Assembly: GCA_937899905.1 (NCBI GenBank)
Contig: CALCCF010000005.1
Coordinates: forward strand, 1-39,476
Length of the DNA: 39,476 nucleotides
DNA from: an uncultured Phycisphaeraceae bacterium
GTDB lineage: Bacteria; Planctomycetota; Phycisphaerae; Phycisphaerales; UBA1924
Direction of reading: 5' to 3'
The position numbers were made by a program, and so were the translations under genes. Under the pieces are notes generated by a model. The model was not told where the DNA came from. It worked only from the letters and a program-made list of their open reading frames with translations, and searched no databases. This document shows positions 1 through 39,476 of the stretch, in pieces (position 1 is the first letter of the stretch; every line of letters begins with the position of its first letter).

Positions 1-818
1 ACGCCCTCGGACGCCTCGGCGGGCGCGGCGAGCGAGCGGAGCGATGTGCTCGCGCGGGCAATCGACGCGTCCAGCTCACTGCCTCGTACATCCACGGCGA
101 ACGTGATTGGAGCCGCAGACTCATCGCGCCCCACGATCCAACGCGTGATGTTTTGGGTGAAGCTACGGCCGTCCGATGATGCGGCGTCTGGTCTCCAGAA
201 GCCCCTCGCGAATGCGTTGCCACGCTCGGGCCAGAATCGCTTGGAAAGCGCCGGCTGCTTGCCGGTCGCGGCGGCAAGCGTTTGCTCCAGGATCCAGCCG
301 GCTTCGGCCGGTGCCATCGCCAGCACGCCCGCGTCCTTGCGCTGCGATGGGAGCGCGGCAACAAGGAACGTCTCTTCCTCGAGACCGAACACGGTGCGGC
401 CGTGGACGACCTTCCTCGGGACGGCTCGTGCCCGCTGGAGCAGGCGATCCTGGAACGAGTCATCGACTTCTGCCAGAACGATCCATCCTGCGTCGCGGTC
501 ATCGGAAGGCTGCGCGATCCCGCGCGCTGCGGCCGTTCCGAGCAAGCGATCGAACAACTCGGGTTCGCTCAGGTCGACGCGATTGGCGAGCAAGCCCCAC
601 GCGCGTTGAGTGAGCGGCATTGCTTCGCGCTCGGCCATCCAATCGATGAACGCGCGCGCCGCCTCGCCGTCGCGTCGCTCCGCCGCTCCATCGACAGCGA
701 TCGCAAACGAGACGCCCTGCGGCAATCGCTCGAGGAGGTCGTCATCGAGTGCACGCCCGGTCGCGATCGTCTCGCGAGCCAGCGCAAGCACGAAGACTGC
801 GAGCAGCCAGCGGCGCAT
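1..818 (-). CDS. Secreted protein of unknown function, third gene of a sigma-factor operon (3' end outside window)
   Basis: An uninterrupted minus-strand frame starts at the ATG at 818 and runs off the left edge of the window, giving about 272 codons. The N-terminus (MRRWLLAVFVLALA) is a short basic stretch followed by a hydrophobic one, which looks like a signal peptide, so the protein is probably exported. The rest is rich in Ala, Arg, Glu and Asp and shows no motif I recognise. The gene begins 8 bases after the stop of the anti-sigma-like gene, so it is very likely co-transcribed with the sigma/anti-sigma pair and may act in the same envelope response. That role is inferred from position only. 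No function is assigned. Confidence 0.7.
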   Translation of the reverse strand, partial: MRRWLLAVFVLALARETIATGRALDDDLLERLPQGVSFAIAVDGAAERRDGEAARAFIDWMAEREAMPLTQRAWGLLANRVDLSEPELFDRLLGTAAARGIAQPSDDRDAGWIVLAEVDDSFQDRLLQRARAVPRKVVHGRTVFGLEEETFLVAALPSQRKDAGVLAMAPAEAGWILEQTLAAATGKQPALSKRFWPERGNAFARGFWRPDAASSDGRSFTQNITRWIVGRDESAAPITFAVDVRGSELDASIARASTSLRSLAAPAEASEG

Positions 819-826
819 GGTGGGGT

Positions 827-1684
827 TTACTCGCGAGCTCGGTCGCCGGTTGTGCCGGGCTCGGGACGCACGATGAGCAGGCCGCCGTGCTCGGTGACGG
901 TGAAGCCCGGCAGCGTGAGCTGCGGCGTCTTGGACCGGCCCCACCAGCCGTGGGCGTTGGGCAGGTCGCCGCGCACCATGCTCGCGGCGTGCTGGCCGGC
1001 CATCGGCAATGGGCCAAGCCGGGCGGCCGCGGCGCGCTGCGCTTCGATGTTTTCAGGCCGGGCAAGCAGCGGGAGTTGGGCCATCGCCGTGCGTTGCGGC
1101 ATAGGCAAGACATCGTTGGAAACTCCGAAAGACGAGAAGCTCGTCGCCGAGTCGGCTTCGAGGTTGAAGACGATCGTGCCGTGCGATTTGCTCTGGTCGA
1201 CCGAGTCGGCCAGATCTTGCTGGACCTCAGAGGGCACCAGCCGCAGCTCGCCCGCTTCGGCGTCGCCGCTCTCGAGCAGCACGCCCAGCGGCCGCTCGCT
1301 CTCCGCCAGCCGCAGTTGCGGCGGGGTTACGCGCACCCACAGCACAAGGCCCGCGACGATCATCAGCGTCGCGAGTGCCACTGCCGAGCGTCCGGCGAGC
1401 ACGAATCGGCGGCCGCGCTTGCTCAGCAACCGGTCGCGCACCTCACAGCGTGCCATCACGCTGTCGGTCAGGTCGACCTTCAGGCTCGTGTTGCTCGCGC
1501 TCTGGCGCAGCATCGACACGGCCTCGCTCGTGCGGCTGAATTCCTCGGCCAGCACCGTGTCCTGGCGCAGCGCCTCGTGCAGCCGGCCCTTGCCGGCGCT
1601 GTCGAGCTCGCCGTCGAAGTAGGCCTCGAGTAGGTCCCGTTCGTTCACACTATCTTGGCCGTTCGGCCCGTTGCGATGCGTCAT
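827..1684 (-). CDS. Anti-sigma-factor-like single-pass membrane protein
   Basis: 285 residues. The ATG at 1684 overlaps the stop of the sigma gene (ATGA), which fixes the start and implies translational coupling. The N-terminal 85 or so residues contain an LLEAYFDGELD segment like the first helix of anti-sigma domains, where cytoplasmic anti-sigma factors grip their sigma. A hydrophobic segment at about residues 104-122 (ALATLMIVAGLVLWV) is a membrane anchor, and the C-terminal half should be periplasmic. The HxxxCxxC motif of zinc-binding anti-sigmas is absent. By position and architecture it most likely holds the neighbouring ECF sigma inactive at the membrane. The periplasmic part is not recognisable, so the signal it senses is unknown. 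Confidence 0.75.
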   Translation of the reverse strand: MTHRNGPNGQDSVNERDLLEAYFDGELDSAGKGRLHEALRQDTVLAEEFSRTSEAVSMLRQSASNTSLKVDLTDSVMARCEVRDRLLSKRGRRFVLAGRSAVALATLMIVAGLVLWVRVTPPQLRLAESERPLGVLLESGDAEAGELRLVPSEVQQDLADSVDQSKSHGTIVFNLEADSATSFSSFGVSNDVLPMPQRTAMAQLPLLARPENIEAQRAAAARLGPLPMAGQHAASMVRGDLPNAHGWWGRSKTPQLTLPGFTVTEHGGLLIVRPEPGTTGDRARE

Positions 1685-2310
1685 GGCTGATCCCCACGAT
1701 CGACCCGAGAACTCGGTTGCGAATGCAATGTGTGGGCAGAGTGCTGGCTCCGACGCTCGGCCCGAACGGCCTCGAGCGCCACGCGCAGCTTGCGCCGGCC
1801 GCGATGCAAGTGGCTCTTGATCGTGCCGGACGGCATCAGGAAGTGCTCGGCCAATCGAGCGATCGGCCATTCGCACTGGTGGAACAGGATCACGATGTCA
1901 CGCTGCGTCTCGGGCAGACGAGACAGCGCCTCGTCGAGGTCGCTCCGCGTGATTGAGCGTTGCTCATCGGTGCTCACGTCGACCTCGTGCGAGGCCACCG
2001 GCTCGGCGCTCAGTGATACCAGGTCGGTGTCGAACGTCGGCGAAGACTTCTGCACCACGTTGCAGTGCAGCCGCTTGGCGATCGTGAACAGCCACGTCGA
2101 GAAGCGGAACCGCGAATCGAAGCGGTGCAGGTTGGTCAGCGCCCTGACGAAGGCCTCTTGGACGACATCCTCGGCGACCTCGGGGCGGCCGCAGCGACGA
2201 AGCATGAATGCGTAGAGCGACATCTGGTGGGCCCGCACGAGCTCCTCGGCGGCCAAGCGATCGCCGGCCAGTGCCGAATCGATCAGGGATTGTTCCTGTT
2301 GACGCTCCAT
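1681..2310 (-). CDS. ECF-type RNA polymerase sigma factor (RpoE-like)
   Basis: 209 residues. Region 2 is clear: a core-binding helix around LYAFMLRRCG, then EDVVQEAFVRAL and FSTWLFTIAKR, the -10-recognition part. Region 4 follows after an acidic linker: LSRLPETQRDIVILF, then the helix-turn-helix ending GTIKSHLHRGRRKL, which reads the -35 element. Regions 1.1, 1.2 and 3 are absent, which defines the ECF group. It would direct RNA polymerase to a small regulon, probably including its own operon. The anti-sigma-like gene overlaps its stop. There is no clear Shine-Dalgarno before the ATG at 2310. A TATAGT hexamer (minus strand, 2324-2319) ends only 8 bases before the ATG, so the transcript may be leaderless or nearly so. 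Confidence 0.9.
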   Translation of the reverse strand: MERQQEQSLIDSALAGDRLAAEELVRAHQMSLYAFMLRRCGRPEVAEDVVQEAFVRALTNLHRFDSRFRFSTWLFTIAKRLHCNVVQKSSPTFDTDLVSLSAEPVASHEVDVSTDEQRSITRSDLDEALSRLPETQRDIVILFHQCEWPIARLAEHFLMPSGTIKSHLHRGRRKLRVALEAVRAERRSQHSAHTLHSQPSSRVDRGDQP

Positions 2311-2330
2311 GCGATATCACTATACCACAA

Positions 2331-2361
2331 GCCCGCCACCGGGTTGCACCCCGTGGCGGGC
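2331..2361 (-). terminator. Hairpin terminator candidate after the B12-fold gene
   Basis: The arms GCCCGCCAC (2331-2339) and GTGGCGGGC (2353-2361) pair perfectly over 9 bp. After one mismatch they continue with GGGT/ACCC around a small loop. It sits between the stop of the B12-fold gene (2457) and the sigma gene start (2310), both on the minus strand, so it would separate the two transcripts. The following minus-strand bases are only weakly T-rich (TTGTGGTAT), so termination efficiency is uncertain. Confidence 0.5.
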
Positions 2362-2456
2362 CTGAAAAGGTCGATTCCAGATCGGGAGATATCGGTCCTA
2401 GCGAGATCTTGATCACGCCTGGCGCCGGTATGTGCCAGAGCCGTCCTTGGGGTGGC

Positions 2457-3149
2457 TCAGGCGGCGGTCTTGCGGCGGCGGCGACGCTGACGCGGCTCGG
2501 CGCGGACGTCCGCCTCCTCGATCAAAGCCTGCACCACCTCCAGCGGGTCATCGCCCCACAGATCGGCGCCGATCTCGGCGGCCAGGCCCTCGGCACGATT
2601 GAACACGCCGCCGCCCACCGCGATCTGCATATCGCGCTCCGGATCGGTGTCGTGCACGGTGTCGATCAGCTCGCGGATGAACGGCAGGTCGTTCGCGCCC
2701 GACGAGAACATGACGAGGGCCGCAGGGTCGCGCAGCTTGACCTCGGCGAGCAGTTCGTCGTTGGGGATGCCGCCGCCGCCAAAGTGCACGGTAAAGCCCT
2801 GGCTGACCAGCATGTCCGTTGCCAACTGGCCGGCGAGGTCGTCCGAGTCTCGCGGGCCGCAGGTGACGATAACCGTGCGCCCATTGCTTGCAGCCGGTGA
2901 GATAAGGCCCGCAGTCTGATCGGCCAGCACGCGGAGCAGGCGCGTCGCGTAGTGATGGCCCAGCTTGCTGAGATGGTCGGCCCGGTAGAGCTTCTCGACC
3001 CGCTCGTACGTGGGCCAATACAACTCGGTGATCAGGTCGATCGCGCTGTCGCCCGTTTCCAGGGCTCGTAGGACGACCTGCCGGGCCTCGACCCGGTCTC
3101 CCGAGACAAGGACATCAAAGAACCGTTCGCGGAGCGCGTCCGTGCACAT
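2457..3149 (-). CDS. B12-binding-fold protein lacking the canonical cobalt-ligand His
   Basis: 230 residues from the ATG at 3149, chosen because an AGGGGA Shine-Dalgarno lies about 8 bases upstream; the frame stays open further upstream without a good start. Residues 1-85 are helical, like the cap domain preceding many corrinoid domains. Residues 92-215 look like a Rossmann-type cobalamin domain: an IVTCGP strand, a glycine-rich FGGGG turn, FSSGAN in the place of the SxL motif, and VGGG in the place of the GG motif. The usual DxHxxG cobalt-ligand motif reads DSDDLAG (101-107), with Asp104 where His is expected. The C-terminus is a run of Arg and Lys. Such proteins are often light- or B12-sensing regulators or corrinoid carriers. 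With the His missing, binding may be base-on or absent. Specific role unknown. Confidence 0.7.
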   Translation of the reverse strand: MCTDALRERFFDVLVSGDRVEARQVVLRALETGDSAIDLITELYWPTYERVEKLYRADHLSKLGHHYATRLLRVLADQTAGLISPAASNGRTVIVTCGPRDSDDLAGQLATDMLVSQGFTVHFGGGGIPNDELLAEVKLRDPAALVMFSSGANDLPFIRELIDTVHDTDPERDMQIAVGGGVFNRAEGLAAEIGADLWGDDPLEVVQALIEEADVRAEPRQRRRRRKTAA

Positions 3150-3301
3150 GTTGCATCCCCTGTTCCGCCCCGCCCTTGCGCGGGAGCCAGTCGTTCGCTT
3201 GCCGCGGGCACCGGCGACAGTCGCCGTCCGCGAGCGGGGGTTACATCGCCATCTTGCAACGCTGGCTCGCAGCGGCGAGAAAAAAAGCGGGATGTGCATT
3301 T

Positions 3302-3325
3302 GCTGCGCGGCAAAGCCTGCGCAGC
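3302..3325 (-). terminator. Hairpin terminator candidate downstream of menG
   Basis: GCTGCGC (3302-3308) pairs with GCGCAGC (3319-3325), and GGC/GCC extends the stem around an AAA loop with one bulged T. It begins about 11 bases after the menG stop on the minus strand. A run of seven Ts on that strand follows some 17 bases further (about 3279-3285), so this is either an imperfect intrinsic terminator or a 3'-end-stabilising hairpin. Confidence 0.45.
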
Positions 3326-3336
3326 GAGAGGATGGT

Positions 3337-4134
3337 CTACGGCTTACGTCCGAAATAACACGCGCAGATACCGCCCGAAAGCGATTTCGCCGAGACTTCT
3401 TCAAGCCCGGTTTGGCGCATCAGATCCAAGATCCGCTCCCGACTAAGGAACGTCTGTACGGACCTAGGCAGATACCGGTACGCCCCGGATCGATCACGAC
3501 TGATCCACGTTGCCGTCCGGGGCATGATGACCTTTGTGTAGAGGTCGTGCCCCCATCGGATCGGGGCGAAGCTCGGCCGATCGAACTCCAAGATGACCAA
3601 CCGCCCGCCCGGCCGCAGCACTCGGGCAAACTCGTCGATCGCGGCCTTTGGCTCCTGGACGTTGCGCAGGCCGAAGGCGATGGACAGCACATCGCAGCAG
3701 GCGTCGGCGAGCGGAAGGGCCATGGCATCGCCCTCGACATAGACGATGTTTGTGATGGAACGGTCTTCTGATTGGTTTTGTCTATGCTTCGCCCGCTCGA
3801 GCATGGCGTGGGTGAAGTCGACGCCGATCACCGACTGCGCTGGCGTGCGGGCGAACGCCTCCGCCAGGTCGCCCGTGCCGCAGGCCACATCGACCACGGC
3901 GTCGCCAGGCCGCACCTCGGCCCGCTTGACGGTGTACTTCCGCCAACGCTGATCGAGCAGGAACGAGTGGACACGGTTGTTGAGGTCGTACGAGCCCGCG
4001 ATCGCCGTGAACATGTCGCGGACGCGATCTGCTTTATCGGACCTTTGATGCGGATCGGCGAGGGTGGAGCCGTCCCATGCGGGGGCCGCTTCGGTGGAAT
4101 GGGTTGGGGCATTCGGGGTCGGGCCGCGATCCAT
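3337..4134 (-). CDS. menG: Demethylmenaquinone / ubiquinone C-methyltransferase (MenG/UbiE)
   Basis: About 265 residues from the ATG at 4134. The frame extends to a TTG at 4179, but that would run into the upstream region of the divergent protease gene. It is a class I SAM methyltransferase: VDVACGTGD (about 81-89) is the SAM-binding motif I, GVDFTHAML binds the ribose, and IAFGLRNV followed by LRPGGRLVILEF are UbiE/MenG signatures. MenG carries out the last step of menaquinone synthesis at the inner membrane, methylating demethylmenaquinone. Planctomycetes generally use menaquinone, so MenG is the likely role, although UbiE-family enzymes can act in both quinone pathways. The first 40 residues are poorly conserved. 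Confidence 0.92.
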   Translation of the reverse strand: MDRGPTPNAPTHSTEAAPAWDGSTLADPHQRSDKADRVRDMFTAIAGSYDLNNRVHSFLLDQRWRKYTVKRAEVRPGDAVVDVACGTGDLAEAFARTPAQSVIGVDFTHAMLERAKHRQNQSEDRSITNIVYVEGDAMALPLADACCDVLSIAFGLRNVQEPKAAIDEFARVLRPGGRLVILEFDRPSFAPIRWGHDLYTKVIMPRTATWISRDRSGAYRYLPRSVQTFLSRERILDLMRQTGLEEVSAKSLSGGICACYFGRKP

Positions 4135-4196
4135 ACTGTCATAAGGATAGAGCGGGCCGGGCCTCGCCCCGGCCGTCAAGGAGGGATGCCTTGGGG

Positions 4197-5204
4197 ATGC
4201 CCGGTTTCAAGCAGGTACTGGCGGTCATGGTCTTCGCGGTTCTCCCGGCTCTCACGGGCTGCGCGACCGACCCGACCACCGGCGATCGCTTCTTCACGCT
4301 CTCGCCGAGTTGGGACAGCGATGTCTCGCTCGGCCTCGAGGCCGCACCGAGCTTCCGGGATGAGTTCGGCGGGCCGGTGCCCGACACCGCCATCCGCGAC
4401 TACGTCACCGAGGTTGGTATGTCGATGGTGCCGTATCTCGAAGAGGGTGTGCCTAGCGATCTGCCGTGGGAGTTCACCATCCTCAACTCGGACGTGCTCA
4501 ACGCGTTCGCCCTGCCCGGTGGCCAGGTGTTCATCACGCGCGGGCTGGCGTCGCAGCTCAAGAACGAGGCCGAGCTCGCCGGCGTCTTGGGACACGAGAT
4601 CGGCCACGTGACCGCGCGCCATGGCAATCGGCAGATGAGCCGCGCGATGCTGATGCAGGGCGGTCTCGTGGCCGGCGCCATTGTCATCGGTGCCGCCGAC
4701 GAGGACAGCGTGCTGCGGCGCTACGGCCAGTACGGCCTGCCTGTAGCGCAGGTTGGCGGCCAGCTCGTGGTCTTGCGCTACGGCCGAGACGCCGAGTACC
4801 AAGCCGACGAATTGGGCATGCGGTACATGTCGCGCGCTGGCTACAAGCCCAGCGGCCAGCGCGGCGTGATGATGACGCTCGCGCGCTTGAGCGAGGGCGG
4901 CCAGCGCCCACCCGTGTGGCTCTCGACGCACCCGTATCCCGACGACCGCGTGGCGCGCATCGACAACCTGCTGAACTCCACGTTCCGCGAGGCCGAGGCA
5001 AGCTCGGCGAACGTCACGCGCCCCGAGGTCTACGCCCGCCGCATGCTGCGCCCGCTCGCGGCACTCCCGCCCGCGCCGCCGCCACCAGTGGGCGACGAGA
5101 CGGCGATGCTGCTGGATGCGGTGATGTGGTGTGGCATCTGCCGCGATGACTCAGAACCGATGACGCTAGCGGATCGCTGGTCGCGCCGGATTCACGCGCG
5201 GTAG
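4197..5204 (+). CDS. M48-family zinc metalloprotease, lipoprotein
   Basis: 335 residues from the ATG at 4197. An in-frame TTG at 4191 has better spacing to the AAGGAGG at 4178-4184 and could be the true start. A signal peptide ends in the lipobox LTGC (Cys22), so the protein should be lipid-anchored. The catalytic motif is HEIGH (133-137), and the third zinc ligand is Glu205 in YQADELGMRYM, as in M48 peptidases such as LoiP and BepA. The region LNAFALPGGQVFITRGL before the active site is typical of the family. These enzymes degrade or assist misfolded outer-membrane and periplasmic proteins. It is transcribed divergently from menG, and its 3' end overlaps the convergent zinc-ribbon gene by 13 bases. 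Confidence 0.92.
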   Translation: MPGFKQVLAVMVFAVLPALTGCATDPTTGDRFFTLSPSWDSDVSLGLEAAPSFRDEFGGPVPDTAIRDYVTEVGMSMVPYLEEGVPSDLPWEFTILNSDVLNAFALPGGQVFITRGLASQLKNEAELAGVLGHEIGHVTARHGNRQMSRAMLMQGGLVAGAIVIGAADEDSVLRRYGQYGLPVAQVGGQLVVLRYGRDAEYQADELGMRYMSRAGYKPSGQRGVMMTLARLSEGGQRPPVWLSTHPYPDDRVARIDNLLNSTFREAEASSANVTRPEVYARRMLRPLAALPPAPPPPVGDETAMLLDAVMWCGICRDDSEPMTLADRWSRRIHAR

Positions 5205-6238
5205 CGCTTGATCACGCGCAGTACCGCGTAACCGGCCGACATCAGAATCGGAACCGACAGGACGCCGAGCCCCAGGAGGCCGCCGGTCGTGCTTGTTGGG
5301 GTGGGAAGGCGGAACTTATACCACTTCCCCGAGCTCCTTGCCAGCGTGTTCTGGGTCCAGACGAGAGCGCCCGGATCGTTCGAGAGGCTCTCGAGCTCTT
5401 CGATGGTCCGAAATTCCCCGCCGATAGCGAGCGCTGCCAGCCGTTGCAGGTCCGCCACTTCCGCGGGCGACCCGGCCCAGAACTGGTCGAGCCCCATGAC
5501 CCTGTACAACTCCGAGATGCCCGTGTCGATCGCGGTGCCGTTCGCGCTCGACGCGGGCTGGAACGGCGGCTTGAAGCCCCCCTGGTAGAAGTGCAGAACC
5601 CACGACTTCTGATCAAGATCAACGTTCAGCCACCCGAGGTCCTTGGTGGTGTAGTTGTCGAGGATGAAGGTGACGTGGCCCCAGAGCGGTGCACGCGTGC
5701 TTCCCGGCGCGGCGTCGACGACGTAGTCGGCCGAGAGCTGGACGCTGTAGTTCGGCCCCGCCGTCGCATTCGCCGTCGTGTACTCGGCGTGGAAGAGTTC
5801 GTTCGCCGGCGTGAGCGTGTCCCACTCGATCGCGCCGCCGATGAGCCGGCCGACCGGTGCGATCGCCCACGCCGCCAGCACGATTACGAGCGCGACGAGC
5901 GCCAATCGCAACCACCCGGGCACCCTCACGGCGCGACCGAGTAACTCATGCCGATACAAGATCGCGCCCGGCTCGGCGTACGACGCGCTGCACTCCGGGC
6001 ATTGGGGGCCGCTCGCGACCGGGTAGCCGCACGCAGCGCAGATCGTCGGATGATCTCGCAGCGCCCGATGCTTGAGCGGTCGCAGCGAATACAGGAACCG
6101 GGCGGCGAGGCTCTCGGGTCGATTCCTCGCCACGAAGTACAGCACGAAACCGACGACGACGACGAGCACGAGCGGCGAGAACGCGATCGGGTACCAGTGG
6201 CGAACGAGTTCGTAGATCCCACCCCACACGGACACCAT
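5192..6238 (-). CDS. Zinc-ribbon membrane protein of unknown function
   Basis: 348 residues from the ATG at 6238, which lies 2 bases after the stop of the upstream dipeptidase gene and so looks coupled to it. A hydrophobic helix at about 17-37 is followed by a CxxC...CxxC zinc-ribbon-like motif (Cys67, Cys70, Cys80, Cys83, spaced as CAACGY and CPEC). A second helix lies at about 110-128, then a long soluble region of about 190 residues, and a last hydrophobic stretch near the C-terminus. Short zinc ribbons next to membrane helices are common in planctomycete proteins, but I do not recognise this family. It is third in an operon behind a secreted protein and a dipeptidase. Its end overlaps the convergent M48 gene. 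Confidence 0.75.
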   Translation of the reverse strand: MVSVWGGIYELVRHWYPIAFSPLVLVVVVGFVLYFVARNRPESLAARFLYSLRPLKHRALRDHPTICAACGYPVASGPQCPECSASYAEPGAILYRHELLGRAVRVPGWLRLALVALVIVLAAWAIAPVGRLIGGAIEWDTLTPANELFHAEYTTANATAGPNYSVQLSADYVVDAAPGSTRAPLWGHVTFILDNYTTKDLGWLNVDLDQKSWVLHFYQGGFKPPFQPASSANGTAIDTGISELYRVMGLDQFWAGSPAEVADLQRLAALAIGGEFRTIEELESLSNDPGALVWTQNTLARSSGKWYKFRLPTPTSTTGGLLGLGVLSVPILMSAGYAVLRVIKRYRA

Positions 6239-6240
6239 CG

Positions 6241-7254
6241 CTAGCCAGCCCCCAGCACCCGCCACCAATTGCCAAAGGCGAATCCCTCAACCTCCGCGTC
6301 GCTCCAGCCCTCTGCACGAAGCATGTCCAGCAGCGTGTGAAGATCTCCGGGCTCGTTGACGCCGGCGGGCAGCTGCGCCGCATCGAAACCGCCGTCCATG
6401 TCCGTACCCAGGCCGACGGCGTCCTTGCCGGCGATGCTGGCGGTTTGCAGCACCTGGTCGAGCGCGGTTTGCAGCGGGGGACGCTTCTTGCTCTTGTCGA
6501 ATGATGGATCGAGGAAGGCGGCGTAGAGGTTGATGCCGATGATGCCGCCGCGGCGTGCGATCTCGGCGATGCTCTCATCGCGCAGGTGGCGTTGGTTGCT
6601 GCCGCCAAGGAGCGCGCGCGCGTTGCTGTGGCTAGCCATGACGCGGCCCTTCGCAAGGTCGAGCACCTCGTCCATCGCCGCATCGCTCAGGTGCGAGAGG
6701 TCGTGGATCACGCCCGCGTCATCGATCGCGCGCACCACGTCGCGACCCTCGGCGGTGAGGCCGGACTTCTGGCTGTTCCCGCCGGCGTATCGCGAGCCGA
6801 GTGCCCAGGCCAGGCCGATGGCGATCACGCCCTGCTCGGCCCACCATGCGACCTCGTCGGCGTTGCGTATCGGGTCGGCGCCCTCCATGAGGATGCCAAG
6901 GGCAAGCGGCGCGACGCCCTGATTCGGCAGCAGGTCGATCACGCCCGCATCGCGCCAGGCGTGGTAGAGCTTGAGCTGCCGAAGGCCCGCGCGGTGCGCG
7001 GCCTCGGCGTCGCCGGGCGGGTAGGTGTGCTGGAAGCCACCGAGTTGCAAGCCCTCGGGAGAGTCCTCCTCGCTCAGCTCGGTGAAGATCGTGCCCAGGC
7101 AGCCGCGCACGTTGCCGTCGGCGAGCGAGGGCAGCGTGATCGACGCGGGAAGCAGCGTGCCGCGGCATTGCTTCAGCGGCGCGTGCATGTCGCGACCGAT
7201 CTCGGCGAGATACGCGAGGTCGAGGTGGCCGTCGAACAGTCGCGTTGCGCTCAC
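6241..7254 (-). CDS. Membrane dipeptidase-like metallohydrolase (peptidase family M19)
   Basis: 337 residues from the GTG at 7254. This start overlaps the upstream stop as GTGA, and longer versions of the frame run into the upstream gene. M19 motifs in order: FDGHLDLA (His10 and Asp12, the HxD metal pair), a middle Glu region (LGILMEGADPI), HDLSHLSD, MASHSNARALLGG and GTDMDGG near the end. These match the binuclear zinc centre of renal-dipeptidase-type enzymes. The family cleaves dipeptides, often with little side-chain specificity and sometimes with D-residues. No signal peptide is visible from this start, so the enzyme is probably cytoplasmic. It lies between a secreted protein and a zinc-ribbon membrane protein in the same operon; their common purpose is unclear. 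Confidence 0.9.
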   Translation of the reverse strand: MSATRLFDGHLDLAYLAEIGRDMHAPLKQCRGTLLPASITLPSLADGNVRGCLGTIFTELSEEDSPEGLQLGGFQHTYPPGDAEAAHRAGLRQLKLYHAWRDAGVIDLLPNQGVAPLALGILMEGADPIRNADEVAWWAEQGVIAIGLAWALGSRYAGGNSQKSGLTAEGRDVVRAIDDAGVIHDLSHLSDAAMDEVLDLAKGRVMASHSNARALLGGSNQRHLRDESIAEIARRGGIIGINLYAAFLDPSFDKSKKRPPLQTALDQVLQTASIAGKDAVGLGTDMDGGFDAAQLPAGVNEPGDLHTLLDMLRAEGWSDAEVEGFAFGNWWRVLGAG

Positions 7255-8186
7255 GGCCCGGCCTGGCCTTCGGCCTCTTCGCTCTCGGTGTCCGGCGCTC
7301 CGCGAACGGGCAGGCTCTCGAACTCGAGGTGGAAGTGCGTGGGCTCGAAGAACGTGCCCGGCTCGGCACGCAGCCATGGATCGCGAACATGCCTGAACAG
7401 TTCGTAGGGCAGCTCGGCGCGCACCGCGATGGCGCCCGTCTTGGCGTCCTGTTCGAATCGGATCGTCGCGTAGCGCTCTTCCGGCCCTTTGCCGCGCTGT
7501 GCGTCGACGGGTTGGGTTGGCACGTAGATCGACGGTGCGTCCGAAGTATCGTCATCACCGACGACGCGTAGCACGCCGGGCCGGCCGTTCTGGTTCGTCA
7601 CTTGGTCGCCCAGCGTGTCCTGGTCGTTTGCGGTGTTGTACTGGTCGATCGCGCTGCCGTCGAGGCCGCAGTTCAGCACGTCCTCGAGCGCGTATTGGAG
7701 GTGGTGCAGGGTCGTGGCCGTGGTGGCCGAAGCCGGCTCGAGAAACCGCACGCCCTCGAGGCGGATGCGGACGATCGAGCCGGGCTTGATGTCCTCAAAG
7801 AAAGGATCGCCGTTGTCCTTCTTGTAGAAGCCCACGCGGACAACCGAGCCCAGCGGGTGGCCCTGCTGGAGGTCGATGCGTGTGCCGCCCACGGCCGCGA
7901 AGCCGAGCACGTTGTGGCCCATGTCCGCGAGCTCGGTCTTGCTGCCCCAGGGCAGGGTCTCGACCAGCTCGACCTCGGTGCCGTCGCGCTGGGTCCAGGC
8001 GATGGCGATGGTGGGCTGGAATTGGTCGTCGATGAACAGCGGCCAGTTGCTGCCGGGGGCCCGCCGGCCCTCCTGGGCCGCTTGGCTGGCCTCATGGGCG
8101 ATGCCCGGAGACGCCAGGAGGGCCAGCACGACGAGCAGCCCGAGCCATCGGCTCGATGATAGGTATTTGATAGGAATTCTCGGCAT
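7251..8186 (-). CDS. Secreted protein of unknown function
   Basis: 311 residues from the ATG at 8186, chosen because GGAGG lies 5 bases upstream; the open frame continues further upstream into the divergent gene and that part is not real. A signal peptide covers about residues 1-30 (hydrophobic core LGLLVVLALLA), so the protein is exported. The body is acidic, with segments such as GSVVRVGFYKKDNGDPFF and RIRLEGVRFLEP that suggest beta-structure, and a Glu-rich C-terminus. No family recognised. It is the first gene of an operon with the dipeptidase (GTGA overlap) and the zinc-ribbon membrane protein. It faces the first choice-of-anchor-B gene across a 160-base divergent intergenic region that probably holds both promoters. 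Confidence 0.75.
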   Translation of the reverse strand: MPRIPIKYLSSSRWLGLLVVLALLASPGIAHEASQAAQEGRRAPGSNWPLFIDDQFQPTIAIAWTQRDGTEVELVETLPWGSKTELADMGHNVLGFAAVGGTRIDLQQGHPLGSVVRVGFYKKDNGDPFFEDIKPGSIVRIRLEGVRFLEPASATTATTLHHLQYALEDVLNCGLDGSAIDQYNTANDQDTLGDQVTNQNGRPGVLRVVGDDDTSDAPSIYVPTQPVDAQRGKGPEERYATIRFEQDAKTGAIAVRAELPYELFRHVRDPWLRAEPGTFFEPTHFHLEFESLPVRGAPDTESEEAEGQAGP

Positions 8187-8346
8187 CGGCCCTCCAGCAC
8201 AGGTTGGCTCGACCCGCGCAAGCCGGGCAGGCCTGCCAGACGGTACGACGGGGTGGCCCGCAGCGATACGCGGCGGACTTAACACAGGATTCTGAAACAA
8301 GATGGCACCGATGGGGTGTAGTGTCCTCCCTGGGAGCCCCACGATT

Positions 8347-10644
8347 ATGACGAAGACCTCGACGACCGACGAACGCCGTCCGAACCCTTCCCGTACCTTC
8401 CGCTTCACCGCGCTGGCCCTGGCCGGTGCGGCGGGGCTCGGCTTGGCGCTCTCCGCGGGCGCACACGAGAGCTGGCGCAAGCTGGTCGACGCCCAGCCGG
8501 CGGTGGAAGCCCCGATCTGGTCGCTGTCGGCGATGCAGGACGGCGGCGGCGGCGTGGACAACCCGGCCACGGTCTTTGAGAGCGAGAACGTGACGCTGCT
8601 GTCGTGGATCCCGCTGAGCGCCTTCCCGGGCGGCCACGGTGCGGGCAACGACTGCTGGGGCTACACCAGCCCGAGCGGCCGCGAGTACGCCATCATGGGC
8701 CTGCAACGCGGCTTTGGCTTCGTCGAGGTCACCGACCCGACCAACCCGGTCATCATCGACTGGGTCGAGGGGCCCAGCAGCTCGTGGCACGACGTCAAGG
8801 TCATCGGCAGCTACGCCTACGGCGTGAGCGAGGGTGGCTGGGGCATCCAGGTCATGGACCTGAGCGAGATCGACGACGGTCGCGTCCGCCTGGTGCAGAA
8901 CAAGCGGCAGTTCGGCCACGAGACCACGCACAACATCATCTCGAACCCCGACTCGGGATACATCTATCTCTGCGGCGCGAACATCGCCAACGGCGGGCTC
9001 ATCGCCGTCAGCCTGGACAACCCAGAGAACCCGACCATCGTCGGCCAGTGGAGCACGCACTACGTGCACGACGCTCAGGTCGTCACGTACACCGATGGCC
9101 CGTACGCCGGCCGCGAGATCGCGTTCTGCCTCAACGGCTTCGACGGCCTTGAGATCCTGGACGTCACCGACAAGAGCAACATGTTCCTCGTTGGCCGCAG
9201 CGATTACGCCGCCCTGCGCTACACCCACCAGGCCTGGCTGAGCGAGGATCGCCAGTACCTGTACCTCAACGACGAGCTCGACGAGGGCGACAGCGTTTCG
9301 GTGACCACCACTCGGGTGTTCGACGTCTCGGACATCACGCGGCCCACGCTGGTAAGCACGTTCACCACGGGCTTGGCCGCCGTCGACCACAACAACTACG
9401 TCAAGGGCGACATGCTCTACCAGGCCAACTACCGCAGCGGCCTGCGCGTGTTCGACCTGTCTGACAACCCGACCAGCCCCACCGAGGTCGCCTGGTTCGA
9501 TACCTTCCCGGGTAGCGATCGCGCATCGTTCAACGGCGCGTGGAGCACGTACCCCTACTTCGATAGCGGCATCGTGCTGATCAGCGACATCGAGCGCGGC
9601 CTGTTCGTCGTCGACGTCACCGCCGATGGTGCCGGCAAGCTCGAGATGAGCGTGCCCGGCGGCGCACCAACGCAGTTCGCGCCCTTCAGCCAGACGATCG
9701 CCGTCCAGGTGAACGAGCTGGCCGGCATGGTCGCCAGTGGCAGCGTTGAGGCGCACGTGAGGCTTCCCGACGGTACCGTGCTCGACGTGGCCATGTCGCC
9801 GGTTGGCGGCGGCCGCTACGAGGGCACGCTGCCCGCGTTGCCCTGCTTTGAGACGGTCGAGTACTGGTTCGAGGCCCGCACCGAGGACGACCAATTCTTC
9901 CGCACGCCGCTCTCGGCCCCGTTCCAGAACTTCGAGGCCTTCGTCGTCACGGACATCGATCCGATCATCACCGATAGCTTCCAGTCCGACACCGGCTGGT
10001 CCGTGCAGGACACCGCTGTTGATGAAGGCGGATGGGAGCGTGGCGCGGCCCGCACCAGCGGCGATCGCGGCGAGCCCTCGGCAGACTTCGACGGAACCAG
10101 CTCGATGTACGCCACGGGCCTGGGTACCGATGAGGATCTCGACGGCGGCCCCTCCGTGCTGACCAGCCCCGAGTACGACATCGCCGCGCTGGGCGACGAG
10201 GCTCGCCTCCGCTTCGCCATGTGGTTCACCAACGACGACGGTGACGAGGACCGGCTGAACGTCGAGATGTCCTCCAACGGTGGGGCGACGTGGACGCTGG
10301 TCGAGTCGTTCGGCTCGCAGGCCGCCGGCTGGAGCCAGCAGGTCTTCCGCATCTCCGACTTCATCGATGTCACCGATCGCTTCCGCGTCCGGTTCACCTC
10401 CTTCGATCAGCCCAACAACTCGGTGACCGAGGCGGCGATCGACGCGTTCGAGATCGTGCAGATGACCTGCGACACCTGCCAGGCCGACGTCACCGGCGAT
10501 GGTGCGCTGGACATCTTCGACTTCCTCGAGTACCAGAACCTGTTCGACGCCGGCGACCTCCGTGCCGACTTCGACGGCGACGGCAGCCTCACGATCTTCG
10601 ACTTCCTGGCATTCCAGACGGCGTTCGACACCGGCTGCGACTAA
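8347..10644 (+). CDS. Choice-of-anchor-B-type secreted protein with double EF-hand tail, paralogue 1
   Basis: 765 residues from the ATG at 8347 (GGGAG upstream). A signal peptide ends near Ala39, and the mature protein begins HESWRK. Residues about 60-430 carry LVIVD/choice-of-anchor-B features: CWGYTSPSGREYAI near 103, GFGFVEVTDPTNPVIID, SWHDVKVIGSYAYGVSE and repeated VFDVSD/VFDLSD strands, consistent with a beta-propeller. A beta-sandwich-like region follows (about 440-700; EYWFEAR, TGWSVQDT). From Cys708 there is a CxxC pair, then two EF-hand/dockerin-like repeats (DVTGDGALDIFDFLEYQ and DFDGDGSLTIFDFLAFQ) and a penultimate Cys. The repeats should bind calcium; their partner is unknown. Two close relatives follow in tandem. 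Likely surface-attached or extracellular; substrate unknown. Confidence 0.85.
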   Translation: MTKTSTTDERRPNPSRTFRFTALALAGAAGLGLALSAGAHESWRKLVDAQPAVEAPIWSLSAMQDGGGGVDNPATVFESENVTLLSWIPLSAFPGGHGAGNDCWGYTSPSGREYAIMGLQRGFGFVEVTDPTNPVIIDWVEGPSSSWHDVKVIGSYAYGVSEGGWGIQVMDLSEIDDGRVRLVQNKRQFGHETTHNIISNPDSGYIYLCGANIANGGLIAVSLDNPENPTIVGQWSTHYVHDAQVVTYTDGPYAGREIAFCLNGFDGLEILDVTDKSNMFLVGRSDYAALRYTHQAWLSEDRQYLYLNDELDEGDSVSVTTTRVFDVSDITRPTLVSTFTTGLAAVDHNNYVKGDMLYQANYRSGLRVFDLSDNPTSPTEVAWFDTFPGSDRASFNGAWSTYPYFDSGIVLISDIERGLFVVDVTADGAGKLEMSVPGGAPTQFAPFSQTIAVQVNELAGMVASGSVEAHVRLPDGTVLDVAMSPVGGGRYEGTLPALPCFETVEYWFEARTEDDQFFRTPLSAPFQNFEAFVVTDIDPIITDSFQSDTGWSVQDTAVDEGGWERGAARTSGDRGEPSADFDGTSSMYATGLGTDEDLDGGPSVLTSPEYDIAALGDEARLRFAMWFTNDDGDEDRLNVEMSSNGGATWTLVESFGSQAAGWSQQVFRISDFIDVTDRFRVRFTSFDQPNNSVTEAAIDAFEIVQMTCDTCQADVTGDGALDIFDFLEYQNLFDAGDLRADFDGDGSLTIFDFLAFQTAFDTGCD

Positions 10645-10684
10645 GTACCTGGCATGAGCGCGAGCTCAACCTAAGAAATTCCAG

Positions 10685-10716
10685 GCCCCGGTTCGCGACG
10701 CGAGCCGGGGCTTTTT
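10685..10716 (+). terminator. Intrinsic terminator after paralogue 1
   Basis: GCCCCGGTTCGCG faces CGCGAGCCGGGGC (10685-10711), giving a stem of at least ten GC-rich pairs with one G-T wobble, followed at once by TTTTT (10712-10716). It lies 40 bases after the paralogue 1 stop, so paralogue 1 is transcribed separately from paralogue 2. This is the cleanest intrinsic terminator in the paralogue region. Confidence 0.9.
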
Positions 10717-10863
10717 CCTAGCGTTATGACGGAGAGCCATATTCGCGATCGATTGGCCTGGGCCTCCTCCGAGCAGGGAGTGGGTAGGACTGAACGCAGA
10801 CGAACCACGCTGGCAGCGATGTCGGCAAGGGCGGGTACCACGCCCCGAGAGAGAGAACAACGC

Positions 10864-13167
10864 ATGAAGTGCATGGCTACCGAAGCGAATGTCCGGACGA
10901 GCCGCCGCTCGCTGCGCCGCGTCACCGTGGCGGCCGCCGGCGCGGGCATCATCGCGTTAGCTCTCGTAGCCGAGGCCCACGAGAGCTGGCGTAAGGCGAT
11001 CGCGGAGCTCCCCGGCGTCGTGGCGCCCGCGTGGTCGATCTCCGTTGGCGAACGCGGGGGCGTTGAGGATCCAAGCACGATCTTCGAGAGCGAGAACGCC
11101 ACGCTGCTCGCCTGGATACCGGCCAGCGCCTTCCCCGGCGACAACAAGCGTGCCGACGATTGCTGGGGCTACACGAGCCCGAGCGGTCGGGAGTACGCGA
11201 TCGTCGGCCTCCAAAACGGCTTCGGGTTCGTCGAGGTCACCGACCCGACCAGCCCCGTCATCCTCGACACGATCGCCGGCGCAACGAGCAACTGGCACGA
11301 CGCCAAGGTCATCGGCGAGTACGCCTACGGCGTGAGCGAGGGCGGGCTTGGCATCCAGGTGATGGATCTAGGCAATATCGACGACGGCGTTGTGACGCTC
11401 GTGCAGAACAAGACGCAGTTCGGCCACCAGACCACGCACAACATCGTCTCGAATCCAGACTCGGGCTATCTGTATCTCGTGGGCGCGAACATCGCGAATG
11501 GTGGCCTGCTCGCCGTCAGCATCGATGATCCCACGGATCCGATCATCGTCGGGCAGTGGACCGAGAGTTACGTGCACGACGCGCAGGTCGTGACATACAC
11601 CGAGGGCCCCTTCGCCGGGCGCGAGGTCGCGTTCTGCTTCAACGGTCTCACCGGCCTTGCCGTGCTCGATGTCACGGACAAGGCCAACATTATGCAGATT
11701 GGCGAGAACTTCTACGAGGACCTCAGGTACACGCACCAGGGTTGGCTCAGCGAGGATCGCCAGTACCTCTACCTCAACGATGAACTCGACGAGATCCGGA
11801 TCGGAGTGCCGACCAGCACGCGCGTGTTCGACGTCTCCGATCCGGCCAATCCCACGCTCGCGGGCATCTTCGGCAACGGGCTCCGGTCCGTCGACCACAA
11901 CAACTACGTGAAGGGCGACACGCTGTATCAGGCCAACTACCGCAGCGGCCTGCGCGTGTTCGATCTGTCCGTCGATCCGGTCAATCCCACGGAGATCGCG
12001 TGGTTCGATACGTTCCCCGACGGCGATCAGCCGTCGTTCAATGGGGCGTGGGGTACGTACCCCTATCTCGATAGCGGCATCGTGCTCATCAGCGATATCG
12101 AGCGCGGCCTGTTCATCGTCGACGTGAGCGGCGACAGCGCTTCGGACCTCGAGATCACGGTGGATGGCGAGGCGCCCGAGTTCCTGCCGCCCTTCGGCGA
12201 GTCGGTGGCCATCCAGATCAACGAGATCGAGGGCATGGTGCAGGACGGCAGCGTGCAGTTGCACGTCCGCCGCTCGGACGGCGACGTCGTCGTCCAGCCG
12301 ATGTCGCCCTTGGGCGGCGGCGCATACGAGGCCAGCTTCCCCTCGCTCCCGTGCTTTGAGACCATCGAGTATTGGTTCGAGGCGCACGCCGATGACGGGC
12401 GCACATTCCGTGCGCCGCTCTCGGCGCCCTTCGTGAACTTCCAGGCGACCGTCGTCACCGAGGTCCGGCAGATCGCCTTCGACAGCTTCGAGACCGACAC
12501 GGGCTGGAGCGTCGAGAACATCGACGTTGACTCCGGTCCGTGGGAACGCGGCACGACTTCGCCCATCGGCTCCTCGGCCGCCCAGCCGCTCGCAGACTTC
12601 GACGGCACCGACACGTCCTTCGAGACCGGGCTCGAGGAATCCGGCTTCCTCAGCAATGGGCCCTCGATCCTGACCAGCCCGACGTACGACCTGACGGATC
12701 TCGGCGACGAGGTGCACGTGCGTTTCGCGGTGTGGTTCGTGACGCTTCGCCGCTCCCGAGACACGCTGCCTGTCGAGTTCTCATCCGATGGGGGCGACAC
12801 GTGGACGCTCGCGCGAACGATCGGCGACGTGCCCAACCCGACACAGCTCTTGCCCGGTCGGTGGTTGCAACAGACGCTCCGCGTTTCCGACACCGTGGAC
12901 CTGACCGACCAGTTCCGGGTGCGCTTCGTAGCAGGCCCAGCGGCGCGAACCGAAGCGGCCATCGATGCGTTCGAGATCGTCCAGTTCGTCTGCGAGAGCT
13001 GCCGTGCGGACATCACCGGCGACGGCTTGCTCGACATCTTCGACTTCCTGGAGTTTCAGAACCTCTTCGATAGCGGTGACCTCCGCGCCGACTTCGACGG
13101 CGACGGCCGACTGACGCTCTTCGACTTCCTGGCCTTCCAAACGGCTTTCGACATCGGCTGCGGCTGA
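10864..13167 (+). CDS. Choice-of-anchor-B-type secreted protein with double EF-hand tail, paralogue 2
   Basis: 767 residues. The ATG at 10864 is chosen over an upstream in-frame start at 10726 because a signal peptide follows it directly and a GAGAGAG ribosome site precedes it, very like that of paralogue 3. The mature protein starts HESWRK after Ala38. Domain order is as in paralogue 1: CWGYTSPSGREYAI, GFGFVEVTDPTSPVILD, NWHDAKVIGEYAYGVSE, VFDVSDPANPT, a beta-sandwich-like middle, then CESCRADITGDG, two EF-hand repeats (IFDFLEFQNLF and LFDFLAFQTAF) and a penultimate Cys. By eye it is much closer to paralogue 3 than to paralogue 1, suggesting a second, later duplication. Substrate and partners unknown; exported and probably surface-associated. 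Confidence 0.85.
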   Translation: MKCMATEANVRTSRRSLRRVTVAAAGAGIIALALVAEAHESWRKAIAELPGVVAPAWSISVGERGGVEDPSTIFESENATLLAWIPASAFPGDNKRADDCWGYTSPSGREYAIVGLQNGFGFVEVTDPTSPVILDTIAGATSNWHDAKVIGEYAYGVSEGGLGIQVMDLGNIDDGVVTLVQNKTQFGHQTTHNIVSNPDSGYLYLVGANIANGGLLAVSIDDPTDPIIVGQWTESYVHDAQVVTYTEGPFAGREVAFCFNGLTGLAVLDVTDKANIMQIGENFYEDLRYTHQGWLSEDRQYLYLNDELDEIRIGVPTSTRVFDVSDPANPTLAGIFGNGLRSVDHNNYVKGDTLYQANYRSGLRVFDLSVDPVNPTEIAWFDTFPDGDQPSFNGAWGTYPYLDSGIVLISDIERGLFIVDVSGDSASDLEITVDGEAPEFLPPFGESVAIQINEIEGMVQDGSVQLHVRRSDGDVVVQPMSPLGGGAYEASFPSLPCFETIEYWFEAHADDGRTFRAPLSAPFVNFQATVVTEVRQIAFDSFETDTGWSVENIDVDSGPWERGTTSPIGSSAAQPLADFDGTDTSFETGLEESGFLSNGPSILTSPTYDLTDLGDEVHVRFAVWFVTLRRSRDTLPVEFSSDGGDTWTLARTIGDVPNPTQLLPGRWLQQTLRVSDTVDLTDQFRVRFVAGPAARTEAAIDAFEIVQFVCESCRADITGDGLLDIFDFLEFQNLFDSGDLRADFDGDGRLTLFDFLAFQTAFDIGCG

Positions 13168-13401
13168 AGCCCGGGCTGGGCAACGGCCCAGGCCAACCCC
13201 ACCGATCGATGCCCCGGCTCGCGGTGCAACGCGACTCCGGCTTCCCTATCACTGATGAGAGGCAGAATACCCCGACGTTGGCGCGGGCAAACCGCCATTT
13301 GTAGTCGTTGACCTGCATCGGGACAGCCCTAGCAAGCGAAACATGGGCGTGGCGAGTTAGTCAGGGACTCATTGGACATCCCGAAAGAGAGAGTACAACG
13401 C

Positions 13402-15714
13402 ATGAAGCTCAAGGCGACCGAACCGACCGTCGGGACGAGCAACTATCGGCGCCTGCGCCGCGCGAGCATGGCCGCCGCCGGCGCCGGCGTAATCGCTGTG
13501 GCCATTGCCGCCGAGGCCCACGAGAGCTGGCGGAAGGCCAGCGCGGAGCTCCCCGCCGTCGTCGCACCGGCGTGGTCGCTCTCTGATGGCGGCCTTGGCG
13601 GCGTCGACGATCCGAGCACCCGGTTCGAGAGCGAGAACGCCACGCTGCTCGCGTGGATCCCCGTCAGCGCCTTCGCCGGCGGGAACAAGCGGGCCGACGA
13701 CTGCTGGGGGTACACAAGCCCGAGCGGTCGCGAATACGCGATCCTCGGCGTCGAGAACGGCTTCGGCTTCGTCGAGGTGACCAACCCGACCAGCCCGGTC
13801 ATCCTCGACACGATCGCGGGCGCGACCAGCAACTGGCACGACGTCAAGATCATCGGCGAGTACGCCTACGGCGTGAGCGAGGGCGGGCTTGGCATCCAGG
13901 TCATGGACCTCGGAGACATCGACAACGGCGTGGTCACGCTCGTCCAGAACAAGACCCAGCTCGGCCACCAGACCTCGCACAACATCATCTCGAACCCCGA
14001 CTCGGGCTACATCTACGTTTGTGGCGCGAACATCGCCAACGGTGGGCTGCTGGCCGTCAACATTGATGATCCGACGGATCCAGTCATCGTCGGCCAGTGG
14101 TCCGAGAGCTACGTGCACGACGCGCAGGTCGTCTCGTACACCGAGGGGCCGTTCGCCGGCCGAGAGCTCGCGTTCTGCTTCAACGGCTTCAACGGGGTCG
14201 CGGTCCTCGATGTCACCGACAAATCGAACATCGTCCAGATCGGCGAGAACGTCTACGACGACCTGGGGTACACGCACCAAGGTTGGCTTAGCGACGATCG
14301 CCAGCTTCTCTACGTCAACGACGAGCTCGATGAGGTCCAGCTCGGTGTGCTGACTAACACGCGTGTGTTCGACGTCTCGGACCCGGCCAACCCAACGCTC
14401 CTGGGCGCCTTTGGCAATGGGCTCGGATCGGTCGATCACAACAACTACGTGCGCGGCGACACGCTGTACCAAGCTAACTACCGCAGCGGCCTACGCGTCT
14501 TCGATCTATCCGCCGACCCGGTGAACCCGACCGAGATCGCCTGGTTCGATACCTTCCCGGCCGGCGATGAAGCGGAATTCAACGGCGCGTGGAGCACGTA
14601 CCCGTTCTTCGATAGCGGCATCGTGCTCATCAGTGACATCGAGCGCGGGCTGTTCATCGTGGATGTCAGCGGCGATAGCGCGTCGGACCTTGAGATCACC
14701 GTGGACGGTGAAGCGCCCCAGTTCCTGCCGCCCTTCGGCGATGCGATCGCCATCCAGATCAACGAGATCGAGGGCATGGTGCAAGACGGCAGCGTGCAGT
14801 TGCACGTTCGACGCGCGGACGGCGAGATGCTCATCCAGCCCATGACGGCGCTCGGCGGCGGGGCGTACGAGGGCAACTTCCCCTCGCTGCCCTGCTTCGA
14901 GACGATCGAGTATTGGTTCGAGGCGCACGCCGACGACGGCCGCACGTTCCGCGCGCCGCTCTCGGCGCCGTTTGTGAACTTCCACGCGACGATCGTCGAT
15001 GAGGTCCGCCAGATCGCCTTCGACAGCTTCGAGACCGACACCGGCTGGACCGTCGAGAACATCGATGTTGGCTCCGGGCCATGGGAGCGAGGCGCGACGT
15101 CGCCCAGGGGCTTCTCGGCTATCCAGCCGCTCGCGGACTTCGATGGCACCGATTCGTCGTTCGAGACCGGCTTGGAAGAGTTCGGCTTCTTGCGCGGCGG
15201 GCCGACGATCCTCACGAGCCCGGTGTTCGACGTGACCGATCTCGGCGAAGAGGTGTTCGTGCGATTCGCGGCGTGGTTCGTCGCGCTGGGCGACCAGCGC
15301 GACACGCTGCGGATCGAGCTCTCGCCCGATGGCGGCGACACATGGACGCTCGCACGCACGATCGGCGACGTGCCCGATCCGGCGCAGCTCCTGCCCGGGC
15401 GTTGGTCGCTCCAGACGCTGCGCATCGCCGACACCGTGGATCTGACCGACGCCCTCCGCGTGCGATTCATTGTCGGCGGCCCGGCCGTGCCCTTAACCGA
15501 GGCCGCCATCGATGCGTTCGAGATCGTGCAGTTCGTCTGCGAGAGCTGCCAGGCCGACGTGACCGGCGATGGAGCCCTGGACATCTTCGACTTCCTCGCG
15601 TTCCAGAATTTCTTCGACAGCGGCGATCTCCGCGCCGACTTCGACGGCGACGGCAGCCTGACGATCTTCGACTTCCTGGCCTTCCAAACGGCCTTCGACA
15701 TCGGCTGCGGCTAA
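13402..15714 (+). CDS. Choice-of-anchor-B-type secreted protein with double EF-hand tail, paralogue 3
   Basis: 770 residues from the ATG at 13402, preceded by a GAAAGAGAGAG ribosome site that resembles paralogue 2's. A signal peptide ends near Ala39, followed by the same HESWRK start. The propeller-type region contains CWGYTSPSGREYAI, GFGFVEVTNPTSPVILD, NWHDVKIIGEYAYGVSE and VFDVSDPANPTLL. A middle region with FETIEYWFEAHADDG is nearly identical to paralogue 2. The tail has CESCQADVTGDG, EF-hand repeats IFDFLAFQNFF and IFDFLAFQTAF, and a penultimate Cys. The differences from paralogue 2 are spread along the protein rather than clustered, so the two have diverged but keep one architecture. A strong terminator follows at 15740. 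Confidence 0.85.
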   Translation: MKLKATEPTVGTSNYRRLRRASMAAAGAGVIAVAIAAEAHESWRKASAELPAVVAPAWSLSDGGLGGVDDPSTRFESENATLLAWIPVSAFAGGNKRADDCWGYTSPSGREYAILGVENGFGFVEVTNPTSPVILDTIAGATSNWHDVKIIGEYAYGVSEGGLGIQVMDLGDIDNGVVTLVQNKTQLGHQTSHNIISNPDSGYIYVCGANIANGGLLAVNIDDPTDPVIVGQWSESYVHDAQVVSYTEGPFAGRELAFCFNGFNGVAVLDVTDKSNIVQIGENVYDDLGYTHQGWLSDDRQLLYVNDELDEVQLGVLTNTRVFDVSDPANPTLLGAFGNGLGSVDHNNYVRGDTLYQANYRSGLRVFDLSADPVNPTEIAWFDTFPAGDEAEFNGAWSTYPFFDSGIVLISDIERGLFIVDVSGDSASDLEITVDGEAPQFLPPFGDAIAIQINEIEGMVQDGSVQLHVRRADGEMLIQPMTALGGGAYEGNFPSLPCFETIEYWFEAHADDGRTFRAPLSAPFVNFHATIVDEVRQIAFDSFETDTGWTVENIDVGSGPWERGATSPRGFSAIQPLADFDGTDSSFETGLEEFGFLRGGPTILTSPVFDVTDLGEEVFVRFAAWFVALGDQRDTLRIELSPDGGDTWTLARTIGDVPDPAQLLPGRWSLQTLRIADTVDLTDALRVRFIVGGPAVPLTEAAIDAFEIVQFVCESCQADVTGDGALDIFDFLAFQNFFDSGDLRADFDGDGSLTIFDFLAFQTAFDIGCG

Positions 15715-15739
15715 ATCAAAACCGGTTCACGGAAACATG

Positions 15740-15781
15740 AACGCCGACCAGATCATCGGGTCTCGGTCGGCGTTGTGTTTT
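15740..15781. terminator. Terminator between convergent genes (paralogue 3 and DUF4097 gene)
   Basis: AACGCCGACC (15740-15749) pairs perfectly with GGTCGGCGTT (15765-15774) over 10 bp with a 15-base loop. On the plus strand GTGTTTT follows, fitting termination of paralogue 3. It lies between two genes that converge (stops at 15714 and 15802), so the hairpin could serve both strands, though the minus-strand side lacks a T-run. Confidence 0.75.
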
Positions 15782-15801
15782 CCGGTGTCAGCCCATTCGA
15801 G

Positions 15802-16635
15802 TTACGGCGTGCGGATCGTGATCGAGCCGTTGCTTGTGTCGATCGTGATGTTGCCACGGCTGCCGTCCACTTCGATCGACTTGCCGGACACAACCGTGCT
15901 GCTCCCATCGCCGCCGCTGATGCGCTCCACCCTGGCCTTCCCATTCGAGGTGGATGCGCGGAGGCGAGCATCGAGCGGCTGGTCGAGGTCGATCCGGATC
16001 GAGCCATTGCTCGACGAGACACGCCAGTCGTAGGGGGCGCCGAGCGCGGGCGAACCGGAGATGATCGAGACGGCTCCGTTGGAGGTCTCAAGATCGAAGG
16101 CACCCGACGCGCGAGCGACCTGGATCCTGCCGTTGCTCGTCCGCGCCCGCACGTCGCCAACGCGATCCTCGATCGTGATGGCGCCGTTGCTCGTCTTCAG
16201 TTCGACAGAGCCCGAACCACCCTTGATGGTGATCGAGCCATTGCTGCTGTTGGCGACAACGCCGTGGAGCGTCGGGACCGTGATCTCGAAGCTGCACTTC
16301 TCGTTGCCCTGGCGTTTCCCATCGGGCCATAGCGGACGCACGACCAGCGTCCCATCATCGCCCAGCGTCGTCTCGATCGAGAACCGCTCGGCCCGATCGA
16401 CGGTCACGAGTTTGGCCTCGGCCGAGACGATTGCCTCGCCCACCGAGGGGTCCTGCACGATCAAGATGCGGCCGTTGTCCGTCTTGGCATCGACGCCGAC
16501 CGCCCGTGCCTCGGGCATGACCATCGAGGTCGATGCGGGCTCGGTGGCCTTCTGGTAGACCAACGAGCACCCGGCCAGCGAGGCGGTCAGGGCGAGGGCG
16601 GCGAGAACAGCAGCGGGGCGACGCAACGAACGCAT
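15802..16635 (-). CDS. DUF4097-type beta-helix lipoprotein
   Basis: 277 residues from the ATG at 16635 (GGAGGG about 9 bases upstream); an in-frame upstream ATG at 16659 lacks such a site. The signal peptide ends in the lipobox LAGC, so the mature protein is a lipoprotein. The body is made of short repeats of the type TSNG followed by alternating hydrophobic residues (NGSITI, NGAITI, NGRIQV, NGAVSI, NGSIRI, NGKARV, NGSITI, with an earlier TDNGRI). This is characteristic of DUF4097/DUF4098, a putative adhesin fold built as a right-handed beta-helix. Function in this organism is unknown. It is alone on its strand between the paralogue array and greA. Confidence 0.85.
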   Translation of the reverse strand: MRSLRRPAAVLAALALTASLAGCSLVYQKATEPASTSMVMPEARAVGVDAKTDNGRILIVQDPSVGEAIVSAEAKLVTVDRAERFSIETTLGDDGTLVVRPLWPDGKRQGNEKCSFEITVPTLHGVVANSSNGSITIKGGSGSVELKTSNGAITIEDRVGDVRARTSNGRIQVARASGAFDLETSNGAVSIISGSPALGAPYDWRVSSSNGSIRIDLDQPLDARLRASTSNGKARVERISGGDGSSTVVSGKSIEVDGSRGNITIDTSNGSITIRTP

Positions 16636-16766
16636 GGCAGGAACCCTCCACGAGGCCAACGCAAGAAAACAGACCCAATGCTCATTGTTGGGCCACGGGC
16701 ATCGGGCGTTTCAGGTTGTAGATTGTCGAATTCTTGCCGAAGTCGGCGGAGCGTACTTGGTGCGGT

Positions 16767-17234
16767 TCAGAGGATTTCGATGATCTCGAACCGCTTCACG
16801 CCGCGTGGCGCATCGACGCGCACGGTCTCGCCCACTCGAGCCTTCATGAGGGCGCTGCCCATCGGGCTGTTGGCGGTCACCTCGTCGTAGTCGTCCGGCG
16901 GCTCTTCCGAGAACTCGCCGACGAGCTTGACCATCTCGTCCTCGTTGGTCCCCACTTCGCGGATCTTGACCATCGAACCAAGGAACACGACCTGCGCGTC
17001 CTTGGCGAGGCCGTCGTCGACGACCTTGGCATTGGCCAGGCGGTCTTCGAGTCGGCGGATCTCCGCTTCTTCCATGCCTTGGAGCTCGCGAGCGCTGTGG
17101 TACTCGGCGTTCTCTTTGAGGTCGCCGAGCGCGCGGGCTTCGGCGATGCGTTCGGTGATCTTGGGACGGTTGGCGATCAGCTGGTCGAGCCGGGCCTTGA
17201 TCTTCACCTTTTCCTCGGCGGTCATGAAGTCCAT
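16767..17234 (-). CDS. greA: Transcription elongation factor GreA
   Basis: 155 residues from the ATG at 17234, preceded by an AGGAAGGG ribosome site; a second ATG three codons on is also possible. The N-terminal coiled coil ends in the GreA signature [14 protein letters not shown] (about 37-50), whose acidic tip residues enter the RNA polymerase secondary channel and stimulate cleavage of backtracked transcripts. The C-terminal FKBP-like domain follows, with SPMGSALM and [11 protein letters not shown] near the end. Length and motifs are normal for GreA. Oddity: the same frame is open upstream through an entire membrane protein without a stop, so a fused product is possible. The independent ribosome site argues that free GreA is also made. 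Confidence 0.93.
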
Positions 17235-18212
17235 CGGACGCCCTTCCTGCACGCGAGCTTCCCGCCCGCCAACAACATCGGGCACGGCCACCGCGCCCGA
17301 AAGACGATCCCCGCGCTCATCGGGCTCCAGGCCTCGATCACGCGGGGAAGCCATGGATGTTATGGGGGTTGCCTCGCCCGGGCCAGTTTCGCCGAGCTTC
17401 GCCCGACGCCGAGCGGCGTGCGGCTCGTAGAGCACGAGGAAAACCCACGCTACAAGCGACAGCGCCAGCAGCGCCAGCAAGGCCGTCCAGCGCCCATCAA
17501 TCACCGACGGCGCATCCGGGCCGACCTCCCGTTGCTGCGCGAGGTCCAGCACGGCCGACACCGGCGACAGCATCGTTGCCCAGCCCGGACCGGTGCGCAG
17601 CGCGAGCAGCGGCGCGAGCGCGGCCACGGCAATGCCCCCCATCACGATGGTGCGCGCCGTTCCGCTCGGCCCACGCGCACCGATGAACACCGTGCCGTGG
17701 TCGTACACGGCGTCATCTTCCCGCGCCCCGCACGGCCGCAGGAAGCACGCCAGCACGGCGGCCACGAGCATCGGCCAGGCCCACAAGCCCAGCGCCATCG
17801 CACCGATCTGGTCGATCGTCCACCCCGCTCGCGCAACCACCTGCGCCCAAACCACGGCCTGGACCGGCGGCAGAATCGCCAACAGATCCTTGAACATCGC
17901 CGAGGTCGGCGACTCGCGCAACGAGACGGCCTGGCTCAGCCGGGCCATGGGCCAGAGCAGCGCGACGCCGATGGCGACCGAGAGCAACATCGTGCGCGCC
18001 GCGTACTGGTACACCTCTTCGTCGAGCAGCGCCCACGGCCCGCGCACGAGCAGCACGCCGATCGTGCTCAGCCCAGCGAGCAGGATGAACATCGCCCAGA
18101 GGAATCCCAGCGTGCGCGGTTCGGCACGGCGATGCGCCCACCTGTCGTTCTTGCCGCCGCGCTTCCTCGTCGCCTTCGCGTTGTCCGTGCGCTCCGGGGC
18201 GGTCTCGGTCAC
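16767..18212 (-). CDS. Polytopic membrane protein in one continuous frame with GreA
   Basis: The frame starts at the GTG at 18212, which overlaps the ftsQ-like stop as GTGA, and reads 481 codons to the greA stop. Residues 1-30 are charged and cytoplasmic. About six hydrophobic helices follow (for example [73 protein letters not shown]). A linker of roughly 60 polar residues then leads directly into GreA at residue 327. I do not recognise the membrane part. Possible explanations are a true fusion, a stop lost in this strain, or a sequencing indel that hides the stop. Its position behind ddl and the ftsQ-like gene suggests an envelope role, but that is inference. Confidence 0.7.
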
Positions 18213-19213
18213 GGCCCGCCCCCGACACCCTCCCCGCCGATGAGCACCGTGCCCGGCCAGTGGATCTCGACACGCTCCTGACCGCCGTCGAGCGCGCCGG
18301 TCGCCGCGATGAGGCCGCGCAGATTGGCGAGCTTGCGCTCGTCGGTCACCTCGCCCTGGAATACGCCGTCGCCCTGCGGCGGTGCGCCCCACACCACTCG
18401 GCCGCCCGTGGTCGTGACGATCAATAGCCGACTCTGCTCACTGTGCTCGGCCAGGTCTACACCGGCGACCTGCCCCGCGAAGTCCTGCGTGAGCAGCACG
18501 CCCAGCAGCGCAATCGCGTCGCGAACGTCCTGGCCCGGCCAACTCGGGTTCGTGTCGCTCGCATCGGTGGGGCTCGGCAGCCGGGACGGATTGATGATCA
18601 CCGGCAGGCCGGGGAAGCTCTCGGGCGAGCCGCTCATGGGCAGCACATCGGCCCCGGCGTCGATAGCCGTATCGCGCAGGCCCGGGCGGGCCCCAAACTG
18701 GAACGCCGTCGAGCGCACGACCGCGACGGGTTGCCGCCACGCCATCTCGATGACCACGTCGTTTCGCCGAGCGGCGTCCGCTTCACCTTCCACCATCGTC
18801 GGCGGCCGACGGCGAACGCGCGGGGCCTCAGCGGCCCAGCCAGTAGCGGCCACGGCCTCTTGTACCGCGCGCAAGGGCTCAGAGCTGAGCGCCTCGGATG
18901 GCCCCAACTCTCGGCTGGCCTGTTCGTACGCGGCAACGGCGCGGTCCATGACACCATCAAAGACGCTCTGGGGCATCCAGCCCGGCGGCGTGAGCCAGAT
19001 CTGCACGGTTCGGCTCTCGGTGCTGATGCGAGCGGCGGCGCTACGTCCTAGCGCCGGGATGCCCAGCCCCGCGCCGACCGCCACGCCGGCCGCGAGCAGC
19101 AGGCCGATCCCGACCATCACGAGCCGCCGCGTGCCGCCCTCGGCCCACGTGCCGCCCTCGTCACGGGCGGCGCGCGCCTTGGCCTTCTTCTTGGTGGTCT
19201 TCTTCTTGGCCAT
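18209..19213 (-). CDS. FtsQ-like single-pass membrane protein
   Basis: 334 residues. The ATG at 19213 overlaps the ddl stop by one base (TAATG), which fixes the start. A Lys-rich N-terminus ([16 protein letters not shown]) is followed by one hydrophobic helix at about 31-53 and a large extracytoplasmic domain, with a [15 protein letters not shown] segment near the start of a possible POTRA domain. That topology and the position right after murB and ddl match FtsQ/DivIB, a divisome scaffold protein. Sequence identity to FtsQ is not obvious by eye, so this rests mainly on topology and gene order. It could instead be another envelope protein. No ftsA or ftsZ follows; the next genes are a membrane protein and greA. 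Confidence 0.55.
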
Positions 19214-20181
19214 TATGTGGAGCGTATGACCGCCGGGGCGTCGTGGTTCGTAGCACTGCCCTGGGTGTGCCGCTCGACGGCGTCGTCGACCAGGGCTGCG
19301 CATAGCGCCGGCATCGCGAGCCCCACACGCGCCGCGCTCATCGGGAGCAATGAGTGGCTGGTGAACCCCGGCATGGTGTTCGCTTCCAGCAACCGCGGAC
19401 CGCGCTGCTCGTCGAGCATGAAATCCACGCGCGCGAGCATCGCGCACCCGAGGGTGCGAGCCAAACGGAGCGCATCGCGTTGGATAGCGTGCGCCAGTCC
19501 CTCGGGCAGCGGCGGATCGACGGTGTACCGCGTGTCGTCGCGGTCGTACTTGGCCTCGTAGTCGTACACGCCAGAGGCCGGCTCGATCTCGACGATCGGC
19601 ATGGCCTCGCCGGCCACGATGCCAACCGTCAGCTCGCGGCCCTTGGTCAATGGCTCGACCATAAACGCGGCAGTCGAACCTTCGGATAGCATCCTGCGCG
19701 CCATGCCAGCGCCCTTGCGCCAGTCATCGGCATTGGTACAAATCGCCAGCCCCACGCTCGATCCCTCGTGCACGGGCTTGAGCACCAGCGGTAAGTCGAT
19801 GGGCGGCTCGGCATCGAGCGGATGGAACACCGTGGCCGGCGCGGTCGCGATGCCCAGCGACAGCGCGACCTGCTTAGTTTGCAACTTGTCCATCGCCCAG
19901 CGAGCCGCATGCGACCCGCAACCGACGAACGGCCGCCCATCCGCCTCGAGCAGCCGCTGCAGCGGCCCGCCCTCGCCCCAAGGCCCGTGCAGCACGGGGA
20001 ACACCACGTCGCCGCCCATCGCCGCGAGGCTCTCGGCCGCCAGCTCCTTGAAGATTTCCCGTTGCACGACGTAGCGACCGCTCCGCGACAGCGCTTCCGC
20101 CACGGCCGCGCTGCTATCAAGGCTCACCTGGTGCTCGGCGTCCGGTCCGCCGCCGAGCACGAGCACGGTCTTCTTGCTCAT
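19213..20181 (-). CDS. ddl: D-alanine--D-alanine ligase
   Basis: 322 residues from the ATG at 20181, which overlaps the murB stop (ATGA). It belongs to the ATP-grasp family: LVLGGGPDAEHQVSL at the N-terminus, FPVLHGPWGEGGPLQ for the D-Ala site, LVLKPVHEGSSVGLA for ATP binding, ARVDFMLD, and LEANTMPGFTSHSLLPMSA for magnesium and product binding. It joins two D-alanines to make the dipeptide added by MurF to the peptidoglycan precursor. Length is normal (about 300-330). It sits between murB and the ftsQ-like gene, the same order as in classical division and cell-wall clusters. Confidence 0.95.
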   Translation of the reverse strand: MSKKTVLVLGGGPDAEHQVSLDSSAAVAEALSRSGRYVVQREIFKELAAESLAAMGGDVVFPVLHGPWGEGGPLQRLLEADGRPFVGCGSHAARWAMDKLQTKQVALSLGIATAPATVFHPLDAEPPIDLPLVLKPVHEGSSVGLAICTNADDWRKGAGMARRMLSEGSTAAFMVEPLTKGRELTVGIVAGEAMPIVEIEPASGVYDYEAKYDRDDTRYTVDPPLPEGLAHAIQRDALRLARTLGCAMLARVDFMLDEQRGPRLLEANTMPGFTSHSLLPMSAARVGLAMPALCAALVDDAVERHTQGSATNHDAPAVIRST

Positions 20182-21080
20182 GCCGCCCCCCACACCACGA
20201 CTTCGGTTTGCAACTCGACGCCGAACCGTTCGAGCACGGTGCTCCGAACAACGGCGATCAGATCGAAGACATCCTGCGCCCGAGCCGAATCCTTATCAAC
20301 GACCATGAAGTTCGCGTGCCGTTCGCTGACGCTCGCGCCCCCCACACGCATGCCCTTGCACCCGGCGCGATCGATGATCATCCCCGCACTGATGCGCTCG
20401 CCCGCGCTTCCAATCCCGTCGACTTCGCTCGAAAGCGTTGGGTTCTTGAACACGCAGCCGGCGCTGTCGGCCGAGAGCGGTTGGCTTGCCTTCTTCTCGG
20501 CCATGATGCGCTTCAGTTGCTCGCGCACGTCCGCGGTCTCGCCCGGCGTGAGTCGGAACAGGGCCTCGACCACGATCTTGTCGCCAATACCGCCATCGCG
20601 ATACACCGGCTCGAACTCGGAAGCCGGCTGTGTGCGCACGACGCCGTGCCGATCCATCGTGACAATCTTGGCAAGATGATCGAAGGTGTTGCCGTACGCG
20701 CCGCCCGCATTCATGTGCACCGCGCCGCCCACACTGGCGGGCACACCCGCGAGCGTGTGCAGCCCGAACAACCCGGCCCTTGCCGTGTCCTGCACCAGCC
20801 TCATCAGGTTTGCGCCCGCCTGTGCACGGACGGTGCCGTCGGGCGCGATCTCGACCGTATCCAGGCGCTCTAGGCTCACGACCAGCTCGCGCACGCCGCC
20901 ATCACCAACGAGCAGGTTGGCGCCATCGCCCAGGATGCGCAGGTTTATGTCCAGGTCCAGGCATCGACGCAGCTCGTCAACGTTTGCGGGCCTCGCCAAT
21001 CGATCAGCCGTTCCTCCGATGCCGAACCACGTGTCGATCGGCGCATCGTTCTCGATGTCGAGCGCCAGCATCTCAGGCAT
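20178..21080 (-). CDS. murB: UDP-N-acetylenolpyruvoylglucosamine reductase
   Basis: 300 residues. MurB reduces UDP-GlcNAc-enolpyruvate to UDP-MurNAc using FAD and NADPH. FAD-binding motifs: ILGDGANLLVGDGG (about 49-62) and LAGVPASVGGAVHMNAGG (about 110-127). Tyr160-Arg161 provide the substrate-binding pair, and the C-terminal region has AGMIIDRAGCKG and SERHANFMVV. The active-site loop reads SAGCVFKNP, with Cys209 where the proton-donating Ser is usual in characterised enzymes. The length and the short form without the extra type I loop fit type II MurB. The start overlaps the end of murC by 8 bases; an alternative ATG lies three codons in. Confidence 0.95.
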   Translation of the reverse strand: MPEMLALDIENDAPIDTWFGIGGTADRLARPANVDELRRCLDLDINLRILGDGANLLVGDGGVRELVVSLERLDTVEIAPDGTVRAQAGANLMRLVQDTARAGLFGLHTLAGVPASVGGAVHMNAGGAYGNTFDHLAKIVTMDRHGVVRTQPASEFEPVYRDGGIGDKIVVEALFRLTPGETADVREQLKRIMAEKKASQPLSADSAGCVFKNPTLSSEVDGIGSAGERISAGMIIDRAGCKGMRVGGASVSERHANFMVVDKDSARAQDVFDLIAVVRSTVLERFGVELQTEVVVWGAA

Positions 21081-22560
21081 GGGCCACCGCCCGCATGCCG
21101 CGCATGAAGCCGTGCGCCACCTGCCACACCGGGCCCGCGCCCATCACGACCACGACATCGCCGGGGCGGCAGTCACGCTCCAGTTGCTCGACGATGGCCG
21201 AGAACGGGTGGGCGTGGCTCGCATCGACGCCGCGATCGCACAGCCGCGTCACCAGGTCGTCGGCGTTCACGCGCTGCTTCTCGGCCTCGCTATCGCGCAC
21301 GAAGTAGATCTCCGGCACGATGACCGCATCGGCACTGGAGAAGGCCGTCGCGAACTCATCCAGCAGGAATCGCGTGCGCGAGTGCTGGTGCGGCTGGAAG
21401 ACGACAATAAGCCGACCGCCAGAGGCCTCGGGCCGCTCGGCCGTACGGATCGCGCGCAGCGTGGCGTCGACCTCGGTCGGGTGGTGTCCGTAATCGTCGT
21501 ACACGCGCACCGATCCACCGGCGATGGGTCGATCGCCGAGCAACTGGCAGCGCCGCTCAAGGCCGCCGAAGGCTGACAGAGAGCGCGCGACGATCGATGG
21601 ATCGCCGCCCGCGGTTACGGCAAGCGCGAACGCCATCGCCGAGTTCGCCGCGTTGTGCGCGCCCGGGAGCGCGAGCGTCCATCGCCCCTGGATCGCATCG
21701 CCCGCGCGCACCGAGACTGCGCTTGTATGCTCGTCGTACGACACCACCCAGTCGGCCTGTGGGCTGAAGCCGATGGTCTGTACCCGTGCGTCTAGGCCCG
21801 CCGTCACCTCGCGTCGGTGCGCGCCATCATGCCCGATGATCAGCACGCCACCATCGTCAGCCGGGGGCAACGCGCGAGCGAATCGGGCGAACGCCTCCAC
21901 TACCGCATCGAGGCTGCCGTAGATGTCCAGGTGGTCTGCCTCGATGTTGCCGATGCCGGCGATTGTGGGCCGCAGATTGTGGAACGAGCGGTTGAACTCG
22001 CACGCCTCGGCCACGAGCAGCCCGGTCGCACCGAAGCGAGGTCCGCTGGGGATCTCGGGCGACCCCAATCGTGAGCCGACCCACGCACCACGCTCCGCCA
22101 GCGCGCCGCGTTCGAGCTGGGCCGAGGCCGCACCGGCGATCACCGAGGGATCCAGCCCGGCGTCGACCATTGCGGCACCGAGCATGGCCACCGTCGTGCT
22201 CTTGCCATGCGTGCCGGCGACCGCCACGCCCGTGCGCCCACGCATAACCATGCCCAGGGCCTGCGGGTAGGTCAGCACGGGCAGCCCGGCGTCATTCGCG
22301 GCGAGCAGCGCCGGATGTTCACGAGGGACCGCCGCTGTCGTAATGAGCGCATCGACGCCCTCGGCCGCGCTCCGGCCGTCCTCGATCGCCACCCGGATGC
22401 CACTCTCGATCAGCCGATCGGTGATCGGGCTGGCGACCGCGTCGTAGCCGCGCACCTCGACGCCCATCGAGGCCAGCAGCCGGGCGAGCGCGCTCATGCC
22501 GCTGCCACCGACGCCGAGCATGGCGACGGGCTTCCCGGACAGATCCTGGACATTCAGCAT
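21073..22560 (-). CDS. murC: UDP-N-acetylmuramate--L-alanine ligase
   Basis: 495 residues from the ATG at 22560; the frame is open upstream but without family similarity. MurC adds L-alanine to UDP-MurNAc, the first amino acid of the peptidoglycan stem. Motifs: a Rossmann start MLGVGGSGMSALARLL (about 14-29), the ATP loop GTHGKSTT (116-123), AEACEFNRSFHNLRP, the carbamate-lysine/metal region around GNIEADHLD, DDYGHHPTEV, and VVFQPHQHSRT in the C-terminal domain. It is the first gene of the murC-murB-ddl-ftsQ-like-greA run. A perfect 8-bp hairpin lies 13-34 bases before the ATG and there is no strong ribosome site, so the start is less certain than the call. Confidence 0.94.
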   Translation of the reverse strand: MLNVQDLSGKPVAMLGVGGSGMSALARLLASMGVEVRGYDAVASPITDRLIESGIRVAIEDGRSAAEGVDALITTAAVPREHPALLAANDAGLPVLTYPQALGMVMRGRTGVAVAGTHGKSTTVAMLGAAMVDAGLDPSVIAGAASAQLERGALAERGAWVGSRLGSPEIPSGPRFGATGLLVAEACEFNRSFHNLRPTIAGIGNIEADHLDIYGSLDAVVEAFARFARALPPADDGGVLIIGHDGAHRREVTAGLDARVQTIGFSPQADWVVSYDEHTSAVSVRAGDAIQGRWTLALPGAHNAANSAMAFALAVTAGGDPSIVARSLSAFGGLERRCQLLGDRPIAGGSVRVYDDYGHHPTEVDATLRAIRTAERPEASGGRLIVVFQPHQHSRTRFLLDEFATAFSSADAVIVPEIYFVRDSEAEKQRVNADDLVTRLCDRGVDASHAHPFSAIVEQLERDCRPGDVVVVMGAGPVWQVAHGFMRGMRAVAHA

Positions 22561-22722
22561 CGGAAGATCGGCCTTGGTCGTACCCACGACCAAGCGTATC
22601 GGAAGGTTGGTCGCGTGTTCGTGAGCGGCCCGGTCGAGGGCGCAAAACCCGCTCGCCGGGGCGATGTTTGGGGCATGCCGTGGAGCAGTTGGCCCGCCCG
22701 TGCGGGCGGTTAGGATACGGCC

Positions 22723-23820
22723 GTGCTCCGCTTTCCCTCGGAACTCATCGTCCGCGTCCGCCCCACGTACGAAAACCGTCGCGTTGTCGTCACGGGTGGG
22801 GCGGGGTTCATCGGCAGCCACCTCGTCGACGCCCTGGTCTCGCTTGGGGCCCATGTGAGCGTGCTGGACGATCTGTCGAACTCTTCGGCCGCCTACGTCG
22901 CCGAGCTGCTGGAGCTCGAGCCCGATCGCGTCTCATTTGTGCACGGCTCGATCCTCGACCGTGATGCGCTCACCGACGCGTTCGCGACGCCGCGGAGGTC
23001 CAACACCCAAGCAGACTCCGATCGCGGGCCTGTGGTCTTCCATATGGCGGCCGTGGGCTCGGTGCCGCTGTCGATCGAGCAGCCCGGCCGAGCGTGGGAC
23101 GTGAACGCGACGGGCACGCTCCGCGTCCTCGAAGCGCTCCGCGCCGCTGGTGGTGGACGCATGGTGCACTCCAGCTCCAGCTCGATCTACGGCGACCGCG
23201 GCGAAGACTCGTCCCAGCCGTGCGAGGAGTCGATGCCGCCCTGCCCGCTCTCGCCGTACGCAGCCAGCAAGCTCTCGGGCGAGTACCTGCTCTCGACATG
23301 GGCCCGGTGCTACGGCATCGAGAGCATCGCGCTGCGGTACTTCAACGTGTTCGGCCCGCGTCAACGCGCCGACAGTGCATACGCCGCGGTCATCCCCGCG
23401 TTCGCGTCGCGCATGCTGCGGGGTGAACGGCCGACGATCTTCGGCGACGGCGAGCAGACGCGTGACTTCACGTTCGTCGCCAATGTGGTGCTGGCCAACC
23501 TGATGGCCGGATCGGCGAGCACCTTGCCCGACGGCGCGATCGCCAACGTTGGCCTCGGCAGCGCGACGAGCCTGAACCAACTGGCCGGCATGATGGCCGA
23601 GGCGGCCGCCAAGGACAGCCCGGGCGTGATAGCCGAAGACCTCAAGCCCCGGCATGAGCCCGCGCGGCAGGGCGAGGTACGGCACTCGCTGGCGAGCATC
23701 GAGCGGGCCCGCACCATCTTCGGCTACGACCCCTTCGCGACGCTGAGCGAAGGCCTGGCCGAGACCATCCAGTGGCATCGCGCACAACTCGAGGCCGGCG
23801 CTTCGAGCGGCGGCGCATAG
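22723..23820 (+). CDS. NAD-dependent nucleotide-sugar epimerase/dehydratase (extended SDR)
   Basis: 365 residues from the GTG at 22723 (AGGA about 7 bases upstream). The NAD-binding motif is TGGAGFIGSHL (24-34). The catalytic triad is Ser near 151-154 (SSSSIYGD), Tyr179 and Lys183 in SPYAASKLSGE. RYFNVFGPRQ and FGDGEQTRDFTFVANVV are substrate-binding landmarks of UDP-sugar 4-epimerases such as GalE and the UDP-GlcNAc 4-epimerases. The exact sugar cannot be read from the sequence. It probably supplies sugars for surface polysaccharide or glycoprotein. It is transcribed divergently from murC across 162 bases and is followed by a 66-residue gene with its own ribosome site. Confidence 0.9.
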   Translation: MLRFPSELIVRVRPTYENRRVVVTGGAGFIGSHLVDALVSLGAHVSVLDDLSNSSAAYVAELLELEPDRVSFVHGSILDRDALTDAFATPRRSNTQADSDRGPVVFHMAAVGSVPLSIEQPGRAWDVNATGTLRVLEALRAAGGGRMVHSSSSSIYGDRGEDSSQPCEESMPPCPLSPYAASKLSGEYLLSTWARCYGIESIALRYFNVFGPRQRADSAYAAVIPAFASRMLRGERPTIFGDGEQTRDFTFVANVVLANLMAGSASTLPDGAIANVGLGSATSLNQLAGMMAEAAAKDSPGVIAEDLKPRHEPARQGEVRHSLASIERARTIFGYDPFATLSEGLAETIQWHRAQLEAGASSGGA

Positions 23821-23835
23821 CGGGAGGACCGAGAC

Positions 23836-24036
23836 GTGGGACTCTGGCGCGACCTGCCCCTGGCGCTGTACGAACTGCCGAGGATGGCGATCCTCGCGAG
23901 GTTTCGCATACGCGGGCCGTACTACACCTGGCGATGGCACACCGCGTTTGGCCGGGGCACGCCGCCGCGCGGCGAGCTTGTGCGCGGGCTGATCGAGTAC
24001 GCCGCCTGGGCCCACCGCATCCGGAAGGGGCGCTGA
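23836..24036 (+). CDS. Small basic protein of unknown function
   Basis: 66 residues from the GTG at 23836, with GGGAGG ten or so bases upstream, 15 bases after the epimerase stop and 4 bases before the next gene. The protein is Arg-rich and aromatic (GPYYTWRWHTAFGRG) with no clear signal or membrane helix. Tight packing and the ribosome site make it likely to be expressed. I do not recognise a family. The spacing on both sides suggests co-transcription with the epimerase and the DNA glycosylase. Confidence 0.6.
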   Translation: MGLWRDLPLALYELPRMAILARFRIRGPYYTWRWHTAFGRGTPPRGELVRGLIEYAAWAHRIRKGR

Positions 24037-24040
24037 ACTT

Positions 24041-24904
24041 GTGGCGCAGCACGACATGAGTCCCGATCGGGTTCGGCGCTTGGTCGCGCAGGATGCGCGC
24101 GCGTGGGGCCAGCTCGGTGTGGCTTGGGGCCTGCGCGGCGATGCCAGCCGAGTCCCGGCGGCATCCAGCGCTCCAGAAACTGTGCAGCCCGAGCCCGAGC
24201 CCCAGGCCCAGCCCGAGCCGATACCGCGCAACCCGATGAAGTTGACGCAGCCGCCGGCTGCGCAAATCGAGGCCAAGCCCATGCCAACACCAACGGGCAC
24301 GCCCGCCGAGGTCGCCCAGCACCAACTCGCCCAGATCCTCCAGGACTACACGGAAGCTGCGCCGCACTTGGTGACGGGCACGCCACACACCACCATCGTG
24401 TTCGGCGAGGGCGATCCGTGCGCGCGCATCATGTTCGTCGGCGAAGCGCCCGGTGCCGACGAGGATCGGCTCGGCCGCCCCTTCGTTGGGCGCGCCGGCC
24501 AGAAACTCGAGCAGATGATCATCGCGATGGGACTGCAGCGCGAGGACGTCTACATCGCCAACGTTCTGAAGGTGCGCCCGCCGAACAACGCCACGCCCAC
24601 CTTGGAAGAGGCGCAGGCCTGCGCGCCGTACCTCATGCGTCAGATCGAAGTGATCCAGCCCGAGGCCATCGTCGCCCTCGGCCTGCCCTCGGCCCGCCTG
24701 CTCACGCAGCAGACGCTCTCGATGCGCGACCTGCGGGGGCGGTGGTGGCCCATGGCGACGCCCAGTGGCCAGGAGTTCCAGGTCCTGCCCACCTACCACC
24801 CGGCTTATCTGCTTCGGAACTACACCCCCGAGACCCGCCGCAAGGTCTGGGAGGACCTCAAGTGCGTGCTCGAGCGGCTCCAGTTGCCCGTTCCGGACCG
24901 GTAA
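24041..24904 (+). CDS. Uracil-DNA glycosylase, family 4-like, mostly lacking Fe-S ligands
   Basis: 287 residues from the GTG at 24041, with GGAAGGGG upstream. The first 90 residues are a Pro/Glu/Gln-rich low-complexity extension. The catalytic domain is clearly family 4: FGEGDPCARIMFVGEAPG, with motif 1 GEAPGADED (134-142), then GRPFVGRAGQKL, EDVYIANV and the motif 2 HPAYLLRN (253-260). These enzymes remove uracil from DNA after cytosine deamination. Family 4 normally holds a 4Fe-4S cluster with four cysteines. Here the N-terminal CxxC is missing (the region reads YTEAAPHLVTG), the KCRPP cysteine is Val178 (LKVRPP), and only Cys194 remains, so the cluster is probably lost. It is the last gene of a short operon. 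Confidence 0.85.
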   Translation: MAQHDMSPDRVRRLVAQDARAWGQLGVAWGLRGDASRVPAASSAPETVQPEPEPQAQPEPIPRNPMKLTQPPAAQIEAKPMPTPTGTPAEVAQHQLAQILQDYTEAAPHLVTGTPHTTIVFGEGDPCARIMFVGEAPGADEDRLGRPFVGRAGQKLEQMIIAMGLQREDVYIANVLKVRPPNNATPTLEEAQACAPYLMRQIEVIQPEAIVALGLPSARLLTQQTLSMRDLRGRWWPMATPSGQEFQVLPTYHPAYLLRNYTPETRRKVWEDLKCVLERLQLPVPDR

Positions 24905-25060
24905 GGCGCAAGATTCCCGAAATGCTTACGGGAAGCCCCGGATGTCCGCAACGTTTGTTTGATTACTCGGGAACACTGGCCCCAAATTTGTTGTTCGCAC
25001 TGGAACACGGCAGCCGATCGATGCGAAACGACTGCTAGCTACAACGCTGACCCCCACGAG
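24905..25060. other. Intergenic stretch of lower GC ending in a terminator
   Basis: About 156 bases with no convincing gene, visibly less GC-rich than the flanking genes. A 6-bp hairpin, TTCCCG (24914-24919) with CGGGAA (24929-24934), lies just after the glycosylase stop. A second, T-tailed hairpin follows 127 bases later, at 25061. It could simply be a long 3' untranslated region or could encode a small RNA. No promoter is convincing. Confidence 0.4.
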
Positions 25061-25101
25061 ACCCGGTGGCTGAGCACATGATGTTCGTCACCGGGTTTTT
25101 T
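25061..25101 (+). terminator. Intrinsic terminator downstream of the glycosylase operon
   Basis: ACCCGGTG (25061-25068) pairs perfectly with CACCGGGT (25089-25096), followed by a run of six Ts (25096-25101). The loop is about 20 bases. It lies 156 bases after the glycosylase stop and just before the end of the convergent lipoprotein gene at 25119. The minus strand has no T-run, so it acts mainly on plus-strand transcripts. Confidence 0.8.
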
Positions 25102-25118
25102 CGTGCGCCGACGCGATC

Positions 25119-25586
25119 TCAGCCGCCTGCGTCGACAGGAGGCTTGGCTTCCTCTTCGGCCGGAGTCTCGAATGCGAACGTGGTCTCGGCAGGGAGCACC
25201 TCGAGCTCCGTCACGATCCAGACCGGGGTGGTCGGGTCGGTCCACGTCACATCGAAGGTGAAACGCACCGGCTGCCCGATCTCGAGCGAGTCGACGTCGA
25301 TGTCCTCGGCAACGCGCGGGAAGGACATCTGGTGCGCGTTCATGCCGATCACCTCGCCCTGACCGTTGACGAAGTTCGGGATGCTCTCGTGGAAGATCTG
25401 GAACTCGCTGGCGGGGCTGTCGGGCGTCTTCTTCATCGCCACGCGGCCCTGTGTCGTGTAGCTCGCGTCGGGTTCGGCAGGCTGGGCTTCCTCGCTGCCA
25501 CAGCCGGTGAGGGGAAGCAACAGAGCGGTCGCAGCAATAACAAGGCCCGCTACGGAGAGCGGGCCCTTTTGGGAGTTCTTCATCAT
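25119..25586 (-). CDS. CusF-like copper-binding lipoprotein
   Basis: 155 residues (ATG at 25586, or the next codon). The signal peptide ends in the lipobox LTGC (Cys29). The mature domain resembles the CusF_Ec small beta-barrel: FQIFHESIPNF (His66) aligns with the CusF strand carrying its metal-ligand His, MNAHQMSF (Met82, His85, Met87) with the Met-rich strand, and IGQPVRFTFDV with the IKTGDKVAFNF strand. CusF-type proteins bind Cu(I) or Ag(I) in the periplasm, and planctomycetes carry many lipoprotein versions. No copper transporter lies nearby, so the partner is unknown. The assignment is by motif only. A 7-bp hairpin overlaps the first codons (25545-25564). Confidence 0.6.
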   Translation of the reverse strand: MMKNSQKGPLSVAGLVIAATALLLPLTGCGSEEAQPAEPDASYTTQGRVAMKKTPDSPASEFQIFHESIPNFVNGQGEVIGMNAHQMSFPRVAEDIDVDSLEIGQPVRFTFDVTWTDPTTPVWIVTELEVLPAETTFAFETPAEEEAKPPVDAGG

Positions 25587-25610
25587 GCGGGCATGGTAGC
25601 CCGAGGCGTG

Positions 25611-25934
25611 TTAGCCCTTGGCGGGCTCGAGCTTGAGGTACGAGGACACCGCATTGATGTCGGCGGCGACGTGGGGCACGTAGGTCATGGTGAAGCTGTT
25701 GCCGACCTTGACTTGTCCGCCCTTGCCGCACTTCTCGCGGGCGTACCAGTCGCGGCCACCGCGGACATAGACCCGCATGTTCTGGCGACGGCGCTTCTGG
25801 GCCCGGCGCAGGCCGCGCTGGATGCTCGGGTCGAGCTTCATCAGCCGACCGATGGTCAGCTTGGCGGCCCGGCTGCGCGGCTCGGCAGTGATGGTGCAGG
25901 TGACTTTGTCGCCAGGGTTCAGCGTGTCGGTCAT
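25611..25934 (-). CDS. Small basic protein of unknown function
   Basis: 107 residues from the ATG at 25934, chosen because GGAAGG lies 9 bases upstream. The N-terminus is NPGDKVTCTITAEP; the middle is very basic (IQRGLRRAQKRRRQNMRVY), followed by RDWYAREKCGKGG and a mixed C-terminus. Charge and size suggest nucleic-acid or ribosome binding, but I recognise no family. It is 24 bases upstream of the copper-lipoprotein gene on the same strand and may be co-transcribed with it. It faces the MEMO-family gene across about 150 bases. Confidence 0.65.
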   Translation of the reverse strand: MTDTLNPGDKVTCTITAEPRSRAAKLTIGRLMKLDPSIQRGLRRAQKRRRQNMRVYVRGGRDWYAREKCGKGGQVKVGNSFTMTYVPHVAADINAVSSYLKLEPAKG

Positions 25935-26083
25935 CGTCGGGGCCTTCCAAGCGGTCGGAATTGACAGGGTGCCCACCGATCGGTGGGGCCTCGATGATAG
26001 CGTGCGTGCGAAATCGTGTCCAATCCGGTCTATTCAGGGGCTACTGGCACAGGCCGGCCCACGCGTGACCGATACCATGGGCT

Positions 26084-27457
26084 ATGAGCGAACCCGCCGC
26101 CCCAACGCCGCCGGCCTTTGACCCCGACGCCCCGCACCAGCAGAAGCCCAAGCTCCGCCAGATCAAGGGCTTCCCGGCCCAGGTGAAGGGCCAGCAGGCC
26201 ATGGGCGTGGCCGACGCCAGGCAGATCAGCCGCAAGGTGGTCTTCACCTCGCCGGCGGCCCAGCAGATACTCCCGCTGATGGACGGCACGCGGTCGCTGG
26301 ACGACATTGTTGAGCAGGTCGGCCAGGGGCTGGAGCGCCGCAGCGTGGAACTGTTGGTGGCTCAGCTTGATGACGCCGCCCTGCTGCACGGCCCGAACTT
26401 CGACGAGGTCTGGAATGAGTTCACGCAGACCTTTGACTCCACCGACACGCTGCCGCCGTCCAATACGGCCGATTATGCCGAGGCCTTGGTCAAGAAGGCA
26501 TACGGCGAGGGCAACGAGCCAACCGAGGCCCAACTTGCCGAGGAGTCTCCCCAGGCCCTCCGCGAGCACCTCGACCAGATGATCGATGCCGCCCTGAAGG
26601 ACGACGAGAACCCCAGCTTCGACGCCTTGCCGGCGGGCATCGTCGTGCCGGCGATCGACTACGCCCGCGGTGGGCTGGTCTTTGCCAAGGCGTACGGACG
26701 CATGCGCGTCGTCGATCGGCCCGACCGGGTGATTATTCTCGGACCTAATCACTACGGCCGTTCATCCGGAGTCGCGGGCTGCGACAAGGGCTTCCAGAGC
26801 CCATTGGGCGAGTGCGCGGTCGATGCCCAGTTGGTCGAGAAGCTTCGTAACTCTCTGGGCGACAAGCTCTTCGAGCATCGCTACGACCACGAGCGCGAGC
26901 ACAGTGTTGAGCTGCAGCTCCCGTGGATCCAGCACGTCTTCGGCATGGATGACGATGGCAACTACCCCAAGATGTTCGCGGCCCTGGTCCATGACGCCGC
27001 GGCCAACAACGGCGAGAGCTACGACGGTAACGGCGTGGCCATCCAACCGTTCGTCGATGCCGTCAAGCAGGCCCTGGCCGAGCTCGGCGGCACGACGCTG
27101 CTGATCGTGAGCTTCGACCTCAGCCATGTTGGGCCGATGTTTGGAGATCAGGTCCAGCTGATGGGCGATGCTCCCGAAGCCCAGGAGGCCCGCAACAAGG
27201 TCGTGCGCCACGATCGCGACATGCTGGGCTTGCTCGCCCAGGGCAAGCCCGAAGAGATGGTCGCCGCGATGGCCTGGCAGCAGAACCCGACGCGCTGGTC
27301 CTCGACCGGGCCGATCGTGGCGGCGATGGGCATCGCCGATCCGTGCGCCACGCGGACGCTGCACTACCAGGGCGCGATCGACCAGAACGGCCACATGCTG
27401 GTGTCGATGATCGCTGGCGTGATCGAGGCCGGTGAGCCGGCCGAGCAGGCCGGATAG
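26084..27457 (+). CDS. MEMO-family (AmmeMemoRadiSam B) protein with PqqD-like N-terminus
   Basis: 457 residues from the ATG at 26084. Residues about 25-105 look like a PqqD-type winged helix (FTSPAAQQILPLMDGTRSLDDIV...). From about 183 there is a MEMO domain: VVPAIDYARGG, ILGPNHYG (His223), EREHSVELQLPWIQ, VSFDLSHVG (His348) and STGPIVAAMG. In human MEMO1 the metal ligands are H49, H81, H192 and C244. Here the H49 position is Ala190 (the subfamily consensus is PHIDYARGG) and the C244 position is Ser406. No AMMECR1 or radical-SAM gene is nearby. Function in bacteria is not established; the altered ligands suggest changed chemistry or a binding-only role. Confidence 0.8.
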   Translation: MSEPAAPTPPAFDPDAPHQQKPKLRQIKGFPAQVKGQQAMGVADARQISRKVVFTSPAAQQILPLMDGTRSLDDIVEQVGQGLERRSVELLVAQLDDAALLHGPNFDEVWNEFTQTFDSTDTLPPSNTADYAEALVKKAYGEGNEPTEAQLAEESPQALREHLDQMIDAALKDDENPSFDALPAGIVVPAIDYARGGLVFAKAYGRMRVVDRPDRVIILGPNHYGRSSGVAGCDKGFQSPLGECAVDAQLVEKLRNSLGDKLFEHRYDHEREHSVELQLPWIQHVFGMDDDGNYPKMFAALVHDAAANNGESYDGNGVAIQPFVDAVKQALAELGGTTLLIVSFDLSHVGPMFGDQVQLMGDAPEAQEARNKVVRHDRDMLGLLAQGKPEEMVAAMAWQQNPTRWSSTGPIVAAMGIADPCATRTLHYQGAIDQNGHMLVSMIAGVIEAGEPAEQAG

Positions 27458-27823
27458 GTCAAGCTGGGCAACTCTCGGCTCGTCCAGATACCGGACGTGC
27501 CTGACCCAACTCGGGATCACACCAGGTTCCAGGACGCTTCGTCACCGCGCTGTAACGCGCCCGCCGGTCGAGGCAACAGCCCCGGCTGGGCGTCGTATGG
27601 AGTGGCACGCCCGGCACGCGATGGCCCGATCGGGCGGCCGTTCGGCCGGCCCACCGGAACATGTGCCCAGGCGATGTGTACGATGGCCTCCTTTTGACGG
27701 GACGGCCCAGACTCGAAAGGCCCACGTGACGCGGGGTCGCCGCAGGTGGTGGCGAGACCCACGTCTCACAAGTCAGGTTCTCACAAGTCAGGTGTAGTAA
27801 GTAGTAAAAGGAAGGCTTCGACC
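27458..27823 (+). promoter_or_regulatory. Long leader of the pilus operon with hairpin and tandem 15-base repeat
   Basis: 366 bases without a gene. Near the 3' end, GGGTCGCC and GGCGAGACCC (27733-27760) can form a hairpin with a two-base bulge. It is followed by two perfect tandem copies of TCTCACAAGTCAGGT (27764-27778 and 27779-27793), then an AAGGAAGG ribosome site before the pilM ATG at 27824. A TTGACG at about 27693 could be a -35 element but has no good -10. I recognise no known riboswitch class. A regulatory role is plausible but unproven. Confidence 0.4.
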
Positions 27824-29854
27824 ATGGCGACATCCAACGCGTGCTGGGGCATCGAGGTTGGCGCGGGCGGCATCAAGGGCGTGAAGCTTGTGCTCGACGG
27901 CGAGAACGTGCGTGTGGCCGACTTCGCCGTTGTGCCGCACAAGCGCGTGCTCTCAACGCCAGACCTGAACCAGGACGACGCGGTGCGCCTGGCGCTTGGC
28001 GCTTTCGCGAACCAGTACGACCTGAGCAAGGCTCGCATCGCGGTGAGCGTACCCGGGCATGCGGCGTTTGCGCGGTTCGCCAAGCTGCCGCCGGTCGAGC
28101 CCAAGCAGATCCCCAAGATCGTGCGCTTCGAGGCCGAGCAGCAGATTCCCTTCTCACTCGAAGAAGTCGAGTGGGACTTCCAGACGTTCCGCTCTCCTGA
28201 CTCTCCCGACGTCGAGGTTGGCATCTTCGCGGCGACGAAGGAGCGCATCCGCCAGCAGCTGCAGCTGTACGACGACTTCGGCATCGTGCCCGACATCGTG
28301 ACACTCAGCCCGATCGCCGCGTACAACGCGCTCGCGTACGACCTGGTGTTCGACGAGCAGACGCCCGGCACGGTCATCGTCGACGTCGGCACGACCTCGA
28401 CCGATCTGATCATCGCCGAGGCCGGCCGCGTGTGGGTGCGCACGTTCCCGCTTGGTGGACACAACTTCACGCAAGAGATCGTTGACAAGTTCAGCGTGAG
28501 CTATCCCAAGGCGGAGAAGATCAAGCGCGAGGTGCACAAGAGCAAGAGCGCCCGCCACGTTTTGCAGGCATTGCGGCCGATCTTCGGCGACCTGGGCCAG
28601 GAGATCCAGCGTTCGATCGGCTACTACCAGTCGCTGCACAGCGATTCGGACCTGCAGCGTGTGATCGGCGTCGGCGCCACCTTTGAGCTCCAGGGCATCC
28701 GCAAGGCGTTGCAGCAGCAGGTTCAACTCACGGTCTACACCGTCGAGGAGTTCAAGCGTGCGACGCTCGATGGCCCTGATGAGTCGACGCTTAACCAGAG
28801 TGCCGGCCAGCTGATGACCGCGTATGGGTTGGCGCTCCAGGGCCTGGAGTTCGCGACGCTTGAGGCCAACCTCATGCCGTCTGCGGTGGTGCGCGAGGCC
28901 GTGTGGCGTCGCAAGACGCCGTGGTTCGCGGCCGCGGCGGGCCTGGGCATCGTCGCCGGTGGCGCGATGTTCATCCGGCCGTTCATGGATCAGGCCGCGG
29001 TTGATGCGTTCGCGCCGGACCCGATCATCCAGCAGGTGCTGACGCAAGGCGAGGGCCTGAGGCGCGAGGCGCGTGAGGTGACGGGCGCGCAGCAGATCGA
29101 TCGCACGCTGTCGAATCTGGTGGCGCTCGCCGATGGCCGGGAGGTTTACGCCCGCATCGTCGACGACGTCAGCCTGATGATGGAGCGGGCCGAGACCGTT
29201 GCGGCCGGCGACGCGTCGCTGGACATCGAGTCTCCGATCATCACGCTGCGCACGCTCACGACGGAGTTCACCGGGCCCGACGATCCCGAGTCGGCGGACT
29301 TCGCCCAGCGTGGCCGCAACGAGGAGCCCCAGGAGTTCGCGCAGATCGCGATCAGGATGACGGGCTGGACCGAGCACCCACGGGCGAGCGACTTCATCGT
29401 CGACTCGATCGACCGCTGGTTGCGCAGCAATCAGGTCAGAGAGGGGCTGCCCTACGAAATCGTCGATGGGAGCCCGAGATGGCGCATCACCCGTCAGGAT
29501 GATCCGATCGGCACCGTTGGCGAGCAGGCCCCGCCACAAGCGGAACGCGAACCGCCGCCGGCCGGGCGCCAGGCGCGAGACCCGCGGGCGATCCGGCGTG
29601 GCACGCCTGCCGGTGGGGTACGCCCAACGCCGGCGCGTGAGATCGAAACAGGAGCGACCCAGGCCTCGCTGCCGCCAGACGTCCAGCCCGGCCGAACGAG
29701 CGGCGCCAGCCAGATGCCAGGCCTGTCCTCGCTGAACGCGAGCTACCCGGTCCCACGGCCGGATGAGGGTGTGCCGGAAGGACGGGTGAGAACGTACTTC
29801 GAGGTGAACTGGGTGATCCAGTTCGTCGATGCGCGAGAGGATGGCCTGCGATGA
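27824..29854 (+). CDS. pilM: PilM-PilN-like fusion, type IV pilus assembly platform
   Basis: 676 residues from the ATG at 27824 (AAGGAAGG upstream). Residues 1 to about 345 are PilM, an actin-like cytoplasmic ATPase: WGIEVGAGGIKGVKL, SVPGHAAFARFAKLPP, IPFSLEEVEWDF and the VIVDVGTTSTDLIIAE nucleotide-binding region. The chain then continues as a PilN-like part: LMPSAVVREAVWRRK, a membrane helix at about 365-386 and a periplasmic domain ending in a Pro/Arg-rich tail. In most bacteria PilM and PilN are separate and PilM binds the PilN N-terminal INLLP peptide; here the two are joined, with NLMP at the junction. Together they couple the cytoplasmic motor to the periplasmic frame. The next gene overlaps its stop (ATGA). 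Confidence 0.88.
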   Translation: MATSNACWGIEVGAGGIKGVKLVLDGENVRVADFAVVPHKRVLSTPDLNQDDAVRLALGAFANQYDLSKARIAVSVPGHAAFARFAKLPPVEPKQIPKIVRFEAEQQIPFSLEEVEWDFQTFRSPDSPDVEVGIFAATKERIRQQLQLYDDFGIVPDIVTLSPIAAYNALAYDLVFDEQTPGTVIVDVGTTSTDLIIAEAGRVWVRTFPLGGHNFTQEIVDKFSVSYPKAEKIKREVHKSKSARHVLQALRPIFGDLGQEIQRSIGYYQSLHSDSDLQRVIGVGATFELQGIRKALQQQVQLTVYTVEEFKRATLDGPDESTLNQSAGQLMTAYGLALQGLEFATLEANLMPSAVVREAVWRRKTPWFAAAAGLGIVAGGAMFIRPFMDQAAVDAFAPDPIIQQVLTQGEGLRREAREVTGAQQIDRTLSNLVALADGREVYARIVDDVSLMMERAETVAAGDASLDIESPIITLRTLTTEFTGPDDPESADFAQRGRNEEPQEFAQIAIRMTGWTEHPRASDFIVDSIDRWLRSNQVREGLPYEIVDGSPRWRITRQDDPIGTVGEQAPPQAEREPPPAGRQARDPRAIRRGTPAGGVRPTPAREIETGATQASLPPDVQPGRTSGASQMPGLSSLNASYPVPRPDEGVPEGRVRTYFEVNWVIQFVDAREDGLR

Positions 29855-31209
29855 GCAACATGATGGGATTCGTAAAGAAGCGTTGGCCGCTGATCGTGAG
29901 CATCGTGGTGATCCTGGCCGCCCTGCCGGCTGGCTGGATCGTCAGCAACGGCCTGAACTCCGGGATCAAGCAGCGTCAGGAGAGCGCCGCGAACAGCTTG
30001 CTCAGCAGCCTCGATGGCCTGCGGGTGACGTACGAGCTCCCCGGGCTTGTCGAAGGCATGGAGCCGGTGCAGAACAGCGGCATGCCGCACGAGAAGCTGA
30101 CCGAGTTCTACCGCGAAGCGCAGCAGGCCCAGGCCGAGCGACTGGCCGAGGCGACCGAGGCCATCATCGCCTTCAACCACAAGGAACGTGGCGTGCTCGT
30201 GGAGGGCCTGTTCCCCAAGCAGCCCGAGGACGACTCCGAGGCGCAGCTGCTCCGCTTGCGGATGCAGGACATGCTCATCCCCGGAAGCGGTGACTCGGCG
30301 TACGAGCAGCTCCTCGAACGTGTGGGCGCGACGACGCCCCCCGACGCGCAGCGCGTCCTCGACACGCTCAACGACACGAGGGCAAGGCTCTTCGAGCGTG
30401 AATCGGCGCAGAGTGGCGCATCGGAGCCCGACGACGAAGAGCTCGACGCGATCACACAGGAGCTGGTCGCCCAGCGGGTGAGCTTGTACGCCCGACCGGC
30501 CCAGGAGAACTCGATCTACCTGACGCTGGACCAGTTCCCGATCGGCTCGCCGTTCGATGTGTCGCCGTCGTTCCCGCGTCAGGCGGTCTCGGGCTCGCCG
30601 AGCCACGGGCGGACGTTCCTCTGGCAATTCGACTACTGGCTCGCAGAAGACCTCATCGGGTTCTTCGTTGAGGCCAACTCGCGCGACGGCCGGCTGCTGC
30701 CGATCGTGGACGCGCCTATTAAGCGCGTGCTGACGATTGATGGGCAACCGCTCCAGCTCGGCGGCGGCGGTGGAGACAGCGAGTGGGAAGACACGATCGA
30801 TCCCGGGCCCGATGCCTCGAACCAGGTCTTCGAGCCGCGATTCTTCCAGTCGCCCTCCGGCCGCGAGCTGGGCTGGAACAACCAGCTGTATGACCTGCGG
30901 CGTGTCGAGCTCTCGCTGATCGTCGATTCGGCACGTATCCCCGAGATCATCGATGCCGCGTCGCGGCACAACCTCATGACCGTGGTCGATCTCGACGTCT
31001 CGTCGATCGACGTGTGGAGCGACCTCGAACTGGGGTTCTACTACGGGCAGGACCACGTGGTGCGGCTCGACATCGAGCTGGAGATCCTCTACCTGCGGGC
31101 GTGGACGGCGCCGGTGATGCCCGACACGGTGCGCCTCGAGCTCGGGTTGGAACCCCATCCTGAGCCGGCGGCCGAGGACGGGTTTGGTGACGAACAGGGG
31201 CCGGGCTAA
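29851..31209 (+). CDS. PilO-like inner-membrane pilus platform protein
   Basis: 452 residues; the ATG at 29851 overlaps the pilM stop, implying coupled translation. A cytoplasmic stub MSNMMGFVKKRW is followed by one membrane helix (about 13-33), a likely helical or coiled-coil region (about 85-135), and a C-terminal domain with VELSLIVDSARIPEIIDAA that resembles the ferredoxin-like fold of PilO. It is much longer than proteobacterial PilO (about 200 residues), with an inserted acidic and Gly-rich loop near 305-330. The PilO role is inferred from topology and position directly after pilM-pilN; the sequence alone is weak evidence. Confidence 0.6.
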   Translation: MSNMMGFVKKRWPLIVSIVVILAALPAGWIVSNGLNSGIKQRQESAANSLLSSLDGLRVTYELPGLVEGMEPVQNSGMPHEKLTEFYREAQQAQAERLAEATEAIIAFNHKERGVLVEGLFPKQPEDDSEAQLLRLRMQDMLIPGSGDSAYEQLLERVGATTPPDAQRVLDTLNDTRARLFERESAQSGASEPDDEELDAITQELVAQRVSLYARPAQENSIYLTLDQFPIGSPFDVSPSFPRQAVSGSPSHGRTFLWQFDYWLAEDLIGFFVEANSRDGRLLPIVDAPIKRVLTIDGQPLQLGGGGGDSEWEDTIDPGPDASNQVFEPRFFQSPSGRELGWNNQLYDLRRVELSLIVDSARIPEIIDAASRHNLMTVVDLDVSSIDVWSDLELGFYYGQDHVVRLDIELEILYLRAWTAPVMPDTVRLELGLEPHPEPAAEDGFGDEQGPG

Positions 31210-31232
31210 GGGCCAGCGAAAGGAAGCATGCC

Positions 31233-33356
31233 ATGAAACTCAAGGGTGTTGGCTTCTTTGAAGCCCATATCGAGAAGCTGCTGCTCGGACTGATGGTCGC
31301 CGTCGCGGCCGGTGTCGTCGTGCTGCAGTTCGCCGGAAGCCCCAACGCCGTAAACGTGGGGAACCAGACCCTGCCGCCCGAGCGGGCCTTCGACCCGGTC
31401 GAGCAACGTGCGCGTGACATCAGAGGCCGCATGACGGCGGTCGATGTTGACGTTCCCGTCATCGACGGACGCAACGAGGCGCTGGCCGGTCTCGAGGATC
31501 GGGTCACCGAACGTGTCTCCGTCCGGCCGAGCGTGATGGCGTTTGGCAAGCCGGCCGAAATCGACGACGCGTTGCTCGAGGGCCAAGCCGACGACGTCGA
31601 GTACGCGATGATCGATCCGCCCGCGCCGGGCGCGGCTGTGGCGGCCAGTTACGCCGCCACGATCGATCCGGCCTTGCTCATCGACAACGAGGATCTGGCG
31701 GCCATCGTCGGTCCGTCGCAGCCGTTCGACATCGTGACGGTGACGATCGAGACAACCTACGACGGTACCGCGCTCGAAGAGGCCTTCCGCACAGCCGGCG
31801 AGGGCGAGCTGCGCTCGTTGCCCTTCAACTGGGTGAACGGCGTGGAAGCGCTCGGCCTGCAGCTCGAGCGTCAGGAGCAACTCTCCGATGGGTCGTGGGG
31901 TAACACGACCATCATCGAGGGCCTGCCGGGCACGCCCAGCCTCACACAGGTGCTGCGTCAGGATGCCGCGGACGGCGTGCTCGGAAGAGACCAGCTCGCG
32001 TCGGATGCCCGCTTGGCATTCGAGGAGGCGCCGGACTTCCGCCGACCGCTGCCGGTACGAACGATCGCGGGCCCAGAGTGGCAGCCGCCGACCGTCATGA
32101 AGGCAGAGCTCGCCTCGTTCGGCGGGGTGGACGGCCAGGGCCAGGCCCAGCGGCTGTTCAACCAGCGCAGCAGCCAGCTCGCGCTGCGAGCAAACGTCGA
32201 GCGTCGTGGCAACGAGTCCCGCGGCGATCAGGGCGATCGCGGTGGCCGCGGCCGACCGGAACGCCCCGGCCGTGGTGGGCGCGACGACGATGACGACGAA
32301 CCACTGGATCGCCGCGCACAGGCCATCGAGCGCCAGCTGGCCGAGATCGATCGCCAGCTCGAGCGCATCGATGCCCAGATGATCGAACTGGGCTATGACC
32401 CCGAAACCGGATTGCCCGTCGAGACCAGCGGCTTCACGGACGACACGGTTGACGCTCGACTGCTCGAAGAAACCGAGGCGCGGCTGTGGGCCCACGACCT
32501 GACGGCCAAGCCCGGTGCGACCTACCGCTACCGGACTCGCCTGGCCATCAACAACCCGATGTTCGGCCGCGAGGCCGTGCTCATCGAAGCGCAGCGACCG
32601 ATGGCGGCCGATCCCGTGCTGCTCAGCGAGCCCTCCGCATGGAGCGAGCCGCTGGTTGTGGCTCCGACGACCGCGTTCTTCCTCGCCAGCGCGAGCGACG
32701 GGCGCGGAGGGGCGCTCGGCCCGAGCGAACCGACGGCCAGCGTCGAGGTGTTCACCTTCTACTACGGCTACTACCGTCGAGCGACGCTCACGCTTCGGCC
32801 CGGCGACATCGTGGTGGCCGACGCCGACCTGCCCGATGACCTGCGTTTGCCCGTACTGGCCGACGCCAGCGAGACAGACGCGTCACCCGGTGCCGGCGCC
32901 CGTCGCGGCGATCGGCCTCGTGAACGGGATGGCGTAGGACGGCCCGGTGTTGCGCCCGCGGGCGTCGTGCCGCTCGGGGGTCGCCGCGAGGCCGCCGCTG
33001 AGTCCGAGGAAGAAGGCGAGGGCGAGCTCGTGCCCGATGAGGTGCCCGCCGTGGTCGACGTCTACCTCGTCGATGTGACCTTCGAGCCCACGCAGGCCGA
33101 AGGCCCGGCCGACCGGTCGACGCAAGCCGTGGCGTACTTCAGCCAGCTCGGTGGTGCCGGCCTTGTGCGCCGCATCGCGACGGTCGATCGCCAGGGCGAG
33201 CTGTACCAGATGCTCGCCCGTTCGGCCGAGCAGGGCCGCAGCCAAGGGCAGGCCAGGGAGTCACTCGAGGGGCCTCGGGTTCGCGAACCACGCGAGCCCC
33301 GTCCGACGAGCGGTGGCGTCTCCCCTGGGAAGGCTGCCCCCGGCGGCGGCGGCTGA
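31233..33356 (+). CDS. Large single-pass membrane protein in the pilus operon, with RG-rich linker
   Basis: 707 residues from the ATG at 31233 (AAAGGAAG upstream; another ATG lies 6 bases earlier). One membrane helix near the N-terminus (about 13-33; LLLGLMVAVAAGVVVLQ) leaves nearly everything in the periplasm. Two folded-looking regions flank a linker at about 324-356 that is rich in Arg, Gly and Asp and ends in DDDDDE, followed by a heptad-like segment (about 358-390; IERQLAEIDRQLERID). The C-terminus is again low-complexity. I do not recognise a family. Position in the operon suggests a pilus platform or PilP-like role, by inference only. An intrinsic terminator follows at 33405. Confidence 0.65.
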   Translation: MKLKGVGFFEAHIEKLLLGLMVAVAAGVVVLQFAGSPNAVNVGNQTLPPERAFDPVEQRARDIRGRMTAVDVDVPVIDGRNEALAGLEDRVTERVSVRPSVMAFGKPAEIDDALLEGQADDVEYAMIDPPAPGAAVAASYAATIDPALLIDNEDLAAIVGPSQPFDIVTVTIETTYDGTALEEAFRTAGEGELRSLPFNWVNGVEALGLQLERQEQLSDGSWGNTTIIEGLPGTPSLTQVLRQDAADGVLGRDQLASDARLAFEEAPDFRRPLPVRTIAGPEWQPPTVMKAELASFGGVDGQGQAQRLFNQRSSQLALRANVERRGNESRGDQGDRGGRGRPERPGRGGRDDDDDEPLDRRAQAIERQLAEIDRQLERIDAQMIELGYDPETGLPVETSGFTDDTVDARLLEETEARLWAHDLTAKPGATYRYRTRLAINNPMFGREAVLIEAQRPMAADPVLLSEPSAWSEPLVVAPTTAFFLASASDGRGGALGPSEPTASVEVFTFYYGYYRRATLTLRPGDIVVADADLPDDLRLPVLADASETDASPGAGARRGDRPRERDGVGRPGVAPAGVVPLGGRREAAAESEEEGEGELVPDEVPAVVDVYLVDVTFEPTQAEGPADRSTQAVAYFSQLGGAGLVRRIATVDRQGELYQMLARSAEQGRSQGQARESLEGPRVREPREPRPTSGGVSPGKAAPGGGG

Positions 33357-33404
33357 GGCATGCCGGCCGTTCTTGTGGCCCTTGAAACACCTTGACGACA
33401 CCCG

Positions 33405-33432
33405 ACCGGCTGCAATTTGTGGCCGGTTTTTT
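33405..33432 (+). terminator. Intrinsic terminator of the pilus operon
   Basis: ACCGGC (33405-33410) pairs with GCCGGT (33422-33427), followed by six Ts (33427-33432). It lies about 50 bases after the last pilus gene and 12 bases before the rRNA promoter, so it insulates the two units. Confidence 0.8.
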
Positions 33433-33443
33433 GATGCCCTAGA

Positions 33444-33471
33444 TTGACGACTGAGAGGTACTGGGTATCAT
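33444..33471 (+). promoter_or_regulatory. Promoter of the 23S-5S rRNA unit
   Basis: TTGACG (33444-33449) and TATCAT (33466-33471) are separated by 16 bases, close to the sigma-70 consensus, with a GC-rich discriminator after the -10. It is directly downstream of the pilus terminator and about 340 bases upstream of mature 23S. No 16S gene lies between, so this promoter serves 23S-5S alone. Confidence 0.7.
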
Positions 33472-33804
33472 CTCCTCGCTCCGCTCGGTCCGCCGGGCAA
33501 CAAGGAGCGACCCCTGGTGGCGGGGGGCGGATGCCCTTCCAAAACCGAGGCTCTCTGACAACCGGCACGGATCAAACGTCGTCCCGCACGGGCGGAAACG
33601 GCTCGCAGGCAAGCCGCAAGGCTTGGCTTCGAGAACGTGCTGTTTAGTGTGGGGCTGGCGGGTAGCAACATTAAGAATCGAGCGAGCGCCGCCGGGCGCA
33701 TGGACGCAATGTCCAGACCCCGGCCTGTGAGTGTGAAGCCTTCGGGTGGATCGCTTGCAGTAGAAGGTGCGCTTGAGCCAATCTGGAACCGTTCGCGGCG
33801 ACAG
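33472..33804 (+). other. rRNA leader region
   Basis: About 330 bases between the promoter and the 23S processing stem. It contains no protein gene, 16S rRNA or tRNA that I can see. A CAAGCC-GCAA-GGCTTG hairpin and a boxA-like TGCTGTTTAG are annotated separately. The rest shows several GC-rich inverted pairs, as expected of a structured rRNA leader. Confidence 0.6.
33610..33647 (+). promoter_or_regulatory. boxB-boxA-type antitermination element
   Basis: CAAGCC (33610-33615), a GCAA tetraloop and GGCTTG (33620-33625) form a perfect 6-bp hairpin in the place of boxB. Twelve bases later, TGCTGTTTAG (33638-33647) matches the boxA consensus TGCTCTTTA at all but one position. The order boxB then boxA is that of rRNA leaders, where the Nus factors assemble to prevent termination within the long non-coding RNA. 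Confidence 0.6.
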
Positions 33805-33812
33805 GTTGGTGT

Positions 33813-36542
<2,730 letters not shown>

Positions 36543-36550
36543 GCACCAAC

Positions 36551-36763
36551 CCATTGCCGCGATCTTCGGATCGTGGGCAAGCACTCGCTCGATTCGTACG
36601 AGTGCACAGAAGAGAAGATTCGTTATTCAGCAGAATTACGGTCTTCCGTCAACCATCAAGACCCTGGTCTTGTTGGGCCAGTAGACGTTTGTTCCGGCCG
36701 GATCTTGTCTGGGCATTGCCCAGGCGAGACCTAGTGCCGGATGGCTGAAAAGCTATCCGTGCA
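36551..36763 (+). other. 23S-5S spacer
   Basis: About 210 bases with no tRNA gene visible. It ends in a strong hairpin, GGATGGCT-GAAA-AGCTATCC (36739-36758), with one G-U pair and a GNRA loop, a few bases before 5S and probably part of 5S processing. A second small hairpin, CTGGGC-ATT-GCCCAG, lies just upstream of it. Confidence 0.6.
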
Positions 36764-36872
36764 TTTTCGGCGACCATAGGTCAGGGGAGACACCTGTTCC
36801 CATCCCGAACACAGCAGTTAAGCCCTGGCCGCCGATGATACTGCCCTGCGGGAAAGTAGGTCATCGCCGTAC
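36764..36872 (+). rRNA. 5S ribosomal RNA
   Basis: About 109 bases. CGGCGA at the 5' end pairs with TCGCCG at the 3' end (helix I), and the conserved loop segment CCCATCCCGAACACAGCAGT is present, with GATGATACTGCC and GGAAAGTAGG in the second half. The position after 23S and the immediate downstream terminator support it. Exact ends are uncertain by a few bases. Confidence 0.95.
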
Positions 36873-36875
36873 TTG

Positions 36876-36908
36876 AGCCCCCAACGGTCAAACGTTGGGG
36901 GCTCTTTT
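36876..36908 (+). terminator. Intrinsic terminator of the rRNA unit
   Basis: AGCCCCCAACG (36876-36886) pairs perfectly with CGTTGGGGGCT (36893-36903) over 11 bp, with a 6-base loop, followed by CTTTT. It begins 4 bases after 5S. Confidence 0.95.
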
Positions 36909-36926
36909 CATTGGCTCGCTGCGTGT

Positions 36927-37781
36927 ATGCGCATCTCCGAACCACGCCAGTCACCTGCACCGGGCCGCCTAGATTTCTTCGTGCCGCACCTCGCAATAGA
37001 GAGCCGAGTGACTCAGCCAGACGTGCTGGATTGGCCCGATCTCGGTGGCCTCGACGACGCCGCCAGGCTTCGGGCGCGAGTCGCGCGAGTGCCGCACTGG
37101 TTCCATTCCTTCGAGCTGCCAGGCGGCGTCTGGACCGGTGGGCGGTATCGGCCCGCCGAGAAGCTCCACCGCCTCCACCTGCCCCATCGCATGGACGGCC
37201 TGAACGTCCTCGATGTCGGCGCCTGGGATGGCTTCTACAGCTTTGAGGCCGAACGGCGGGGGGCGGAACGCGTTATCTCGGCCGACCTCTGGAACCCCGA
37301 ACTCTCGGCGACCAGCGAGGGGTACGCGGTTGCGCACTCGGCGATGCAATCCTCGGCCACCCCGGTACGTGCCTCGGTACACGATCTCGATCCGTCGATT
37401 CACGGCGAGCACGACCTCGTGCTCTTCCTTGGCGTGCTCTACCACCTGCCGAACCCCTTCGAGGCTCTAGTTGCGCTCCGGCGCGTCACACGCAAGACCC
37501 TCATCTTGGAAACCGAGAGCGACCTCGCGTACACGCGCAGGCCCGCGCTCGCGTTCTACACCGGTTCGGAGCTCGGCAAGGATCCAACAAACTGGTTCGG
37601 CCCTAATGCGAAGGCAGTCGTGGCGATGTGCCAGGCCGCGGGGTTCGGGGACGTCCGCGTGGTCTGGAAGATGGGTTTGCCGATGCGGCTGGCTCGTGCG
37701 GCGAAGCGCGCCCGCGTCTACGGCGAGTCTCCCGTTTCCGGCCACGCCCGCGGCCGCGTGGTGGTCCATGCCCACGTCTGA
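36927..37781 (+). CDS. Class I SAM methyltransferase, CmoB-like (DUF1698 type)
   Basis: 284 residues from the ATG at 36927. An earlier in-frame start at 36873 lies in the rRNA terminator and is rejected; a GTG at 37008 is also possible. Motif I is LDVGAWDGFYSFE (near residue 95), then ERVISADLW, and LVLFLGVLYHLPNPFEAL, which closely matches the CmoB signature containing MGVLYH. The N-terminal VPHWFHSFELPGGVWTGG also fits this family. CmoB makes the carboxymethoxy-uridine modification at the tRNA wobble position from carboxy-SAM, but relatives modify other substrates, and no cmoA is visible here. The end overlaps thiE by 14 bases. Confidence 0.8.
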   Translation: MRISEPRQSPAPGRLDFFVPHLAIESRVTQPDVLDWPDLGGLDDAARLRARVARVPHWFHSFELPGGVWTGGRYRPAEKLHRLHLPHRMDGLNVLDVGAWDGFYSFEAERRGAERVISADLWNPELSATSEGYAVAHSAMQSSATPVRASVHDLDPSIHGEHDLVLFLGVLYHLPNPFEALVALRRVTRKTLILETESDLAYTRRPALAFYTGSELGKDPTNWFGPNAKAVVAMCQAAGFGDVRVVWKMGLPMRLARAAKRARVYGESPVSGHARGRVVVHAHV

Positions 37782-38868
37782 CCAATCCCCGGACGCGGGA
37801 CTGCCCCCCAGCATGGGCGGGCTCGCGCGATTGCTCGACGCGAACGTGAACCGGGCGTGCGAGGGCCTGCGCACCCTCGAGGATCTCGCGCGATTCCTGC
37901 TCGACGATGGCGATCTGGCGCGAAGGGCGAAGGACGCAAGGCACGCCGTCCGGAACGCGGCCGCGGCAACCGGGGCCCGTCGGCTCGTCGCGTGGCGCGA
38001 TACGCCCGGAGATGTTGGCACCACGATCTCCGCGGCCGGTGAGGGCGACCGGGCTGATTCGGAAGCGCTCGCCCTCGCGGCAGGAAACCGCGCGACCGAA
38101 GCGCTCCGCGCCTGTGAGGAGGCGGCCAAGGTGCTCGGGCTCGACGCCGCGGCCTTCGAGCGATCGCGGTACGAGGCGTACGACATTCAGCAGCGCCTGG
38201 TCTCCGCCCTAGGTGTATCTCGCTCGCTCGCATGGCCGGTGTGCGTGCTCATCACGGAGTCGCTGTGCCGGCAACCGTGGGAGTCTGTCGCCGAGGCGGC
38301 GTGCCGCGGTGGGGCCGCGTGCCTCCAACTCCGTGAAAAGGACATCGAAGACCGCGAGTTGCTCCGCCGAGCCCATCGCCTGATCGAGATCGCGCGGCCG
38401 CACGGCGTCGCGGTCATCGTGAACGACCGGCCCGACATCGCCGTGCTTGCCGGGGCGACGGGCGTACATCTGGGGCAGGGAGATCTCGCGGTCGCTGATG
38501 CGCGAAGGCTGGTGGGGGAGCGCGTAGCGATCGGCGTGTCGTGTAGCACCTTGGAGATGGCTCGATCGGCGGCCCAGGACGGTGCGGACTACCTCGGCCT
38601 CGGGCCCATGTTCCCCAGCGACACGAAGCGGAAAGACACGATCAGTGGGCCCCGGTTGATCGAGCGGGTCACGACCGATCTGGTCGCCGGCCGGCTGCCC
38701 CACCTGGCGATCAGCGGCATCGAGCCCAGCAACATCCCCGAACTGGTCGCGGCGGGATGCCGAGGCGTGGCGGTGTGCAGCGCGGTCTGCGGCTCGGACG
38801 ATCCCCTGCGAGCCACCCGCGCGCTTGTTGACGCGATGGCTGATGCACAGGCTCGCACCGCCGGCTAA
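37768..38868 (+). CDS. thiE: Thiamine-phosphate synthase, long form
   Basis: 366 residues from the ATG at 37768, which overlaps the methyltransferase end. Residues about 18-145 form the extra N-terminal domain known from cyanobacterial ThiE (ARLLDANVNRACEGLRTLED). Residues about 158-360 are the TIM-barrel synthase: QLREKD (187-192), NDRPD (219-223), GVHLGQGD (232-239), SCSTLEMARSA, GPMFPSDTK (279-287) and ISGI near the end. It joins the pyrimidine (HMP diphosphate) and thiazole phosphate to make thiamine phosphate in the cytoplasm. No other thiamine gene is adjacent. The N-terminal domain's role is not established. Confidence 0.93.
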   Translation: MPTSDQSPDAGLPPSMGGLARLLDANVNRACEGLRTLEDLARFLLDDGDLARRAKDARHAVRNAAAATGARRLVAWRDTPGDVGTTISAAGEGDRADSEALALAAGNRATEALRACEEAAKVLGLDAAAFERSRYEAYDIQQRLVSALGVSRSLAWPVCVLITESLCRQPWESVAEAACRGGAACLQLREKDIEDRELLRRAHRLIEIARPHGVAVIVNDRPDIAVLAGATGVHLGQGDLAVADARRLVGERVAIGVSCSTLEMARSAAQDGADYLGLGPMFPSDTKRKDTISGPRLIERVTTDLVAGRLPHLAISGIEPSNIPELVAAGCRGVAVCSAVCGSDDPLRATRALVDAMADAQARTAG

Positions 38869-38914
38869 CCCCGAGTGAGAGCGGAGCGCGTGCTCCCTCG
38901 GGCTAGACTCGGGC

Positions 38915-39476
38915 ATGGCGATCACTTTCCAGGAACGCGTGCTCGACAACGGAATCCGGCTGATCGGCGAGGTTGATCCCGAAGCGCACAGCGCGGCGGC
39001 GGGCTACTTCGTGCGCACGGGCGCACGCGACGAATCGGCCCAGGCGATGGGCGTGAGCCACTTCCTTGAGCACATGATGTTCAAGGGCCCGCGCGATTTG
39101 TCCGCCGAAGCGCTCAACTCCGCGATGGACGATCTCGGCGCGAGCAACAACGCGTACACGTCGGCCGAGCTCACGTGCTTCTACGCGCACACGCTGCCTG
39201 GAGCGCTGCCCGACGCCGCCACGCTGCTCGGCCGGATGATGCGTCCGGCCCTGCGCGAGGAAGACTTCGAGACCGAACGTGGCGTGATCCTTGAAGAGAT
39301 CGCGATGTACGACGACAACCCCTTCTGGGTGCTGCTCGAAGCCGCCAGCGAACGGCACTACCGCGGCCATGCGCTGGGCCATCGCGTGCTGGGCACGAAG
39401 CAGACGATCGAGCAGCTGCCCGTCACCACGATGCGTTCGTACTTCGACGAGCGGTACACCGCCGAGGCCACGGTCG
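38915..39476 (+). CDS. M16-family zinc peptidase (3' end outside window)
   Basis: 187 codons from the ATG at 38915 to the window edge. The inverted zinc motif HFLEH (His49, Glu52, His53) and the downstream Glu in ERGVILEEIAMYDDNP define family M16, related to mitochondrial processing peptidase and bacterial PqqL/YmxG. NNAYTSAELTCFYAH is the usual substrate-cleft segment. No signal peptide is visible, so the enzyme is probably cytoplasmic. Family members usually have about 420 residues or twice that, so half or more is missing. It starts 46 bases after thiE. Confidence 0.93.
   Translation, partial: MAITFQERVLDNGIRLIGEVDPEAHSAAAGYFVRTGARDESAQAMGVSHFLEHMMFKGPRDLSAEALNSAMDDLGASNNAYTSAELTCFYAHTLPGALPDAATLLGRMMRPALREEDFETERGVILEEIAMYDDNPFWVLLEAASERHYRGHALGHRVLGTKQTIEQLPVTTMRSYFDERYTAEATV

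Follow-up and report, generated by a model that had tools for sequence, protein, structure and literature searches.

We believe that the uracil-DNA glycosylase (UDG) gene described here likely encodes an active, probably metal-free enzyme, one that descends from the [4Fe-4S] family-4 glycosylases and lost its cluster in place, as judged by sequence comparison and a structural model. The gene (287 codons) lies at 24,041-24,904 on the forward strand of the window, by which we mean the whole 39,476-nucleotide stretch that was analysed. It begins with GTG, and an in-frame ATG at 24,056 (Met6) is a plausible alternative start.

Class assignment and the cluster ligand positions

The protein scores 188.9 bits with TIGR00758, the family-4 UDG profile (cut-off 125.3), and 131.6 bits with the Pfam UDG profile PF03167; it falls below the cut-offs of the archaeal equivalog NF040953 (178.5 bits, cut-off 250) and of the UdgX model TIGR03914 (114.8 bits, cut-off 189.95). 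Motif A, GEAPGADED, occupies residues 134-142 (24,440-24,466, forward strand), and motif B, HPAYLLR, residues 253-259 (24,797-24,817, forward strand); both are read from the translation and conserved in the alignment, and the preliminary description of a family-4-like enzyme with both catalytic motifs intact stands. A PF03167 search of the host genome (113 contigs, 95.07% complete) returned this protein as its single match and no second UDG. As the only member of the superfamily detected there, it probably does most of the cell's uracil excision.

The cluster is another matter. We aligned UDGs from 200 genomes, one per genome, and took as ligand columns the four that are cysteine, by definition, in all 45 of the four-cysteine rows. 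In the window protein these columns hold Ala107, Leu110, Val178 and Cys194. Thus the former CxxC reads Ala107, Pro108, His109, Leu110 (24,359-24,370, forward strand), Val178 (24,572-24,574) replaces the third ligand, the cysteine of KCRPP, and Cys194 (24,620-24,622) occupies the fourth position, with Cys127 and Cys275 outside the ligand columns. Three of the four cluster cysteines are gone, as first noted from the sequence. The accompanying view of Cys194 as the remaining ligand fares less well: of the four other sampled members of the genus, three have Ser in this column and one has Ala, so the cysteine may be a reversal rather than a relic. The loop changes further on as well: after KxRPPxN, 44 of the 45 four-cysteine rows have Arg where the window protein has Ala184, and Ala also stands there in 73 of the 92 rows of the window's family that lack CxxC, so DNA binding may differ. 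The counterpart of this Arg touches DNA in the A. fulgidus enzyme.

An AlphaFold2 model of the protein has a mean pLDDT of 86.8; taken in blocks of ten residues, the stretch 81-287 scores 88-98. Its input included cluster-bearing relatives, which favours the ancestral fold. The closest solved structures by sequence are those from T. maritima (1l9g/1vk2; TM0511) and T. thermophilus (1ui0), and these family-4 (UdgA) enzymes share motifs A and B and the profile with the window protein, at 40-41% identity and Z scores of 28.6 (1vk2) and 27.3 (1ui0). Superposition on 1vk2 with VIA-align 2 covers 189 residues at 1.6 Å over model range 83-282, so that the surroundings of the old CxxC are included in the match. 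The structure prediction proposed in the preliminary description thus returns a family-4 fold. By profile, by its GE(A/G)PG and HPA..LR motifs and by predicted fold the protein resembles family 4, while the four cysteine ligands of the [4Fe-4S] cluster, which also belong to the family definition, are not all present; we accordingly class it as a putative cluster-free variant rather than an ordinary member.

Two other branches of the superfamily invite comparison. BdiUng of Bradyrhizobium diazoefficiens (5gn2) is also cluster-free with a family-4-like fold, and its motif A is GQDPA. The window protein shares the superfamily fold with it (Z 15.1, 2.6 Å, 179 residues), at 16% identity to 5gn2 and with GEAPG as motif A, which sets it outside the BdiUng group, itself placed in a separate class according to part of PMC8307549. 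UdgX likewise shares the fold (Z 23-25) and is characterised, in the portion of PMC10359453 that concerns it, by GEQPG, a KRRIH loop and a [4Fe-4S] cluster; the window protein has GEAPG and lacks the cluster ligands, and KRRIH is absent from its translation, all of which, with the TIGR03914 score, separates it from UdgX.

Distribution and inheritance of the loss

A second sample of 60 loci brought the alignment to 260 rows, 190 from the window's order and 70 from outside it; seven loci (L001, L156-L161) were left out as a duplicate, paralogues, fusion or filler. The order loci are partly the best TIGR00758 matches, the family loci are the best matches to the window protein, and the remaining rows were hand-picked across genera and families, and the counts that follow describe these chosen samples and not frequencies in nature. 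Among the 200 original rows, all four cysteines occur in 45, the first, second and fourth in 44, the fourth alone in 67, none in 36 and other patterns in 8. Within the order, 35 of the 190 rows have four cysteines, 44 have three (CxxC and the fourth) and 111 have two or fewer; outside it the corresponding numbers are 64 with four and one with three, and the last five of the 70 (four from family f9 and one from f34) have none. The CxxC is absent from all five sampled genomes of the window's genus, the four others of which lack the same ligands as the window protein, and from 92 of 104 in its family. Relatives sharing the loss are therefore plentiful; it is their absence that would have refuted the preliminary reading. 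One consequence is that, in most of the members sampled from this bacterial order, annotating an iron-sulphur cluster by family membership would be a mistake. A search of the open PMC literature found no account of cluster-free family-4 UDGs, which is weak evidence of novelty, directly relevant papers having been left uncovered by it. Seven of 120 genomes gave no good match, which could mean either that cells can do without the gene or that incomplete assemblies lack it.

On a careful tree of 64 rows, built under LG+G4 with the ligand columns blanked, presence of the CxxC changes seven times (7-8 over bootstraps), at least six of these changes being forced by well-supported branches; a single grouping of all rows lacking the motif is rejected (p-AU 3.0e-5), and a quick tree of 200 rows gives six changes. 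Such counts do not distinguish loss from gain, and we infer the direction from the dominance of four-cysteine rows outside the order. On this basis the CxxC appears to have been lost several times, with the losses located in families f5, f6, f2, f1, f9 and f34. The earlier suggestion of a cluster-free branch thus survives in part: family members do share the loss, with an intact predicted fold and purifying selection, but the losses are several and do not define one branch.

The course of the loss can also be read in part. In the f1-f4 clade (31 of the 64 rows, support 99/96), the third cysteine is missing from nearly all rows and the CxxC is kept in many, so the loss there was stepwise; in f5, no three-cysteine form was seen among the sampled rows. 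Three four-cysteine rows inside the f1-f4 clade (L112, L175 and L186) have cysteine codons one base from the serine codons of their neighbours, and may be regains.

The setting of the gene is consistent with change at one locus. Upstream, on the same strand, lie an NAD-dependent sugar epimerase (22,723-23,820; profile match and shared synteny) and, just before the UDG gene, a 66-residue open reading frame (23,836-24,036) with no Pfam or NCBIfam match. Of the 260 loci searched, 48 have a homologue of this frame next to the UDG gene, and every one of them belongs to the window's family. Downstream are a lipoprotein-like reading frame, judged by its N-terminus (25,119-25,586, reverse strand), a syntenic neighbour common to three-cysteine relatives, and a gene for a Memo-like protein, identified by profile matches (26,084-27,457, forward strand), which adjoins the UDG gene in 28 of 37 f2 loci. 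In the family (104 loci), the UDG has neighbours in common with the window gene in 73 of the 92 loci without CxxC and 6 of the 12 with it, numbers that are lower bounds because the loci are short. Since the neighbours are the same with and without the motif, the loss occurred at a single locus that was passed on in place.

Remodelling of the former cluster site

In the 92 family members without CxxC, the segment that once carried it has acquired a conserved motif of its own: Tyr103 in 90, Pro108 in 88, His109 in 84, Phe112 in 78 and Thr114 in 76. Judging from this conservation, the old cluster site has been rebuilt and not merely abandoned. The window protein has Tyr103, Pro108, His109 and Thr114, with Thr112 in place of Phe112. 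The idea that the fold is now stabilised another way is accordingly plausible for the family, with the reservation that the window protein itself deviates at residue 112. In its model, a helix spans residues 88-106 and a short one, residues 108-112, runs across the old CxxC; in the model of the three-cysteine protein L163 (mean pLDDT 94.3), the helix (residues 12-28) ends just before the first cysteine and no second helix follows. We envisage that ordinary packing would hold the former cluster segment (residues ~100-120 and 177-196): the helix passing the old CxxC is longer, the former ligand positions carry small or hydrophobic residues, and most family members add the aromatic residue and Pro-His motif. 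Uracil would still be flipped out of the DNA and its glycosidic bond cut by the usual residues of motifs A and B.

How the metal was lost is a more tentative matter. All 44 three-cysteine rows have His103, 43 have His109 and 37 have His116, where four-cysteine rows mostly have Glu, Lys and Arg. Within f1-f4, His103 occurs in 46 of 46 rows with CxxC and in 2 of 100 without, which is suggestive of a histidine that comes and goes with the motif; the three independent pairs on the tree give 2.8 changes the same way and none opposite (median p 0.25), which is not significant. His103 is found, too, in five four-cysteine rows, two of them outside f1-f4, and the one three-cysteine protein from outside the order (L224) has no histidine at this position. 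It is possible, if doubtful, that the metal passed through another site before it disappeared, and that the series ends, metal-free, in the window enzyme. In such a series, f1-f4 relatives would first have lost the KCRPP cysteine; those keeping CxxC and Cys194 would then have gained His103 four residues before the first cysteine (HxxxCxHC), which with His109 and often His116 could form a Cys3His set for zinc or a His-ligated Fe-S centre; and the metal would have been lost at least three times, His103 along with it (Tyr103 in the window protein).

Several compensations were considered and set aside. His109 is present in 43 of 44 three-cysteine rows against 4 of 45 four-cysteine rows, with two independent pairs that show no joint change; one inherited change would explain these counts, and we do not regard the pattern as compensation. 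A Cys127-Cys194 pair replacing the cluster finds no association (Fisher p 0.83, 103 rows), and genus members retain Cys127 without Cys194. The counts for positions 178 and 194 are striking, Cys194 accompanying Thr178 in 66 of 71 rows and Val178 in 1 of 22 (the window protein alone). Yet supported branches offer just four independent pairs, of which 2.5 change the same way and none the opposite way; coupled repacking is thus not significant and stands as an observation.

Might the enzyme instead keep a metal site, a rebuilt cluster or a zinc ion, on other ligands such as His109, His116, Cys127 and Cys194? The retention of His109 among family members without CxxC speaks for it, and in the 103 rows lacking both CxxC cysteines, with counts uncorrected for ancestry, Cys127 occurs in 37 of 82 rows with His109 against 1 of 21 without, and in 26 of 49 with His116 against 12 of 54. 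Nonetheless, we consider such a site unlikely, because the ligands are not conserved as a full set: Ser or Ala replaces Cys194 in four of five genus members, position 116 is His in 51 of the 92 family rows and otherwise mostly Phe, Trp or Tyr, and Cys127 is present in 39 of 92.

Slightly less probable still is that the protein is no longer a uracil glycosylase and has turned its fold to another base or to binding alone. Ala184 in place of the loop Arg and the rebuilt cluster region could be taken in this sense, and substrates differ among relatives elsewhere in the superfamily, according to part of PMC8307549. Against this, motifs A and B are those of family 4, the UdgX score is below cut-off, and the ten active-site residues are intact in all 111 rows without CxxC, as in 42 of 44 three-cysteine and 43 of 45 four-cysteine rows. 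Published mutants fit an active enzyme: in excerpts of PMC5295032, two archaeal family-4 enzymes with Cys-to-Ser substitutions are reported to lose only about 40% of their activity, and the cluster is said to aid stability, its loss in a family-5 enzyme having reduced thermostability. Finally, although the window stems from a 113-contig assembly, a decaying gene or an assembly error can be dismissed, because the same ligand loss recurs in the four other genus genomes, the active site is intact and dN/dS, computed over 182 codons, lies at 0.083-0.161 for every one of the 10 pairs that the five genus members form.

Other glycosylases, the purpose of the cluster and the N-terminal extension

An active, metal-free enzyme of this kind would have an analogue in clusterless MutY (Trasviña-Arenas et al. 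2016, as cited in parts of PMC11078426 and PMC5295032), likewise a DNA glycosylase without the ligands that its [4Fe-4S] relatives carry; the HhH fold of MutY is unrelated, so this is analogy and not kinship. In the window genome itself, MutY keeps C-x6-C-x2-C-x5-C. The Endonuclease III (Nth) of the same genome (C26:62348-63145; L209, L271) has C-x6-C-x5-C-x3-C, a spacing found in 22 of 30 Nth loci of the order (including L272-L300), with the standard C-x6-C-x2-C-x5-C in 3 and others in 5. With the MutY motif and four Nth cysteines retained, loss of Fe-S ligands is not genome-wide.

Opinion is divided on what the [4Fe-4S] cluster does for DNA glycosylases: it may be a structural brace, or a redox tool that searches for damage via DNA-mediated charge transport. 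A portion of PMC9266487 describes the redox model and counts a family-4 UDG among its examples. Here one orthologous enzyme occurs in related genomes with four, three or no ligands, its catalytic residues unchanged and, in the window genome, the MutY cluster motif kept. Such orthologues are matched natural pairs for asking what the cluster is for, in which stability, lesion search and metal content could be tested without engineered mutants.

The preliminary description also held that a 90-residue low-complexity extension had been added at the N-terminus. The extension is real, but its addition here is not supported, since four-cysteine relatives have similar peptides. It comprises a predicted helix at residues 8-28 (24,062-24,124, forward strand), of low pLDDT and with local similarity to relatives, and a Pro/Ala-rich low-complexity linker at residues 29-87 (24,125-24,301), without helix or strand in the model. 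Among the 200 rows, 61 match a strict pattern for the N-terminal peptide of relatives, where shuffled sequences would give about 0.24; the rates are alike in four-cysteine (14/45), three-cysteine (15/44) and C4-only rows (20/67). The window's own peptide is too diverged for the strict pattern, yet aligns to those of relatives. From this even distribution, the extension is an older trait, unlinked to the loss of the cluster.

Some further observations concern the window and its relatives. A tRNA search of the whole window found none and a 16S search of 33,300-37,500 gave no match; 23S and 5S rRNA genes lie at 33,813-36,544 and 36,766-36,872. Four cluster-free UDGs of family f9 (L217-L220) lack the KxRPP loop sequence as well, for example KLRAASFDDETKRLRDRPP. 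Two genus members also carry frames of 943 residues (L156, 3192-6020) and 877 residues (L157), the former a TIGR03915 match fused to a match to the UdgX model TIGR03914. A 797-residue frame (L160, 105-2495) has a UDG-like domain fused to a DNA polymerase I-like one and resembles PDB 9qhs, the entry for a phage family-A polymerase, which likewise matches the window protein.
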